This document shows positions 1 through 64,000 of a stretch of 64,000 bases of DNA, piece after piece. The stretch is from Pseudomonadota bacterium. GTDB lineage: Bacteria; Pseudomonadota; Gammaproteobacteria; Burkholderiales; Rhodocyclaceae. A program made the translations under genes and the position numbers. Location: assembly GCA_018241665.1 (NCBI GenBank), contig JAFEDK010000019.1:325842-389841 (forward strand), written 5' to 3'. Under the pieces are notes generated by a model. That model did not search any database. It was not told the origin of the DNA and saw only the letters and a program-made list of their open reading frames with translations. Position 1 is the stretch's first letter; every line of letters starts with the position of its first letter.

Positions 1-18
1 GCTCCTGTGGGCTGCTCC

Positions 19-88
19 TGTGGGGGCGAATTCATTCGCCCGCGGTGCTTGCGCCACGCGCGGAGGGCGAATGAATTCGCCCCCACAG
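19..88. repeat. REP-like palindromic repeat, copy 1
   Basis: Two arms of about 23 bp (left 19-41, reading CTGTGGGGGCGAATTCATTC and on; right 65-88) are near-perfect inverted complements around a 23-base loop. The same arms recur at 11219, 16624, 58203 and 58665, always in intergenic DNA. The rest of positions 1-290 holds no supported gene; the ORF running through it leftward is a shadow of the palindrome and of the downstream gene. Confidence 0.85.
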
Positions 89-290
89 CCTGTTGCCACC
101 CCGCTCGCTGGCAGCACGGGAGCATTGTCGAGCAGCACCGCCGCAATCCCCGCTAAGCGGGGTAAAAGCGTGTAAATGGCGGCTTGGCGGGCCTTGGCGC
201 GCGGTGCTAGCCTGACAGCAGCCCCCTGCCACTCCACGCCCATCCACGCCGCCGGCGCGATGACGGATGGCCCCGGCCGGAGAAACATCC

Positions 291-1064
291 ATGCCCCTGC
301 CCACCGCCCCGCGCGCCGTGCTGATCGACCTGGCCGGCGTGCTGCACATCGACGACCAGGCCATCCCCGGCGCGGTCGACGCCCTCAAGGCTCTGCGCGG
401 CCTCGGCCTGCCGCTGCGCTTCCTCACCAACACCACGCGCAGCCCGCGCGGGCGCATCGTCGCCAGCCTGAACAAGATGGGCTTCGACATCGCCCCCGAC
501 GAGATCCAGACCGCCGTGCTGGCCACCCGCCGGCTGGTGGCGCAGCGCGGCCTGCATCCCCACTACCTGGTCCACCCGGACATCGCCGGCGAGATCGGCA
601 CGAGCCACGCCACGCCGGACGCGGTGGTGATCGGCGACGCCGGCCCGCATTTCGGATACGACGCGCTGAACACCGTCTTCCGCCTGCTGATGCAGGGCCT
701 GCCCTTCATCGTGATGGCCCGCAACCGCTACTTCATGGCTGGGGACGGCCTCACCCTCGACATGGGCGCCTTCGTCGCCGGCCTGGAATACAGCAGCGGC
801 CGCCAGGCCGAGGTGGTCGGCAAGCCGGCCGAGCCCTTCTTCCGCGGCGTGCTCGACGAACTCGGCGTGGCCCCCGCCGACGCCGTGCTGATCGGCGACG
901 ACCTGGCCGACGACATCGGCGGCGCCCAGGCCGCCGGCATTCCCGGCATCCTGGTGCGCACCGGCAAGTTCCGTCCGGGCGACGAACAGCACCCCACCCA
1001 CCGCCCGGCCGCCGTGGTGGACGACTTCGCCGCCGCCGTCGCCCTGCTGGCGGCAAGCATCTGA
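291..1064 (+). CDS. HAD-superfamily phosphatase, HDHD2/LHPP type
   Basis: A 257-residue HAD hydrolase of the subgroup that includes NagD-like and HDHD2/LHPP phosphatases. Motif I is I-D13-L-A-G-V-L, motif II is TNTTRSPR, the motif III lysine sits in GKPAEPFF, and motif IV is IGDDLADDIGGAQAAG. The second acidic residue of the usual DxD is replaced by Ala, as in HDHD2/LHPP relatives that read D-L-S/I-S. The start at 291 is preferred over an in-frame ATG at 267 because GGAGA lies just upstream and homologues begin close to the first strand. The substrate is not predictable. It stands alone, convergent with the DUF4337 gene. Confidence 0.85.
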   Translation: MPLPTAPRAVLIDLAGVLHIDDQAIPGAVDALKALRGLGLPLRFLTNTTRSPRGRIVASLNKMGFDIAPDEIQTAVLATRRLVAQRGLHPHYLVHPDIAGEIGTSHATPDAVVIGDAGPHFGYDALNTVFRLLMQGLPFIVMARNRYFMAGDGLTLDMGAFVAGLEYSSGRQAEVVGKPAEPFFRGVLDELGVAPADAVLIGDDLADDIGGAQAAGIPGILVRTGKFRPGDEQHPTHRPAAVVDDFAAAVALLAASI

Positions 1065-1121
1065 AGCCCACCAGGCATCGTTGGCGACGCACTCATCGCC
1101 GCCTGCGGGATGCAAGGGCGC

Positions 1122-1652
1122 TTAGAGGAACCCCAGGAACCCATCCGCAAACAGCGCCACCCCCACCAGCCCAATGGGAATTGCCGTCCACCACACCCGC
1201 TTGGCCTTGACCAGGCCAGCCACCGAGTTGAGCAGGATCGCCACCTGCAGGAAGATCACTGCCAGGCCGAAGGGGCGGCCGTGCAGCTTGGCCTCGTCGC
1301 GCAGGGCCTCGAAGCCGCGGGCCTTGGCCTCGATGTCCTTCTTCTCCTGCTTGTAGCGTTCGATCTCCTTCTGGTACTCGGCGATCTTCTGCTGGTAGGC
1401 GGGCACCGCCGGATTGTCCGGCGGCAGGGCCATGGCCTGCAGGCGGAACTGCTCCACCTGCATCTCGAACAGGTGCTGCTTGGTGCTCTTGGCCTGGTAG
1501 AAGGACCACTGGTCCGAGGCCAGCGCCTGATTGACCACCCCCTGGGTCGAGAACGAACCGCCCTTGAAGGTGGACAGGGTCGCGCACACTGCCAGCACCA
1601 CGGTGGCCAGGGACATGCCGTTGAGCCACGGCTCCTTCTTTTCTTCGCTCAT
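1122..1652 (-). CDS. DUF4337 domain-containing membrane protein
   Basis: A 176-residue protein with an N-terminal transmembrane helix (about residues 10-30). The conserved DUF4337 segment follows, with GGSFSTQGVVNQALASDQW and FYQAKSTKQHLFEMQ. A charged coiled-coil-like stretch (about 75-125) comes next, and two C-terminal hydrophobic segments end at GFLGFL. The family is widespread in proteobacteria and has no established function. It is transcribed in the same direction as the histidine phosphatase upstream (48-base gap), so the two could be co-transcribed. Confidence 0.85.
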   Translation of the reverse strand: MSEEKKEPWLNGMSLATVVLAVCATLSTFKGGSFSTQGVVNQALASDQWSFYQAKSTKQHLFEMQVEQFRLQAMALPPDNPAVPAYQQKIAEYQKEIERYKQEKKDIEAKARGFEALRDEAKLHGRPFGLAVIFLQVAILLNSVAGLVKAKRVWWTAIPIGLVGVALFADGFLGFL

Positions 1653-1700
1653 GCTTCCAGCTTTCCTTGCTGCAAATACAGGCGGCGGATCACGCCGCCT

Positions 1701-2357
1701 TCACTCGACAACAGGCGGTGCCACGGTGGCAGCGGGCGCCAGCACCGCGCAGCCCTCGGGCAGCCCGTCCAGGCCCTGCTTTTCAACACTGAAACGGGCC
1801 ACCGGCGCGTCGTGGCCGGCCTGCTGCACGCGGATCACGTAGAGGCTGTCGTAATCGTCGTCGGCCCACTTGGGCACCGCCCTGGGGTCGGCGCCGAGGG
1901 TCCTGAGGAACAGGCGCGCCAGGGATTCGCCCCAGTGGTGTTCCCAGGCGATCACGTGGGTGCCCGCCTCCTGGGCCAGCACCTGGTGCACCAGCGGCTT
2001 GATGTCCTCCATGCCGCCGCCGAGGGTCACCGGCTTGCCGGCGCGGATCGCCAGCGGCTCGATGGTGGCCAGCGGGCGCACGTAGTTGAAGGGCACGCCC
2101 TTGTCCTTCTTCAGCACCCCCGGATTGGGCGCATACACCCCATCCGGCGCGCCGAAGCGCGACAGCAGCAGCGGCGCCAGCGCCAGCGAACGGTTGAGCC
2201 CCTGGCAGGTGAGCTGGCCCAGCCCGTCGGCGGGCTTCTCGCCGTGGCGCAGGATCACGATGGTCATGTCCGCAAAGGCCGGCGCAGCCGCCAGCCCGCA
2301 GGCCAGCGCCAGGCTCCGCAGCGCACTGCGCGCGGCAGCGGTTCGAACGAACTTCAT
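1701..2357 (-). CDS. Secreted histidine phosphatase family protein
   Basis: A 218-residue branch-2-like histidine phosphatase (phosphoglycerate mutase fold). An N-terminal signal peptide ends near AAPAFA, followed at once by the catalytic L-R-H-G-E motif (TIVILRHGEKP). A second conserved His occurs in HVIAWEHHWG. The start at 2357 (MKFVRTAA) is chosen because it gives a clean signal peptide. The open frame continues upstream to 2687 only because the 21-bp array there is stop-free in several frames. Probably periplasmic; substrate unknown. Confidence 0.8.
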   Translation of the reverse strand: MKFVRTAAARSALRSLALACGLAAAPAFADMTIVILRHGEKPADGLGQLTCQGLNRSLALAPLLLSRFGAPDGVYAPNPGVLKKDKGVPFNYVRPLATIEPLAIRAGKPVTLGGGMEDIKPLVHQVLAQEAGTHVIAWEHHWGESLARLFLRTLGADPRAVPKWADDDYDSLYVIRVQQAGHDAPVARFSVEKQGLDGLPEGCAVLAPAATVAPPVVE

Positions 2358-2494
2358 GTGAGTGGGCCCCAGTGGCAGCCCCACCGCCGGAATGGGGTGG
2401 GGCGATTCAAGAGGGGCGATCTTCCGGGATTTTTGCCGCGAAGGACAGGGGGCCGGGGGCCGTCCGGCAACCTGCCCGCGGCTGTGGATATTCA

Positions 2495-2765
2495 CTTTCC
2501 ATTTTTCGGGTGCGGAGCCCGAAGTTTCGGATTCGACCGCCGAAGTTTCGAGCTCCGGACTCGAATGTTCGAGCGCTGAATCCGAAACTTCGAGCTTGGA
2601 GCTCGAAACTTCGAGTCGCGGGCTCGAACATTCGAGCAGATCGGCCCAACATTCGACGATGGACACCGAAACTTCGAGTTCAAACACCGAAAGTCGGACA
2701 GTTACTTTCCATCACCGGAATAATGCCATCCGGTTTTCGGCAGACGATCCCGAAAGACGCGCTCG
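2495..2765. repeat. Array 1: about 13 palindromic units phased at exactly 21 bp
   Basis: Short palindromes are centred at 2524.5, 2545.5, 2566.5, 2587.5, 2608.5, 2629.5, 2650.5, 2671.5 and 2692.5. Each step is exactly 21 bp. Weaker in-phase units lie at 2503.5, 2713.5, 2734.5 and 2755.5. The core is CGAA-NN-TTCG, often extended to CTCGAA-NN-TTCGAG, for example CGAAGTTTCG at 2541-2550 and GAACATTCGAGC near 2629. The 8-11 bases between cores vary. Because 21 is a multiple of 3, all frames give heptapeptide-like repeats and few stops, which explains the overlapping ORFs here. The array fills most of the 2358-2785 gap between two leftward genes. No repeat unit is identical to another, so this is neither a simple satellite nor a CRISPR. 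Confidence 0.85.
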
Positions 2766-2785
2766 CCCCATCCAGCGCGCCGCCG

Positions 2786-3253
2786 TCAGGCCGTGGCTTC
2801 GGCCAGCTTGGCCTTGCGGCCGGGGTTGCGCACCAGCATCGCCTTGCGCAGGGTTTCGAGCCCCTCGCTCTTACCGTACATCTTCATCAGCGCATAGCCT
2901 TCCAGCATCGCCATGAGGATGTCGCTGCCCAGCGCCGTCTCGGTGTCTTCCGCCTTCGCCACCACCTCGCGCAGCCTCAGCAGGCGCGGCCGCAACGCAT
3001 CGAAGCTCGCGAAGTCGCGCTGCATCTCGGCCACCGAGAAACTCGGCGGCAGGATGTCCCGGTTGTGCTCCAGCACCAGCGCCGTCTGCCGGCAGAACTG
3101 CTCCGACTTGTCGCCCATCTTGCTCAGCGAGCGCATCTCGTCGGCCGTCAGGGTGATGAAGGGCGCAAAGATCTGCTCGATGGTGGTGAGCGCCTGATCC
3201 AGCGCGGCAAGGGCTTCGGCGGACAGATCGAGGGAAACGAGGTTCTGCGTCAT
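2786..3253 (-). CDS. Conserved hypothetical protein
   Basis: A 155-residue soluble, mostly helical protein (MTQNLVSLDLSAEALAALDQ...). It contains a conserved-looking LSKMGDKSEQFCRQT segment near residue 45-60 and an ALGSDILMAMLEGYALMK segment near residue 115-130. I recall similar uncharacterised proteobacterial proteins but no function. The start at 3253 is chosen over longer open frames because a GGAG sits 8-11 bases upstream and the upstream extension is low-complexity and Cys-rich. Array 1 lies just downstream of its stop codon. Confidence 0.7.
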   Translation of the reverse strand: MTQNLVSLDLSAEALAALDQALTTIEQIFAPFITLTADEMRSLSKMGDKSEQFCRQTALVLEHNRDILPPSFSVAEMQRDFASFDALRPRLLRLREVVAKAEDTETALGSDILMAMLEGYALMKMYGKSEGLETLRKAMLVRNPGRKAKLAEATA

Positions 3254-3445
3254 GGCGTAGCTCCGGGTGAGATTGGGAAGATCGCGCCGGGCAGGTCCGC
3301 AAGGCGGACAGGCATCGCCGGCGCGCCGGAATATTACGATGAGATTACGCACAAAGCATAAACAACAGCACATTCCCACCCTGGCTCGACGGGGAACGCT
3401 CCGTTTGAAGAGCTTGGGAAACGCGAGTCAGCCGCGGTGTCATGC

Positions 3446-3483
3446 CGACTGGGTCGCGGGCCCGGTGCGCCGCGACCCGGTCG
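3446..3483 (-). terminator. GC-rich hairpin after the catabolic operon
   Basis: An inverted repeat CGAC-t-GGGTCGCG / CGCGACCC-g-GTCG with a 12-base loop lies just past the stop codon of the DUF1329 gene, in the right place to end the leftward operon. No T-run follows on the minus strand, so it may be a 3'-end-protecting hairpin or a Rho-assisted terminator. Confidence 0.45.
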
Positions 3484-3501
3484 GACAGGATTCAATGCAC
3501 C

Positions 3502-4857
3502 TTATCGATCGGCGTCCGCGGCAGCGGCGTCACCGGTAAAGAACGACTCGTTCTTGCGGGACACCACCTTATAGGGTTCATCCTGGAACAAGCCCTGGAC
3601 CGTGCTCATCGTCCCCGCCTGAAGGTTGTAGATGGTCACCGGCTTGGCCAGCACCGCCGGCACGGCGGGGACGAAGAAAGTGGGAACCACCGAGCTTCGC
3701 CACAGCTTGCCCTCCGAATCATAGCCATCCATCAGCACCAGCAGCCAGGTGTCCTCGTCGAAGTAGTACTTGCGCTTGGGCACCGCGTGGCGCTTGCCGG
3801 AGACGACGGTGGCTTCCACTTCCCAGACGCGGTGCAGCTCCCACCGGAGCTTGTTCGAATTGAGGTGGAATTTGTCGAAGGCCTCGGATTCCTTTGCCGT
3901 CACGAGTTCGTTGTTGTTGTACGGGATATACATCTCCCGCTTGCCTACGAGCTTCCACTCGAAACGGTCCGGGTGCCCCATGAAGCCCATGACCTCGTCG
4001 AAGTAATTGGCGCCCGACGAGACGAAGTCGGGGGTGTCATAGGCCACGGTGGGCGCCCGGCGAACGCGGCGTTGCCCGACGAGATACTGCCAGGCCTGAC
4101 GCGGGAGCTTGGCGTTGATGCTGTCGCGCAGGACCAGGGACTCGCCGGCCTTGAACGGGGGCGCGGTGGTGTTGAAGCGCTGCAGGAAGTACTCCCCCGT
4201 CCAGTTCTTTGCCGAGCCGTCCTTGTAGTAGTAAGGGTGCTGGAAGAAATTGTCGGTGCGCGTGGCCATCGTCCGCGCGCCATTCGAGGTCCCGACGATG
4301 TTCTTGGAACCGAATTCGACGGACTCGGGCTCGATGCGGAGGATGTAGTTCCAGACCACCTCGATGCCGGTCTTGGGGATCGGGAACGGAATGCCGCCGA
4401 AGCAGCCCTCCACCGACATTCCGGCGTCCACGGTCTTGCAGCCGGTGGCGTTGCGGGCCGTTCCGTCATAGACGTACTGCGGCGCGACGGCCGTCCGGTG
4501 GGTGGGGAAGACATTGACGTGATAGCTGTCCGGGTATTTCTTCAGCAGCGCCATGGTGCCTTCGGAGAGCTTGCCCGCGTACTGGGCCATGTTCGACGCT
4601 GAGATCTGTACGGTGGGCTTTTCCCCCGGAAACAGATTGACCGGAATGTCGCCCACCCGGGATCCGCCGACTTTGCTGCTCCCGCCGCCGTTCCAGGCAG
4701 GGATGCTGCCGTCCTTGTTGCCGGCCTTCTCCCCGCCGAGAGGGGTCAGGACCGTCTTGAGCTGGGACGCCTCGTCTGCCGAGATGGCGGCGGCGGCCAG
4801 TTGGACCTGGAACAGCGTGCTGGCTACGGCCAGACCGATCATTGTTTTGCTCTTCAT
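3502..4857 (-). CDS. DUF1329 domain-containing exported protein
   Basis: A 451-residue protein with a signal peptide (MKSKTMIG... cleaved near LAAAA) and the DUF1329 pattern: SADEASQLKTVLTPLGGEKAGNKD near the mature start, PAWNGG, and YYFDEDTWLLVLMDGYD near residue 380. DUF1329 is related to the LolA/LolB lipoprotein-carrier fold and acts in the periplasm or outer membrane. Last gene of a four-gene leftward operon, 30 bases after the DUF1302 gene. The DUF1302-DUF1329 pair usually travels together near genes for uptake or turnover of hydrophobic compounds. A role in moving such a substrate across the envelope is an inference. Confidence 0.85.
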   Translation of the reverse strand: MKSKTMIGLAVASTLFQVQLAAAAISADEASQLKTVLTPLGGEKAGNKDGSIPAWNGGGSSKVGGSRVGDIPVNLFPGEKPTVQISASNMAQYAGKLSEGTMALLKKYPDSYHVNVFPTHRTAVAPQYVYDGTARNATGCKTVDAGMSVEGCFGGIPFPIPKTGIEVVWNYILRIEPESVEFGSKNIVGTSNGARTMATRTDNFFQHPYYYKDGSAKNWTGEYFLQRFNTTAPPFKAGESLVLRDSINAKLPRQAWQYLVGQRRVRRAPTVAYDTPDFVSSGANYFDEVMGFMGHPDRFEWKLVGKREMYIPYNNNELVTAKESEAFDKFHLNSNKLRWELHRVWEVEATVVSGKRHAVPKRKYYFDEDTWLLVLMDGYDSEGKLWRSSVVPTFFVPAVPAVLAKPVTIYNLQAGTMSTVQGLFQDEPYKVVSRKNESFFTGDAAAADADR

Positions 4858-4887
4858 GTTGGGATTCCTTGTTTGGCGGGAATGGGT

Positions 4888-6531
4888 TCAGAAGCTACGC
4901 TGAACCGACAGCGACACGAAATCGCGGTCGCCATGGAAGTTCTGATAGGAATTGAGACCGGTAGCCGTGGCGACGGAGCCCGCGGAGCCCACGTAATGGG
5001 TGTAGTTGAGCCCCAGCTGCCAGGCCTTCTGGTACACCGCCTTGGCACCGACGCTCACGCTGCCGCCATGCTCGGCCGGGAACAACACGCCGTTGACCGA
5101 CGAGCGCCCCCACAGGCCGTAACTCACCCCGACCGGCAATTGCAGGTCCGTCTCAGGCAGGACCTGGAAATACTCTGGCGTGAAGACGAACTGCAGCGCC
5201 CCCGCATCCCGCGTCGCATTGGGATCGAGCGCCTCGGGGTTGTCGGTGACACGCAGCCGGCGATTGAAGGCGAACTCGCCAATGAAGGACGCCCCGTCCC
5301 ACAGGGCATTGGCACCCAGCACGCTGATGGCCGACAGGTTCAGGTGCAACGTGTCGCCCTTGGGGAAACGGGCATTGCGGTCGCCATCCGCGGCGGGATC
5401 GTTGATCGGAAAGACAAAGCTGCCCGCTGCAACCAGAGGCATATTGGTCCGGTAGGACATTTCCCCCGCGACGTTGGTCTCGCCGACGAGGGTGCTGAAA
5501 CTCCCGCCCACCGTGCGGATGTTGCGCCCATAGACCATTACGTAGTCCTGCGGCACGACGCCGCCGGCCCCGGCATTGAAGCGGGCGTAGAACTGGGGCA
5601 GCTTCTCGTGGAAGGTCGCCGCGTAGAGCCCGAACTCGCTGTCGCCCGCCTTGAAGCGAAGCTGCATGCCACCCTGCCCCGAATTGCCGGGCTCGATGTC
5701 CTTGCCGCGCTTCGCCGGTCCGTAGGGGGTGTAGAGGATCTCTCCACCGTCATCCACGAAGTCGGCAAAGCTGAAATAGCTGCCCGCCGCCGGCAGCCGG
5801 GACTTGCGCCATTCCGGCTGGAGGTAGGCGCCAAAGATCACGTCGGGCGTGATCTGCAGCTGCACCGAGACCTGCCCGACCGGCCGGGCCACCTCCTTGA
5901 ACTGGGAGTTCGGCACCGACAGCGCACGGGCGAGGTCCAGCGGCGTCTGGGCCCCGGCAATGCCGTTGTTGCCGAAGAAGAGGCTCTCTCCATAAAGCTG
6001 GGTGAAACGCCCCACCTTGAGGTTGAGGTTCATCTCCCCCAGCGATTTCTTCGTATAGACGAAGGCGTCCAGCAATTCGGCGTTGCGGCCCTGGGCGATG
6101 CGGGTGTGCTTGTTGAATTCGTCGTAAGGCCCGGTCTGGTTCAGGCCGGGGGCATCGGCGGCGCTACGGTCGTTGTGGTGTTGATAGACGTCGTCGTACC
6201 AACCGGCGGCGCTGATCCGGAAGCCGCTGTCGCGCTTATAGCGCACCCCCAGTTCGGTGAGGATATCGACCCGGTTCGAGATGAGCCCCCGACCGAAATT
6301 GCGGTCGCCGTCATTGGTATTGACCTGCGGCGTCAATCCGGCGATGCCCGCCGGGGCGACACTCGAATTGACGCTGCGCACGCGCCAGGCCGTGCTGTAT
6401 TTGAACGTGTTGTCCCAGGAAATGGCCAGGTCCGGGGAGTCCGTCTCCACGTTGAAGGACAATGCCGGGCCGGACAGGGCCATGCCCGCGGCGGCACAGG
6501 CCACCGCCCTTGCCATGAGCTTCATTCGCAT
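4888..6531 (-). CDS. DUF1302 domain-containing outer-membrane protein
   Basis: A 547-residue protein with a signal peptide ending near SGPALS. The mature start, FNVETDSPDLAISWDNTFKY, is typical of DUF1302. Many alternating hydrophobic strands follow, and the C-terminal residue is Phe (VQRSF), as expected for a beta-barrel recognised by BamA. The start at 6531 is chosen over a GTG at 6537 because GGAAGG is correctly spaced for the ATG. It sits 15 bases after the Rieske oxygenase gene and 30 bases before the DUF1329 gene, so it is part of the same operon. Probable channel for a hydrophobic substrate; substrate unknown. Confidence 0.85.
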   Translation of the reverse strand: MRMKLMARAVACAAAGMALSGPALSFNVETDSPDLAISWDNTFKYSTAWRVRSVNSSVAPAGIAGLTPQVNTNDGDRNFGRGLISNRVDILTELGVRYKRDSGFRISAAGWYDDVYQHHNDRSAADAPGLNQTGPYDEFNKHTRIAQGRNAELLDAFVYTKKSLGEMNLNLKVGRFTQLYGESLFFGNNGIAGAQTPLDLARALSVPNSQFKEVARPVGQVSVQLQITPDVIFGAYLQPEWRKSRLPAAGSYFSFADFVDDGGEILYTPYGPAKRGKDIEPGNSGQGGMQLRFKAGDSEFGLYAATFHEKLPQFYARFNAGAGGVVPQDYVMVYGRNIRTVGGSFSTLVGETNVAGEMSYRTNMPLVAAGSFVFPINDPAADGDRNARFPKGDTLHLNLSAISVLGANALWDGASFIGEFAFNRRLRVTDNPEALDPNATRDAGALQFVFTPEYFQVLPETDLQLPVGVSYGLWGRSSVNGVLFPAEHGGSVSVGAKAVYQKAWQLGLNYTHYVGSAGSVATATGLNSYQNFHGDRDFVSLSVQRSF

Positions 6532-6546
6532 GATCACCTTCCCCGC

Positions 6547-7641
6547 TCAGGCGTGCTCGAGAACCTGGGAGCTGGACGCCCCCCCTTCGAGAGACGCGAC
6601 CTCATCGGCGATCACGCTGCGCAAGATCCGGCGGGCCCTCACCGCGCCCACATCGCTGGTGAGCAGGACCGGGTTCAGGCTCATCAGATCGGCATTGCCG
6701 ATCGCCACGTACTGCGCATCGACATAGGGGCCGTCCTCGTCCACGAAGGCGTCGTGCATACCCTTGACCTTGGCGGCGTTGTATTCGGCGTCCTCGACGA
6801 GGTGATTTCTGCGGGTCGCGAAGAAGTAGTGGGTCGTGCCGTCCGTTTCCGGCGTCGTGGTGTGCAGGTCGTACTGCCCCACGCAATGCTCGAGATCCAG
6901 CGCCCCATCGTCCTGGGTCGCGCCGATCTGCAGCTGGACGGTGGACGGCGCCATGAAGATCACTTCGACAAAATGCCGCGCCTCGGCCATCGGCTCGGGC
7001 AGGAACTGGTTCAGGATGAAGATCGGCGGGGTCTGCGTCCATTCCCAGCGGGTCGACACCGTGCTGTTCGTTTCCTTGATCTGCGGCACCTGGGGCGTGA
7101 GCTGCCCGCGGGTCGAGATGATTTCCCCATGCAGGTGGTCGACGTGGCTGAGATCCATCACGTTATCGGTGATCAGCTCGTAGTAGGTCTTCCGGTGCAT
7201 GTAGGTGTACCCCACGCCGTTGGGATGCCCTTCGGTGAGCGGGCCGACATCCGGCAGTTTCGATTCGTCGGCGGGCTCGTCGCCCATCCAGATCCAGATG
7301 AAGCCGTAGCGCTCGCTCAGCGGAAAGCTGCGGACCCGTGCCGCGCGGGGAATGTGGCCGTTGCCATGGGGATTGCGATTGCACGCGCCGCTGCAATCGA
7401 ACTTGAGGCCGTGGTATTTGCACACCACATCGTCACCATTGCGCACGCCCATGCTGAGCGGCACGAAGCGGTGCGGGCAGCGATCCAGCAACGCCACCGG
7501 GCTTCCATCCTGCGTGCGGTAGATCAGCACGGGGGTGTTGAGAAGCTTGCGGGCGAACAGGCCCTCCGGCCCCACCTCCGATGACAGGGCCGCTACATAC
7601 CACGCGTTCTTCAGGTACGTGACGCTTCGTGTTGTCTCCAT
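6547..7641 (-). CDS. Rieske non-heme iron oxygenase, VanA-like
   Basis: A 364-residue oxygenase component of the vanillate O-demethylase/related aromatic monooxygenase group. The Rieske [2Fe-2S] motif is C55-P-H57 and C74-K-Y-H77. The mononuclear iron site is D163-L-S-H166-x4-H171 within DNVMDLSHVDHLHG, preceded by the usual conserved Asn. Start at 7641 with CTGGAG six to eight bases upstream. It follows the reductase gene by 68 bases and is its natural electron acceptor. Such enzymes hydroxylate or demethylate aromatic or alicyclic substrates in the cytoplasm. The sequence does not settle whether the substrate is a methoxylated aromatic. An open frame that runs on upstream through the reductase is a shadow. 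Confidence 0.9.
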   Translation of the reverse strand: METTRSVTYLKNAWYVAALSSEVGPEGLFARKLLNTPVLIYRTQDGSPVALLDRCPHRFVPLSMGVRNGDDVVCKYHGLKFDCSGACNRNPHGNGHIPRAARVRSFPLSERYGFIWIWMGDEPADESKLPDVGPLTEGHPNGVGYTYMHRKTYYELITDNVMDLSHVDHLHGEIISTRGQLTPQVPQIKETNSTVSTRWEWTQTPPIFILNQFLPEPMAEARHFVEVIFMAPSTVQLQIGATQDDGALDLEHCVGQYDLHTTTPETDGTTHYFFATRRNHLVEDAEYNAAKVKGMHDAFVDEDGPYVDAQYVAIGNADLMSLNPVLLTSDVGAVRARRILRSVIADEVASLEGGASSSQVLEHA

Positions 7642-7709
7642 TTTTTTCTCCAGGTGTGAATCCCGGGCGACAGGCCCGGTAATGACATGTGGCGATACAG
7701 CCGCCACGT

Positions 7710-8678
7710 TTACAAATCGATGAGCAGGCTCGGGGTGCGTGCGCGTGAGCAGCACGGGGTGAAGCAGCGGTTGGCGTCCCGTTCGGCCGCGCTGAGGAAG
7801 ACGTCCCGATGGTCCGGCAGGCCATCCAGAACCGGCAGGACGCAGGAGCCGCAGATGCCCTGCTCGCAGGACAAGGGCACATCGACGCCGTGATCGAGCA
7901 GCGCCTGCGCAGCCGTCGTCTGCGCGCCGACCCGAACCGTGATGCCGCGACGGGCCAGCACGAGCTCGAACTCGCCGCCCTCCGTTACCGGTGCGACAGA
8001 TGCCGAGAAATGTTCGAAATGGACGCGGGCATCGCGCCAGCCCGCCTGATCGGCCGCATCGCGGACGTGGCGGATGAAGCCCTCCGGCCCGCAGACATAC
8101 AGATGCGCCCCGTCGTCGCGCCCGGAGAGAATCTGCCCGGCGGCGAAGCGGGCTTGATCCGGTTCGCTGTCGTAGTAACAGCGAACCTGCCCGGACCAGG
8201 GCGCCTGCGCCAGCAACTCCCGGTACGCGGCCCGCTCGGGGCTGCGGGCGCAGTAGTGGAGCTCGAAGTCGCGACCCTCGCGGTGCAACTCCTCGGCCAT
8301 CGCCAGGATCGGGGTAATGCCGATACCGCCCGCGAACAGGATAGAAACGGGCGCGGGCACCAGCGGAAACAGATTGCGCGGGTGGCTGATACTCAGCGTA
8401 TCGCCGGGCTTGATGTCCCGGTGCGCGCACGCCGATCCGCCCCGCCCCGCCTGGTCGCGAAGAATCGCCACTTCATAGGTGCCGCCGCCGGCATCGGCCC
8501 GGCAAAGGGAATATTGACGGACCATGCCATTGGGCAGCGTGAGATCGATGTGCGCCCCTGCGGAATAAGGCGGCAGCGATCCACAATCTACGGACGCCAG
8601 AACAAGACTCAGAACATCAACTGCGGCTTCGCGCGTTTCGAGCACGCGCACAGCGAGCATGGGTTGAGGACTCAACAC
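7710..8678 (-). CDS. VanB-type ferredoxin oxidoreductase (FMN, NAD(P)H, 2Fe-2S)
   Basis: A 322-residue phthalate-dioxygenase-reductase-family protein. The flavin-binding beta-barrel carries RQYSLCRAD near residues 56-64. The NAD-binding segment is LFAGGIGITPILAMAEEL (about 125-142) with YVCGPEGF further on. A C-terminal plant-type ferredoxin domain has C271-x4-C276-x2-C279-x29-C309. It supplies electrons to the adjacent Rieske oxygenase. The GTG start at 8678 is preferred because AGGAGA lies 8 bases upstream; an internal ATG at 8660 lacks a ribosome binding site. First gene of the operon, about 50 bases downstream of the predicted sigma54 start site. Confidence 0.9.
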   Translation of the reverse strand: MLSPQPMLAVRVLETREAAVDVLSLVLASVDCGSLPPYSAGAHIDLTLPNGMVRQYSLCRADAGGGTYEVAILRDQAGRGGSACAHRDIKPGDTLSISHPRNLFPLVPAPVSILFAGGIGITPILAMAEELHREGRDFELHYCARSPERAAYRELLAQAPWSGQVRCYYDSEPDQARFAAGQILSGRDDGAHLYVCGPEGFIRHVRDAADQAGWRDARVHFEHFSASVAPVTEGGEFELVLARRGITVRVGAQTTAAQALLDHGVDVPLSCEQGICGSCVLPVLDGLPDHRDVFLSAAERDANRCFTPCCSRARTPSLLIDL

Positions 8679-8739
8679 AGCCGGGGTCTCCTTTGGGATG
8701 AAAGTACGTCGGCCACTTCGGGCTCTTGCCTCTCACTTC

Positions 8740-8754
8740 GCAAACCCCATGCCA
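8740..8754 (-). promoter_or_regulatory. Sigma54 (-24/-12) promoter of the Rieske/DUF1302 operon
   Basis: On the minus strand the sequence reads TGGCAT-GGGGT-TTGC, matching TGGCAC-N5-TTGC with one mismatch and exact spacing. It lies 62 bases upstream of the reductase start and opposite a sigma54-dependent activator gene, so the operon is very probably RpoN-dependent. Confidence 0.85.
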
Positions 8755-8770
8755 CCGCATGAAAATCATT

Positions 8771-8782
8771 TCAATTTATTGA
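8771..8782. promoter_or_regulatory. Candidate activator-binding palindrome
   Basis: An inverted repeat TCAAT-TT-ATTGA, followed by GATTGAT, lies in the AT-rich divergent region 8755-8830. XylR/DmpR-type upstream sites are built on TTGAT/ATCAA half-sites, so this is a plausible operator. It is close to the promoter (17 bases upstream of the -24 element), which is shorter than usual for such sites. Confidence 0.4.
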
Positions 8783-8903
8783 TTGATATGTATTTTTTTA
8801 CTCAACCATCGATACGAGGCTAGAATTTGGATTGCTGAAAACAAAAAATCTAATTTCGCAAAACAGGAATTCACTGTTTTCGGAAAATCGGAGACTCCGT
8901 CAC

Positions 8904-10658
8904 ATGCCCCATCCCGCAGCGGCCCACCTGCGCTTCATCCCCCGCGAGATCGATGACAAGGAGATCGCCAGGCACGTCAAGTTCGATCCGGACAGTGGCC
9001 AGATCCTGCTGCTGGATCAGCGCATGCTGCTGATCCACGGCTTCACCCTGGCAGCGTTGCGACGGGAATTGATGGAGCGCCTCGGCGGCGAAAGCACTCG
9101 CGAGCTGTTCACCCGCCTGGGCTACCAGCAAGGCGCAGAGGACGCCCGCCGCCTCCACGCAGCGGAGGGTGGGCAGATGGAAAGGACCCTCGCCTACGGC
9201 ACCCGCCTGCGGGAGATGGAAGGCTTCGTACGGAACCAGGCCGTCGATCGGGTCCAGTTCAACCAGGAAACCGGGGATTTCTGGAGCGACTACTACTGGG
9301 AGTCGTCCTGGGAGGCCGAGATACACCGCGCCCAGTTCGGCATCAGCGGCGCGCCTGCGTGCTGGATGATGGTCGGCTACGCCACCGGCTTCACAACGGC
9401 GCTGATGGGGCGCCCGATCCTGTGGCGCGAGGTCGAGTGCGTGGCGATGGGACACGCCCGCTGCCGGGTGGTGGGCCAGCCCCTGGAGGAATGCGAAGAC
9501 GCGGAATCCCACCTAAGCTTCCTGCAGGTCGAACACTTCATCTCCACCCCCAGGCGGCGCAGTGCCAAGCCTGTGTCTCCCGCCGCACAGAAGGAAGCCC
9601 CGCAGCAACTGCCCGACCTGATCGGCGCTTCGCACAGCTTCAACGAGGTGGCCTACCTGATAAAGCGCGTCGCCCCGACCGACGCCACCGTCCTGCTGAC
9701 GGGGGAAAGCGGCGTCGGCAAGGAGCGCTTCTCGAAGGCGCTGCATGCCCTTGGCCCTAGAGCAGACAACCCCTTCATCTCCATCAACTGCGCGGCTATT
9801 CCTCAGGAACTGGTGGAAGCCGAACTGTTCGGCGTGGAAAAGGGCGCATTCACCGGCGCCACCGTTTCACGCCCAGGGCGCTTCGAGAGGGCGAGCGGCG
9901 GCACCTTGTTTCTCGACGAGATCAGCAGCCTTCCCCTGCACGCCCAGGGAAAATTGCTGCGCGTGATTCAGGAGGGGGAGCTCGAACGGGTCGGCGACAC
10001 GCAGGTCCGCCGGATCGACGTGCGCATCATCGCCGCCACCAACCGCGATCTGCGTAGCGAAGTGGAAGCAGGCCGATTCCGCGAAGACCTCTTCTTCCGG
10101 CTGAACGTGTTCCCCGTAAAGATTCCCCCGCTGCGGGAACGTCGTGAGGACATTCCGCTGCTGGTAGACACTTTCGTCAAACGCTATTCGGCCAGGTTTG
10201 GCAAAACTGTCGCGGGCCTGACCCAAAGCGCCGGCGAAAAGCTGTGGGCGTACCACTGGCCAGGCAATATCCGGGAACTGGAGAACATCATCGAGCGCGC
10301 GGTGATCCTCGCCGAGAACAACAGGAGCATTGATGTGGAGCACCTGTTCTCCGGCGGCGAACAGGTGCCGGAGACCGCCACACTCTCCTCATCCAGCCCA
10401 CCGGCCAGCATTACCCTTTCACAACCTGATACTGAGAAGCGCCTTTCGGTCCACCAGGCCATCGAGCGGATTCTGGACGCGAACATATCACTTGAAGAAA
10501 TCGAGTCCATGGCGATCGCCGGGACTCTGCGGCGCACCGACGGAAACCTATCTGCAGCGGCCCGCCTGCTGAAATTGCGGCGTGGTCAGCTTCAGTATCG
10601 TGTGGACAAACGGGCTGACGCAAAATCGTCACATCAAAAAAACCACACACCGTTATAA
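8904..10658 (+). CDS. Sigma54-dependent activator, XylR/DmpR-like (V4R-AAA+-HTH)
   Basis: A 584-residue enhancer-binding protein. The N-terminal sensor region (about 1-205) resembles the XylR_N plus V4R pair that binds aromatic effectors, including a Cys-containing V4R end ([17 protein letters not shown]). The AAA+ domain has Walker A GESGVGKE at 267-274, the sigma54-contacting GAFTGA at 314-319, and FLDEISSLP as Walker B. A C-terminal Fis-type helix-turn-helix ([22 protein letters not shown]) completes it. ATG 8904 is chosen over a TTG at 8832 because GGAG precedes it and homologues start here. It is divergent from the Rieske/DUF1302 operon and faces its sigma54 promoter, so it is the likely effector-responsive activator of that operon. 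Confidence 0.9.
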
Positions 10659-10703
10659 AATATTCGAATCACCCCCGGATTCATCAGCGAAGTCCCGACA
10701 GGC

Positions 10704-11144
10704 ATGGCAAAAGACCGCGTGAAGTCCTCATCCGCCAAAACCGGCGCCTGGGCCATCATCCAGTGCATCGAAACAGGCAAGTTCCTGCTCGGCAAGCGTT
10801 CCGACGTCGTCAATAACTCGGGACTGTGGAATTTCTTCGGCGGCCGCGTCGATCGCGGCGAAGCCCCGCGCAAGGCGCTGATGCGCGAACTGGTGGAGGA
10901 AGCCGGCCTGCGCGTGAAGGAAAAACAGCTGATCAAGCTCGGGCGCGTGTCGTCGATCAGCGGCGACATGGCGGACCGGAACATGCACTACTACCTGCTG
11001 CGCGTCAGCCGGGAGATCGCCCCACGCCTCAACCGGGAGCACTCGAACTTCCGCTGGTTCAAGCCCGGTAGCCTGCCCGAGAAGTTCAACCGGCCGACTA
11101 CCACGGCAATCAAACGCGGCCTGCTCGACAAGCTCAAGCACTGA
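10704..11144 (+). CDS. NUDIX hydrolase
   Basis: A 146-residue single-domain protein with a complete Nudix box at residues 47-69: G47-x5-E53-x7-R61-E-L-x-E65-E66-x-G-L. The family hydrolyses nucleoside diphosphates linked to another moiety. The later segments NMHYYLLRV and NFRWFKPGSLP resemble the GDP-mannose mannosyl hydrolase (GmhA-like Nudix) or NudG-like layouts, but the substrate cannot be assigned. It follows the activator by 45 bases on the same strand. Confidence 0.85.
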   Translation: MAKDRVKSSSAKTGAWAIIQCIETGKFLLGKRSDVVNNSGLWNFFGGRVDRGEAPRKALMRELVEEAGLRVKEKQLIKLGRVSSISGDMADRNMHYYLLRVSREIAPRLNREHSNFRWFKPGSLPEKFNRPTTTAIKRGLLDKLKH

Positions 11145-11218
11145 GCGTCACGGCACGGCCGGCTTCCTCCAGGCTACCCGGCGGGATACCTTTTCAGGGC
11201 TGGGCCTGTGAACTGGGA

Positions 11219-11289
11219 CTGTGGGGGCGAATTCATTCGCCCACTGCGGATTGCTTCACCTCCGTGGGCGAATGAATTCGCCCCCACAG
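11219..11289. repeat. REP-like palindromic repeat, copy 2
   Basis: The arms 11219-11242 and 11265-11289 reproduce copy 1 almost base for base, with a different loop. It occupies the 245-base gap between the NUDIX gene and the convergent sensor-kinase gene. Apart from this palindrome I see nothing in that gap. Confidence 0.85.
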
Positions 11290-11389
11290 TAGAAGCCTCC
11301 CCATAGCAGAAGTTCGCGCCAGCAGGACATCCCAAAACGCGCAACGCCGGCAGGATGAGCGCAGCCCGCCGTGCTTGGCGCGCCGGGTG

Positions 11390-14300
11390 TTAGCGCCGCC
11401 GCAGCCAGCGCAGGATGGTCGAGAACAGGCGGTCGGGGTCCACCGGCTTGGAGAGGAAATCGTCCATGCCGGCGGCCATGCATTGGGCGCGGTCTTCGGC
11501 AAAGGCATTGGCGGTCATCGCAATGATCGGCACCTGGCTGTACGCAGGCAGCGCGCGGATCCGGCGGGTTGCCTCGAGGCCGTCCATCTCGGGCATTTGC
11601 ATGTCCATCAGGATCAGGTCGAAGGACGAGCCGGCGACCATGTCCACCGCCACCGCGCCGTTGCCGGCCACCGCGACGTCCAGCCCGGCGTCAAAGAGGA
11701 ACAGCTTGGCGACCTCCTGGTTAACCGGCTCATCTTCGACCAGCAGGATCTGAACGCCGGCGTATTCCTTCTGCAGCACGCTCTCCGCGCTGCCACCGTC
11801 GTCCACGTCGGGCAGACCCTGCTGGATGGAGCGTCCGATCCCCAGCCAGGCGGTGAACCAGAAGGTGCTGCCCACCCCCACATCGCTGGCGACGCCGGCC
11901 TCGCCGCCCATCAACTCGGCGAGCCGGCGGGTGATCGCCAGCCCGAGACCGGTGCCGCCGTACCTGCGGGTGGTCGAGGTGTCCCCCTGCTCGAAAGGAC
12001 GGAACAGCTTGCCCAGCACGTCCCGCGGGATGCCGATGCCGCTGTCGCGCACCTCGGCGCGCACCTGCAGCGCATTGCCCTGGCGCTCCTCGACCCGCAG
12101 GCTGATCCGGATGGTGCCGGCCTCGGTGAACTTGACCGCATTGCTGACCAGGTTGAGCAAGGCCTGGGTGAAGCGCGTCGAATCCCCCCGCACCAGGCAG
12201 GACAGGCTCTCGGCCTCGACGACGAGGCGCAGGCCCTTGGCCGTGGTCCGGTCGTGGACCATCGAGGCGACATTGGCCGCCACCCCGTCCAGCGCGAACT
12301 CCCCTTCCTCAAGGATGAACTTCTCGGCTTCGATCTTCGACAGGTCGAGGATGTCGTTGATGACGCCGAGCAAGTGCTGGGCGGCGCCGTCGATCTTGCC
12401 GAGCTGCTCGGACTGGGTCGGGCTGACGCCCTCCCGCTGCATGATGCGCGCCATGCCGAGCACCGCGTTGAGTGGCGTGCGGATCTCATGGCTCATGTTG
12501 GCGAGGAAGGCGCTCTTGGCGCGGTTGGCCGCTTCGGCAGCCTCCTTGGCCAGCAGCAGCTCACGGGTGCGGGCAGCAACGATGCCTTCCAGGTTCTGGC
12601 GGTGGCGCTGCAGTTCCTGCTCGGCGCGCTTGCGTTCGGTGATGTCGGTGGAGATGCCGCACAGGGCATAGACGCGGCCATCCTCCCGGCGCAGCGGCAG
12701 CTTGACCGAGATGTAGCTGTGGGTCTCGCCGCTGCGCCCATCGACGTTGGTTTCCTCGATCTCGATGCGCTCACCGCCCTCGATGACCCGGCGGTCGTTG
12801 TCGCGCAGGATGCGGGCGGTCGGCGCGTCGAAATAGACCTCATCGGTGTGGCCGCAGACCTCCTCGCGTCCGACACCAAACAGCCCGCATACCGCGCGGT
12901 TCGCGTAGGTGTAGCGGTATTCCGTGTCCTTGATGTAGATGTAGGCGCCGACGTTGTCGAGGATGGTGGCCAGCATCGCATCGCTGTCGCGGCGCTTCTC
13001 TTCGGCCAGCCGGCGGGCGCTGACGTCGATGACGATGCCGATGTAGCTGCGCACCCGCCCCTCGTCGTCGCGCACCGGCTGCCCGATGGAGAGCAGCCAG
13101 CGGGGTGCCTGGTCGTCCGGGAGACTGACCCGCCATTCCGCTTCGAAACGCTCGCCCCGCGCACTCGCGCTGGCCACGGTCGCCTCCACCTGGGCCCGGT
13201 CCGCGGGATGCACGATCTGCCGCCAGGCCTCGTAGGAGGGAGTGACGGACTGGGGCTCCAGGCCATACAGCGCCCACAGCTCGTCGGACCAGAAGTTGTT
13301 GTTGCTGTCCACGAACCATTCCCACGATCCGGCCCGGGCGGCGTCGAGGGCCAGGCGCAGGCGCCGTTCGCTGGCCTTCAGGAGTTCTTCCGCCAGGCTG
13401 CGCTCGGTAACGTCCGAGATGGATGCCAGCACGTGGGCCACGCCATCGATGTCGAGGCTGCTGAGGCTCAGCTCGACGGCAAATTCGCTGCCATCCTTGC
13501 GGCAGCCGCGCAGGCTGCGCCGCGCCATCAGCACCTGGGCCTGCTCCGGCGCCAGGTGATAGCGCGCCCGGTAAGTCCCGTGCGCGGCTCGCACCGCATC
13601 CGGGACCAGCATGTCCACCGGCTGGCCGAGCAGTTCGTCCTCCGCGTAACCGAACATCTGCGCCAGGGCCGGATTGACGAGCACCATTTCGCCATCGGGC
13701 CTGACCACCAGCAGGCCTTCGACGCTGGAATCCCAGACCTGGCGGAAACGGGCCTCGCTGAGGGCCTGCGCGTCCTCGGCGCGGCGCAGGTCGGATATGT
13801 CGGTAAACGTCAGCACGGCGCCGGCGATGCCACCGGACTCGTCGAGGCAGGGATCGACCTGCACCAGATAGTGTTCGTCGCGCTGCCGCACGTGCTCGAC
13901 CCGCGCCCCGCCGCCGGCCACCACGCCGCTCACCCACTGGCGCAGCAGCGGCAGGTCGAGGTGGCAGGGCACGCCATACAGGAACTGACCGATGTCGGCC
14001 GGCAGCAGGCCGAAGACACGCCCGGCCAACGCATTGAAGCGCGTCACCCGGCCGTCCCGGTCCACCACGACCAGACTGGAGCGGATGGAGTCCTGGATGT
14101 TGGTGAGGGTGGTGTTGAGCTGGACGTACTCTAGGGATTTCAGGCGCAGTGCTTCATTGAGCGTCGTAAGCTCTTCGTTGGAGGCCTGCAACTCTTCGTT
14201 GGACGCCTGCAGTTCCTCGCTGGAGGCCTGGATCTCTTCATTGAGGGACTGTAATTCCTCGTTGGACGTTTCCAGTTCCTCGATGACCGCCTGCAGGTGT

Positions 14301-15736
14301 TCTCGGGTGTCGGCCAGTTCCTGGCGCAGGCGGGCGATCTCTTCCGCCGCTTCGGCGGAGGCCAGCCCGCGGGCGCCATCCTGGACCGACGGCGCGGGCC
14401 TGACCGGCGTTTCCTCGAAGCTGATCAGCACGCCACCGGACGGGACGCCCTCCACGACTGGCACCCGCCGCAGGACCGGCCGCACCTGCAGGGTTTCATC
14501 ACCGATGCGCACCTGGGCGCCGACTCCGCGCAGCACCTCGACCCCGTCCTGGCGCATGCGCAGACCGAGGGCCTTGAGCTCGCCGCGCAACTCCGGCAAC
14601 ACCAGCGCAAAAACCGAGAAATCGGCGCTCGCCACCGGCAGCGAAAAATAGCGTCGGGAGGCGCCGAAGAAATGCAGCGGCTCGAAGCCGGCATCCACCA
14701 GTACGCCCGGCGGACCGTAGGCTGCGACCATCAGATCACGGGCGTGCTCGGCGAGCAGCTCTCGCTGGGGTCGGGCGTGCTGGCGTTGCAGCACGCGCCC
14801 GACCCGCTCGCTAACCCCATGCTGGAAAACCGCGCCACTGGCCCGGCCCGGCCCGTCATTGCGCCGGTACAGCTTGCCCGCCGCATCGACGGGCTCGAAC
14901 AGCTCCGGCGCGCCGCCAATGGATTCCGCCTTGCCGAGGAAGAGCAAGCCGCCCGGATTGAGGGCGAAATGGAAGTTGCGGATCAGCTCCGCCTGCTGCG
15001 CGGGCTTGAAATAGATCAGGACGTTGCGGCAGCTGACCAGATCCATGCGGATGAAGGGCGGATGACCGGTGAGGTCGTGCAGCGAGAACACGCACAACTC
15101 CCGCAGTGCCTTGCCGACGCGCCAGCCCTCACCGTCGGGGACGAACCAGCGGGCCAGCCGCTCGCGGCTCATGCCTTCCAGTTCGGCAGCGGCGTAGCTC
15201 CCGAGGCGGGCGAACTCGAGGGCCTCCTGGTCGATGTCGGTAGCGAAGATACGCACCTGCCGCGGCTCGGCCAGCACCTCGACGATCTCGGCCAGCAGGA
15301 TCGCGATGGAGTAGACCTCCTCTCCGCTGGCGCAGGCCGGCACCCAAGCCCGTAGCGGGACTCCGGCCGGCTGGCTGGCAAGCCGTTGGCGCAGGCTCAG
15401 CGCCAGTTCGTCGAAGACCTCCGCGTCGCGGAAGAAGGTCGACACGGACACCATGCAACCATGTTGCAAGCGGGCCAGCTCATCCGGGCGTGCCTGCGCA
15501 TGGGCCAGGTACTGGGCAAACGTGGCGAAGCCCAGCATCCGGCAACGCCGTTCGGCATGGCGGCGCAGGGTGCCTTCCTTGTAGCGCTCCAGGTCTATGC
15601 CGGTTGCCCGGGAAGCCAGTTCAAGCAGGGCATGGAAGGCGTCAGCCTCCCCGTCGCAGGATCGGTCGGGACTGCTTGTCATTGTTGTCGTACCGCCCCT
15701 CATGTGCACATCGGAGCATGAACGGCGAAACGCCAT
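11390..15736 (-). CDS. CheR-PAS-histidine kinase-receiver hybrid sensor
   Basis: A 1448-residue signalling chimera. Residues about 30-290 are a CheR-type methyltransferase (VSTFFRD at 98-104, WVPACASGEEVYSIA at 131-145, IFATDID at 163-169). A coiled coil follows (about 475-545, repeated S-N-E-E-L-Q), then about four PAS/PAC domains. The HisKA/HATPase kinase has H1083 in M-S-H-E-I-R-T-P-L. A C-terminal receiver carries phospho-acceptor D1378 (LILMDMQMPEMDG). Such proteins usually have a CheB methylesterase at the N-terminus; none is encoded here or next door. No transmembrane segment, so a cytoplasmic sensor is expected. The start could also be at a downstream Met (residue 12 or 19). It is monocistronic; target unknown. 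Confidence 0.85.
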   Translation of the reverse strand: MAFRRSCSDVHMRGGTTTMTSSPDRSCDGEADAFHALLELASRATGIDLERYKEGTLRRHAERRCRMLGFATFAQYLAHAQARPDELARLQHGCMVSVSTFFRDAEVFDELALSLRQRLASQPAGVPLRAWVPACASGEEVYSIAILLAEIVEVLAEPRQVRIFATDIDQEALEFARLGSYAAAELEGMSRERLARWFVPDGEGWRVGKALRELCVFSLHDLTGHPPFIRMDLVSCRNVLIYFKPAQQAELIRNFHFALNPGGLLFLGKAESIGGAPELFEPVDAAGKLYRRNDGPGRASGAVFQHGVSERVGRVLQRQHARPQRELLAEHARDLMVAAYGPPGVLVDAGFEPLHFFGASRRYFSLPVASADFSVFALVLPELRGELKALGLRMRQDGVEVLRGVGAQVRIGDETLQVRPVLRRVPVVEGVPSGGVLISFEETPVRPAPSVQDGARGLASAEAAEEIARLRQELADTREHLQAVIEELETSNEELQSLNEEIQASSEELQASNEELQASNEELTTLNEALRLKSLEYVQLNTTLTNIQDSIRSSLVVVDRDGRVTRFNALAGRVFGLLPADIGQFLYGVPCHLDLPLLRQWVSGVVAGGGARVEHVRQRDEHYLVQVDPCLDESGGIAGAVLTFTDISDLRRAEDAQALSEARFRQVWDSSVEGLLVVRPDGEMVLVNPALAQMFGYAEDELLGQPVDMLVPDAVRAAHGTYRARYHLAPEQAQVLMARRSLRGCRKDGSEFAVELSLSSLDIDGVAHVLASISDVTERSLAEELLKASERRLRLALDAARAGSWEWFVDSNNNFWSDELWALYGLEPQSVTPSYEAWRQIVHPADRAQVEATVASASARGERFEAEWRVSLPDDQAPRWLLSIGQPVRDDEGRVRSYIGIVIDVSARRLAEEKRRDSDAMLATILDNVGAYIYIKDTEYRYTYANRAVCGLFGVGREEVCGHTDEVYFDAPTARILRDNDRRVIEGGERIEIEETNVDGRSGETHSYISVKLPLRREDGRVYALCGISTDITERKRAEQELQRHRQNLEGIVAARTRELLLAKEAAEAANRAKSAFLANMSHEIRTPLNAVLGMARIMQREGVSPTQSEQLGKIDGAAQHLLGVINDILDLSKIEAEKFILEEGEFALDGVAANVASMVHDRTTAKGLRLVVEAESLSCLVRGDSTRFTQALLNLVSNAVKFTEAGTIRISLRVEERQGNALQVRAEVRDSGIGIPRDVLGKLFRPFEQGDTSTTRRYGGTGLGLAITRRLAELMGGEAGVASDVGVGSTFWFTAWLGIGRSIQQGLPDVDDGGSAESVLQKEYAGVQILLVEDEPVNQEVAKLFLFDAGLDVAVAGNGAVAVDMVAGSSFDLILMDMQMPEMDGLEATRRIRALPAYSQVPIIAMTANAFAEDRAQCMAAGMDDFLSKPVDPDRLFSTILRWLRRR

Positions 15737-15807
15737 CCACCTTCGATTGATGGTATGCCGAAGTGGGTCCTCTTGCCACGCTACCCAACACAGGCAAAAC
15801 GGTACTT

Positions 15808-15824
15808 TTTCGCAGCTTGCGAAA
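15808..15824. promoter_or_regulatory. Inverted repeat upstream of the hybrid sensor gene
   Basis: TTTCGCA-GCT-TGCGAAA is a perfect 7-bp inverted repeat, about 70 bases upstream of the sensor-kinase start and inside the 341-base gap 15737-16077. It could be an operator or a small hairpin; no protein partner is indicated. Confidence 0.35.
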
Positions 15825-15879
15825 GTGTCCGCGAAGTTCCATGATTAACAATCAGATCCCTCCAGGAGGAGCAGACCCC

Positions 15880-15990
15880 ATGACCCGCTCCGTCGACCAC
15901 TTCCCCACCCTGGCTTCGGGATGCATCTCTACGGCGCCGGCCTGCTCCAACCACACCCGCAGGTACGCCCGCCCCCCGACAAGCACTTAG
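15880..15990 (+). CDS. Possible small ORF of 36 codons with a strong ribosome binding site
   Basis: ATG at 15880 is preceded by an AGGAGGA at 15864-15870, an unusually good Shine-Dalgarno with proper spacing. The predicted peptide (MTRSVDHFPTLASGC and on) is Thr/Ser/Pro-rich and has no recognisable family. It lies 87 bases upstream of the CBS-domain gene on the same strand, so it could be a leader or a real small protein. Evidence is only the ribosome binding site and position. Confidence 0.3.
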   Translation: MTRSVDHFPTLASGCISTAPACSNHTRRYARPPTST

Positions 15991-16077
15991 TCCAGACTTC
16001 TGGCGGCACGCCCAGGCGCCCCGCCTTCACGCTCCCCTTGTCCGCATCTTCAACACACACCTATAAAGGAGACAACG

Positions 16078-16512
16078 ATGCCGAATAGAACCCTGCGTGA
16101 TGTAATCGATGGCCAGTCCATTGTCTGCGCCATTGCCGAAACCAGCGTCCGCGCCGCGGCCGTCGCCATGGCCAACGCCAAGGTCGGGGCGATCCTGGTC
16201 GTGGACGACAAAGGCCTGCTGAGCGGCCTGTTCACCGAACGGGACGTGCTCAACCGGGTGGTGGCCAGGGGCCTTGATCCGGACAAGACGCTGCTGTCCG
16301 AAGTCATGTCGGTGAATCTGCAGACCGCCACGCCCGACAAGCTGCTCGACCATGCGCTGCACATGATGTTCGAAGGCGGCTTCCGCCACGTACCGGTGGT
16401 CGACAACGGCCGCCCGGTCGGCATGGTCTCGGCACGCAACGCGCTGGGCCGCGAAATCTGCCAGTTCGAGGAGGAACTGAAGGAGCGCGACCACATCGCC
16501 GAGATCCTTTGA
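16078..16512 (+). CDS. Two-CBS-domain protein
   Basis: A 144-residue protein made only of a CBS pair. The first domain spans about 10-65 (VGAILVVDDKGLLSGLFTERDVLNRV), the second about 75-130 (FRHVPVVDNGRPVGMVSARN). CBS pairs bind adenosine nucleotides and regulate partner proteins or act as stand-alone sensors. AGGAG in the upstream sequence AAAGGAGACAACG fixes the start. A strong terminator follows, so it is transcribed alone or with the upstream small ORF. Partner unknown. Confidence 0.85.
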   Translation: MPNRTLRDVIDGQSIVCAIAETSVRAAAVAMANAKVGAILVVDDKGLLSGLFTERDVLNRVVARGLDPDKTLLSEVMSVNLQTATPDKLLDHALHMMFEGGFRHVPVVDNGRPVGMVSARNALGREICQFEEELKERDHIAEIL

Positions 16513-16529
16513 TCTCCTGACAGACCAGC

Positions 16530-16566
16530 CCCCACCAAGGCTTCAGCCTCCTTGGTGGGGCTTTCT
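16530..16566 (+). terminator. Rho-independent terminator after the CBS gene
   Basis: CCCCACCAAGG (16530-16540) and CCTTGGTGGGG (16550-16560) form a perfect 11-bp stem with a 9-base loop. CTTTCTT follows. Confidence 0.9.
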
Positions 16567-16623
16567 TCTGCAGCGGCAGTCCTTTGCCATAAGTCGCGTC
16601 CCAGCCCGGCGGCCCTGTTTTGT

Positions 16624-16692
16624 TGTGGGGGCGAATTCATTCGCCCTCGGACTCTGCCCGGAGAAGGATGGGCGAATGAAATCGCCCCCACG
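16624..16692. repeat. REP-like palindromic repeat, copy 3
   Basis: The arms 16624-16645 and 16669-16692 match the other copies, with one mismatch (GAAATC instead of GAATTC) in the right arm. It lies between the CBS-gene terminator and the riboflavin operon. Confidence 0.85.
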
Positions 16693-16786
16693 GATCGAAA
16701 GCGAGCCTTTCCCCGTCCGCACAAAGCGCCAGCCCCATGCGGAAATCGCCTAGAATCGCGTTTTCCCCTCTCTAAGCCTCCAACCC

Positions 16787-17398
16787 ATGTTCTCCGGAAT
16801 CGTTGCCGCTACCGGCCGCATCCTGAGCGTGTCGCCCCTTGAAGACGGCGTTCGCCTCGCCGTGGACGTCGGCACCCTCGACTTGGACGACGTCCAGCTC
16901 GGCGACAGCATCGCCAACAACGGCGTGTGCCTCACGGTGATTGCCCAAGAAGGCAAGACCGTCCACTTCGACGTGTCCCGCGAAACTCTCAACTGTACGG
17001 TCGGCCTCGCCGAGCCCGGCGAAGTGAACCTCGAAAAAGCCCTGCGCCTGGCTGACCGCCTCGGCGGCCACCTGGTCACCGGCCACGTGGACGGCATCGG
17101 CGAAGTGGTCAAATTCGCGCCGATCGGCGAGAGCCACGAACTGGTCATCCGCGCCCCGGCCGCCCTCGCCGGCTACATCGCCAAGAAGGGCTCGGTGACG
17201 ATCGACGGCGTGAGCCTGACGGTGAACCGCGTCGAAGGTCGCGAATTCTCGATCAATCTGATTCCGCACACCGTACAGGTCACCACCCTCAAGCGCCTCA
17301 CCGCCGGCAGCACCGTGAACCTGGAAATCGACCTCATCGCCCGCTACGTGGAGCGCATGCAGGCCTGGCGCAACAGCGACGAAGGAGCTTCCGCATGA
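16787..17398 (+). CDS. ribE: Riboflavin synthase, alpha subunit
   Basis: A 203-residue protein of the size of riboflavin synthase. It dismutates two 6,7-dimethyl-8-ribityllumazine molecules to riboflavin and the pyrimidinedione. Two internally repeated lumazine-binding barrels begin with MFSGIVAATGRI and about residue 97 (GHLVTGHVDGIGEV). Conserved segments include SIANNGVCLTV and SVTIDGVSLTVN. It opens a tightly packed operon (ribE-ribBX-ribH-nusB-thiL-pgpA-cinA) and overlaps ribBX by 4 bases. No complete FMN riboswitch is visible upstream. The gene is called ribC in E. coli nomenclature. Confidence 0.95.
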   Translation: MFSGIVAATGRILSVSPLEDGVRLAVDVGTLDLDDVQLGDSIANNGVCLTVIAQEGKTVHFDVSRETLNCTVGLAEPGEVNLEKALRLADRLGGHLVTGHVDGIGEVVKFAPIGESHELVIRAPAALAGYIAKKGSVTIDGVSLTVNRVEGREFSINLIPHTVQVTTLKRLTAGSTVNLEIDLIARYVERMQAWRNSDEGASA

Positions 17399-18495
17399 GC
17401 GCACTGGCCCCCATTCAAGACATCATCGCCGACATCAAGGCCGGCAAGATGGTCATCCTCGTGGACGAGGAAGACCGCGAGAACGAAGGCGACATCGTCA
17501 TCGCCGCCGAGTACATCACGCCGGAAGCCATCAACTTCATGGCCAAGCATGCCCGCGGCCTGATCTGCCTGACGCTGACCGAAGCGCGCTGCCGCCAGCT
17601 GGGCATCAACCACATGGCGCGGGACAACCGCAGCCAGTTCAGCACCGCCTTCACGGTGTCGATCGAGGCCGCCGAGGGCGTCACCACCGGCATCTCCGCC
17701 GCCGACCGGGCACGCACCGTGCAGGCCGCCGTGGCCCGCCATGCCAAGTCCACCGACATCGTGCAGCCGGGCCATATCTTCCCGATCATGGCCAAGCCGG
17801 GCGGCGTGCTGATCCGCGCCGGCCACACCGAGGCCGGCTGCGACCTGGCCGCCATCGCCGGCCTGGAGCCGGCGTCGGTGATCTGCGAGATCATGAACGA
17901 CGATGGCACCATGGCCCGCCTGCCCGAGCTGATCGAGTTCGCCAAAGAGCACGGTCTGAAGATCGGCGCGATCCGTGACCTCATCGAGTACCGCGCCCGC
18001 ACCGAGAAGCTGATCGAGAAGGTCAGCGAGAAGACCGTCGCCACCGCCCACGGGCCGTTCCGCCTGTGCGCCTTCGAGGACAAAACCTCCGGCGACGTCC
18101 ATCTGGCGATGGTGTATGGCGACATCTGCGCAGACGTCGAAACCCTCGTCCGCGTTCATGAACCGGTGTCGGTGCTGGACTTCCTCGACACCACCAGCGG
18201 CCGCCACAGCTTCCCGGTGGACGCCGCCCTCAAGCGCATCACCGAACACGGCAACGGCGTGATCGTGCTGCTGTACCGCCCGCAGAGCGGCCAGGACCTC
18301 CTCGCCCAGCTGTCCGGCGATCCGGCTGCCGCCAAGCCGGCCCAGAAGTGGGACCCGCGCCTGTTCGGCATCGGCGCCCAGATCCTGCGCGAACTCAAGG
18401 TCGGCAAGATGAAACTGCTGGCCAGCCCGCGCAAGATCCCGAGCATGGCCGGTTTCGGCCTGACCGTCGTCGGCCACGTCGCGCCCGAAGCCTGA
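17395..18495 (+). CDS. ribBX: 3,4-dihydroxy-2-butanone-4-phosphate synthase with degenerate GTP cyclohydrolase II-like domain
   Basis: A 366-residue fusion. The N-terminal RibB domain (about 1-205) is intact: [12 protein letters not shown] near residue 22-33, GLICLTL, and [11 protein letters not shown] near 142-152. It converts ribulose 5-phosphate to the four-carbon riboflavin precursor. The C-terminal part (about 210-366) resembles GTP cyclohydrolase II, but the zinc-binding cysteines and the DCG active-site segment are missing: the expected VRVHSEC...RCDCG region reads [20 protein letters not shown]. This is the RibBX arrangement described in many proteobacteria, so a true ribA is expected elsewhere in the genome. 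It overlaps ribE by ATGA. Confidence 0.9.
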
Positions 18496-18532
18496 GCCCA
18501 CCGGCCCACGAATCCTCCTTTCAGGTAAATCC

Positions 18533-19003
18533 ATGCCCCGTTACGACAACATCCCCGAAATCGCCCCGAACCTCGACGGCCAGGGTCTCCGCGTCGGCAT
18601 CGTCATGTGCCGCTTCAACATCGACGTCTGCGAAGGCCTGCTGTCTTCCTGCACCGCCGAGTTGCTGCGCCTTGGCGTCGCCCCTGACGCGATCACCATC
18701 GCCACCGTGCCCGGCGCCCTCGAAGCCCCGCTGACCCTGCAGGTCATGGCCAAGAGCGGCCGCTACGACGCGCTGGTGGCCCTCGGCGCGGTGATCCGCG
18801 GCGAGACCTACCACTTCGAACTGGTCTCCAACGAACAGGGCGCCGGCCTCACCCGCGTCACCCTGGACACCGGCGTGCCCATCGCCAACGGCATCCTCAC
18901 CACCGAGGACGACGACCAGGCGCTGGCCCGCATGCAGGTGAAGGGTGCCGACTGCGCCCAGGCCGCCGTCGAGATGGCCCGTCTGCTGAAAGCCCTGGCA
19001 TGA
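18533..19003 (+). CDS. ribH: 6,7-dimethyl-8-ribityllumazine synthase
   Basis: A 156-residue lumazine synthase that condenses the ribB product with the ribityl-aminopyrimidine. Family landmarks are [10 protein letters not shown] (substrate Phe/Trp position), VPGALEAPL, and [14 protein letters not shown] with the catalytic His. Start ATG 18533 follows a TTTCAGGTAAATCC leader. It overlaps nusB by 4 bases (ATGA), the usual ribH-nusB coupling. Confidence 0.95.
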
Positions 19004-19479
19004 ACACCCCCAACAAGTCCCCCCGCCGCCGCGCCCGCGAATTCGCGCTGCAAGGCATCTACCAGTGGCTGCTGAGCCAGTCCTCCCTGACCGCCATCGA
19101 AAGCCAGATGGGCGAAGTCGGCGGCTTCGACAAGTGCGACCGCGACCTCTTCCTGGGCCTCTTGCGCGGCACCATCGGCAATGCGCCCGATCTGCAGGTG
19201 GCCTTCGCGCCCTACATCGAGCGCCCCCTCAACGAGCTATCGCCGATCGAGCGCGGCATCCTGCTGATGGCCACCTTCGAGCTGGTGCATCGCCCGGAAA
19301 CGCCGTACCGCGTAATCATCAACGAGGCCATCGAGCTGGCCAAGGGCTACGGCGGCACCGACGGCCACAAGTTCGTCAATGGCGTGCTCGACAAGCTCGC
19401 CGCCCGCGTGCGGGCCGACGAGGTGGAAGCCAACGCCCAGCAGCGTCGCGCGCCCCGCAACAAAGACCAGTCGAACTGA
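19000..19479 (+). CDS. nusB: Transcription antitermination factor NusB
   Basis: A 159-residue NusB, slightly longer than the E. coli protein because of a charged C-terminal tail (about 143-159). Conserved features are [15 protein letters not shown] at the start, [13 protein letters not shown] near residue 85, [13 protein letters not shown] near 107, and a final [11 protein letters not shown] helix. It binds boxA RNA with NusE and promotes rRNA transcription. It lies within the riboflavin operon, translationally coupled to ribH. Confidence 0.95.
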
Positions 19480-19510
19480 TCCGGCCCCGCCGCCGGACCG
19501 TCCCTGCGCG

Positions 19511-20479
19511 ATGCCTTCCGAATTCGCCCTGATCCGCCGGCACTTCACCCGTCCCGCCCGCCACACCGACCTGGCGGTGGGCGACGACGCGGCGCTGATC
19601 CGGCCCCGGGCCGGCATGCAGCTGGCCATCTCCACCGACATGCTGGTGGCCGGCACGCATTTCTTCGCCGACACCGATCCGGAAGACCTGGGCTGGAAGA
19701 CCCTCGCGGTGAATGTCTCCGACATCGCCGCGATGGGTGCCGAGCCGCGCTGGGTGGTCCTCGCGGCCTGCCTGCCGCACGCGGACGAAGCCTGGATAGA
19801 GGCCTTCGCCCGCGGTTTCTTCGCCTGCTGTGAGACCTTCGGCATCGACGCGATCGGCGGCGACACCACGCGCGGGCCCCTCAACCTGTGTCCGACCATC
19901 TTCGGTGAAGTCCCGACCGGCACCGCGATCACCCGCTCCGGCGCCCGTCCCGGTGACGACTTGTGGGTATCCGGCGCGCCGGGCCGCGCGGCCCTCGGCC
20001 TGGCCGAACTGCGCGGTGAGATCCAAATCGCCGCGACCTGCCGCGACGACTGCCTGGCCGCACTGCAGCGGCCACAACCCCGGGTCGCCCTCGGCCTGGC
20101 CCTGCGCGGGCTCGCCAGCGCAATGCTGGACGTCTCCGACGGCCTGTTCGGCGACCTGAGCCACATCCTCGAGCTGTCCGGCGTCGGCGCCGAGATCGAC
20201 GAGGCAGCGCTGCCCCTGGCTGCACTGACCGCCGCCTGCGGCGACGCAACGCGGGCCTTCGCCGCCTGTACCGCCGGCGGTGACGACTACGAACTACTGT
20301 TCACCGCGCCGGCCGAGCGCCGTGACGACATCGAGGCCATTTCGCAAAGTTTGCAGTTGCCGCTGCACCGCATCGGCCACATCACCGCGCAGGCCGAACA
20401 ACTCTCGCTGCGCACCCGCAACGGCCAGTTGCGACCGGCGCAGGCCAGCGGCTACGACCACTTTGGCCGCAGCGCATGA
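19511..20479 (+). CDS. thiL: Thiamine-monophosphate kinase
   Basis: A 322-residue ThiL, which phosphorylates thiamine monophosphate to the pyrophosphate cofactor. The N-terminal GDDAALI metal/ATP site, STDMLVAGTHFF, WKTLAVNVSDIAAMGAEP and IGGDTTRG are all present. SDGLFGDL and GGDDYELLF follow near residues 212 and 255. The start at 19511 leaves 31 bases after nusB; a 4-base overlap links it to pgpA. Confidence 0.95.
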   Translation: MPSEFALIRRHFTRPARHTDLAVGDDAALIRPRAGMQLAISTDMLVAGTHFFADTDPEDLGWKTLAVNVSDIAAMGAEPRWVVLAACLPHADEAWIEAFARGFFACCETFGIDAIGGDTTRGPLNLCPTIFGEVPTGTAITRSGARPGDDLWVSGAPGRAALGLAELRGEIQIAATCRDDCLAALQRPQPRVALGLALRGLASAMLDVSDGLFGDLSHILELSGVGAEIDEAALPLAALTAACGDATRAFAACTAGGDDYELLFTAPAERRDDIEAISQSLQLPLHRIGHITAQAEQLSLRTRNGQLRPAQASGYDHFGRSA

Positions 20480-20955
20480 AGCCCACGCCGCGCTTCCTGG
20501 TTTCCGACCCGGCCCATTTCGTCGCCCTCGGCTTCGGCTCCGGCCTGGCCCCGAAGGCTCCCGGCACCTTCGGCACGCTGGCCGGCTGGGCGCTGTTCCC
20601 CTTCGTGTCGGCGCCGCTGTCCGACGGGATGTTTGCCGCACTGCTGGTGGCCTGCTTCCTGTTCGGCGTGCTGGCCTGCGAACGCACCGGCCGGGCCCTC
20701 GGCGTGGCCGACCACGGCAGCATCGTGTGGGACGAGATCGTCGCGATCTGGCTGGTGCTGTGGCTGACCCCTGCCACGCTGGCCTGGCAGGCCGCCGCCT
20801 TCGTGACCTTCCGCTTTTTCGACATCGTCAAGCCGCCGCCGATCCGCTGGGTGGACGAACGCACCCGCGGTGGCTTCGGCGTGATGCTCGACGACCTGCT
20901 GGCCGCCGGCTATTCCCTGCTGGTGCTGGCCATCCTGATGAGGATCACCGGCTGA
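20476..20955 (+). CDS. pgpA: Phosphatidylglycerophosphatase A
   Basis: A 159-residue inner-membrane enzyme that dephosphorylates phosphatidylglycerol phosphate. It has about four hydrophobic segments. The conserved motifs are FGSGLAPKAPGTFGT near residue 20-34, DHGSIVWDEIVAIW near 79-92, and RFFDIVKPPPIRW near 116-128. It overlaps thiL by ATGA and cinA by one base (TGATG). Confidence 0.95.
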   Translation: MKPTPRFLVSDPAHFVALGFGSGLAPKAPGTFGTLAGWALFPFVSAPLSDGMFAALLVACFLFGVLACERTGRALGVADHGSIVWDEIVAIWLVLWLTPATLAWQAAAFVTFRFFDIVKPPPIRWVDERTRGGFGVMLDDLLAAGYSLLVLAILMRITG

Positions 20956-21440
20956 TGGACGCTCAACTGGAAACCCTGTCCCGCCTCGTCGGCGAGCGTC
21001 TGCAGGCCAAGGGCTGGCGGCTGGCCAGCGCCGAATCGTGCACCGGCGGCTGGGTCGCCGAAGTGGTCACCGCCACGGCCGGCAGTTCGGCCTGGTTCGA
21101 CTGCGGCTTCATCACCTACTCCAACGACGCCAAGTGCGCGCTGCTCGGCGTCTCACCGATGACCTTGGCGCGCTACGGCGCGGTCAGCGAACAGACTACC
21201 GCGGCGATGGCCAGCGGCACGCTGGAACGCGCCGAGGCCGACCTGGCCCTGTCGATCTCGGGCATCGCCGGCCCCACCGGCGGCTCGCCGGATAAACCCG
21301 TCGGCACCGTCTGTTTCGGCTGGATCCGCAGCGGCGAGGCGGCCCAGACCGCCACCTGCCAATTCGACGGCGACCGGGAAGCGGTGCGCCGCCAGGCCGT
21401 CGTGTTCGCCCTCGAAGAACTGCTCCGCCGCTACCACTGA
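20955..21440 (+). CDS. pncC: CinA-family nicotinamide-nucleotide amidohydrolase
   Basis: A 161-residue stand-alone CinA C-terminal domain. It deamidates nicotinamide mononucleotide in NAD salvage. The family signature is ASAESCTGGWVAE near residue 25-37, with TYSNDAKCALLGV and SISGIAGPTGGSPDKPVGTV further on. No N-terminal COG1058 domain is present, as in E. coli PncC/YgaD. Last gene of the riboflavin operon, immediately upstream of recA, as in many proteobacteria. Confidence 0.93.
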   Translation: MDAQLETLSRLVGERLQAKGWRLASAESCTGGWVAEVVTATAGSSAWFDCGFITYSNDAKCALLGVSPMTLARYGAVSEQTTAAMASGTLERAEADLALSISGIAGPTGGSPDKPVGTVCFGWIRSGEAAQTATCQFDGDREAVRRQAVVFALEELLRRYH

Positions 21441-21535
21441 ACAACTCCGGCACAACCGGCCGAAGGCTTCCAAAAAGCCCATCGACATAAATGTTGCCAG
21501 GATGTTCAGCAATTTCGCTGGACGCCCGCCACTGA

Positions 21536-21551
21536 CTGTATAAAATACCAG
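21536..21551 (+). promoter_or_regulatory. LexA (SOS) box of recA
   Basis: CTGTATAAAATACCAG fits the CTG-N10-CAG LexA consensus. It contains a -10-like TATAAA and lies 106 bases upstream of the recA start. This implies SOS control of recA. Confidence 0.8.
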
Positions 21552-21657
21552 CATCGCCACATACCTCGTGGCGAAAATTTGCTGCGGCACCTGCGTCCAC
21601 TCCTACGCAAACTCTGTGCCATAATCTCCAAAACCCTTATCACAAGGATCAAGACAA

Positions 21658-22689
<1,032 letters not shown>

Positions 22690-22714
22690 CGAAGCGGACA
22701 CGGACAGCACGCCG

Positions 22715-23164
22715 ATGGCCGCAAGCCTGCATGAGCGCGCGCTGCGCTGCCTGGCCCAGCGAGAACACTCCCGCACGGAGTTGGCGCGCAAGCTCGGCGC
22801 GCTCGGCAGCCCCGAGGAGGTCGATGCCGAGCTCGACCGTCTCGTGGACCTTGGCCTGCTGTCCGACGCCCGTTTCGCCGATGCCTATGTGCGTGCCAAG
22901 GCCAGCCGCTTCGGCGCCGCCCGCCTGAAGCTGGAACTGAGCCGCCGCGGCGTGTCTGCCGAACTGATCGGCGATGCGATCGAGGAGAACACAACCGATA
23001 CCGAACTCGACCGTGCGCGTGACATCCACCGCCGAAAGTTCTCCACGCCGCCCGCAGACGCGCGAGAATGGGCACGGCAGGCGAGATTCCTTCAAGGTCG
23101 CGGCTTTTCCACCGAAATCATTCGTAGAGTCCTGAAAGAACAACCCGGCGATGAGCCTGCTTAA
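22715..23164 (+). CDS. recX: Recombination regulator RecX
   Basis: A 149-residue RecX, a three-helix-repeat protein that caps and restrains RecA filaments. [15 protein letters not shown] at the N-terminus, [17 protein letters not shown] near residue 45, and a C-terminal [16 protein letters not shown] are characteristic. It follows recA by 25 bases and its 3' end overlaps lptB by 14 bases, so recX and lptB are translationally linked. Confidence 0.93.
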
Positions 23165-23873
23165 AGTCAGCAACCTGCGCAAGAAGTACAAGGCCCGCAC
23201 GGTCGTTCACGACGTTTCCTTCAACGTCGGCAGCGGCGAGGTGGTGGGCTTGCTCGGCCCCAACGGTGCTGGCAAGACCACCTGCTTCTACATGATCGTC
23301 GGCCTGGTGGCCGCCGACGGCGGCGAGATCACCCTCGACGACGAAGTGCTGACCCATCGCCCGATCCACCAGCGTGCGCGCCTCGGCCTGTCCTACCTGC
23401 CGCAGGAGATGAGCGTCTTCCGCAAGCTGACGGTGGCCGAGAACATCCAGGCCGTGCTCGAGTTGCAGAGCCTTTCCAAGGCGCAGATCGCCGCCCGCCT
23501 CGACGAACTGCTGAACGAACTGGGCATCGAGCACCTGCGCGACAGCACCGCCATTTCCCTGTCCGGCGGCGAGCGCCGCCGCTGTGAAATCGCCCGCGCA
23601 CTGGCCACCGACCCGCGCCTGATCCTGCTGGACGAACCCTTCGCCGGCGTTGATCCGATCGCCGTCATCGACATCCAGAAAATCATCCGCTTCCTGAAGG
23701 ACAAGGGGATCGGTGTGTTGATCACCGACCATAACGTCCGTGAAACCCTTGGCATCTGCGACCGTGCCTTCATCATCAACGCCGGCGAAGTGCTGGCCAG
23801 TGGCCGCCCGGACGAAATCGTTCATAACGAACAGGTCCGCCAGGTGTACCTTGGCGAGCACTTCAGGCTCTGA
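23151..23873 (+). CDS. lptB: LPS export ABC transporter ATP-binding protein LptB
   Basis: A 240-residue ATPase that powers LPS extraction with LptF/LptG. Walker [10 protein letters not shown] is near residues 36-44, followed by a Q-loop (YLPQEMSVF), the signature LSGGERRR, and Walker [14 protein letters not shown]. An H-loop ITDHNVRET completes it. It precedes rpoN by 15 bases, the conserved lptB-rpoN order. Unusually, the genes before it are recA-recX; lptC and lptA are not in this window. Confidence 0.95.
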
Positions 23874-23888
23874 GGCCCGATACGACTC

Positions 23889-25349
23889 ATGAAGCCCAGC
23901 CTCCAGCTCAAACTCTCCCAGCATCTCGCGCTGACGCCCCAGTTGCAGCAGTCCATCAAACTGCTGCAGTTGTCGACCCTCGAACTCAACCAGGAGATCG
24001 AAAAGATCCTTCTGGAAAACCCCATGCTCGAACGGGAAGAGCCCGAGGGTGACCTCGGCTCGAGCCGCGTCGAGGCCCCCGGCCCGCTAGCGCCGGCCGG
24101 CAGCGAGGCAGCCCACGAACGCGAGCAGGAGCAATCCCGTGAGGCCGAGCGGGAACGCGAGCCGGATCACGATTTCGACAGTGGTGGCGAAGCCGGCGAA
24201 TGGGCGGCGGCTGGCAGCGGCGGACAGCGCGACGACGACGACGAGACCGACTTCCAGGAATTCCAGGCAGCCGTGCCATCCCTGCGCGACCACCTCGACG
24301 CCCAGGTCGCCCTCACCCCCCTGTCCGACCGTGACCGGGCGCTGGTACGCTTCCTGATCGAGGCCCTCGACGACGATGGCTACCTCAGCCAGGACCTGGC
24401 CGATCTGCTGCCGCTGCTCCCGCCCGAACTGGAAATCGAGCTCGACGACCTCAAGATCGCCCTGCGCCAGATCCAGAGCCTGGACCCGGCTGGCATTGGC
24501 GCCCAGGACGTGGGCCAGTGCCTGGCCCTGCAGCTGCACACCCTGCCCGCTGGCGAAGCCCGCGACCTGGCCATCGCCATCGTCAGCGAACATCTCGAAC
24601 TGCTGGCGGCCCGCGACTTCCTGAAGATCAAGCGCGCGCTACGCTGCAATGATGACACCCTGCGCGAGGCCCACGCCCTTATCCTCGGCCTCAACCCGCG
24701 TCCCGGCGCCCAGTTCTCCCAGGCCGACACCCGCTACGTGGTCCCCGACGTGGTGGTCCGCAAGCAGCGCAGCAACTGGGTCGTCAGCCTCAACCCGGAT
24801 GCGATGCCGCGCCTGCGCATCAACCAGCTGTACGCCCAGATCCTGCGCGACAACCGCGGCGCCAGCGGCTCCCTGTCGAGCCACCTGCAGGAAGCGCGCT
24901 GGCTGATCAAGAACGTGCAACAGCGTTTCGACACCATCCAGCGAGTTTCGCAAGCGATCGTTGACCGCCAGCGCCAGTTCTTCGATTATGGCGATGTGGC
25001 AATGCGTCCGCTTACCCTGCGGGAAATTGCCGAACAACTGGATCTACACGAATCCACCGTTTCGCGGGTAACCACCCAAAAGTACATGGCCACGCCGCGG
25101 GGCATTTTCGAATTCAAGTATTTTTTCGGCAGTCACGTCGCCACCGACAGCGGTGGGGCTGCTTCCTCGACGGCGATTCGGGCGCTGATTCGCCAGCTCG
25201 TGGGAGCGGAAGACAAGAAGAAACCCTTGTCCGACGCCAAGATTGCCGAGTTGTTGGGCCAGCAGGGTATCGTCGTGGCTCGTCGGACGATTGCAAAATA
25301 CCGCGAGTCCCTCGATATTCCGCCGGTCAGTCTGCGCAAAACCATCTGA
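23889..25349 (+). CDS. rpoN: RNA polymerase sigma-54 factor
   Basis: A 486-residue sigma54. The N-terminal Gln/Leu-rich region I (LKLSQHLALTPQLQQSIKLLQLS) is the activator-responsive part. An acidic variable region II (about 45-125) follows, then the core-binding region, a helix-turn-helix near 375-400, and the RpoN box ARRTIAKYR starting at residue 464. It directs transcription from -24/-12 promoters with AAA+ activators. Two such activators and two such promoters are found elsewhere in this window. hpf, ptsN and hprK follow, the classic Ntr-PTS neighbourhood. Confidence 0.97.
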   Translation: MKPSLQLKLSQHLALTPQLQQSIKLLQLSTLELNQEIEKILLENPMLEREEPEGDLGSSRVEAPGPLAPAGSEAAHEREQEQSREAEREREPDHDFDSGGEAGEWAAAGSGGQRDDDDETDFQEFQAAVPSLRDHLDAQVALTPLSDRDRALVRFLIEALDDDGYLSQDLADLLPLLPPELEIELDDLKIALRQIQSLDPAGIGAQDVGQCLALQLHTLPAGEARDLAIAIVSEHLELLAARDFLKIKRALRCNDDTLREAHALILGLNPRPGAQFSQADTRYVVPDVVVRKQRSNWVVSLNPDAMPRLRINQLYAQILRDNRGASGSLSSHLQEARWLIKNVQQRFDTIQRVSQAIVDRQRQFFDYGDVAMRPLTLREIAEQLDLHESTVSRVTTQKYMATPRGIFEFKYFFGSHVATDSGGAASSTAIRALIRQLVGAEDKKKPLSDAKIAELLGQQGIVVARRTIAKYRESLDIPPVSLRKTI

Positions 25350-25365
25350 CAGAAAGGTAGCAACC

Positions 25366-25689
25366 ATGAACCTCAACATCACGGGGCATCACGTCGAAGT
25401 TACGCCGGCCATCCGCGAGTACGTCACGACCAAGCTCGATCGCGTAATCCGCCACTTCGACAACGTCACCAGCGTCGGCGTGATCCTCTCGGTGGAAAAG
25501 CTGCGTCAGAAGGCCGAAGTCACCGTGCACGTGCGCGGCAAGGACATCTACGTCGAGAACGAAGATGCCGACATGTACGCAGCCATCGACGGGCTGATCG
25601 ACAAGCTCGACCGCCAGGTCCTGAAGTACAAGGACAAGACCAGCGACCATGGCCACGACTCCCTGAAGCAGCACCTCGCCGAGTCCTGA
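25366..25689 (+). CDS. hpf: Ribosome hibernation-promoting factor, short form
   Basis: A 107-residue short HPF/YfiA-family protein that binds the 30S decoding centre and promotes 100S formation in stationary phase. LNITGHHVEVTPAIREYV at the start and AEVTVHVRGKDIYVENED in the middle are diagnostic. There is no long C-terminal dimerisation domain. Sixteen bases after rpoN, with GAAAGG as ribosome binding site. Confidence 0.95.
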   Translation: MNLNITGHHVEVTPAIREYVTTKLDRVIRHFDNVTSVGVILSVEKLRQKAEVTVHVRGKDIYVENEDADMYAAIDGLIDKLDRQVLKYKDKTSDHGHDSLKQHLAES

Positions 25690-25848
25690 TTCCCGGCGCT
25701 AAGTAATACGCTTTTCCCCGGGACCGTTGTGGCTATAATGCGCCCCAATTGACACAACGGCCCCGGCGGCCCCCGCCTCCGGATCTTCCTGAATCGCCTT
25801 TCACCGGCAACCTGTGTCGGCCCGCTCCGCACACGGGAGAGTCCTCGC

Positions 25849-26334
25849 ATGAACCTCATCGCCAAACTTTTGCCGCCGACCAACGTGGTCGTCGGACTCG
25901 AGGCGAGCAGCAAGAAGCGCGCTTTCGAGCAAGCCGGCCTGCTGTTCGAGAACAACCACGGCATCGGCCGCAGCACCGTCTTCGACAGCCTGTTTGCCCG
26001 CGAGAAGCTCGGCTCCACCGGCCTTGGCCAGGGCATCGCCATTCCCCACGGTCGCATCAAGGGCCTCAAGGAAGCGCTGGGAGCCTTCATCCGCCTCGCC
26101 GACCCGGTCCCCTTCGACGCCCCCGACGGACGCCCCGTCTCGATGCTGTTCGTGCTGCTGGTTCCCGAGCAGGCGAACGAGCACCACCTGCAGCTGCTGT
26201 CCGAGCTGGCCCAGATGTTCAGCGACCGCAATTTCCGCGAACAACTGATGAGCGCAGCCGATGCACAGGCCGCCCATACCCTTTTCGCCCAATGGGGCAG
26301 CCATGCGTCAGACGACGGTCAGCCGGCTGTTTGA
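25849..26334 (+). CDS. ptsN: Nitrogen-PTS enzyme IIA (EIIA-Ntr)
   Basis: A 161-residue EIIA-Ntr with the phospho-accepting His67 in AIPHGR. It receives phosphate from NPr and regulates potassium, nitrogen and envelope functions. The 159-base gap after hpf contains a TATAAT at 25734-25739, so an internal promoter is likely. It overlaps hprK by 32 bases. Confidence 0.95.
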   Translation: MNLIAKLLPPTNVVVGLEASSKKRAFEQAGLLFENNHGIGRSTVFDSLFAREKLGSTGLGQGIAIPHGRIKGLKEALGAFIRLADPVPFDAPDGRPVSMLFVLLVPEQANEHHLQLLSELAQMFSDRNFREQLMSAADAQAAHTLFAQWGSHASDDGQPAV

Positions 26335-27238
26335 CGACAACCTGGAGCGCCTGCGGCTGCGCCACATCTGCGGCAGCCTGGCGACCCGCATTTCGGTCTC
26401 GGAAGACCGCATCTGGCCTGCCGACATGGTCGGCCACCTCAACCTGATCCACCCGGACCGCCTGCAGATCCTTGGCTCCTCCGAGCTCGCCTGGGCCCGC
26501 CGCCAGACCCGCGAGAAGGTCATCCACCACGTGCGGGAGATCCTCTCCTACGCCCCGCCGGCCCTCATCGTGGCCGACGACGAAGAGATCCCGAGCATCA
26601 TCCGCACCCTCTGCGCGAACGAGGACATCGCCCTCTTCGCCAGCCCCCTGCCCTCCGCCAACGTCATCGACCTGCTGCGCAATTACCTGTCGCGCCAGCT
26701 GGCCGAACGAGTCGCGCTGCACGGGGTACTGATGGACGTGCTGGGCCTCGGGGTGTTCATCACCGGCGACTCCGGGGCCGGCAAGTCGGAACTGGCGCTG
26801 GAGCTGATCTCCCGCGGCCACGGCCTCGTCGCCGACGACATCGTCGAGTTCTCCCGCATCGCCCCCACCGTGCTGGAAGGGCGCTGCCCGGAGCTGCTGC
26901 AGGACGTCATCGAGGTGCGCGGTCTCGGCATCCTCAACATCCGCACGATCTTCGGCGAGACCGCCTGCCGGCGGAAGATGAAACTCAAGCTGGTGGTTCA
27001 CCTGCAGCGCCGCCAACCGGGCCAGGAAGACCCCCTGCGCCTGACTTTGGATGGTGAGCAGCAGCCGATCCTCGGCGTACCGGTACGCCGTGTCGTGCTG
27101 CCGGTGGCCGCCGGCCGCAACCTGGCCGTACTACTCGAAGCCGCGGTTCGCTCAACGATCCTGCTGTTGCGCGGCATAGACTCCACCCAGGAATTCGTCG
27201 ACCGCCAGCGACGCGCAATGGAAGAAAGCGGCTTCTAG
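26303..27238 (+). CDS. hprK: HPr kinase/phosphorylase
   Basis: A 311-residue HprK that phosphorylates or dephosphorylates the regulatory Ser of HPr/NPr. The P-loop GDSGAGKS is at residues 155-162, followed by VADDIVEFSRI and the signature EVRGLGILNIRTIFG near 210-224. The start at 26303 is taken because homologues begin MxxxTVxxLFDDN and GGGG precedes it; the frame extends upstream inside ptsN. In betaproteobacteria rapZ often follows; here it does not. Confidence 0.95.
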   Translation: MRQTTVSRLFDDNLERLRLRHICGSLATRISVSEDRIWPADMVGHLNLIHPDRLQILGSSELAWARRQTREKVIHHVREILSYAPPALIVADDEEIPSIIRTLCANEDIALFASPLPSANVIDLLRNYLSRQLAERVALHGVLMDVLGLGVFITGDSGAGKSELALELISRGHGLVADDIVEFSRIAPTVLEGRCPELLQDVIEVRGLGILNIRTIFGETACRRKMKLKLVVHLQRRQPGQEDPLRLTLDGEQQPILGVPVRRVVLPVAAGRNLAVLLEAAVRSTILLLRGIDSTQEFVDRQRRAMEESGF

Positions 27239-27361
27239 CCGCCACTGTCACATCCCGTCGCAAACAAAGCGCTGGCGCGCCTTTCCGCTGTCAACAGTTT
27301 GTCCCGCGGTGCGTTTATGATGCATGCGCAGTACCGACAAATCGTCCCTACGAGGAGTGGC

Positions 27362-27667
27362 ATGATGAAAAAAATGATCCTGAGCGTCGCCGTTTCCCTG
27401 TTTGCCGCCAGCCTGGCACCCGCAGCCTTTGCCGCGACCGCCCAGCAAAACAAGATGAAGGAATGCAATGCCTCCGCCGCCGACAAGAAGGGCGATGAAC
27501 GCAAGGCCTTCATGAAGGACTGTCTGTCGGCCAAGCCAGCCGCTGCCGCCAAGGATGGCAAGACCACCCAGCAGGACAAGATGAAGTCCTGTAACAAGGA
27601 GGCCGGCGACAAGGCCCTGAAGGGTGATGAACGCAAGAAGTTCATGAGCGGCTGCCTGAAGGGCTGA
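27362..27667 (+). CDS. PsiF-family small exported protein
   Basis: A 101-residue protein with a signal peptide (ends near PAAFAAT) and two copies of the PsiF repeat. The first (about 28-57) reads QQNKMKECN...GDERKAFMKDCLS; the second (about 71-100) reads QQDKMKSCN...GDERKKFMSGCLK. E. coli psiF is phosphate-starvation induced; function unknown. GAGGAG precedes the start. No clear Pho box was recognised. A strong terminator follows. Confidence 0.85.
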   Translation: MMKKMILSVAVSLFAASLAPAAFAATAQQNKMKECNASAADKKGDERKAFMKDCLSAKPAAAAKDGKTTQQDKMKSCNKEAGDKALKGDERKKFMSGCLKG

Positions 27668-27695
27668 GCTGCCGCCAGTCCGGCTCCACGCACAT

Positions 27696-27727
27696 GAAAA
27701 GGGCCGCGAGAGCGGCCCTTTGTCTTT
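27696..27727. terminator. Bidirectional terminator between psiF-like and FHA genes
   Basis: AAAGGGCCGC-GAGA-GCGGCCCTTT followed by GTCTTTT. The A-run on the left side makes it usable from both strands, fitting its place between convergent genes. Confidence 0.9.
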
Positions 27728-27749
27728 TGCACGAAAAACAGTTGTCCGC

Positions 27750-28613
27750 TCAATCCAGGGCGAAGGCGACCACGTCCGACATGTTGTCGTTGACGGAAAA
27801 ACCGCAGCCAATGTGTCCCTTCTCGCCGAGGATGAATTCCTCGCGCTTGACGCAGTGCTCGGGCGTCCCCTCCTCCAGCAGGAAGGTACCGTTGGTGCTC
27901 GAATCGGCCAGGTAGAACAGGCCATTCCGCAGTTCGAGGCGGGCGTGCCGGCGGGACACGCGCGGATCGGAAATCACGATGTCGTTGCCAGTATCGCGCC
28001 CGAACAACAGCGCTGGCCGGGTCCCGTCGACCACCCAGTTCTGCCCGCGGTAGCTGACGCGCATCTGCTTCTGGGCGTGCTGAGCCTCCTGGCGCTGTTC
28101 GGCGGGGCTCGGCGGCGGCGCCTCGCCGAGTTCGAGAACCGGGATAGGCATTTCGCCCACGCTGTCTTCCGCATGCCCCAGCAGACGCCGCAGGGAGGGC
28201 GTCAATACCCGCCCGAGGTTTTCCGACACCGCAATGCTGTCCGGGCCATGGCTCTCGACCAGCAGCACAGCGAGCTTCTCGGCATCCAGCCCGAGCCCTT
28301 CGGCCTCCGTCTCCAGCACCACGCCAGCCTTCAGCACCAGCTTGATGCCGCTCATCGGCGGCAGGGCACGCACCCTCTCCCGCATCTCCCGGGCCGCCAG
28401 CAGGGCCGAATCGGCATCCGGGAAATGGGCTACCAGGGAGTCGCTCTTTACCGCAAAACCGAGCGCCTGATAGGCCTCCGCGCAGCGGGACATGCGGTTC
28501 AGACTGCGCTCGACCGCGTAGGCAGCCTCGGCCTCGCCCAGCTTTTCGGCAAGGTGAACGCCGCCGGCGATTTCAGCAAGGAGGAGGCAGGGCACCTTGG
28601 CGCGATCATGCAT
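27750..28613 (-). CDS. Cyclase-like domain fused to an FHA domain
   Basis: A 287-residue protein. Residues about 8-150 resemble a class III adenylate cyclase homology domain (CLLLAEIAGGVHLAEKLGE, then FAVKSDSLVAHFPDADSALLAA). The first metal-binding Asp is replaced by Glu and other catalytic residues are not obvious, so activity is doubtful. Residues about 190-287 are an FHA phosphothreonine-binding domain with GRDTGNDIVI, VSRRHARLEL and DSSTNGTF. It follows ttcA by 88 bases on the same strand. The role is probably signalling by phosphoprotein binding; partners unknown. Confidence 0.75.
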   Translation of the reverse strand: MHDRAKVPCLLLAEIAGGVHLAEKLGEAEAAYAVERSLNRMSRCAEAYQALGFAVKSDSLVAHFPDADSALLAAREMRERVRALPPMSGIKLVLKAGVVLETEAEGLGLDAEKLAVLLVESHGPDSIAVSENLGRVLTPSLRRLLGHAEDSVGEMPIPVLELGEAPPPSPAEQRQEAQHAQKQMRVSYRGQNWVVDGTRPALLFGRDTGNDIVISDPRVSRRHARLELRNGLFYLADSSTNGTFLLEEGTPEHCVKREEFILGEKGHIGCGFSVNDNMSDVVAFALD

Positions 28614-28701
28614 GCTGGACGGCTCCGCGATCTGCAGCGGACAGCTTGGGCTGGCGCCGGAGCTGTCGGCTCCCGGCGGGGGCAGGACGGTGACTCATCA
28701 A

Positions 28702-29637
28702 TCAGTTCTTCCAGATTCCGATCGGAATGGCCGCCTTGTCGTCGGGATGGGCCGGCAGCTCCGGGTTGTCGAAAACGATGTCGCCCTGTTCGACCTGGGT
28801 GTCCCGCGACACATTACGGAAGTCAAACAGCTCGGCGTCCGCCATATGCGACGGCACGATGTTCTTCATGGCCGTCGCAATGGAGACGATACGACCGGGG
28901 AAACGCTCGTCCCAGTCGCGCAGCATGGTCTTGATCTGCTTGCGCTGGGCATTTTCCTGGCTACCGCACAGGTTGCACGGAATGATCGGGTACTCCATGC
29001 CCCGCGCGAAACGCTCGATGTCCTTTTCCGAGCAGTAGGCCAGCGGCCGGATGACTACGTTCTGCCCATCGTCACTGACCAGCTTGGGGGGCATGCCCTT
29101 CATCTTGCCGCCGAAGAACATGTTCAGGAACAGGGTCTCGATCATGTCGTCGCGATGGTGGCCAAGGGCGATCTTGGTTGCGCCGACTTCCTTCGCGGTG
29201 CGATAGATGATGCCCCGCCGCAAGCGCGAACACAGTGAGCAGGTCGTCTTGCCTTCCGGAATCTTGTCCTTGACAATTTTATATGTATCTTCGGTAACGA
29301 TCCGGTATTCAACCCCGATGGATTCGAAGTACGCCGGCAACACGTGATCCGGAAAACCGGGCTGCTTCTGGTCGAGGTTCATCGCGACGATGCGGAAATC
29401 GATCGGAGCCCGCTCCCGCAACTCCATCAGCAGGCTCAGCAGGGTGAACGAATCCTTCCCGCCTGACATGCAGACCATCACCACGTCACCGTCCTCGATC
29501 ATCCGGTAATCGCCAATGGCCTCACCCACCTTGCGCATCAGGAACTTCTTCAGGCGCAAGAACGTGTTGGAATGACGGCTTTCCGTTTCAGGCTGCTCAA
29601 CGGCCTGGCTGGCAAGGGCTGGCACTACGTTTTCCAT
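28702..29637 (-). CDS. ttcA: tRNA 2-thiocytidine(32) synthetase TtcA
   Basis: A 311-residue TtcA. The PP-loop SGGKDS is at residues 58-63. Two CxxC pairs follow ([11 protein letters not shown] near 136 and [10 protein letters not shown] near 221) and ligate the iron-sulfur cluster needed for thiolation of C32 in tRNA. The start at 29637 ([10 protein letters not shown]) has an upstream TATAAT on the minus strand. It lies between the pteridine reductase and the FHA gene. Confidence 0.95.
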
Positions 29638-29656
29638 GTCAATTCAATTTCCGAAA

Positions 29657-29690
29657 ATTATAGTCCGATCGCCTCAATGCCGATCGGCAT
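29657..29690 (-). promoter_or_regulatory. ttcA promoter -10 and adjacent palindrome
   Basis: On the minus strand TATAAT (29662-29657) lies 20 bases before the ttcA start. The perfect 14-bp palindrome ATGCCGATCGGCAT (29677-29690) overlaps where the -35 would be. It could be an operator; no regulator is identifiable. Confidence 0.45.
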
Positions 29691-29704
29691 AAATGTTAAT
29701 TAGC

Positions 29705-30454
29705 TCAAAGGTGGGCGCTGCGGCCACCATCCACCGACAGGATCTGCCCGGTCACATAGGGCGCATCGAACAGCAGGAAGCGCACCGTGCGGGCGATGTC
29801 AGCCGGCGAACCGACCCGCCCCAGCAGCGTATGGGCGACTATGCGCTCCCGCTCCTGCGGCGGAAACTGCCCATCGTCGGGCCACTCGATCGCCCCTGGC
29901 GCAACACCATTCACCCGCACCCGCGGCGCCAGCTCCAGCGCCAGCGCACGGGTCAGGCCGAGCAGGCCGGCCTTCGCCGCACAGTACAAAGGGTAGCCCT
30001 TCAAGGGCCGCTCGGCGTGGATGTCGACGATATTGACGATCGCCCCGCCACTCGCCGCCAGGTGCGAGGCCGCCGCCTGGGCAAGAAACAGCGGTGCCTT
30101 CAGGTTGGAACCGATGAGGTCGAACCACGCCGTCTCGTCGATGTCTCCCAGGGCCGTCGGAAAGAAACTCGACGCGTTGTTGACCAGGCCATCGAGCCGC
30201 CCGAAATGCGCCACGGCGGCCTCCACCAGACCCGGCAGCGCGGCACTATCGAGCAGGTCGGCGCACAGGGCCACGGCCGAGCCGGCGCGCCGGCCTTCGA
30301 GGTCGGCGACCAGGGCCTCGGCCTCACCGCGGGAATGGCGATAATGCACCGCGACCTGCGCGCCGGCGGCGTGCAGGCAACGCACGATTTCGGCGCCGAC
30401 GCGCCGTGCGCCGCCCGTCACCAGCACGACTGGGGCGATCGGATCTTCAATCAT
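29705..30454 (-). CDS. Pteridine reductase-type short-chain dehydrogenase
   Basis: A 249-residue SDR. TGGARRVG is the cofactor motif typical of pteridine reductases (TGxxxRxG), and NNASSFFPT and the catalytic YPLYCAAKAG (Tyr-x3-Lys) follow. It probably reduces dihydropteridines with NADPH, as FolM/PTR1 do. In many betaproteobacteria it neighbours ttcA and the MidA-like methyltransferase, as here. The reductase substrate is inferred from motif and context. Confidence 0.85.
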   Translation of the reverse strand: MIEDPIAPVVLVTGGARRVGAEIVRCLHAAGAQVAVHYRHSRGEAEALVADLEGRRAGSAVALCADLLDSAALPGLVEAAVAHFGRLDGLVNNASSFFPTALGDIDETAWFDLIGSNLKAPLFLAQAAASHLAASGGAIVNIVDIHAERPLKGYPLYCAAKAGLLGLTRALALELAPRVRVNGVAPGAIEWPDDGQFPPQERERIVAHTLLGRVGSPADIARTVRFLLFDAPYVTGQILSVDGGRSAHL

Positions 30455-30567
30455 GACTACCAGGGGAGCGAATCCAAGCGAAGGGCGTAATCATACGGCC
30501 CCCGACCCCTCGACGGTGCACTGCAACGAACGGGTAAAATACAGATTTTCCCCTATCCACCTCCGCC

Positions 30568-31728
30568 ATGAACCTGCCCCAGCCTTCCGCCGACGCCCTC
30601 GAACAGAGCGCACGCCTCGTTTCCCGCCTGCGCAGCCTGATCGAGACCCAGGACGGCTGGATCTCCTTCGCCACCTACATGGCCGAAGCGCTGTACACGC
30701 CCGGCCTCGGCTACTACAGCGGCGGCGCCCACAAATTCGGCCCCGGTGGCGACTTCATCACCGCACCTGAACTGACCCCGCTGTTCGGCCAGGCACTGGC
30801 GGCCCAAGTCCAGCAGGTCATGGAATTGTCGGCGCCCCACATCATCGAGGCTGGCGCCGGCACCGGCCTGCTGGCCGCCGACCTGCTGCTCGAGCTGGAA
30901 CACCACGGGGCATTGCCTGAAAGCTACGGCATCCTCGAAGTCTCCGGCGAACTGCGCGAACGCCAGTTCGACACCCTCGCCGCCAAAGCGCCCCACCTGG
31001 CCTCCCGGGTCCGCTGGCTGGACGGGCTGCCGGAGCGTTTCTCCGGGGCTCTGGTGGCCAACGAGGTGCTCGACGTGATGCCTGTGCATCTTGTCGCCTG
31101 GCGACCGGACGGCATCTTCGAGCGGGGCGTGGCCCTCGGCGCCGACGGCAGTTTCGTGTGGGCCGACAAGCCGGCAAGCGGCAAGGTCGCCGAGGCGGCA
31201 GCGGCCCTCGACGTGCCGCTGCCCGAGGAAGGCGAATACGTCAGCGAGATCAACCTCGCCGGGCGGGCCTGGATCACCGAATGGGCGGCGCGCCTGGAAT
31301 GCGGGGCCATGCTGCTGGTGGATTACGGCTATCCACGGGCCGAGTACTACCTCGACAGCCGTGGCACCGGCACCCTGCTGTGCTACTTCCGCCACCACGC
31401 CCACGGCGATCCCTTCCTGTGGCCGGGGCTCAACGACATCACCGCCTTCGTGGACTTCACCGCGGTGGCCGAAGCCGGTTTCGAGGCCGGCCTCGACGTG
31501 CTCGGTTACACCAACCAGGCGACGCTGCTGTTCAACTGCGGGGTGCTGGAATGCCTGGCCCGCCGGGCACCGGAGGACAGCGTCGATTACATCCGCGCCG
31601 CCAAGGCAGTACAGCGCCTCACCGGCCCCCACGAAATGGGCGAACTGTTCAAGGTCATCGCCCTGGGCAAGGATCTCACCCAGCCGCTCATCGGTTTCCT
31701 GCGCGGCGACCGCCTCCACACGCTGTAA
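30568..31728 (+). CDS. SAM-dependent methyltransferase, MidA/NDUFAF7 family (COG1565)
   Basis: A 386-residue class I methyltransferase. SFATYMAEALYTPGLGYYSGG near residue 31-51 and FGPGGDFITAPELTPLFG near 55-72 are hallmarks of the family. The SAM motif is IIEAGAGTGLLAADLL near 91-106, and ALVANEVLDVMPVHL follows. The mitochondrial homologue NDUFAF7 methylates an Arg of a complex I subunit. Whether the bacterial protein does so is unknown. Divergent from the pteridine reductase gene and followed by a terminator. Confidence 0.88.
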   Translation: MNLPQPSADALEQSARLVSRLRSLIETQDGWISFATYMAEALYTPGLGYYSGGAHKFGPGGDFITAPELTPLFGQALAAQVQQVMELSAPHIIEAGAGTGLLAADLLLELEHHGALPESYGILEVSGELRERQFDTLAAKAPHLASRVRWLDGLPERFSGALVANEVLDVMPVHLVAWRPDGIFERGVALGADGSFVWADKPASGKVAEAAAALDVPLPEEGEYVSEINLAGRAWITEWAARLECGAMLLVDYGYPRAEYYLDSRGTGTLLCYFRHHAHGDPFLWPGLNDITAFVDFTAVAEAGFEAGLDVLGYTNQATLLFNCGVLECLARRAPEDSVDYIRAAKAVQRLTGPHEMGELFKVIALGKDLTQPLIGFLRGDRLHTL

Positions 31729-31736
31729 ACAGCAAA

Positions 31737-31769
31737 AAGGCCTGCAGGCTCGATGAGCCGGCAGGCCTT
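31737..31769. terminator. Terminator hairpin after the MidA-family gene
   Basis: AAGGCCTGC-a-GGCT-cgatg-AGCC-g-GCAGGCCTT forms a long stem between two convergent genes. A-rich on the left, so it probably serves the leftward gene as well. Confidence 0.8.
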
Positions 31770-31788
31770 GCCGCGAGTGGATTAAGGA

Positions 31789-32007
31789 CTACTCCTGATA
31801 GCGATAGACCGCTGCCAGGAAGGCCTCCACATCCGTCGGAACGGCATGCTGCCCGCGCCCGACGCTTGCCACCTCCTGCAGTCCCAGCGCCAGTTCGGGA
31901 GGCAAGGGGTTGGCATTCAGCACCTCGTCACCATACGCCAGGCCGGTTTCTTCCACCGGTTCGCCGTAGATCCGTGCTCCGCTTTCCATATCCATGCTGA
32001 TCACCAT
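31789..32007 (-). CDS. Small conserved-looking hypothetical protein
   Basis: A 72-residue acidic protein (MVISMDMESGARIYG...). An excellent GGAGG ribosome binding site lies six bases before the ATG, and the base composition is normal for the genome. No domain is recognised and no membrane segment is present. Convergent with the MidA-family gene. The 205 bases upstream (32008-32212) hold no other supported gene. Confidence 0.6.
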   Translation of the reverse strand: MVISMDMESGARIYGEPVEETGLAYGDEVLNANPLPPELALGLQEVASVGRGQHAVPTDVEAFLAAVYRYQE

Positions 32008-32212
32008 ATCGGCCTCCGTTGCGGGTACAGGGGAAAATAAAGCCCGCTGATGTTTCTAACGGCTGCAGCCTCCAAAGGTTGAAGGAAATTCGGCACGGAA
32101 TCCTGTGCAGCCGCCTCCGCACCGTCTTGCTCGCGTTTCCAGCATGGTCGACGGTCGCGCCGTGTGCAGTGATGGACTTCACGGGTGGCGTCAGGCTCCG
32201 CCCACCGGCCGC

Positions 32213-33016
32213 CTACAGGCCCGCTTCCTTCATCCAGTGCACGATCGGCTCGGCCGCCAGGCGCCAGTCCGACTCCATCATCAGACCGTGGCCAAGGCCC
32301 GGCAGGATCTTCGCCTTGACCCCGTAGCGGGCCGCCGTCATGCGCACCTGCTCAGGTGGAATCAGCACGTCGTACTCGCCGCCGAGCACCAGCATCGGCG
32401 GGATCTGCATGCGCGACAGGAAGGGCAGGTCGAACAGGGACATGTCCCAGATCGCCCGGTGGGATTCCGGCTGGCACAGGTGGTAATAGCGCTGCAGGCG
32501 ATCCAGCTCGATCGCCTCGTGGAACATCGCGTCGCGCAGCGTTTCCATCTGCGGCTGGCCCCCGCCCATCAGGCGGTTGAGGTCGCCGAGCAGATGGGGC
32601 CGGGCGAACGCCAGCCCGAAAGCCGAGCCGAGCAAGCCCTGGGGCGGCACCGAGGACATCAGGACGACGCCGGGCGCCGAATGGTTCTCGAGGAATTTCT
32701 GCACCACCATGCCACCCATGGAGTGACCGACCAGCACCGGCGGCGTCGGGAGAGCGGCCGCTACCTCGGCCACGTCGGCCACGTAGTCGGCAATCGAGAA
32801 ACTGTCCAGGTAAGCCCGCCCGCGGCTCTTGCCATGACCGGACAGGGACAGGGCATAGGCCGCGTAGCCCTGCGCAGCGAACCACGACAGGAAGTACTCG
32901 TCCCAGCACCAGGCCGCGGTATAGGCACCATGGACGAACAGCAAGGGGGTGGGATGGGCCCGGCCGACTGGCGTGCGACTGAGGACTTCCAGGTCGCCGA
33001 AACGGGAGCGGTTCAT
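32213..33016 (-). CDS. Alpha/beta-fold hydrolase
   Basis: A 267-residue hydrolase with LLFVHGAYTAAWCWDEYF (oxyanion region), the nucleophile elbow G-H-S-M-G-G, a late acid in GGEYDVLIPP, and the catalytic His in LPGLGHGLMME. ATG 33016 with GGAAGGG upstream is preferred over a TTG at 33049. An esterase or lipase-like activity is likely; the substrate is unknown. It stands alone, divergent from the DUF2905 gene. Confidence 0.85.
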   Translation of the reverse strand: MNRSRFGDLEVLSRTPVGRAHPTPLLFVHGAYTAAWCWDEYFLSWFAAQGYAAYALSLSGHGKSRGRAYLDSFSIADYVADVAEVAAALPTPPVLVGHSMGGMVVQKFLENHSAPGVVLMSSVPPQGLLGSAFGLAFARPHLLGDLNRLMGGGQPQMETLRDAMFHEAIELDRLQRYYHLCQPESHRAIWDMSLFDLPFLSRMQIPPMLVLGGEYDVLIPPEQVRMTAARYGVKAKILPGLGHGLMMESDWRLAAEPIVHWMKEAGL

Positions 33017-33206
33017 GCGCAGCCCTTCCGGAGCTGGGCGGGACGGCAAGGCAGGCTGGGGATCGGGGTCATGGCGTGGACATGAATTTGTATTGTTGTG
33101 GGGGCAGAACTTACCGCACCCGGCCGCGCAGCGATAGCAGAAAACGTGTTGCGGCCCGGCAAACTACGGTTAAATGCGGGCTTTCAACGAGCAAGGGCGA
33201 AGGACG

Positions 33207-33404
33207 ATGCTCAAGTGGTTGCTGGCCATCGTGATCGTGGCGGTGGTTTCCGGACTCGGTTCCGGCCTGCCGTGGCGGCGCTGGCGCATCGGGCACCTGC
33301 CCGGCGACCTGCATTTCGACGTCTTCGGACGCCACATCCACATCCCTTTCACCAGCACCCTGCTGATGTCACTGGCCGCCTGGCTGTTGCTCCGGGCGCT
33401 GTAG
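33207..33404 (+). CDS. DUF2905 domain-containing membrane protein
   Basis: A 65-residue protein with two transmembrane helices (about 3-20 and 47-64) flanking the DUF2905 signature LPGDLHFDVFGRHIHIPFTS. Function unknown. Its 3' end overlaps the 3' end of the convergent pbpC gene by 36 bases. Confidence 0.85.
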   Translation: MLKWLLAIVIVAVVSGLGSGLPWRRWRIGHLPGDLHFDVFGRHIHIPFTSTLLMSLAAWLLLRAL

Positions 33405-35402
33405 TACCGGCTCGAGGGGCGCCCGTACGGCAAAGATCACGCTATCCAGCACCTGCCCCTCGGCGGACATCAGCTCCAGCACGTGCCGGCCGGCCACCGG
33501 CCGCCACGTAATGCGCTCGCCGCTACCCAGCGAATCGCCATTGAGGCGCCACCAGGCCCCGGCGGGCAGGTGGGACGCCTCGAAATACACCTTGTAAGCG
33601 TCGTCACGCAGCAACGCCATCGCATCCACCAGCACGCCGTTGAGGGGCTGGACGATGCGTGGCAGCACCCGCGGCACGGCCACCCGCTCCACTTCGGTGC
33701 CGCGGATGAACCACTCCCGCCTGGGACTCTCGACCGGCGGCTCGAACACCACCACGCTCGACACCACGCCCGCCGGCGGCACCGGTCGCACGGGCGGCTG
33801 CCCCCGCATCAAGGCCCGCAGGATGTCGTTCCAGGCCTGCGCGCCAAGCTGCAGCGCATTGCGCACCCCGGCGACCCACAGCACGATCGTGAAGCGGTCG
33901 GAGAAACCCGCCGCCAGCGTCTCGCGGCTATCCGCCGCGTACTGCCGGAAGGCGAAAGGCTGCGGGCTGCCATCTACATCGGGCGGCGCCAGCATGTCGG
34001 CAACGATGAAGCTGGCCTCGGGCCGCAGCAGGCGGCGTTGGACCCGCTCCGAAGCGACCAGGAAGCGTGGCGCCTGCCATTGCCCGCCCACCGCGAGGCT
34101 GCGGTAGAGGGCTGCCAGGGGCAGCAGGGCCACATCGGCGCTACCGCCGCGCAGATCCACATCGGCCTGGCGCAGTCGCTCCGGCAGACTGTCCGCCACC
34201 AGCCGTCCCACCGCCTGCGCCGAGTCGCTCATGCCTTCGGCCAGCGCCCGCCGCACGCTGACCCACATGCGCTCGTCGGGTACCGTCGGCGCATGGTTGG
34301 CCAGTGCCTCCTCCATCAGGCTGGCGGCGGTAATCACCCGGCGCTCGAGGGCGAGACCGTAGGCGAAGGGCACCAGCAGGCTGCCCGGATTGCGTGGGGT
34401 CGGTGCATGGTCCGGCGCCCCGTAGTCGGGGGCGCCGACATAGGCCAGCACGTCGCCGCTGGCATTGTCGAGGACCACCGCCGCCGCCTCCAGCGTGCCG
34501 AGGCGGTACAGCACCGCGCTCACCCCCCGCTGGGCCTCCACGTCGAGGGTGCTGGTCAGGCGCTCGCCCGGATGCTGGAGCAGCAGGCGCCCTGCATGGG
34601 AGGCCAGCTCCCAGCGCGGTCCGGTGTGCTGCCGGTCGAGATTGCTGGCGGCCAGCCGCTGCGCCGGCCCGCAGGCTGCCGGCGCATTGATGCGCTCGGC
34701 CAGCACGCAGGCACGGCGGCCCACCACCTCGGGCCTGGCGTTGGGCCCACGCAGCAGCACGGACAGGATCAGCGCCTCGGGCCGCCCCAGCTCGGCCGGC
34801 GACTTGCCGAACAGCGCCCGGGCCGCCGCATGGACGCCTTGCAGGTCGCCACGGAAGGGTGCCAGGTTGAGGTAGGCCTCGAGGATCTGCTCCTTGGTCC
34901 ACCGCGCCTCCAGCGCCTGGGCGGCGAGGGCCTGGTCCCATTTCTGGCCCAGGCTGCGCCGGGGCATGCCATCACGGCCCAGGGCCAACTCCGGATCGAG
35001 CAGACCGGCCAGCTGCATCGACAAGGTCGATGCGCCACGCTTGCGGTCGTACCACAGGTTATGCCACAGGGAGCCGGCGAAGGCTTTCCAGTCCACCCCG
35101 GAATGCTCGAAGAAACGCTTGTCCTCCGCCGCCAGCAAAGCCTCCTTGAGGGCCGGCGACAGGCTGTGCAGGCCAATCCACTCGAGACGGCGTACGTGGG
35201 GATTGAGGCGCCGCTCGGCCAGCGGCGTGCCGTCCCGGGCGAGCAGCACCCCCACCGACGGCACGGCCGCGGCCTTCACCTCGGCAAAGGCAGGGATGGG
35301 CTGCACGGCGGAAGCGGAGACGGCCAAGCCCAGGCCGGCCGCCAGCAGGGCTATTCGCCTGACCAGGAGGGATGCAACGGGCAAATCGATGGGCAAGCGC
35401 AT
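33369..35402 (-). CDS. pbpC: Penicillin-binding protein 1C with degenerate transpeptidase
   Basis: A 677-residue PbpC homologue. The glycosyltransferase family 51 domain (about 50-230) looks intact, with catalytic Glu93 in AAEDKRFFEH and GASTLSMQLAGLL. The transpeptidase domain (about 280-560) has lost its catalytic motifs. The S-x-x-K box reads S341-L-L-V instead of S-T-L-K. The S-x-N equivalent reads GMSDS. No K-T-G is present where expected: the region before LWVAG reads YAADSRETLAAGF. The C-terminal BiPBP_C domain (about 580-660) is retained. It therefore probably polymerises or binds glycan without cross-linking. It overlaps the convergent DUF2905 gene and follows cca by 50 bases in the direction of transcription. 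Confidence 0.9.
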   Translation of the reverse strand: MRLPIDLPVASLLVRRIALLAAGLGLAVSASAVQPIPAFAEVKAAAVPSVGVLLARDGTPLAERRLNPHVRRLEWIGLHSLSPALKEALLAAEDKRFFEHSGVDWKAFAGSLWHNLWYDRKRGASTLSMQLAGLLDPELALGRDGMPRRSLGQKWDQALAAQALEARWTKEQILEAYLNLAPFRGDLQGVHAAARALFGKSPAELGRPEALILSVLLRGPNARPEVVGRRACVLAERINAPAACGPAQRLAASNLDRQHTGPRWELASHAGRLLLQHPGERLTSTLDVEAQRGVSAVLYRLGTLEAAAVVLDNASGDVLAYVGAPDYGAPDHAPTPRNPGSLLVPFAYGLALERRVITAASLMEEALANHAPTVPDERMWVSVRRALAEGMSDSAQAVGRLVADSLPERLRQADVDLRGGSADVALLPLAALYRSLAVGGQWQAPRFLVASERVQRRLLRPEASFIVADMLAPPDVDGSPQPFAFRQYAADSRETLAAGFSDRFTIVLWVAGVRNALQLGAQAWNDILRALMRGQPPVRPVPPAGVVSSVVVFEPPVESPRREWFIRGTEVERVAVPRVLPRIVQPLNGVLVDAMALLRDDAYKVYFEASHLPAGAWWRLNGDSLGSGERITWRPVAGRHVLELMSAEGQVLDSVIFAVRAPLEPVLQRPEQQPGGQ

Positions 35403-35451
35403 GAAAGTGCGCGCATTGTAGGTTGCAACGCCGATGCCGTGCGTGGAATGG

Positions 35452-36732
35452 CTAACGAGTTTCCGCCTGACAGGCGCTCAGGCCGTCACCCGCCCCTCCG
35501 CTTTCCCCATCAGCCTTTTCGTGGCGGACCAGATCGCGGACTGCCGCCACCCGCGCCGCATGGACTTCGAGCGGGATGCGCGCCTTGTCCGCCACACCCC
35601 GGGCGATGGCGCCCGCGTCGACGCCACGCACCGCGGCTAGTGCCGCAAGCAGCCGCTCGCGCTGGGGATAGGGGCGCACCTCGTAGGTGCTGCGCCCCCG
35701 GTAGTCGCAGGCACAGGCCTCAAGCAATGCAACGAAGCGCTCGGGCCGGCGCAAGCCGTCGCAGCGCTCGATGAGCTTGACCATCGTCTCGGCACGCAAG
35801 CTCATGCCCTGATGCACGATGCCGTGCTCGCGGGCCATCATCAGCGCCAGGTCGCGGCAATCGACGGGGCATTTGAGGCGCTGGCAGACGTCCCGCGCCA
35901 GCTTCTCACTGCTCGCCTCATGACCATAGTGGTGGGGCAAGGTCTCGGCCGGCGTGAGTCCCTTGCCCAGGTCGTGCAGCAGGCAGGCCAGGCGCCCGGG
36001 CAAGGCAAGGCCATCGGCGGCAGCCCGGTCAAGGACCAGCAGCACATGGACGCCGGTGTCGCCTTCCGGGTGGTATTGCAGCGGCTGCGGCACGCCGAAC
36101 AGGCGATCCAGCTCCGGCAGCAGGCGGGCCAGCGCGCCACAGTCGCGCAGCACCTCGATCATCCGCGCCGGCCGCACTTCCATCAGGCCGCGGGCAATCT
36201 CCTGCCAGACCCGCTCCGGCACCAGCGCATCCACCTCGCCGGCGGCGACCATGGCGCGCATCAGCTCGAGGGTTTCCGGTGCCACCGTGAAGTCGGCGAA
36301 GCGGGCCGCAAAACGCGCCAGCCGCAGGATGCGCACCGGGTCCTCGGCAAAGGCCGGGCTGACATGGCGGAACACCCGGCTTTCCAGGTCGCGCCGCCCG
36401 CCGTAGGGATCGACCAGCACGCCGTCGTCGTCGCGGGCAATCGCGTTGATGGTCAGGTCACGGCGGGCCAGGTCTTCCTCCAGCGTAACGTCCGCCGCGG
36501 TATGAAAGACGAAACCGGCATAGCCGGGCGCGGTCTTGCGCTCGGTGCGCGCCAGCGCGTACTCCTCGTGGCTGCGCGGGTGGAGGAAGACCGGGAAGTC
36601 CTTGCCGACCGGCGTATAGCCCTGGGCCAGCAAGATTTCGGGGGTGGCGCCGACGACCACCCAGTCCCGGTCCTTGACCGGCAGGCCGAGCAGTTCGTCG
36701 CGGATGGCACCGCCGACACAGTAAATCTTCAT
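35452..36732 (-). CDS. cca: CCA tRNA nucleotidyltransferase (multifunctional, HD domain)
   Basis: A 426-residue class II Cca. It opens with the nucleotide-binding GGAIRDELLG and the catalytic pair D21-x-D23 (VKDRDWVVVG), then RRDLTINAIA and RILRLARFAARF. A C-terminal HD phosphohydrolase domain has ACLLHDLGKGLT near residue 255. It adds or repairs the 3' CCA of tRNA. The start overlaps the stop codon of the upstream NAD(P)-binding gene by ATGA, so the two are translationally coupled. Confidence 0.95.
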   Translation of the reverse strand: MKIYCVGGAIRDELLGLPVKDRDWVVVGATPEILLAQGYTPVGKDFPVFLHPRSHEEYALARTERKTAPGYAGFVFHTAADVTLEEDLARRDLTINAIARDDDGVLVDPYGGRRDLESRVFRHVSPAFAEDPVRILRLARFAARFADFTVAPETLELMRAMVAAGEVDALVPERVWQEIARGLMEVRPARMIEVLRDCGALARLLPELDRLFGVPQPLQYHPEGDTGVHVLLVLDRAAADGLALPGRLACLLHDLGKGLTPAETLPHHYGHEASSEKLARDVCQRLKCPVDCRDLALMMAREHGIVHQGMSLRAETMVKLIERCDGLRRPERFVALLEACACDYRGRSTYEVRPYPQRERLLAALAAVRGVDAGAIARGVADKARIPLEVHAARVAAVRDLVRHEKADGESGGAGDGLSACQAETR

Positions 36733-37682
36733 GGATGATGGAGCTGGAAGGCGGTGTAGCGACCGCGCTTGTTGAGGGATCCCAGGTAACACGGCGCCAC
36801 CGCCTCGAGGGCGGTCGGGCGGCGGCCCCACGGCTGCGGCGCACCGCTGGCGACGTTGGGCGCGCGCATCGAGCGTACGTTGTCACGGCTCATCAGCGGC
36901 CCCGGCAGGCATTCGAGCGCCGCCGCCTGCAACATGGCCAGGCCCTCCGGCAGCGGAATCACCGGCCGCGGACGGGCGGTCAGGACGCCGACGTATTCGA
37001 CCAGCTCCTGCAGGCTGTACTGCCGCGGGCCGGCCATCTCGAAGGTCTGGCCGACGGCGTCCGCCCGTTCGAGGGCCTCCGCCACCACGTCCGCCACGTC
37101 ACCCACATACACCGGCTGGAAGCGTGCCTTCGCCCCACCCAGGGGCAGCAACGGGAAGGCCTTGAGCAGGCCTGCAAAGAGGTTCAGGAAACTGTCGCCG
37201 GGCCCGAAGATCACCGACGGGCGCAGGATGGTCCAGCCGATGTCCGGCCCGGCGGCATGGATCGCCGCCTCGCCGGCGGCCTTCGAGCGCTGATACTCGG
37301 ACGGCCCGTCCGCCGCCGCGCCCAGGGCACTGATATGCACGATGCGCCGCACATGGGCCTCGCGGGCGGCCGCGACGATCCGCTCGGGAAGCGCCACGTG
37401 GGCATGGGCAAAATCGGGGCCATAAGGCCGGCCCGGACGGGAGTGCAGCACACCGACCAAATTCACCACCGCGTCGACGCCACTCATCAGCGCCGCCAGC
37501 GTGGCCGGATCGCTGACATCGGCCTCGACCACCTCGGCCGCCGGCAGGCACATCAGGTGCCGCGCGTGCTCGCGGCGGCGCGTGGGAATCAGCAGGGTCT
37601 TGCCGGCGGCGGCCAGACGCGCGGCGACCGCGCTACCGACGAAACCACTACCGCCGATGAGAAGAACTGTGCGGATGGACAT
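36729..37682 (-). CDS. NAD(P)-binding protein, complex I NDUFA9-like
   Basis: A 317-residue atypical short-chain dehydrogenase. The Rossmann motif is GGSGFVGSAVAARL near residues 9-22. LVGVLHSRPG and HISALGAAADGPSEYQRSKAAGE (with Tyr-x3-Lys) follow, and ILRPSVIFGPGDSFLN near 150 is typical of the NDUFA9 family. Function in bacteria is not established. Start 37682 with GGGAG upstream. Coupled to cca by a 4-base overlap. Confidence 0.85.
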   Translation of the reverse strand: MSIRTVLLIGGSGFVGSAVAARLAAAGKTLLIPTRRREHARHLMCLPAAEVVEADVSDPATLAALMSGVDAVVNLVGVLHSRPGRPYGPDFAHAHVALPERIVAAAREAHVRRIVHISALGAAADGPSEYQRSKAAGEAAIHAAGPDIGWTILRPSVIFGPGDSFLNLFAGLLKAFPLLPLGGAKARFQPVYVGDVADVVAEALERADAVGQTFEMAGPRQYSLQELVEYVGVLTARPRPVIPLPEGLAMLQAAALECLPGPLMSRDNVRSMRAPNVASGAPQPWGRRPTALEAVAPCYLGSLNKRGRYTAFQLHHP

Positions 37683-37752
37683 GATGGCGACTCCCGGGCG
37701 AAGCAACTGCTCTACAGATCGCAATAGCGCAGAAGAATTCCCGCGCCGGCGC

Positions 37753-39717
37753 TTATTCCAGCCCGGCTCCGGGCGCGGGGCTCCCCAGGTCGCTCCCGCC
37801 ACGTCCATCGCTGGCCGAAATGGTGCCGAGGCGCCCCTTCAGGGACGGCGCCCGTCCTTCGAGCAGGGCCGCGTAGATGACGCTATTGGCCATGACCTTC
37901 TTCACATAGTCGCGGGTCTCGTTGAAGGGGATGGTTTCCGCATACACCGCGCCCTCGAGAGGCTTGCTGTCCTTCCACTTCTTGGCCCGGCCGGGGCCGG
38001 CGTTGTAGGCGGCCGACGCCAGCACGGGGTGGTTGTCGAGGCCGGCCAGCACCATGCGCATGTAGGTGGTGCCGAGCATCACGTTGGTGTCCGGGTCCTG
38101 CAGCCAGCCGACGTTGAAGCCCTTCATGCCGAGCTTGCCGGCAACCCACTGGCCGGTGGCCGGCATGATCTGCATCAACCCCTGGGCGCCGACGCCGGAG
38201 CGGGCGGCGGTGACGAAGCGGCTCTCCTGGCGCATCAGGCCATAGACCCAGCCGGTATCCAGGTCGCGACTCTTCGCGTTCGGCTCGATGCGGTCGCGGA
38301 AGGGCGCCAGATAACGCAGGCTGTAGTCGTGCTCGTTGCGGGTGCGGTCGGCCGCATTGATGGCGCGGTCGTAGATGCCGAGTTGCTGGGCCAGCTGGGC
38401 CGCGGCGAGCAGGAAGCGGTCGTCCTTGTTGCGCAGGGTCCAGTTCCATTCGCGGGTACCTTCGGTGCGCAAGTCCAGGCGGAACAGCGCGACGGCCCGC
38501 TGCAGGCCCGGCGTCAGGCGCGCCATGTCGGCCTCGTCGACGCTGGTGGCACGCGCCTTGGCGGGCAGCGTGAAGGTCTGGCCGAGCTCCTCGCCGGCGA
38601 GGATGCTGTAGAAGGTCGGATGGCCGGCGATGCGCGCAAACTCCTTGCGGCCCGCCTCCCGGTTGCCGAGGGCTTGGTGGGCGCGACCGAGCCAGTAGCT
38701 CCAGTCCGCCTGTTCGCGCTGGGCCGGCGGCATCGCCTCGACGGCGCTGCGCACCGCACGCCAGTCCCCCGCTCGCAGCGCCGCACGTACGCGCCAGGCA
38801 GCCTGCTCGTCGGACATCGGCGTATCACCGGCGGCCTTGAACCAGGTATTCGCATCCGGCGACAGGCGCGCCGCAGCCTGCCAGGCGATCTGCCCCAGCA
38901 CATAGCCGCGCTCGGTACTCGACAAACGTTCGTCAATACGCGAATAGCGCACGTAGGCGGCTTGCGGGTCATCACGGGCGATGCGCGCCAGGGCGATCAA
39001 GGCCAGCTCGCGCCCCTGGCGGGACGCCGAGAAGTTGATCGGCAGGCGATCGAAATACGTCGTCGGAGTGGCGCTGGCCTTGTCCAGGTCCGACGGGCCG
39101 GGCTGCTGGTCGGCCGGCAGCCAGCCAGCCACCGCGCGGGCACCGGCGAGGCGCTTGGCCTCCATCAGACGGCGGACACGGAACCAAGTCTCGTCCGGGC
39201 TGACCAGGGCCTCGCGAACCAGGGTCTGTAGCACCGGCACGCAGCTTTCAGGGGTGTCCACCAGCGAAAACCACAGCGGACGGGCTTCCTCGAGCGCGCT
39301 GCGGTCACCGTTCTGCAGGCGGGCCTGGAAGTGGTAGCACTTCAGGTCCTGCTCCGGCTGCTCCATGTTCGGAAACTCGCCCGCCAGCTGGGCCCAGTCG
39401 CCGCGCCTGCCGAGGTTGCGCAGCCATTCGCCGCGCAGCTTCTCGGCCAGCCAGCTGCCGGCGTAGCGCTGCAGGAAATCCTGGATGCGGGCGGCATCCA
39501 CTTCGGCGGGCCGGGCGACCTGGTTGGACAGCGCCCAGTATTCGGGATAGGGGTCGAGGACGTGACCCGTGGGGGGCGCCAGTTGCACCAGGCGGTTGCG
39601 GTCACCGCTGCGCGCTGCATCCTTGGCGAGCAGTATCCGCTCGTCGCCAGGATCGCCACCGGCCGGCAAGGCCATCCACAACACTGCCGCCAGCACGGCC
39701 CACACGCTATTCTTCAT
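37753..39717 (-). CDS. slt: Soluble lytic murein transglycosylase
   Basis: A 654-residue Slt70-like enzyme. A signal peptide (MKNSVWAVLAAVLWMALPAGG) is followed by a long alpha-helical superhelix (about 30-460). The GH23 domain has catalytic Glu498 in GLMRQESRF, then GAQGLMQIMPATG and AAYNAGPGRAKKW. It cleaves peptidoglycan to 1,6-anhydro-MurNAc products in the periplasm. ATG 39717 is chosen over one 18 bases upstream because it begins the signal peptide. Divergent from the 5-formyl-THF cyclo-ligase with 20 bases between starts. Confidence 0.92.
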   Translation of the reverse strand: MKNSVWAVLAAVLWMALPAGGDPGDERILLAKDAARSGDRNRLVQLAPPTGHVLDPYPEYWALSNQVARPAEVDAARIQDFLQRYAGSWLAEKLRGEWLRNLGRRGDWAQLAGEFPNMEQPEQDLKCYHFQARLQNGDRSALEEARPLWFSLVDTPESCVPVLQTLVREALVSPDETWFRVRRLMEAKRLAGARAVAGWLPADQQPGPSDLDKASATPTTYFDRLPINFSASRQGRELALIALARIARDDPQAAYVRYSRIDERLSSTERGYVLGQIAWQAAARLSPDANTWFKAAGDTPMSDEQAAWRVRAALRAGDWRAVRSAVEAMPPAQREQADWSYWLGRAHQALGNREAGRKEFARIAGHPTFYSILAGEELGQTFTLPAKARATSVDEADMARLTPGLQRAVALFRLDLRTEGTREWNWTLRNKDDRFLLAAAQLAQQLGIYDRAINAADRTRNEHDYSLRYLAPFRDRIEPNAKSRDLDTGWVYGLMRQESRFVTAARSGVGAQGLMQIMPATGQWVAGKLGMKGFNVGWLQDPDTNVMLGTTYMRMVLAGLDNHPVLASAAYNAGPGRAKKWKDSKPLEGAVYAETIPFNETRDYVKKVMANSVIYAALLEGRAPSLKGRLGTISASDGRGGSDLGSPAPGAGLE

Positions 39718-39737
39718 TGCTTTTACGTCCTGCATCG

Positions 39738-40376
39738 ATGCCGTCGGAGAATAGCACAGTGAATCCCCCCCTTCCCCGCCCAGGCGCGGATTCGGACCGC
39801 ACGATTGCCGCAGTGCGACAAAATTTAAGAAAAACCCGCATCGCCGCCCGGGAGGGCCTGCCGGATGCCGAGCGCGCGGCCCTCACCCGGCGTATCGAGG
39901 CACACCTGGATGCCCTGCTGGCGCGGCTCGCGCCAAGGTCGGTGGCCTTCTGCTGGCCATGGCGCGGCGAAGTGGACCTGGTGCCATGGGCACAGCGCTG
40001 GCTCGCCGCCGACGCGCAGCGTCAGATGGCGCTGCCGGTGGTACGGACGCCGGGCCAGCCTATGGTCTTCCTGCGCTGGCACCCGGAGGCGCCGATGGAA
40101 ACGGATCACCACGACATCCCGGTTCCCGCCGGTACGGAGATCGTCCAGCCCGAGTTGATCCTGGTGCCGCTCAATGTCTTCGACGCGGCCGGCTACCGGC
40201 TCGGCTACGGCGGCGGCTATTTCGACCGCACGCTGGCAGCGCTGCAACCGGCGCCGCTGTGCGTCGGCGTCGCCTTCGAACTGGCACGGGCGGACAGCAC
40301 CTACCCCCAGCCCCACGACCAGCCGATGGACTGGATCGTCACCGAGGCCGGAGCCTTCCCGGCGGTCAGCGATTGA
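39738..40376 (+). CDS. 5-formyltetrahydrofolate cyclo-ligase family protein
   Basis: A 212-residue protein with an N-terminal basic ATP-binding stretch (RQNLRKTRIAAREGL) and the signature LGYGGGYFDRTLA near residue 156-168. It converts 5-formyl-THF to 5,10-methenyl-THF using ATP. The ATG at 39738 is chosen for length; a frame with an upstream start overlaps the slt promoter. The 3' end overlaps oxyR (convergent) by 11 bases. Confidence 0.9.
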   Translation: MPSENSTVNPPLPRPGADSDRTIAAVRQNLRKTRIAAREGLPDAERAALTRRIEAHLDALLARLAPRSVAFCWPWRGEVDLVPWAQRWLAADAQRQMALPVVRTPGQPMVFLRWHPEAPMETDHHDIPVPAGTEIVQPELILVPLNVFDAAGYRLGYGGGYFDRTLAALQPAPLCVGVAFELARADSTYPQPHDQPMDWIVTEAGAFPAVSD

Positions 40377-41283
40377 CCGGCCGCACGCCCGCCAGCGGGC
40401 TGGCAAGAATGGCCGAGCGGATCACGTCAATCGCGCCGCTGCGCGGGTAGGTGACCCGCCAGGCCAGCGCGACGCGGCGGAAGGGTTCCGGCGCCACGAA
40501 GGGGCGCACGCGGAGCAGCGGATTGCCGTCCGGCAGCGGATCGGCGGCGCTGCTCGGCAGCACCGTGATGCCGGCGCCGGTGGCCACCATGTGGCGGATG
40601 GTCTCCAGCGAACTGCCTTCCAGCGTTCGCTGCAGGCCCTCGCCACTGCGGCACATCGGGCACACCTCGAGCACCTGGTCACGGAAGCAGTTGCCGGCAC
40701 CCAGCAGCAGCAGCGGCGCCTCGGCCAGGCTGGACGCGGCGATCGCCTCTTCCTTCTCCCAGGTGTGGCCGGACGGCATCAGCACGCGGAAAGGCTCGTC
40801 GTAAACGGCCTGGGTGACGATGCCGGGCTCCTCGAAGGGTAGCGCCACGACGATCACGTCGAGGTCGCCGCGCTTCAGGGACTCGGCCAGGCGGGCGGTG
40901 TAGTTTTCCTGGATGAGCAACGGCATCGACGGCGCCGCCTCATGCACGCGCGGAATCAGGTGCGGCAGCAGGTAGGGCCCGATGGTGTAGATCACGCCGA
41001 CCTTCAGCGGGCCGGACAGCGGGTCGCGGCCAGCGGTGGCGAGCTCCTTGATCTGGCCGGCCTCGAGCAGCACCTTTTCGGCCTGGGCGACGATGCGGGC
41101 GCCGATGTCGGTGATCTTCACATCGGCCGCGCTGCGCTCGAAGAGCGTCACGGCAAGCTCTTCCTCGAGCTTCTTGATCGCCACCGACAGGGTCGGCTGG
41201 CTGACATTGCAGCGCTCGGCGGCATGCCCGAAATGACGCTCCCGGGCCAGCGCAACGAGATAACGGAGATCGGTCAGCGTCAT
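40366..41283 (-). CDS. oxyR: Hydrogen peroxide sensor OxyR
   Basis: A 305-residue LysR regulator. The winged HTH is at 1-60 (LRYLVALARERHFGHAAERCNVSQPTLS in two overlapping parts). The redox cysteines fall at C199 and C208 in G-N-C-F-R-D-Q-V-L-E-V-C, exactly the E. coli OxyR positions. Disulfide formation on peroxide activates antioxidant genes. ATG 41283 (MTLTDLRYL) is preferred over one 15 bases upstream. Its regulon is not visible here. Confidence 0.92.
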   Translation of the reverse strand: MTLTDLRYLVALARERHFGHAAERCNVSQPTLSVAIKKLEEELAVTLFERSAADVKITDIGARIVAQAEKVLLEAGQIKELATAGRDPLSGPLKVGVIYTIGPYLLPHLIPRVHEAAPSMPLLIQENYTARLAESLKRGDLDVIVVALPFEEPGIVTQAVYDEPFRVLMPSGHTWEKEEAIAASSLAEAPLLLLGAGNCFRDQVLEVCPMCRSGEGLQRTLEGSSLETIRHMVATGAGITVLPSSAADPLPDGNPLLRVRPFVAPEPFRRVALAWRVTYPRSGAIDVIRSAILASPLAGVRPVNR

Positions 41284-41485
41284 AGGGCATACCCGCAATG
41301 GCGATAGAGATTAACTATACAACGCCTGCGCCAAAAAGCAGCCCCCACGTATGCAAAACGGCATCGACTTCCTCCTCTTGCAGTCTGTCCGATCGACCCC
41401 ACTTTTGTAAGCGTTTGTAGTCACAGGGAACACGACGCCGTGGCCCGGCGTCCATAGATCCGGATAAAAATTACAGGAGTTACGC

Positions 41486-42991
41486 ATGAAAACTGCCGTG
41501 GTTCGTTCCAGTCTCGCCTTCTCCGCCATCGTCCTGGCCCTGACGGGCTGCCTGCAGGAGGGCGGCGCCATTTCCCCGTCCCACGCGGTCAGCACGCCGC
41601 CGGCGGTCGCCCCGGCCGCGCCTTCCGCTGCCGCGGCCAACCGCTACGGCCTGCCGGACTTTTCGGGACTGGTCGAACAGGTCGGGCCGGCGGTCGTCAA
41701 TATCAGCGTGACCCAGAAGGTCAGCCGCGGTGGCGGCACCTCCGGCGACGATCCCTTCGCCGATGATCCCTTCTACGACTTCCTGCGCCGCTTCGGCGTA
41801 CCCGTGCCCGGCACGCCGGGCAATGGCGGCGGACGTGGCGGCCGGGCACCCGAGCAGATCCAGCAAGGCGTCGGCTCGGGCTTCATCGTCAGCGCCGACG
41901 GCTACGTGCTGACCAACGCCCACGTGGTGGATGGCGCCACCGAGGTCACGGTCAGGCTCACCGACAAGCGCGAGTTCAAGGCCAAGGTGGTCGGCACCGA
42001 CAAGCGCACCGACGTGGCGCTGCTGAAGATCGACGCCAGCGGCCTGCCTTTCGTGAAGACCGGCGACGCCGAGCACAGCAAGGTCGGCGAGTGGGTCGTC
42101 GCGATGGGCTCGCCCTTCGGCTTCGAGAACACCGTCACCGCCGGCATCATCAGCGCCAAGGCGCGCCGCCTGCCGGACGAAACCTACGTGCCCTTCATCC
42201 AGACCGACGTGGCGATCAACCCGGGCAATTCGGGCGGCCCGCTGTTCAACCTGGCCGGCGAGGTGATCGGCATCAATTCGCAGATCTACTCCCGCTCCGG
42301 CGGCTTCATGGGTATCTCCTTCGCGATCCCCATCGACGTGGCGCTGAAGGTCAAGGACCAGCTGCAGAAATTCGGCAAGGTCTCGCGGGGCCGTCTCGGA
42401 GTGGCCATCCAGGGCCTCGACGCCGACCTGGCCCAGAACTTCGGCCTCGACAAGCCGGCCGGCGCGCTGGTCGCCAACGTCGAAGCCGGCTCGCCGGCCG
42501 AGAAGGCCGGCCTGCAGGCCGGTGACGTGGTGCTCGGCGTCAATGGCCAGAAGGTGGACAGCTCCGCCGACCTGCCGCGCATCATCGGCGAACTGAAGCC
42601 CGGCTCCGTGGTGCGCCTGTCGATCTGGCGTGACCGCAAGACCCGCGACGTGAACGTCACCCTCGGCGAACAGGCGGCCGAACGCAATCTCGCCGCCACT
42701 CCCGAACGCAAGGCCGAAGGTGCCAGCAGCAAGCTGGGCCTCACCGGGCGGGCGCTGACGGCCCAGGAAGCCTCCCGCCTCGGCGTGCCCGGCGGCCTGC
42801 TGGTGGAAGGCGCCACCGGCCCGGCCGCCAAGGCCGGCCTGCAGAACGGCGACGTGATCCTCGGCATCAACAACCAGCCGATCACCGGCATCGACCAGTT
42901 CCGCAAGCTCCTCGACGCCGCCGGCAACCGCTTTGCGCTGCTGGTCCAGCGCGGCGGCAGCCGGATCTTCGTGGCGGTGCGCCTGAGCTGA
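41486..42991 (+). CDS. DegP/HtrA-family serine protease with lipoprotein signal
   Basis: A 501-residue Do-like periplasmic protease. The triad is H146 (TNAHVVDG), D176 (RTDVALLKI) and S249 (GNSGGPLF). Two PDZ domains follow (about 305-395 and 410-500). The N-terminus ends in L-A-L-T-G-C22, a good lipobox, so the protein is probably lipid-anchored rather than soluble like DegP. A Gly-rich insertion (about 110-130) corresponds to the LA loop. It degrades or refolds misfolded envelope proteins. AGGAG precedes the start. Confidence 0.9.
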   Translation: MKTAVVRSSLAFSAIVLALTGCLQEGGAISPSHAVSTPPAVAPAAPSAAAANRYGLPDFSGLVEQVGPAVVNISVTQKVSRGGGTSGDDPFADDPFYDFLRRFGVPVPGTPGNGGGRGGRAPEQIQQGVGSGFIVSADGYVLTNAHVVDGATEVTVRLTDKREFKAKVVGTDKRTDVALLKIDASGLPFVKTGDAEHSKVGEWVVAMGSPFGFENTVTAGIISAKARRLPDETYVPFIQTDVAINPGNSGGPLFNLAGEVIGINSQIYSRSGGFMGISFAIPIDVALKVKDQLQKFGKVSRGRLGVAIQGLDADLAQNFGLDKPAGALVANVEAGSPAEKAGLQAGDVVLGVNGQKVDSSADLPRIIGELKPGSVVRLSIWRDRKTRDVNVTLGEQAAERNLAATPERKAEGASSKLGLTGRALTAQEASRLGVPGGLLVEGATGPAAKAGLQNGDVILGINNQPITGIDQFRKLLDAAGNRFALLVQRGGSRIFVAVRLS

Positions 42992-43003
42992 TGCGGTCGG
43001 GAG

Positions 43004-43033
43004 CGGCCGCGCTGCTGACCGACAGCGCGGCCG
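43004..43033 (+). terminator. Hairpin after the DegP-family gene
   Basis: CGGCCGCGCTG / CAGCGCGGCCG form an 11-bp stem with an 8-base loop, 12 bases past the stop codon. No T-run follows, so a non-canonical or Rho-assisted terminator is possible. Confidence 0.5.
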
Positions 43034-43189
43034 ATCCCGGCGCAGCCATAAAATTGTGTGATAACGGCTTTCCCGAAAATGAAATGATTCACAGCCCGGC
43101 CGGAGCGAGGTCGATATAATCAAAGGGTCAGGGGGTGGCAAGGAAGACGTCTGGGAGGCCCCCGTTTCCACCAAGAAAAAAATCGCTCG

Positions 43190-45214
43190 ATGCCCTCGCT
43201 GCATATTCGGCAAGTCTTGCCTGCCGCACTGGCCGGTCTGCTATGCCTGACCGCGCTTCATGCCCAGGCTCAAAGCCGGGCGGACAGCGCGGAATCCCCC
43301 TTTTTCGAAGACCTGCCGACGGTCCTGTCGGCGTCCCGCCTGCCGCAGGTCCTCAATGAAGCCCCCGGCGCGGTCACCATCCTCGACCGCGAATTCATCC
43401 GCGCCACCGGCTACCGGGATCTGGCGCGCCTGCTGCGCCTGGTCCCCGGCATGCAGATCGGCCAGGAGCGCGGCCATTCCCAGTGGGTGACCTACCACGG
43501 CCTGGGCAGCGACTATCCGACCGAGATCCAGGTCCTCATCGATGGCCGCTCGGTGTATGCGCCAAGTTCCTTCGGCGGCGTCGACTGGTCCGCGCTGCCC
43601 CTCGCCGTGCAGGAAATCGAACGCATCGAGGTCGTCCGCGGCACCAATTCCAACGCTTATGGCGCCAACGCCTTCCTTGGCGTCATCAACATCATCACCC
43701 GCCACAGCCACCAGGAGCATGGCGTATCGGGCCAGGTCAATGCAGGCCAGCACGGCATCGCCGACCTTTACGCGAGCTGGACCGGCGGCGGCGACGGGCT
43801 CGGGGTCCGCATGTCAGCCGCCCAGGTCCGCGACAACGGTTTCAGCGGCCTCAACGACTCCCGCCGCAGCCAGACCCTCAGCCTGCGCAGCGACTATCGC
43901 CTGAACGCCCGCGACGAACTGATGCTGCGGGCCGGCTACAGCCGCGCCCAGCGCGGCCTTGGCTATCCCGACTCGGTCTTCGGCAACAATGCCGAGCGGG
44001 ACACCGACTCCGAGGCCGCCACCATTCACCTGACCTGGCGCCGGACCCTCAGCGAGGACGAGGAGTGGCTCGTCAGCCTCTACCGCAACCACGAAAGCGG
44101 CATCGAGAAGTGGCTGGCGGCAGCCCCCGCCTTTCCAAATGTTCCGCTCAACCGGAACCGTGACAGCGATCGCACCAATGCCGAGATCCAGCATCGCTTC
44201 GCGCTGACGCCCCAGGCCCGCATGGTATGGGGCGTCGAGGCACGGCGCGACGAGACGGAATCCTCCTTCCTGTTCGGCGGCCAGAAACCGCCGGTCCTCG
44301 ACCTTTACCGGGCGTTCGCCAACTTCGACTGGCACCTGACCCCAACCTGGCAGCTCAATCTGGGCAGTCTGCTGGAAAAGAACAGCGGGATGGCCGCCCA
44401 GTTCATCCCGCGCGCCTTCCTCAACTGGCAGGCCAGCTCCCGCGACACCTTCCGGGCCGGCTACGCCCGCGCCTGGCAGCAGCGCAACCTGTTCGACCTG
44501 TATGGTGACGTGCGGGCCCACGATCCCCGCTCGGGAGCCCTGCTGTCCTGGCCCTACGTGTCCAACCCGAATCTGCGCACACCGTACGTGGATACCGTCG
44601 AAGTGGGCTACCTCGGTCGTTTCCCGGCCCTTGATGCCACGCTGGACGTGCGCATCTTCAACGAACGCATTACCGACTTCGTGGTCCGCCAGACCGTGAC
44701 ATCGCCAGCCGGCCCGCTACCGCTGCCGCTGCCCAGCTCCCAGTTCGTGAATGTCGATTTCCCGGTCGAACTGCGCGGCATCGAATACCAGTTCCGCAGC
44801 AAGCCGTGGACCGGCGCCGAGGTCCTGTTCAGCCACACCCTGATCGACCGGCGCGTGAACGACCGGGCGATTGCCGAGCGCACCTCGCCCTATACGGCCA
44901 GCCTGACCTGGCTGCAGAACTACGGCAACGGCTGGAGCAGCACCGCCAGCCTGTTGCGCATGGGGCCGCTGGCCGGCGGCTATGGCTACGTGCCCCGGTA
45001 TGACTACGTTTCACGCCCCTACACCACGCTCGACCTGCGCATCGCGCGCAGTTTCCGCATGGACGGACACCTGATGGAGGTAGCCCTGAACGGCATCAAC
45101 CTCGGCTCCCCCCACCAGGAAATCACCGACCGCTCGGAGCAATTCCTGCACCCCGACCGGCCGGTCAATCCGGCCTCCAGCATGGTCTGGCTGTCCGTCT
45201 CCGTCGATCTGTAA
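43190..45214 (+). CDS. TonB-dependent outer-membrane receptor
   Basis: A 674-residue receptor. A signal peptide ends near LHAQAQ. The plug domain (about 42-165) includes LPTVLSASRLPQVLNEAPGA and IEVVRGTNSNAYGANAFLGVINI, followed by a 22-strand-type barrel. The last strand is MVWLSVSVDL rather than ending in Phe. The short plug opening resembles Fe-S-poor colicin I/vitamin B12-type receptors; the ligand is unknown. Upstream, TATAAT lies at 43115-43120. A weak Fur-like AT-rich stretch (43075-43093) precedes it and would suggest iron control, but the match is poor. Confidence 0.88.
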   Translation: MPSLHIRQVLPAALAGLLCLTALHAQAQSRADSAESPFFEDLPTVLSASRLPQVLNEAPGAVTILDREFIRATGYRDLARLLRLVPGMQIGQERGHSQWVTYHGLGSDYPTEIQVLIDGRSVYAPSSFGGVDWSALPLAVQEIERIEVVRGTNSNAYGANAFLGVINIITRHSHQEHGVSGQVNAGQHGIADLYASWTGGGDGLGVRMSAAQVRDNGFSGLNDSRRSQTLSLRSDYRLNARDELMLRAGYSRAQRGLGYPDSVFGNNAERDTDSEAATIHLTWRRTLSEDEEWLVSLYRNHESGIEKWLAAAPAFPNVPLNRNRDSDRTNAEIQHRFALTPQARMVWGVEARRDETESSFLFGGQKPPVLDLYRAFANFDWHLTPTWQLNLGSLLEKNSGMAAQFIPRAFLNWQASSRDTFRAGYARAWQQRNLFDLYGDVRAHDPRSGALLSWPYVSNPNLRTPYVDTVEVGYLGRFPALDATLDVRIFNERITDFVVRQTVTSPAGPLPLPLPSSQFVNVDFPVELRGIEYQFRSKPWTGAEVLFSHTLIDRRVNDRAIAERTSPYTASLTWLQNYGNGWSSTASLLRMGPLAGGYGYVPRYDYVSRPYTTLDLRIARSFRMDGHLMEVALNGINLGSPHQEITDRSEQFLHPDRPVNPASSMVWLSVSVDL

Positions 45215-45226
45215 GCGGCAGACACC

Positions 45227-45565
45227 TCAGGGCTGCGAGGCGCCGTCCACCGTCTTGCGGATGAACACCGCGCGGGTCACATCGACGACCCACACCAGCC
45301 CGTCGCCGGTCTGGCCCGTGCTGGCAACCTGCACGATCTGCTCGACCAGCGCATCCACCAGCTCATCCGGTGCGATGATCTCGACCCGCAGCTTGTCGCT
45401 GAAATCCGTCAGTTCGTCCTTGATGTTGGCCGGCGTGTGGCGCACGGTGGCGCCGCAGCCCACCGCCTTGCTGATGGTCATTCCCGGGAAACCCGGCACG
45501 GCCCGCAGCACCTCGCGCAGGCGGGGCAGTTTCTGGGGCCGGATGACGGCACGTATCTCTTTCAT
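45227..45565 (-). CDS. PII-like signalling protein of the efflux operon
   Basis: A 112-residue GlnB-fold protein. It opens MKEIRAVIRPQKLPRLREVL, and the ATP-binding B-loop TGQTGDG is conserved near residue 85-91. The T-loop lacks the uridylylated Tyr51 of true PII (the region reads RHTPANIKDELTDF), so it is not a conventional nitrogen regulator. Such PII-like genes are found next to heavy-metal RND pumps; it lies 57 bases after the pump gene, last in the operon. A metal- or nucleotide-sensing role is inferred. Confidence 0.85.
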   Translation of the reverse strand: MKEIRAVIRPQKLPRLREVLRAVPGFPGMTISKAVGCGATVRHTPANIKDELTDFSDKLRVEIIAPDELVDALVEQIVQVASTGQTGDGLVWVVDVTRAVFIRKTVDGASQP

Positions 45566-45622
45566 GATGTCTCCTTCGTACTGCAGCGGGCCGCCGCCCA
45601 GGGCGGCCCTTTCAAGTCTTGA

Positions 45623-48600
45623 TCAGGCTTCGTAGGGGGTGTCGTCGAACCACTTGTAGAGGGTCGGCAACACCACCAGGGTCAGCAGCGTCGAGGTGAT
45701 CAGCCCGCCAATCACCACGATGGCCAGCGGGCGCTGCACTTCCGAGCCCGGACCGGTGGCGAACAGGAAGGGCACCAGCGCCAGCAGGGCCACCGTCGCG
45801 GTCATCATCACCGGCCGGAAGCGCAGGGTCGCCCCCTTCACCACCGCCTCGGCCAGCGGCACGCCCTCGGTGCGCAGGCTGCGGATGTAGCTCACCAGCA
45901 CCACCCCGTTGAGCACCGCGATCCCCCACAGGGCGATGAAGCCCACCGAGGCCGGCACCGACAGGTATTCGCCGGTCACCAGCAGGCCGATCACCCCGCC
46001 GACGCTCGCGAAGGGCAGCACCAGGATGATCAGGCTGGCCAGCTTGAGGGAGCCGAACAGCAGGAACAGCAGGAAGAAGATCGCCCCGACGGTCACCGGG
46101 ATGATGATCGTCAGGTGGCCCATGGCCCGCTCCAGGTTCTGGAACTGGCCGCCCCACTCCAGGTAATAGCCTTCCTTCAGCTGCACCTTGGCATCCACCG
46201 CCTTCTGCAGCTCGGCGACGAAACCGCCCAGATCCCGGTCCTTCACGTTCACGCCGACCACGATGCGGCGCTTGGCGAGCTCGCGGGAGATCTGCGCCGG
46301 ACCATCGGCGACGCGGATCGTCGCCAGGTTTTCCAGCGCCACCTGGGCGCCGCCCGGCGTGCTGATCAGGATGTCGCCAATCTTCTCGACGTTGTCGCGG
46401 AAGCTCTCGGGCAGGCGCACCACCGACGCAAAGCGCCGCTCGCCCTCGTACACCTCGGTCGCCTGCTTGCCACCGACGGCCGCCTCGATGGTGTCGTTCA
46501 CGTCCGACACGTTGAGGCCGTGGCGGGCGATGGCCTGGCGGTCGATCTCGATGGATAGATACTGCTGGCCGGTGACCCGCTCGACGCGGATGTCCTCGGA
46601 GCCGGTGATGCCGCCGGCCACACGGGCGATCTCCTCGGCCTTCTTCTTCAGCTCGTCCAGGTCGTCGCCGAAGACCTTGATCGCCACATCGGAGCGCACG
46701 CCGGTGACCATCTCGTCCACCCGGTCGGAGATCGGCTGGGCCATCACCACCTGCACGCCGGGCAGGGCCTTCAGCTTCTCGCGCATCGCCGCGGCGATGT
46801 CGTCCTGGGTCCATCCGGCCGGCCACTCGTCGCGGGGCTTGAGGCTGACGATCGGGGTCGACTCGTTCTGGCCCTGCGGGTCGGCCGGCGATTCACCGCG
46901 GCCGACGCCGGAGATCGCCGACTTGACGCCCGGCACCTGCATCACCAGGCGCATGCCCTCCATTTCCATCTTGATGGACTCGTCCAGCGAGATATTCGGC
47001 ACCCGGTTGATGCCGGGCACCACCGAACCTTCCTTCATCTCGGGGATGAAGGCGGTGCCAAGGAAGGGGAACATGCCCAGCGTGACGACCAACAGGATGA
47101 CCCCGCCGGTGACGGTCTTGCGGCTGTTGGCCACCGCCCAGTGCAGCATTTTCAGATAAGGCGCCTTGATCTTGGCGATCAGCCACGTGTCGTGCTCGGC
47201 GCCGCCCTTCAGCAGGTAGGACGACAGCACCGGCGTGAGGGTCAGGGACAGGAACAGGGACACCGCCAGCGCGATCGCGATGGTATAGGCCAGCGGCGCG
47301 AACATCTTGCCCTCCATGCCCTGCAGGGTCATCAGCGGCAGGAACACCAGGATGATGATGCTGACCCCGAAGATCACCGGCGTAGACACCTCGCGCACCG
47401 CGTCGAAGATGATGCGCACCTTGCTCTCGCCCCTGTCGGTGGCGTGGCCGAGGCGTGCGAAGGCGTTTTCCACCACCACCACCGAGCCGTCCACCATCAG
47501 GCCGATGGCGATCGCCAGGCCGCCGAGGGACATCAGGTTGGCCGAGATGCCGTAGTGATTCATCGCCAGGAAGGTGAGCAGCGGCGTCAGCACCAGCGTA
47601 GCCACCACGATCAGGCTCGAACGCACGTCGCCGAGGAACAGGAACAGCACCACCACCACCAGCGCAATGCCTTCCAGCAACACCTTGATGACCGTGTGCA
47701 GCGCTGCATCGACCAGCTCGGAACGGTCGTAGTAGGGCACGATCTGCAGGCCGTCGGGCAGCATGCCCTTCTCGTTGATCTCCGCCACGCGGGCCTTGAT
47801 GCGGCTGACCACTTCCTTGGCGTTGCCGCCGCGCAGCATCATCACCACGCCGCCGACCGACTCGGTGACACCGTTCTTCACCACCGCCCCCTGGCGCACC
47901 TCGTGGCCGAAGGTCACCTCCGCCACGTCGCGCACATACACCGGCGTGCCGCCGACTTCCTTCAGCACGATGGCACCGATGTCGGACAGGCTCTTCACCA
48001 GGCCGACGCCGCGGATCAGGTACTGCTCGGCGTACTGGGGCAGCACGCCGCCGCCTGAGTTGGCGTTGTTGCGGGCCACCGCCTCGTACACGTCACGCAC
48101 GGTGATGTGGTAGTGGCGCAGCCGGTCGGGATTGACCAGCACCTGGTACTGACGCGCGAAACCGCCCTGGGAGTTGATCTCCGCCACGCCCGGGATCGAG
48201 CGCAGCAGCGGGCGCACCACCCAGTCCTGGGCGATGCGCCTTTCGGTCAGCTCCTTCTCGGTCAGCTCCCGGTTGCCGTCGTCCGGACGGTCGAGGGTGT
48301 ACTGGTACACCTCGCCGAGGCCGGTGGACACCGGGCCGAGCACCGGCACCACGCCCTGCGGCATCCGGCTGCCTACTTCAAGCAGGCGCTCCATCACCAG
48401 CTGGCGGGCAAAATACACATCGGTCGCGTCGGTGAACACCAGGGTGATCAGCGACAGGCCGGGCTTGTTGAGGGAACGCATTTCCTCCAGACCGGGCAGG
48501 CCGGTCATGGCGATTTCCAGCGGCACGGTGACGAAGCGCTCCACCTCCTCGGGGGAACGCCCCTTGGCTTCGGTGGCGATCTGCACCTGCACATTGGTTA

Positions 48601-48724
48601 CGTCGGGGAAAGCATCCACCGACAGCTTGCGCGCCGCGTTGAGGCCGAAGGCGAGCAGCACCACGGCCACCACCACGACCACCAGGCGCTGGCGGAGCGC
48701 AGCACGGACAAGGGATTCGATCAT
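45623..48724 (-). CDS. Heavy-metal efflux RND permease (CzcA/CusA family)
   Basis: A 1033-residue inner-membrane RND pump of the HME branch, with 12 transmembrane helices and two large periplasmic loops. Landmarks are VDAFPDVTNVQVQI near residue 35, the TM4 motif GLAIAIGLMVDGSVVVVENA (about 400-420), and a duplicated second half. The motif resembles CusA-like pumps as much as CzcA, so the metal is not settled. It forms a tripartite complex with the adaptor and TolC-like genes, from which it is separated by 9 bases. Confidence 0.92.
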   Translation of the reverse strand: MIESLVRAALRQRLVVVVVAVVLLAFGLNAARKLSVDAFPDVTNVQVQIATEAKGRSPEEVERFVTVPLEIAMTGLPGLEEMRSLNKPGLSLITLVFTDATDVYFARQLVMERLLEVGSRMPQGVVPVLGPVSTGLGEVYQYTLDRPDDGNRELTEKELTERRIAQDWVVRPLLRSIPGVAEINSQGGFARQYQVLVNPDRLRHYHITVRDVYEAVARNNANSGGGVLPQYAEQYLIRGVGLVKSLSDIGAIVLKEVGGTPVYVRDVAEVTFGHEVRQGAVVKNGVTESVGGVVMMLRGGNAKEVVSRIKARVAEINEKGMLPDGLQIVPYYDRSELVDAALHTVIKVLLEGIALVVVVLFLFLGDVRSSLIVVATLVLTPLLTFLAMNHYGISANLMSLGGLAIAIGLMVDGSVVVVENAFARLGHATDRGESKVRIIFDAVREVSTPVIFGVSIIILVFLPLMTLQGMEGKMFAPLAYTIAIALAVSLFLSLTLTPVLSSYLLKGGAEHDTWLIAKIKAPYLKMLHWAVANSRKTVTGGVILLVVTLGMFPFLGTAFIPEMKEGSVVPGINRVPNISLDESIKMEMEGMRLVMQVPGVKSAISGVGRGESPADPQGQNESTPIVSLKPRDEWPAGWTQDDIAAAMREKLKALPGVQVVMAQPISDRVDEMVTGVRSDVAIKVFGDDLDELKKKAEEIARVAGGITGSEDIRVERVTGQQYLSIEIDRQAIARHGLNVSDVNDTIEAAVGGKQATEVYEGERRFASVVRLPESFRDNVEKIGDILISTPGGAQVALENLATIRVADGPAQISRELAKRRIVVGVNVKDRDLGGFVAELQKAVDAKVQLKEGYYLEWGGQFQNLERAMGHLTIIIPVTVGAIFFLLFLLFGSLKLASLIILVLPFASVGGVIGLLVTGEYLSVPASVGFIALWGIAVLNGVVLVSYIRSLRTEGVPLAEAVVKGATLRFRPVMMTATVALLALVPFLFATGPGSEVQRPLAIVVIGGLITSTLLTLVVLPTLYKWFDDTPYEA

Positions 48725-48733
48725 GGTCCGTCC

Positions 48734-49948
48734 TTATTCCAGCTCTTTGCGCTTGCGCTCGTTGTTGAGGTGGAAAGCCCCGGACACGAGGATCCGCTGG
48801 TCGGCCTTGAGGCCCGACAGCACCGCGCGGCGGCCGTCCATGTCGGGGCCGAGGCGCACCGGGGTCAGGCGGAACTGCTGCGCCCCGACCTCCACAAAGA
48901 CGTTGTCCGCATCGCCGTCACGCACCACCGCCTGGGATGGCACCACTACCCGCTCCACCGGCGCGGCCTGGATCAGCATGGTCGCCAGCATCGCCGGCTT
49001 GAGCTGGCGGGAAGCGTTATCCACCACGCTGCGCACCGCGATCGTGCGGGTTTCCGGATTGACCGTATCGGCCACGTAGATCAGCTTGCCGGTCAGGCGC
49101 GTGCCGAGAGCCGGCACCTCGATGTCCACCGACTGGCCGGCCTTGACCAGCGCCGCCTGCTGCTCGGGCACCTCGGCGGTGACCCACACGCGGGACAGGT
49201 CGGCGACCACGAACAGCGCGTCGGCGGGCTGCACCACCTGGCCCTGGGCCACCGGCCGCTCGACCACCACGCCAGCCATCGTCGATGCCACCGAAGTCAC
49301 GGAATTGATGCTGCCGGAGCTGCCCAGCCGGCTGATGGCGGCGGACGACATGCCCAGCACGCGCAACTGGTCGGCGGCGCCGCGCTGCTCGGCGGAGGCG
49401 ATCGCCAGTTCGCTCTCGCGGCGCTGCAGCTCGGCCTTGCCGATCACGTCGGCGGCAAACAGCTGGCGCGCCCGCTCCACGCTGCGGGCCTGCAGGTCGG
49501 ACTGGGCACGGGCCTTCAGGTAGGTCAGCTGGGCGGCGCTCAGCTCGGTACTGTTGATCGTCGCCAGCGTGTCACCGACCTTCACCGCCTGGCCCAGCTG
49601 GGCCTGAATGTCGATCACGCGGCCGGTCACCGTCGCACCGATGCGGGTCACCCGCTGGGCGTCGAAATCCACCTTGCCGGCCACCCGCAGGGTGTCGGCG
49701 ACGGCGCTCTGTCCGGCCGGCGACACCTTCAGTTCGGCGCCGAAGCCCGCTGGCACCGTGACCAGGGCCGGGTCGGCCGGCACCGCCTTGGCATTGACCA
49801 CACCGCCTTCGGCGATGGCAGCCGTGGCGTCGGCGGCGGGTTTGTCGGTAGTCTGTGCAGCATCCTTGCTGCACGCGGAAATCATGAGGGCGGCCAGCAG
49901 GGTGGCCAGGGTAGTCGGTCGAAGCATCATGGGAGCGTTCCGGATCAT
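48734..49948 (-). CDS. RND efflux periplasmic adaptor lipoprotein (CzcB-like)
   Basis: A 404-residue membrane-fusion protein. The signal ends in the lipobox L-M-I-S-A-C. It has a coiled-coil hairpin (about 135-215, LTYLKARAQSDLQARSVERAR), a lipoyl/beta-barrel region (VVERPVAQGQVVQPADALFVVADLS), and a C-terminal membrane-proximal domain. It joins the permease to the outer-membrane channel. The start at 49948 overlaps the stop of the TolC-like gene by ATGA. Confidence 0.9.
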   Translation of the reverse strand: MIRNAPMMLRPTTLATLLAALMISACSKDAAQTTDKPAADATAAIAEGGVVNAKAVPADPALVTVPAGFGAELKVSPAGQSAVADTLRVAGKVDFDAQRVTRIGATVTGRVIDIQAQLGQAVKVGDTLATINSTELSAAQLTYLKARAQSDLQARSVERARQLFAADVIGKAELQRRESELAIASAEQRGAADQLRVLGMSSAAISRLGSSGSINSVTSVASTMAGVVVERPVAQGQVVQPADALFVVADLSRVWVTAEVPEQQAALVKAGQSVDIEVPALGTRLTGKLIYVADTVNPETRTIAVRSVVDNASRQLKPAMLATMLIQAAPVERVVVPSQAVVRDGDADNVFVEVGAQQFRLTPVRLGPDMDGRRAVLSGLKADQRILVSGAFHLNNERKRKELE

Positions 49949-51171
49949 TGGGCAGCGCGCAGGCGCTCGATTTCGATGACGGCCAGCTGGAGTTCGTAGC
50001 GGGCGGAGATGAGTTCATTGCGGGCGGCGCGGAAGACCCGCTGGGCATCCAGGTAGTCGAGAATGCCGCGCTCGCCGAAGCGGTAGGCGGCCTCGGCCAC
50101 CTTCAGCGCAGCCTCCGCCTCCCGGATGATCCCGTTCTCAAGGGCATTCACCTGGGTGCGGGCGATCTCGTACTGGCGGTAGGCGCCTTCCAGCGCCTGG
50201 GTCAGGGCCAGCTCCTGGCCGGCCTGCTCACTGCGGCTCCGGCTCAGCAGGGCGCCGGCCTCGGCCACCGGCCCCTGGCGACGGTCCCACAAGGGCACGC
50301 TAAAGATCACCCCGAGGCGGCTGTCGCGGATCTCGCTGTCGCGCTCCTCGGTCACCTTGACGGCCAGCTCGGGCTGGCGGCGCAAGCGCTCCAGCTCCAG
50401 CTGGCGCTCGGCGCGCCTCACCTCGGCCTGGCTGCGCGCCAGCTCCGGGTTGCGGGCCAGCACCTCGGCCCGCAGGCTGTCGAGGCTCGGCACCACCGGG
50501 CTGGTCGCCAGCGAGCCCTCCACCGCGAACTCCGTCGGCAACGCCGGGCTGACCAGCGCACGCAGGCCGGCACGCGCCTGGGATACGCGCAGCGCCGCGC
50601 CTTCGGCCGACTTCTGCGCGTTGAGCAGCTCGGTGTCGGCCTTGATCAATTCATAGCGCGGCGACTCGCCGGTCTGCACGCGCACCGCCACGCGGGAGCG
50701 GATCTGCTCGGCAAGGCCCAGATCCTCCCGGGCTGCGCGCAGCTCCGCCTCCCGGCGCAGCAATTCATAAAAACGCTGGTCGAGGCGAGCCAGCAGATCG
50801 TTCTCGAAACTGCGCCGCTCGGCCTCGCGGGCATTCAGTGCAAAGCCGGCAGCGTCGATGCGGGCTTCCCGCTGCCAGGGGTTGTCGACGCGCTGGGTGA
50901 TCTCGAGGCTCTGCACCGCACCGGTGGTGGCACCGGGGGCACGGGCGCGGGTGCGGCCCGCAAGGAACTCCACCTCCGGGTTGGGGTAGGCCCCGGCGGT
51001 GATCACCTGTGCCCTGCCCGCCTCGACGGCCGCACGGGCGGCAGCGAGGGAAGGATGGGCGGCCCGGGCGGCATCACGCAGGGCCGGCAGGGAATAGGTG
51101 GCGGCACCGTCGGCGACGGCATGGGTGGCGGCCAGCAAAAGGGCGGCAGCCAAAAAGGACTTCCTGAACAT
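49945..51171 (-). CDS. TolC-family outer-membrane efflux channel (CzcC-like)
   Basis: A 408-residue protein with a signal peptide (cleaved near HAVADG) and the duplicated TolC outer-membrane efflux repeats. LPALRDAARAAHPSLAAARA comes near the start, long coiled-coil helices follow, and the second repeat begins near residue 240 (AEVLARNPELARSQAEVRRAE). First structural gene of the pump operon; adaptor and permease follow directly. Confidence 0.9.
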   Translation of the reverse strand: MFRKSFLAAALLLAATHAVADGAATYSLPALRDAARAAHPSLAAARAAVEAGRAQVITAGAYPNPEVEFLAGRTRARAPGATTGAVQSLEITQRVDNPWQREARIDAAGFALNAREAERRSFENDLLARLDQRFYELLRREAELRAAREDLGLAEQIRSRVAVRVQTGESPRYELIKADTELLNAQKSAEGAALRVSQARAGLRALVSPALPTEFAVEGSLATSPVVPSLDSLRAEVLARNPELARSQAEVRRAERQLELERLRRQPELAVKVTEERDSEIRDSRLGVIFSVPLWDRRQGPVAEAGALLSRSRSEQAGQELALTQALEGAYRQYEIARTQVNALENGIIREAEAALKVAEAAYRFGERGILDYLDAQRVFRAARNELISARYELQLAVIEIERLRAAQ

Positions 51172-51291
51172 GCGGATTAATCAGCACCCAGCAGGTGCTG
51201 CTCCCGTTTTGTTATGCAACAACCGACAGGCGACACAGGGCCCGTCCGGCACAAGACGTGAAGGCGCAACCAGCCCTGGCGGGCCGGCCGT

Positions 51292-51609
51292 TCAGGATTG
51301 CCTTGGAGGCGGTGCCGCGGGCTGCGGCAGGACGGAGTGCCACACCGGCGGAATCGCTTCCGGGCGGACCTCCATGAGGTGCAGGATGGGGAGTGGAATG
51401 CCGCTGGCGAGTGCCGGGCAGTCCTGCGGATCGGGGCCGTGCAGATCCAGGACCAGCGGATCGGCCTGCGGGTGGAACTGCTCCGCGCTCTGCATGTAAT
51501 CGGCCAGGTCTTCGGCCGCCTCGACGCAATCGTCGGCAAAGGCCGCCCCTGCCCAGATGAGCACGAGACAGGCCAGCACGAGGGAAAGACCGCGACGAAT
51601 GAGGAGCAT
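51292..51609 (-). CDS. Small exported hypothetical protein heading the efflux operon
   Basis: A 105-residue protein with a signal peptide (MLLIRRGLSLVLACLVL... cleaved near AAFADD). A short acidic mature region follows, with two Cys (DDC and PQDC), His residues and a Pro-rich tail. No family is recognised. It is 120 bases upstream of the TolC-like gene on the same strand. His, Cys and Asp content makes a periplasmic metal-binding accessory plausible, but this is an inference from position and composition. Confidence 0.55.
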   Translation of the reverse strand: MLLIRRGLSLVLACLVLIWAGAAFADDCVEAAEDLADYMQSAEQFHPQADPLVLDLHGPDPQDCPALASGIPLPILHLMEVRPEAIPPVWHSVLPQPAAPPPRQS

Positions 51610-51737
51610 TGCATCAATCCAGACATGGCCACACTACTGGAGTTCCCGCTGCAGTGCAAAAAAACCATTACAAACTACGGCATCGGGCGCCGGACGGGGT
51701 GTCTATAATTGCGCTTTTGCTTCTCCCCAACCCCACC

Positions 51738-52862
51738 ATGTTGCGTCGTTTCATCCTGCTCCTGCTGCTGATTCCCACCCTCGCCTTCGCCCAGATGGTC
51801 CCGCCGACCGTCGCCGCACGGGCCTGGCTGCTCCTCGACGTCGGCTCCGGCCAGGTGCTCACCGCCGAGAAACCCGACGAGCGTATCGAGCCCGCCTCGC
51901 TGACCAAGCTGATGACCGCCTACCTCACCTTCGCGGCCATCAAGAACAAGACCATCACCCTCGACCAGGTCGTTCCCGTCTCGGAAAAGGCCTGGAAGAT
52001 CAGCGGCTCCAAGATGTTCATCGAGCCCAACATGCCGGTCACCGTGAAGGAACTGATCCACGGCATGATCATCCAGTCCGGCAACGACGCCTGCATCGCG
52101 CTGTCCGAAGCCATCGCCGGCTCCGAAGAGAACTTCGTGCAGCTGATGAACAAGGAAGCCGCCCGTCTCGGCCTGAAGAACACCCACTTCGAGAACTCCA
52201 CCGGCCTGCCCGCCCCGACCCACCTGGCCTCGGTACGCGACCTGGCCATGTTGTCCGCCGCGATCATCCGCGACTTCCCGGATTTCTACCCGATCTATTC
52301 CATCAAGGAATACACCTACAACAAGATCCGTCAGCCCAACCGCAACCGCCTGCTCTCCCTCGACCCCACCGTCGACGGCCTCAAGACCGGCCACACCGAG
52401 AGCGCCGGCTACTGCCTGATCTCCTCCGCCAAGCGTAACGACCGCCGCCTGATCTCGGTGATCGTCGGCACCACCAGCGACAACGTGCGCGCCCAGGAAT
52501 CCCAGAAGCTGCTCAACTGGGGCTACCTGGCCTTCGACTCCGCCAAGGTCTATTCCGCCAACCAGGCCGTCAGCGACTTCCGCGTCTGGAAGGGTGCCGA
52601 GAACAGCGTCAAGGTCGGCGTGCTGAGCGACCTGGTGCTGTCCCTGCCGAAGGGCGACGCGGAGAAGCTCAAGACCAACATCGTCACCCCGCCGGACCTC
52701 ATTGCACCGATCACCAAGGGCCAGAAGATCGCCAGCGTACAGCTGTCCATCGACGGCAAGACCATCGGCGAATACCCGCTGGTCGCCCTCGATGAAGTGC
52801 AGGAAGCCGGCTGGTTCGGCCGCCTGTGGGACGCCCTGCGCCTGTGGTTCAAGAACCTCTAA
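51738..52862 (+). CDS. dacC: D-alanyl-D-alanine carboxypeptidase (PBP5/6 family)
   Basis: A 374-residue DD-carboxypeptidase with a signal peptide (MLRRFILLLLLIPTLAFA). The active-site motifs are S54-L-T-K57, S114-G-N116 and K216-T-G218. A C-terminal beta domain and an amphipathic membrane anchor (FGRLWDALRLWFKNL) follow. It trims the terminal D-Ala of peptidoglycan stem peptides. A TATAAT lies at 51704-51709. The dacC-ybeD-lipB-lipA order is classic; dacA is an equally used name. Confidence 0.93.
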   Translation: MLRRFILLLLLIPTLAFAQMVPPTVAARAWLLLDVGSGQVLTAEKPDERIEPASLTKLMTAYLTFAAIKNKTITLDQVVPVSEKAWKISGSKMFIEPNMPVTVKELIHGMIIQSGNDACIALSEAIAGSEENFVQLMNKEAARLGLKNTHFENSTGLPAPTHLASVRDLAMLSAAIIRDFPDFYPIYSIKEYTYNKIRQPNRNRLLSLDPTVDGLKTGHTESAGYCLISSAKRNDRRLISVIVGTTSDNVRAQESQKLLNWGYLAFDSAKVYSANQAVSDFRVWKGAENSVKVGVLSDLVLSLPKGDAEKLKTNIVTPPDLIAPITKGQKIASVQLSIDGKTIGEYPLVALDEVQEAGWFGRLWDALRLWFKNL

Positions 52863-52987
52863 GCACCACGGCTTGACGGGCATCGCGTCGGGGCCCCTTG
52901 AAGTTGCGCTGCTGCGCCCGCATCTTGTGAAGGTGGACACAGCACGCTCCACCCGCCCCGACGCCCTACCCCAAAACAGGAACAGCC

Positions 52988-53257
52988 ATGACTGAACAAC
53001 GCACCACCCTGCTCGAATTCCCCTGCGAATTCCCGATCAAGATCATGGGCGCGCGGGTCGACGGCTTCGCCCAGGCGGTGCTGGAAGTGGTGACGGTGCA
53101 CGCGCCGGACTTCGACGGCACCTCGATGGAGATGCGCCCGTCGACCAAGGGCAACTACCTGTCCATCACCTGTACCGTCAATGCCACCTCCCAGGCCCAG
53201 CTCGACGACCTCTACCGGGCGCTGACCGCCCACCCGCTGGTCAAGGTCGTACTGTGA
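52988..53257 (+). CDS. ybeD: YbeD/DUF493 family protein
   Basis: An 89-residue ACT-like protein (LLEFPCEFPIKIMG, then a C-terminal [18 protein letters not shown]). Found beside lipB in most proteobacteria; proposed regulatory role in lipoate metabolism is unproven. Its stop overlaps the lipB GTG start by 4 bases. Confidence 0.9.
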   Translation: MTEQRTTLLEFPCEFPIKIMGARVDGFAQAVLEVVTVHAPDFDGTSMEMRPSTKGNYLSITCTVNATSQAQLDDLYRALTAHPLVKVVL

Positions 53258-53883
53258 TCGTCCGCCACCTGGGCCTGGTGCCCTACGAGCCCACCTGGCG
53301 GGCCATGCAGGAATTCACCGCCAACCGCAACGACGCCACCCCGGACGAGTTGTGGCTGGTGCAGCACCCGCCGGTCTACACCCTCGGCCAGGCCGGCAAG
53401 CCCGAACACCTGCTGCACGCCACCGAAATCCCGCTGGTCAAGATCGACCGCGGCGGCCAGATCACCTACCACGGCCCCGGCCAGGTGGTGGCCTACCTGC
53501 TGCTCGACCTGCACCGCCGCCACCTCAAGGTGCGCGAAATGGTGAGCCTGCTCGAACAGGCCATCATCGACTGCGTCGCCGACTTCGGCCTCGTTGCCGA
53601 ACGCAAGGATGGCGCGCCAGGCGTGTATATCGCCGGCGAAAAGGTCGCCGCCCTCGGCCTGCGAGTACGCAACGGCTGCAGCTATCACGGCCTTTCCCTT
53701 AACGTCGACATGGATTTAACCCCGTTTACGTGGATCAACCCTTGCGGCTATAGTGGGCTCAAGACAATACAACTCAAGGACTTCGGCGTGACTGAAGGCC
53801 CCGACGAAGTCGCCGAACGGCTTCTCGGCCACCTCCAGCGGCATTTTCCCGAAGTACCGCCCACCGCCTTACCAAAGGATTAG
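53254..53883 (+). CDS. lipB: Octanoyl-ACP:protein N-octanoyltransferase
   Basis: A 209-residue LipB that transfers octanoate from acyl carrier protein to lipoyl domains. Conserved segments include [31 protein letters not shown] near residue 68-85, and the catalytic Lys in GEKVAALG. The catalytic Cys is in INPCGYSGL. The GTG start overlaps ybeD. lipA follows after 5 bases. Confidence 0.95.
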
Positions 53884-53888
53884 ATTCA

Positions 53889-54836
53889 ATGGATTCCGAG
53901 AGCCGCAAGCAACGCGGCGCCGAAAAAACCGCCCGCATCCCCATCAAGATCGTTCCCGCCGAGCGCCTCAAGAAGCCCGACTGGATCCGCATCAAGCTCG
54001 GCGCGGGCGTCGAAGCCGAACGCTTCAACGAGATCAAGGACACCCTGCGCGAGCACAAGCTGCACACCGTCTGCGAAGAAGCCTCCTGCCCCAACATCCA
54101 CGAATGCTTCGGCAAGGGCACGGCCACCTTCATGATCATGGGTGACATCTGCACCCGCCGCTGCCCCTTCTGCGACGTCGGCCACGGCCGCCCCGAACCG
54201 CTGGACGTCAACGAACCGGCCAACCTGGCCAAGACCATCGCCGCGATGCGCCTCAACTACGTGGTGATCACCAGCGTGGACCGGGACGACCTGCGCGACG
54301 GCGGTGCCCAGCACTTCGTCGAGTGCATCCGCTCCACCCGCGAAGCCAGCCCCAAGACCACCATCGAGGTGCTGGTGCCGGACTTCCGCGGCCGCATGGA
54401 CGTGGCGCTGGACATCTTCGACCAGTCCACGCCGGACGTCATGAACCACAACCTGGAAACCGTGCCGCGCCTCTACAAGCAGGCCCGCCCGGGTGCCGAC
54501 TACGCCTACTCGCTGGAACTGCTCAAGCAGTTCAAGGCCCGCCACCCGGAGGTCAACACCAAGTCCGGCCTGATGGTCGGCCTCGGTGAAACCGACGAGG
54601 AAATCCTCGAAGTGATGCGCGACATGCGCGCCCACAACGTGGACATGCTCACCATCGGTCAATACCTCCAGCCCTCCGGCGGCCACCTGCCGGTGCTGCG
54701 CTACGTCCATCCCGACACCTTCAAGATGTTCGAGACCGAAGCGCTCAAGATGGGCTTCAAGAACGCCGCCTGCGGCCCGATGGTCCGCTCCAGCTACTGG
54801 GCGGATCAGCAGGCGCATGGAGCTGGGGTGGTGTAA
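53889..54836 (+). CDS. lipA: Lipoyl synthase
   Basis: A 315-residue radical-SAM enzyme that inserts two sulfurs into octanoyl-lipoyl domains. The auxiliary cluster uses C62, C67 and C73 ([12 protein letters not shown]). The radical-SAM cluster uses C88, C92 and C95 (CTRRCPFC). The C-terminal R-S-S-Y signature supplies the conserved Ser ligand. Last gene of dacC-ybeD-lipB-lipA, closed by a long hairpin terminator. Confidence 0.97.
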
Positions 54837-54860
54837 ACACTGCGACCTCGTAGCAAAGAA

Positions 54861-54903
54861 AATGCAAAGGGCCGGCTCGCATTGCGAGTTGGCCCTTTGC
54901 ATT
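54861..54903. terminator. Long hairpin after lipA
   Basis: AATGCAAAGGGCC and GGCCCTTTGCATT, with an inner CTCGC/GCGAG, form a stem of about 18 pairs with a 3-base loop. The remaining bases to 55067 hold nothing recognisable. Confidence 0.85.
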
Positions 54904-55067
54904 TCGGTGTTCGGCTGCGATATCAGCAGTTACATGAGGGAGACCGAAAGCGCTTCCAGACACTTCAGCCAAATAATGCCGTCCATAAGTTGATGGTGGT
55001 TATGGTGACGGTCGCGCGGCCATGCCAAGTGCTCACCTGAGCAAAATTGACCTTTCCATCCAACCTA

Positions 55068-56357
55068 TTACCGCTTGATCTCGCGGCAAAGCCGGGACCA
55101 TAACGGACGTAACTGCTTGCGGATCGCGCTCGAACCCATCAAGTTAGCAGCGTTATGTCCATACCGAAGAAAGTTTCTCTTCCCCAAGTGCGAATACCGC
55201 GTGAGCAGCTTCTTTAGGTAAAGCTTCCGCTCCGGCACACCAAACCGCTTTCTGAGCTTATTCTTGCTACGCATGGTCTGCTTTGCGAGCGAAACACCGC
55301 GCTTCATACGGTTCGAGAACTTAGCAAATGCCGCAGATCGGATCACCACACGTTGCCCATCGTACATAAACCCGAGATATTGAAGCGGTCGATCCGACAT
55401 CTGCTCTCCATTTTTAAACATGAAGTCACATGCGTCCGTCTTTTCGATGTTAATTTCGACCTTGAGCTTCTCTATTTCTTTCTGGACAAACGCCTCAGCT
55501 TCTTCCTTCATGCCAAGGGGCATCAGGAAAAGCATATCATCACAGTAGCGCATATACGTCCCACCATAACAGTGCACAAACTTCAATGCCGCGCTGTCAA
55601 ATTCGAGCATGTACAAGTTAGAGAGTAGCGCACTAATTGCCGTCCCCTGTGGTATACCAATTCCCGTGGAGTTGGTTTCAATCAGGTTGGCACCACGGAT
55701 GAGATCTCGGTACTCGCTCGGGGTACAGAGGCGCCTTCTCCCGCCACAGCGCGGGTTGTGCACCGAAACATCAAGGGCGGCGAATGCTTTATCACGATCA
55801 ACGATAGAGAACTTGGTGACTGCCTTGAAAACTGCATAATGATCGGGAGGCAGTTCTGCCCCCCCTAGAAGCTCTTTCCATCTCATCTTCAAAAGACGGT
55901 GCGAAAGCGTATCAAAGAACTTCCTGACATCAAAGGCAATTGCAGTACATTCACCCATCGCCCTAATGGTATCAAACGCCTGCTTCGCAAAGTGAATGTT
56001 ATTCTTTCCGCATGATCGAAATGCCAATACGGAATCACCGAGCCCACGCTCGGCGATCTTTTCCTCATAAATCGCAGAAAGCAACTGACAGTAATAGCTG
56101 AAGATCTGTGAATCGGAATGCGCGGCGTATGAGATCTCTCGTAGTTTCTTTTTCGTCGAGATCGTTCCGCTACCTTTTTCTTGTCGGATTTTGACTGTTT
56201 CGATCCCGAACCGAACAAGCGGCCAAAATGAGTGCCGTACCACCGCATTTGGATCAGTGACCAGCGCTTCAGCCTTTTTAATACTGAGAGGCTCGTCAAA
56301 ATGAACATACCGGCGCAGCCGGTACCAAGACGGAATATCTTTCTTTGTATTAGCCAT
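55068..56357 (-). CDS. drt2: Antiviral reverse transcriptase, DRT2-like
   Basis: A 429-residue stand-alone reverse transcriptase of the UG/DRT defence group. It opens with SWYRLRRYVHFDEPLS (residues 10-25), which I recall from DRT2-type RTs. Motif A is AFDVRKFFDTLSH (141-153). RCGGRRRLCTP and GIPQGTAISALLSNLYMLEFD (motif B, 234-254, written here in parts) precede motif C MRYCDD at 269-274. A QYLGF segment lies at 326-330. It lacks the retron NAxxH and VTG signatures and any maturase or endonuclease domain. The gene and its upstream leader are AT-richer than the flanks, pointing to acquisition. DRT2 works with an upstream noncoding RNA; see 56359-56718. Start ATG 56357 lacks a clear ribosome binding site. 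Confidence 0.85.
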   Translation of the reverse strand: MANTKKDIPSWYRLRRYVHFDEPLSIKKAEALVTDPNAVVRHSFWPLVRFGIETVKIRQEKGSGTISTKKKLREISYAAHSDSQIFSYYCQLLSAIYEEKIAERGLGDSVLAFRSCGKNNIHFAKQAFDTIRAMGECTAIAFDVRKFFDTLSHRLLKMRWKELLGGAELPPDHYAVFKAVTKFSIVDRDKAFAALDVSVHNPRCGGRRRLCTPSEYRDLIRGANLIETNSTGIGIPQGTAISALLSNLYMLEFDSAALKFVHCYGGTYMRYCDDMLFLMPLGMKEEAEAFVQKEIEKLKVEINIEKTDACDFMFKNGEQMSDRPLQYLGFMYDGQRVVIRSAAFAKFSNRMKRGVSLAKQTMRSKNKLRKRFGVPERKLYLKKLLTRYSHLGKRNFLRYGHNAANLMGSSAIRKQLRPLWSRLCREIKR

Positions 56358-56358
56358 A

Positions 56359-56718
56359 GGTTAGCAAAACCGGGGAGGGATGAGACCGTGGCAATCTCTA
56401 GCACCCACCCCGGCTTAACCAAGTGACAACTCATCACCATCTTGCGATGCACAAGGCACAGCGTAGCCACGCGTGTTAGCAATGTCGTACAATTTCCTGG
56501 AGTTCACAATGAAGTTAAACATCCAAGTGCAGCTGTCAAGTCTGACCGGCGGAGCCGGCTGGCTTGACATCCTGTGACATACCCCCAGCTCCAATTAGCT
56601 AAGGCTCGCGCAGCCTATCACAGCTTATGATTTTCAAATATCCCAGGGGGCATTCTTTTTTTAGGCGTGATTAAGTCTGCTGGGCATTCAGCCTCGACCG
56701 AAGTTACAGCCTAGACTT
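56359..56718 (-). ncRNA. Candidate DRT2 template RNA upstream of the reverse transcriptase
   Basis: The 711-base gap 56358-57068 has no supported gene. Its RT-proximal half, read on the minus strand, is rich in hairpins. AAGTCT/AGACTT spans 56718-56673. GTCAAG/CTTGAC encloses CCGGC-tcc-GCCGG (56568-56535). A composite stem GGTTA..CCGGGG / CCCCGG..TAACC spans 56420-56359 and ends one base before the RT start codon. A frame free of stops runs from 56594 to 56418 (59 codons) across the central hairpin. DRT2 systems encode a structured RNA here that is reverse-transcribed into concatemeric cDNA with an endless frame. Boundaries are a guess. Confidence 0.5.
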
Positions 56719-57068
56719 ACATTATCGTTTTCCGCCCCTTCAGCGATTACCAGATCATCCACACAGCCCAGCAGCGGCAGTGGCCTGTGAATTCAATCTG
56801 CGTAAGTCATCCTATCGAAAACCGGTAATCGGTGCCCTTTTCCATCCCTCACATAAGTCATGGAGGCTCCGCCAAGCCGCAACATCACAAGGCAGGGTGC
56901 AGATTACCTTCCCAACGCACCACCGCAGTGCTCCTCCCTATCCTCCGCACCACAACAGCCCCCATTCCGGGCGACAGCCCCCTATATCCGCCCCGAATAC
57001 CCCCAGTTTCCCCCATGGCCCGTTTTTTGCACCGCAACACGCAATCAATCGTTCATCGGAGAGCCGAC

Positions 57069-58067
57069 ATGGCCGCGAACTGCACCTGGGATTCCATGGA
57101 TGTCCATCTGCTGCGCGTACTGCACGCCCTGCTCACCGAGTGCAGCGTGAGCAAGGCGGCGCGGCGTCTCAACCAGTCCCAGCCGGCGGTCAGCACCGCG
57201 CTGCGGCGCCTGCGCGACATCACCGGCGACCAGTTGCTGGTGCGCTGTCGCAACGGCATGACGCCCACCGAGCGCGGTGCCGGGCTGCTCGAGCCGGTCA
57301 AGATCGCGCTGCAGCAGATCGAGGCGATCGCGGTGCGGCAGGTCAAGTTCGACGCGGCCAGCTCGCGGCGCATCTTCAACATCGCCACGCCGGACTACCT
57401 CAACGCGGTGCTGCTCGGCGAGATCGTCGCCCGCCTGCGCAAGCTGGCGCCGCACAGCCAGGTGGCCTTCCATTCCCTCGGGCCGGATTACGACTACGCC
57501 CGCGCGATGGAGAACGGCGAGCTCGACGTGGTGATCGGCAACTGGCCCCAGCCGCCGGAAAACCTGCGCATCGCGCCGCTGTTCGAGGACGAGGTGGTGT
57601 GCCTGATGCGCAAGGGCCATCCATTGGCCGGCAAGCCGCTGGGCACCGCCGAATACCTGGCCGCCGAGCACCTGGTGCCGACGCCCTACGCGGTGGGCCA
57701 GCGCGGCGTCATCGACCTGCACCTGGCCCGCGAGCGCATGAAGCGCAACGTGGTGGCCTACGTGCCCTACTTCGGGTTGGTGCCCTACCTGCTGCTGGAA
57801 ACCGACATGCTGTTCTCCAGCCCGCGGATCTTCGCCGAGCACTGCGCCAAGATGATGCCGCTGGCCGTCGCCGAGCCGCCGATCGAATTTCCGAAGATGA
57901 GCTTCTACCTGCTGTGGCACGACCGCAGCCACTACGAGGAAGAATGCCGCTGGTTCCGCGAGCAGATCATCTCGGTGGTGCGCAACTCGCCGGCCCTGCA
58001 GAAAGCCCTGCCCGTCACCCCGCCAAAGGGCCGCGCCGCCGACAGCACCGCCTGCGCGGCGGCCTGA
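57069..58067 (+). CDS. LysR-family transcriptional regulator
   Basis: A 332-residue LysR protein. The N-terminal HTH (about 10-68) reads HLLRVLHALLTECSVSKAARRLNQSQ in part, and an effector domain follows (about 100-310) with IFNIATPDYLNAVLL near 100. The opening and the C-terminal half resemble the NodD/PcpR/LinR branch for aromatic effectors. ATG 57069 has GGAG upstream; a longer frame starting in the leader is rejected. No obvious target gene is adjacent, since the region downstream is repetitive and the next gene is convergent. Confidence 0.88.
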   Translation: MAANCTWDSMDVHLLRVLHALLTECSVSKAARRLNQSQPAVSTALRRLRDITGDQLLVRCRNGMTPTERGAGLLEPVKIALQQIEAIAVRQVKFDAASSRRIFNIATPDYLNAVLLGEIVARLRKLAPHSQVAFHSLGPDYDYARAMENGELDVVIGNWPQPPENLRIAPLFEDEVVCLMRKGHPLAGKPLGTAEYLAAEHLVPTPYAVGQRGVIDLHLARERMKRNVVAYVPYFGLVPYLLLETDMLFSSPRIFAEHCAKMMPLAVAEPPIEFPKMSFYLLWHDRSHYEEECRWFREQIISVVRNSPALQKALPVTPPKGRAADSTACAAA

Positions 58068-58111
58068 CGGGGGCGCGTGGGATTGGGATTTGGGGGCGCC
58101 GTGGGGGCGAC

Positions 58112-58210
58112 CTGCTGGGGTGGACTGCTGTGGGGTGGACTGCTGTGGGGTGGACTGCTGTGGGGTGGACTGCTGTGGGGTGGACTGCTGTGGGGTGGAC
58201 TGCTGTGGGG
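58112..58210. repeat. 15-bp tandem repeat abutting a REP-like palindrome
   Basis: CTGCTGTGGGGTGGA is repeated five times in register (58125-58199), preceded by a shortened copy (58112-58124). The last unit runs into the left arm of REP copy 4, whose first bases (CTGTGGGGGCGA) resemble the repeat. It looks like local slippage expansion of an arm. In the 5-codon register it gives V-G-W-T-A repeats, so the ORFs here are artefacts. Confidence 0.9.
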
Positions 58211-58273
58211 GCGAATTCATTCGCCCGCGGAGGTCATTCGACCGACTGAGGGCGAATGAATTCGCCCCCACAG
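58203..58273. repeat. REP-like palindromic repeat, copy 4
   Basis: The arms 58203-58226 and 58250-58273 are near-identical to copy 1, with a 23-base loop. It adjoins the 15-bp tandem repeat on its left, and array 2 begins about 60 bases to its right. Confidence 0.85.
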
Positions 58274-58329
58274 TGGCCCCCCGCAGAGCCCCCACTGCGC
58301 CGCGACAGGCGGCCGGGCTCCTGGACGAT

Positions 58330-58662
58330 TTTCCACGTTGCAAGATCATTCGGCGGCCTGAAAAAATCATTCCGTCACATGACAAAGACGTTTCGTCATA
58401 TGCCATAAACACTGCGTCACGTGACGAAACGGTTTTTTCACATGACATAAAGTGTGCGACACGCCGCGCAATCACTGCGACATGTGACAAAACCTCCGCG
58501 ACGCGTGGCGCAGTCATTCCGGCATATGACTGAATGATCCGGCGGCGTGTCGCAGTGGTTTTGTCATGTGCCCCGGTGGTTTTGTCATATGGCGCAGGGT
58601 TTATTCCATATGAATAAATGGTTTTGCCAGCTGGCAAAACCATTTTCCGGCATGAAAAAATC
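58330..58662. repeat. Array 2: about 16 palindromic units phased at exactly 21 bp
   Basis: Units are centred at 58378.5, 58399.5, 58420.5, 58441.5, 58462.5, 58483.5, 58504.5, 58525.5, 58546.5, 58567.5, 58588.5, 58609.5, 58630.5 and 58651.5, with weaker ones at 58336.5 and 58357.5. Every step is 21 bp. The 10-bp core varies around GTCAT-ATGAC: GTCACGTGAC at 58416, GGCATATGAC at 58521, GTCATATGGC at 58584, GCCAGCTGGC at 58626. Flanks are often TTTT on the left and AAA on the right. Same period and layout as array 1 but a different core. It lies between convergent genes, between REP copies 4 and 5. Together with the tandem repeat it fills the 754-base gap 58068-58821. Confidence 0.88.
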
Positions 58663-58664
58663 AT

Positions 58665-58765
58665 GTAGGGGCGAATTCATTCCCGTGGCGCTGGAGCCCG
58701 AGACCCGGCCAAGTCCAGTCCAGGCACAGCCCAGGCACCGAGGGCGAATGAATTCGCCCCCACAG
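58665..58765. repeat. REP-like palindromic repeat, copy 5 (diverged)
   Basis: The right arm (58741-58765) is intact, while the left arm (58665-58685) is truncated (GTAGGGGCGAATTCATTC then CCGTGG). The loop is longer than in the other copies. It marks the right border of array 2. Confidence 0.75.
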
Positions 58766-58821
58766 GGTGGCAGATCCTTCCTACCCGCTTCCCTTGAGCA
58801 CCAGCCCGGGGCAACCCGCCC

Positions 58822-60789
58822 TCAATGGACGGCCCGGCTACCGGCTTCCAGCGCGTCGGCGGTGTTGGGGGCGACGATGCCCTGGCGTTGCATGCGCCGG
58901 TACAGCGTCGAGCGGGACACGCCGATGGCGGCGGCGGCGGCCGAGATGTTCCAGTGGCAGCGGCGCAGTTCGTCGAGCAGGGCGTCCCGCTCGCTGCCGG
59001 CCGGGCGCCCGATCTCCGGCACAGGGGCAGCCACCGCCAGCGGTGATGCGACGACGGCCAGCACCGGCGCCGCCTGCAGCCCGTCGGGAAAATGCGCCGC
59101 CGCCAGCACCCCGTCGTCGCACACCGCCACCGCAAAGCGCAGCGCGTTGCGCAGTTCGCGGATGTTGCCCGGCCACGGGTAGGCGGCCAGTTGTTCGAGC
59201 ACCGGGTCGGGCAGGCTCAGCGGCCGCCCGGCGGTGGCCAGCTCCTGGGCCAGCACCTGGCGGATCACCACCCGCCGGTCGGAACGCTCGCGCAGCGCCG
59301 GCAGGCGGAACACCGCCGCATTCAGGCGGTAGTACAGGTCTTCACGGAACTGGCCGGCGCGCACCATCGCCGCCAGGTCCCGGTGGGTCGCGCAGACCAC
59401 GTTGAGGTCCACCGCCTCCGGTTCCGACGCGCCCAGCGCCACCACCTCGCCCTCGGCCAGCACGCGCAGCAGGCGCGTCTGCAGGGCCAGCGGCATGTCT
59501 CCGATCTCATCGAGGAACAGCGTGCCGCCGCTGGACTGCTGGACCTTGCCCTTCGAGCCCTTGGCCTTGGCGCCGGTGAAGGCGCCCTCCTTGTAGCCGA
59601 ACAGCTCGCTCTCGATCAGGCTCTCCGGGATCGCCGCGCAGTTGAGGGCCACGAAGGGCTTGTCACGGCGCAGGCTGTGGCCGTGGATCGCGCGGGCGAA
59701 GGCCTCCTTGCCGGAGCCGGTCTCACCGAGCAGCAGGATCGTCAGCTTGCGGTCCACCACCCGCTTGACCCGCTCAATGCTCTCCAGCACCCGCGGGTCT
59801 TCGGCGGCCAGCGCATCGAAGCCGCGTTTGACCGACAGCGTCGCCGGTACCGCCGCTTCGCGCACCGGCGCGCGCAGTTGGGCCTCGAAGCGCACCCCAT
59901 TGGCCAGGCAGCGCAGCGGGATCGGCGCGCCGGGGCGCTCGTGGGCACGCTTCACCAACTCGTCGGCGGACAGGTCGAAGACGTCCTCGATGCGCCGCGA
60001 CGGCAGCTCCGCGCCCGGAAACAGCCCGGCCCGCAGGCGCCGGCTCGCGGCCAGGATGCGCCCACCGTCGTCGAAGGCCAGGCAGTGGGCCTCGCCGAGG
60101 CTCCAGCAATCCCCCGGCCCGCTGATCGACAGGATCCAGGCCGTCTTGTAGCTCTCTACAAATAGCGCGTTCTCGATGGCCAGCGCGTTCTGCTGGACCA
60201 GCCGGAACACCACCGACTGGCTGCTGCGGTTCTCGGGCGCCGCGAAGGCCGACGCGTTCAGCACGCCGACCAGCTCGTCGCGGGGGCCGAACACCGGTGC
60301 CGCGCTGCAGGTGATGCCGTGGTTGTGGTTGCGGAAATGCTCCTCCCGGTGCACCAGGATCGCCGCCCGGTCCACGATGGCGGTGCCGACACCGCAGGTG
60401 CCTTCGTCGGATTCCGACCAGCAGGCCCCGGTGATGAAGCCACGGCGCCGGAACTCCGCGTCCAGGCTCGGCGTACCGCGGAAGTCCACGCTGGTGCCGT
60501 CGCCGGTGGTGAGCAGCACGCAATAGCCGGAGTCGCGCACCTGCTCATGCAGGCGCGCCACGCCCAACTGGGCAATGCGCAGGAAGGTCGCGGTGCGGTC
60601 GCGCAGGTCGCGGAACTCGGCCGCCGACAGCACCCGCGGGCTGGAACGCGTCGAGGGATCGATGCGGTAGGTTTCCTCCGAGCGCCGCCACGATTCGCGC
60701 AAGCGCGCCTCGGTGGCGGCCAGACTCAGCATTCCGCCGGGCAAGAGCCCCCCGGCCAAGGCATCGGCGTGCCTGCCCTGCATATCCAT
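58822..60789 (-). CDS. Sigma54-dependent activator, AcoR-like
   Basis: A 655-residue enhancer-binding protein. An N-terminal GAF-type sensor (about 75-215; TCGVGTAIVDRAAILVHREE) and a PAS-like stretch (about 225-310) precede the AAA+ domain (about 335-560). This has Walker A GETGSGKE, the sigma54-contacting GAFTGA at 402-407, and FLDEIGDMP. A Fis-type HTH ends the protein (CHWNISAAAAAIGVSRSTLY). AcoR-type proteins sense small catabolic metabolites. It is divergent from the PQQ-dehydrogenase operon, which has its own sigma54 promoter, so that operon is its likely target. Confidence 0.9.
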   Translation of the reverse strand: MDMQGRHADALAGGLLPGGMLSLAATEARLRESWRRSEETYRIDPSTRSSPRVLSAAEFRDLRDRTATFLRIAQLGVARLHEQVRDSGYCVLLTTGDGTSVDFRGTPSLDAEFRRRGFITGACWSESDEGTCGVGTAIVDRAAILVHREEHFRNHNHGITCSAAPVFGPRDELVGVLNASAFAAPENRSSQSVVFRLVQQNALAIENALFVESYKTAWILSISGPGDCWSLGEAHCLAFDDGGRILAASRRLRAGLFPGAELPSRRIEDVFDLSADELVKRAHERPGAPIPLRCLANGVRFEAQLRAPVREAAVPATLSVKRGFDALAAEDPRVLESIERVKRVVDRKLTILLLGETGSGKEAFARAIHGHSLRRDKPFVALNCAAIPESLIESELFGYKEGAFTGAKAKGSKGKVQQSSGGTLFLDEIGDMPLALQTRLLRVLAEGEVVALGASEPEAVDLNVVCATHRDLAAMVRAGQFREDLYYRLNAAVFRLPALRERSDRRVVIRQVLAQELATAGRPLSLPDPVLEQLAAYPWPGNIRELRNALRFAVAVCDDGVLAAAHFPDGLQAAPVLAVVASPLAVAAPVPEIGRPAGSERDALLDELRRCHWNISAAAAAIGVSRSTLYRRMQRQGIVAPNTADALEAGSRAVH

Positions 60790-60982
60790 CTCCTCGTCTC
60801 CACCCGCTTATAAGGTGCGCGCCGCGCTGGCGGACTCCGCCGCTACGGCTGCTATTTGTGGCTGGATGATAGCACATGGAAATTGCCGCTGCGAATAAAA
60901 AGCGGCTAATAAGGAAATACCCGAACCATTACCGCAGCGCAGCAGGAAAGCGGGCTGTAGCGAATTACGGTTTTGCGACACG

Positions 60983-61010
60983 ACACCTGATGCGCCCCCC
61001 GCTACACCTG
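60983..61010. promoter_or_regulatory. Direct repeat, candidate upstream activator site
   Basis: ACACCTG occurs at 60983 and 61004, 21 bp (two helical turns) apart, about 150 bp upstream of the -24 element at 61159. The position fits an enhancer for the AcoR-like activator. Nothing else is seen in the rest of the 424-base gap 60790-61213 apart from the sigma54 promoter. Confidence 0.4.
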
Positions 61011-61158
61011 TAGTGCACGGGCGGACGGCGGACGCCCTTCAATTCAATCCAATTTGAATTTAAAGGACTTCCGGCGCCTCCATAAAAAATAAAAACCCAT
61101 TTATTAACAACAACTAAACAAATCGCCACCGCCCTCCCTGCGTTCCATTTCAATTCCG

Positions 61159-61173
61159 TGGCACACGCTTTGC
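61159..61173 (+). promoter_or_regulatory. Sigma54 (-24/-12) promoter of the PQQ-dehydrogenase operon
   Basis: TGGCAC-ACGCT-TTGC is a perfect match to TGGCAC-N5-TTGC. It lies 40 bases upstream of the Rieske gene start and opposite the AcoR-like activator. Confidence 0.88.
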
Positions 61174-61213
61174 CTAATAGACCTGGCCACAAACCAGAAC
61201 GCAGGACAGGAAT

Positions 61214-61831
61214 ATGAACAGTACGCCCTCCACACCGTTTGTCGAGACCACGCCGGAGAACGTGGCCAATCCCAATAGACGGGAAACGCTGAAAGCCACC
61301 TCGGCGCTGCTCCTCTGCGCCGGGCTGGGAATTGGCCGCAACGCGCTGGCCGATGACGACGCCAATTCGAAGCCGAAAGTCGGCGACCAATTGGCGCGCA
61401 CCGACGCCGAAGGCAAGGCCCAGCCCCTGCGCTGCAGCGAGATCCAGCCCGATGCCAAGCCGGTGGCCGCCTTCCCCTTCGAGCCGGCCAGCGGCGAGGT
61501 GCGCGACGGCTCCCGCCTCAACAAGGTGATCCTGGTCCGCGTCGATCCGCAGGAGCTCACCGACGAGACCCGCGCCTACGCCGCCGGCGGCGTGCTGGCC
61601 TATTCGGCGGTATGCACCCACCAGGGCTGCGAGGTCTCCGAATGGGTCGCCAAGGACAAGACCCTGATGTGCTACTGCCACTTCTCCAAGTTCTCCCCCA
61701 GCCAGGGCGGCCAGGTCGTCGCCGGCCCGGCCCCGCGCGCCCTGCCGCTGCTGCCGCTGAAGGAGGAGAACGGCGTGCTGGTGGTAGCCGGCCCCTTCAC
61801 CTCCCACCCCGGCGTCGCCAAGTCCGCCTGA
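61214..61831 (+). CDS. Tat-exported Rieske [2Fe-2S] protein
   Basis: A 205-residue protein. N-R-R-E-T-L-K (residues 21-27) followed by a hydrophobic segment is a twin-arginine export signal, ending near NALADD. The Rieske motif is C134-T-H136-x-x-C139 and C153-Y-C155-H156; C134, H136, C155 and H156 should hold the cluster, and C139-C153 the disulfide. It is probably a periplasmic electron carrier. It precedes the PQQ dehydrogenase by 56 bases in a sigma54-driven operon, where a cytochrome c would normally be expected. A role as electron acceptor for the dehydrogenase is inferred from this. Confidence 0.88.
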   Translation: MNSTPSTPFVETTPENVANPNRRETLKATSALLLCAGLGIGRNALADDDANSKPKVGDQLARTDAEGKAQPLRCSEIQPDAKPVAAFPFEPASGEVRDGSRLNKVILVRVDPQELTDETRAYAAGGVLAYSAVCTHQGCEVSEWVAKDKTLMCYCHFSKFSPSQGGQVVAGPAPRALPLLPLKEENGVLVVAGPFTSHPGVAKSA

Positions 61832-61887
61832 TTTTTCCCCGCCTCACCCGCTCGCCCACACCAAAGCAATAAAGGAGACATCTGCAA

Positions 61888-63606
61888 ATGAAAACCCGAC
61901 TCAAGGCCCTGTGTGCCAGCCTGGCCCTCGTCCCCATGTTCGCCGGCGCCAGCCTGGCCCCCTACAGCCCCGTCACCGACGCCCGCCTGACCAAGCCCGA
62001 GGCCGGCAACTGGCTGATGTACCGCGGCAACTACGAGGGCTGGGGCTATAGCCCGCTCAAGCAGATCACCAACCAGAACGTCGGCAAGCTGGTGCCGGCC
62101 TGGTCCTACACCACCGGCATGACCGAGGGCCACCAGGCGCCGCCCATCGTCAATAACGGCTACATGTACGTGTCCACCCCCAACAACCAGGTGATCGCGC
62201 TGGAAGCCGCCACCGGCAAGGAGCTGTGGCGCTACAAGAAAACCATCCCCGACGAGCTGATGCAGCTCCACCCCACCAACCGCGGCGTGGCGCTGTACGG
62301 CGACAAGCTCTACCTGGCCACCACCGACGCCTTCCTGGTGGCCCTCGACGCGGCCACCGGCAAGGAGCTGTGGAAGGTGCCCGTGGCCGACTGGAAAAAG
62401 GGCTATTACATGACCCTCGCCCCGCTGGCCGCCAAGGGCAAGATCATGGTCGGCTCGTCCGGCGGCGAGCTGGGCATCCGCGGCTTCGTCGCCGCCTTCG
62501 ACGCGGAAAGCGGCAAGGAAGCCTGGCGCACCTACACCATCGCCGGCCCCGGCGAAGCGGGCAGCGAAACCTGGCCCGGCGAGACCTACAAGACCGGCGG
62601 CGGCTCGGTGTGGATCACCGGCACCTACGATTCCCAGACCAACATCGCCTACTGGGGCGTCGGCAACGCCGGCCCGTGGATGCCCGACACCCGCCCCGGC
62701 GACAACCTCTACGCCAACTCCACCATCGCCCTCGACGTGGACACCGGCAAGATCAAGGGCCACCACCAGTACCACTGGAACGATGCCTGGGACTGGGACG
62801 AAGTCTCCGCACCGCTGCTGATCGACCTGGAGCACAAGGGCAAGAAGTTCAAGTCCCTGGTGCACGCCGGCCGCAACGGCTACCTGTGGCTGCTGGAGCG
62901 CACCCAGGACAAGGTCAATTACGTGGATGCCTGGCCCTACGTGACGCAGAACGTGTTCACCAGCCTCGACCCCAAGACCGGCCGGCCGACCTACGACCCG
63001 AAGCGCATTCCGGGCACCGGCAAGAAGACCGACTTCTGTCCGTCCCTGTGGGGCGGCAAGGACTGGCCGCCGGAGGCCTACAACCCGCAGACCGGCCTGC
63101 TCTACATCCCGGCCAACAACAACCTGTGCTCCGAGCTGACCGGCGAACCAGTCAAGTACAAGGCCGGCAGCCTGTACATCGGCGTGTCCCTCGACAACAT
63201 CCTGACCAACGTGCGGATGACCGAGAAATCCCGCCAGCACATCGGTGAAGTGCAGGCCTGGGACCTGAAGACCGGCAAGAAGGTGTGGACCCACACCTAC
63301 CCCGAGATGAACTGGGGCCCGCTGATGACCACCGCCGGCAACCTGGTGTTCGGCGGCGGCACCAACGACCGCATGTTCCGCGCCCTCGACGCCAGGAGCG
63401 GCAAGGTGCTGTGGGAGACCCCGACCCCGTCCGGCGTCACCGGCGTGCCCTCGTCCTTCGAGGTGAATGGCGAGCAGTACGTGGCCGTGCAGTCCGGCTG
63501 GGGCGTCGATGCCCAGCGCATGCAGGGCGCCTTCGACGCGGTGCTCGACCACAAGACCGTCGTGCCCCAGGGCGGCACGATCCTGGTCTACAAGCTGCAG
63601 AAGTAA
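61888..63606 (+). CDS. PQQ-dependent alcohol dehydrogenase
   Basis: A 572-residue periplasmic quinoprotein with an eight-bladed propeller. A signal peptide ends near FAGASLA. Docking motifs such as AATGKELW recur through the chain. Metal and catalytic residues are E194 (SGGELGI), N260 (GVGNAGPW), D302 and D304 in A-W-D302-W-D304-E. The D-x-D pair is the pattern seen in lanthanide-dependent enzymes, where calcium enzymes have Ala or Ser at the second position. The vicinal Cys pair of methanol-dehydrogenase relatives is absent (LHPTNRG in its place). There is no C-terminal heme domain, so electrons must leave to a partner, perhaps the preceding Rieske protein. An alcohol or aldehyde substrate is assumed. 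Confidence 0.9.
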   Translation: MKTRLKALCASLALVPMFAGASLAPYSPVTDARLTKPEAGNWLMYRGNYEGWGYSPLKQITNQNVGKLVPAWSYTTGMTEGHQAPPIVNNGYMYVSTPNNQVIALEAATGKELWRYKKTIPDELMQLHPTNRGVALYGDKLYLATTDAFLVALDAATGKELWKVPVADWKKGYYMTLAPLAAKGKIMVGSSGGELGIRGFVAAFDAESGKEAWRTYTIAGPGEAGSETWPGETYKTGGGSVWITGTYDSQTNIAYWGVGNAGPWMPDTRPGDNLYANSTIALDVDTGKIKGHHQYHWNDAWDWDEVSAPLLIDLEHKGKKFKSLVHAGRNGYLWLLERTQDKVNYVDAWPYVTQNVFTSLDPKTGRPTYDPKRIPGTGKKTDFCPSLWGGKDWPPEAYNPQTGLLYIPANNNLCSELTGEPVKYKAGSLYIGVSLDNILTNVRMTEKSRQHIGEVQAWDLKTGKKVWTHTYPEMNWGPLMTTAGNLVFGGGTNDRMFRALDARSGKVLWETPTPSGVTGVPSSFEVNGEQYVAVQSGWGVDAQRMQGAFDAVLDHKTVVPQGGTILVYKLQK

Positions 63607-63727
63607 GCCCGCCCCCCCAATCCCCCCCACTCCACCCCGGTTCAGCCCACCCGCGCGATCCGCCCCGCGCCGCCCTCCGGCGGCGCGGCGGGAGGACTCA
63701 CGCCCAAAAACGACAAAGGAGACATTC

Positions 63728-64000
63728 ATGCAGACCCTTCACACCCCGTTCCGCCGCCTGCTGGCCGCCAGCGCACTGGCCGGCCTCGGCGCCGCCTGCG
63801 CCCCCGCCGCCTTCGCCCAGACCACCTTCGACGTCATCGGCCCCCACGAATACGAGTTGCCGGTGGACTTCAAGCCCTTCAACGTCTTCGTGCAGTACGG
63901 CTACGTGCAGAACAACAAGGACACCTTCAACGCCAACGGCGACAAGGTGAAGGGCGACGGCAGCCAGACCATCGTCGGCATGTCCAAGTACGTGCGCTTC
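63728..64000 (+). CDS. Exported protein, third gene of the PQQ operon (cut by the window end)
   Basis: The first 91 codons only. A signal peptide (MQTLHTPFRRLLAASAL... cleaved near AAFAQ) is followed by ELPVDFKPFNVFVQYGYVQNN, a possible beta-strand start. The pattern resembles the opening of outer-membrane transporter proteins of the phenol-degradation MetA type, but 91 residues are too few to be sure. GGAGA precedes the ATG. It follows the dehydrogenase by 121 bases and is probably co-transcribed. Confidence 0.55.
   Translation, partial: MQTLHTPFRRLLAASALAGLGAACAPAAFAQTTFDVIGPHEYELPVDFKPFNVFVQYGYVQNNKDTFNANGDKVKGDGSQTIVGMSKYVRF

Follow-up and report, generated by a model that had tools for sequence, protein, structure and literature searches.

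Helically phased arrays of 21-bp palindromic units with changing cores in Zoogloea

The array 2 locus and a second array in the same window

The window—the whole stretch of 64,000 nucleotides analysed here, from a genome of the genus Zoogloea (G000)—contains a LysR-family regulator gene (56832..58067, + strand) and a sigma-54-dependent activator gene (58822..60789, - strand) in convergent orientation, so that both 3' ends face an intergenic tandem array, array 2 (58326-58664, unstranded); the two genes are named here as neighbours, with no functional tie to the array implied. REP-like palindromes flank the array, one pair of the GGGGGCGAATTCATTCGCCC type on the left (58208..58269) and a second pair on the right (58668..58763), and relatives of the GGGGGCGAATTCATTCGCCC-type palindromes occupy, at another locus of the same genome, the position held by an array in sister species. 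Next to the first REP-like pair, a short way to the left of array 2, are 6.3 perfect copies of a 15-bp tandem repeat (TGGGGTGGACTGCTG; 58116-58210). Farther to the left, a DRT2 defence reverse transcriptase is encoded at 55068-56478 on the - strand (PADLOC Drt2, E 4.6e-185), with an RT-12 non-coding RNA directly upstream of its gene (76.2 bits, Rfam).

The original prediction described about 16 units at an exact 21-bp period over 58330-58662, with a palindromic, GTCAT-ATGAC-like core. The real extent proved slightly wider (58326-58664), and both the number of units (16, of 21 bp each) and the period were borne out: self-match averaged over lags of 21, 42, and 63 is 0.524, compared with 0.248 +/- 0.015 in 1000 dinucleotide shuffles (maximum 0.295), the top score over periods 15-39 in any shuffle was 0.311, and among periods 12-59 scanned in the array itself only 21 and 42 rose above 0.343. 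Each unit is made up of the palindrome TTTTKTCAYRTGAMAAAA and three free bases, giving the consensus (C/G)N-TTTTKTCAYRTGAMAAAA-N with the core palindrome GTCAYRTGAC inside it, and all three of the individual cores originally quoted were located (GTCACGTGAC at unit 58410, GGCATATGAC at 58515, and GCCAGCTGGC at 58620). All 16 units differ from one another. There are two dyads, one at the core and one at the spacer, with 10.5 bp between them.

Some 56 kb away lies array 1 (2503..2691, unstranded), consisting of 9 units of 21 bp each with the consensus NN-TTCGRNCTCNGAGNYCGAA. Its core palindrome is unrelated to that of array 2 and its period is equal, as expected from the earlier claim that two unrelated cores share one architecture; we refer to the array 1 kind as type A and the array 2 kind as type B. 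An end-cap palindrome, GGACAGTTACTTTCC, follows on the right (2696..2710, unstranded), its centre 21 bp from that of the last unit as judged by eye, and the open frame of the left-neighbour gene (328 aa, 1701-2687) overlaps the array. The type A profile was built from 80 units in 9 arrays (one in part), with at least four more type A places listed among relatives; 6 of the 9 arrays examined have 9 units, and about 12 of 18 ends bear a cap palindrome, as judged by eye. On contig C21 of the same genome, two type A arrays (L119 and L120) sit inside a 649-bp repeated block that is 82% identical and has palindromic ends of ~36 bp, and type A may therefore travel as part of a larger element.

Genes beside arrays at other loci are diverse. 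Apart from the LysR regulator and the sigma-54 activator, 12 neighbours were scanned with Pfam—a minority of the arrays' neighbours—and these included a Na/H exchanger and an asparaginase, a beta-CASP hydrolase, moeA, an amidohydrolase, and a SIS/GATase-domain protein, the others having no family; no common function emerged among the 12, nor was any rep or par gene found among them or beside array 2. A protein of 240 aa that adjoins the array at locus II (L034 5269-5991) has no Pfam family at E 1e-5 and has distant relatives in Methylococcaceae, Gallionella, Verrucomicrobia, and Bacteroidota MAGs. Two candidate associations of array 2 were considered and rejected: a tie to the DRT2 reverse transcriptase 2 kb off, given that the scanned neighbours at other array loci differ, and an origin from a plasmid or phage, given that searches at distant sensitivity matched none of 72,556 plasmid records and none of 50,697 phage records.

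Recurrence in Zoogloea and further cores in a congener

BLAST with array 2 recovered three more type B arrays in its own genome (contigs C51, C3, and C20), and a 63-column sequence model of type B (R1) added a short fifth on contig C54, bringing type B to 4 places beyond array 2; the sequence flanking the C54 array matches the flank of the locus VIII array in another genome, G021, at 87% identity over 608 bp. Across the genus, R1 at E <= 0.01 detected type B in 9 of 23 Zoogloea genomes, and a model for the array 1 type (R2) detected type A in 5 of 40 relatives, the source genome included in both counts. Searches of 199 family genomes, for which filters were stricter than at the genus level, found type B in 5 (R1, E <= 1e-4) and type A in 3, in each case within Zoogloea alone of the 68 genera represented; neither model matched in the 67 other genera sampled. 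Two-unit consensus patterns designed for scanning collections recovered 0-4 of 31 loci.

Within the whole genome, near-consensus sites lie almost entirely inside arrays. For type A, at up to 2 mismatches, 13 of 15 sites are inside and 2 outside, the number also returned by a reversed control pattern; for type B, at up to 3 mismatches, 15 of 17 are inside and 2 outside (control 0). These counts bear on the idea that the arrays serve to titrate, as decoys, some conventional transcription factor that governs a regulon of its own, which would fit their operator-like palindromes along one helical face; the genome-wide scarcity of single sites elsewhere speaks so clearly against it that we consider it largely refuted and very unlikely.

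We also ran a scan blind to the core, covering periods 15-36 and then unit-profile symmetry in 2.05 Mb of sequence, which gave 48 hits at period 21, of which 18 were symmetric. Three of these were set aside because the frames in which they lie, 424 to 1778 aa long, are coding-like, leaving 15 arrays: 7 in G000 (5 of them from stretches chosen because arrays were known there) and 8 in a congener, G012. A fair density estimate thus comes from G012 alone, at 8 in 679,316 bases, in stretches drawn from contigs with earlier unrelated hits. R1 and R2 matched nothing in this congener, yet all eight of its arrays have 21-bp units and palindromic profiles (symmetry 1.8-2.2 times the off-centre median), lie outside coding-like frames of at least 100 aa, and carry about six other cores, with unit consensus sequences such as GTCWACAT...ATGTWGAC, GTTAACTSACATCCG, TCCAANTCNGANTTGGA, TTNCCCTCNGAGGGNAAC, ATCCGGNGCNCCGGAT, and CTGGAC...GTCCAG. 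Because G012 lacks types A and B and nevertheless has eight arrays with about six cores, it is the spacing and the dyad symmetry that stay constant while the core changes. The original prediction of a class whose conserved property is its spacing is thereby supported and extended: similar arrays do occur among relatives, with type A in 5 of 40, type B in 9 of 23, and eight arrays of about six further cores in G012.

The G+C content of the 15 arrays is 0.48-0.63, compared with 0.66 for the window. Hits that were symmetric at other periods (15-36) resembled, by eye, GC-rich low-complexity sequence, coding repeats, or the same arrays detected at period 28. Smaller samples from other genomes, too small for proof of absence, yielded no arrays (G006, 200 kb; G027 and G040, 100 kb each; G003, G011, G018, G023, and G032, 20 kb each; G013, 6.9 kb). 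No description of such an array class was found in the open literature searched, a body that mostly excludes subscription journals, and the arrays look like a type of repetitive DNA that has so far gone undescribed.

A period of 21 bp is also seven codons, and one coding repeat reached a symmetry ratio of 2.04, level with the arrays, so symmetry alone cannot separate the two. Hidden protein-coding heptad repeats were weighed as an explanation. Certain frames do run open through an array, in some on both strands, and the left-neighbour frame runs open through array 1; stops in mirrored frames are fewer than in column shuffles for type B (one mirrored pair, 6 vs 15.8 and 9 vs 19.0, observed vs shuffled) and for type A (1 vs 5.3 and 2 vs 6.9). 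In the type B open frame TAG and TAA are rare (1 vs 14.1 and 1 vs 17.9 expected), and both are below expectation in other frames too. On the other hand, none of the frames is open across all seven B arrays, and TGA is not avoided, since with G at column 8 an A follows at column 9 in 34 of 97 cases when TGA results and in 29 of 99 otherwise. Moreover, 14 of the 15 arrays from the core-blind scan have no overlapping coding-like frame of at least 100 aa, array 1 being the exception. Coding is refuted for type B and, with type A and the G012 cores tested less, seems to us extremely improbable for the class. Elsewhere in the window, a 21-bp repeat at 14152-14298 falls within a coding-like open frame of 1448 aa (11390-15736, - strand) and is probably a coding heptad repeat, separate from the arrays; a similar 21-bp repeat in G012 (L268:13405) lies in a frame of 1778 aa.

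Turnover of arrays and symmetry of their half-sites

At seven loci (I-VI and VIII), type B arrays are found in orthologous positions in 2-6 species, and they are gained or lost as blocks. Locus I, that of array 2, carries an array in each of four species, whose flanks there share 93-97% identity. Of the three sister-species arrays, two are 95% identical and the third is 69-70% identical to those two, whereas array 2 is only 46-50% identical to all three, within the range of the poorest orthologue pairs and too little to establish its common descent with them. In two more distant species (L046 and L047) the locus I genes nearly abut, with no array between, and in two others (L044 and L045) the match coordinates leave room for only some 10-40 bp. 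Locus III has an array in three species and a gap of only about 70 bp in G018 and G019. In G000, REP-like palindromes occupy the array's position at this locus (L182, about 2228-2360, contig C4), between the Na/H exchanger and asparaginase genes. In G018, an array has been copied between two loci (L096/L098; 78% over 321 bp). The same genome has an IS3-type element with HTH_Tnp_1 and rve proteins (L100 2377-3887) that interrupts a B array, leaving 4 units on one side and 7 on the other, and IS-like ends seem, by eye, to be in contact with arrays in L098, L122, and L094.

This turnover in blocks, including the G018 copy, is what would be expected of a bacterial satellite, in which palindromic seeds are amplified in 21-bp steps by copying or slippage and then drift without being read by anything. 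We regard such a satellite as the chief and a strong rival, a serious possibility that we nonetheless think less likely than not. That 21-bp copying occurs is shown by L258, where adjacent units are identical, and length differences within aligned orthologous arrays include one of 21 bp and one of 42 bp, along with at least five of 1 bp. The G012 cores partly intergrade, two types having GGATNTGAGTT in common, and the near-absence of near-consensus sites outside arrays also suits an unread repeat. Against this, neighbouring units are barely more alike than distant ones, with an excess of 0.81 +/- 0.28 of 20 letters in 7 B arrays and 0.47 +/- 0.29 of 21 letters in 7 A arrays, and the palindromic consensus is kept in arrays that have diverged by 20-35%, which would be unexpected from drift alone.

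The rates at which individual columns change also count against a satellite. In comparisons of 9 locus pairs, some sharing a species, the freest columns of type B (1, 10, 11, 14, and 20) change between orthologues at 0.25-0.30 per site and the two-letter columns (0, 3, 6, 8, 9, 12, 13, 15, and 18) at 0.10-0.18, with letter-specific transversions recurring; at column 6, for instance, G/T accounts for 7 of 19 changes, and at column 15 C/A accounts for 7 of 17. Columns 4, 16, and 17 are slow too (0.14-0.17) despite being weakly conserved, and every-third columns change at 0.152, compared with 0.194 elsewhere. Overall, constraint on the arrays is modest, since orthologous arrays diverge by 5-35% and their flanking genes by about 3-14%. 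B arrays also have a GC gradient, from about 0.40 at the ends to 0.55 in the middle, and among their strong units 208 of 219 successive distances are multiples of 21, a figure obtained from arrays whose calling had itself favoured 21-bp steps.

The unit profile is strand-symmetric in type B (338 units), in type A (80 units), and in the 8 G012 arrays, and the question follows of whether the two half-sites of a unit change together, as the original prediction had supposed in describing them as drifting in step. In array 2 itself they do not: 87 of 160 half-site positions are complementary, compared with 82.8 +/- 6.0 after the right halves have been randomly reassigned to units (p = 0.28). Nor do they in type A, where none of 9 column pairs covaries over 80 units (all |z| < 1.6) despite the symmetric consensus. 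Only for type B units taken together is there some covariation, and it is weak. Seven pooled B arrays show a small excess of complementarity (5.11 of 10 vs 4.65, z 3.2), and across 338 units covariation is seen in 3 of the 10 symmetric column pairs (6-15, z 6.9; 10-11, z 4.7; 4-17, z 3.2). The 338 units come from 25 array calls, after 9 of 34 were omitted as close orthologues or for having few units, and the retained calls still contain orthologues, two pieces of one array (L106), and a doubtful call beside an IS-like end (L098:2745). Columns 6 and 15 covary almost as strongly across the spacer with the next unit (z 5.3), and part of the covariation of this pair derives from the GC gradient. 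Half-sites that are symmetric yet vary independently match the binding sites of homodimers, unlike base-paired stems, and their independent conservation favours sequence-specific binding.

The possibility that units act instead as hairpins, alone or paired with neighbours, in a structured RNA or a cruciform has its own evidence. Compensatory double changes between orthologues rank the two dyad centres first and second of 42 (0.197 and 0.167 vs a mean of 0.102; 12 locus pairs, not all independent). In 9 pairs, some sharing a species, 26 of 101 double changes at the core dyad are compensatory, as opposed to 58 of 402 when these columns are taken from units at a distance of two to four, but the control one unit away is nearly equal to the core (18 of 78) and the spacer dyad is little raised (16 of 92). 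At locus I, L042 and L040 differ by matching changes in perfect neighbour-pair hairpins, and in 7 arrays folding is more stable than in versions with shuffled columns (z -2.3 to -5.4); the order of the units, however, has no significant effect on folding energy (z -1.9 to 0.6) or on long-range pairing. A single long hairpin spanning the array was rejected on this last ground. Array 2 belongs to no Rfam family at the gathering threshold, the sole match in the window being the RT-12 RNA beside DRT2. Together with the lack of covariation in type A and in array 2, these results make a structured RNA or cruciform improbable in our estimation.

A possible lattice of dimers and comparison with known systems

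The reading that we tentatively prefer, without claiming it as probable, is that the arrays offer binding sites in helical phase to dimeric proteins, which would line up next to one another on the DNA. Array 2 belongs to a class of intergenic elements in Zoogloea with about 8-19 palindromic units placed 21 bp, or two helical turns, apart, in which the second dyad, half-way between cores, gives one dyad per helical turn, all on one face of the DNA. On this reading, each core could be the recognition sequence of a putative homodimeric protein, and adjoining dimers touching along one face of the helix might build a cooperative filament or plug on the DNA. Packing between proteins would set the 21-bp spacing, and each core would follow its own reader; candidate purposes of such a complex include a chromosome landmark, insulation between genes, or silencing.

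A dimer lattice is the simplest account of two-turn phasing, symmetric and independent half-sites, distinct ends, and unequal column constraint, and it is supported by the phase of the strong units, the unequal column rates, the orthologous positions, and the differences between ends and middles. Several observations count against it. Because near-consensus sites are nearly confined to arrays, there is no isolated operator to indicate a cognate gene, and eight arrays with about six cores in 679 kb would require many readers. Some covariation exists in type B that dimer sites do not need, column rates and conservation are mismatched at columns 4, 16, and 17, there are at least five 1-bp indels, constraint is modest, and the 12 neighbours scanned with Pfam have no common function. 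The two origins first suggested, a cognate factor for each array or a single copying mechanism, both have something in their favour, the independently conserved half-sites for the former and the identical units of L258 for the latter. Copying and binding can be combined, such that copying creates arrays and binding retains those that work. On a broader and more speculative view, which we think may well be wrong, Zoogloea chromosomes would harbour a large class of intergenic phased arrays that diversifies by itself and may number tens in each genome, with a constant 21-bp lattice and dyad symmetry and a core that differs between arrays and between species, read by paralogous dimeric proteins that share one packing interface but diverge in DNA specificity, and thereby turned into coded chromosomal landmarks or silencing plugs.

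Bacterial repeats usually preserve their sequence, whereas here period and symmetry persist while the letters change. If proteins read the arrays, these would be helically phased chromosomal elements of a class not yet described, and they would offer a ready means of testing how DNA specificity co-evolves with a packing geometry that stays fixed; should there be readers that combine one interface with many specificities, that would be categorically new. If nothing reads them, the arrays would be a rare case of a satellite in bacteria, copied in a step tied to two turns of the helix, and the question would become how that step works.

Geometry resembling that of the arrays is known from operator pairs and iterons. 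The paired ARG boxes of ArgR are 18-bp palindromes that lie on one DNA face with about 21 bp between their centres and are bound by a hexameric repressor. The palindromes of the arrays are likewise two helical turns apart, as reflected in the multiples of 21 bp between strong units and in the symmetric profiles, but ArgR has two or a few boxes, one regulon, and one core, whereas the arrays have 8-19 units, many cores, and unrelated scanned neighbours. The iterons of plasmid replication and the arrays of partition centromeres are tandem sites spaced by helical turns that nucleate protein assembly, iterons being direct repeats next to a rep gene. Unlike iterons, the arrays are palindromic and occur at many loci, the scanned neighbours include no rep or par gene, and array 2 has no plasmid or phage match. 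With CRISPR arrays, in which unique spacers alternate with near-identical repeats, they share regular units that combine conserved and variable parts; array 2, however, has no identical repeats, a period of 21 bp, palindromic units, and conserved and variable columns that are interleaved. REP sequences and BIMEs are intergenic palindromic repeats present in many copies, single or paired, which belong to one family, are associated with a RAYT transposase, and have no strict helical phasing. The arrays, too, are intergenic, palindromic, and present in many copies, and REP-like pairs flank array 2 and occupy an array's position at locus III; in contrast to single or paired REPs, type A and type B units are found almost only in arrays, and their core changes at a constant period.
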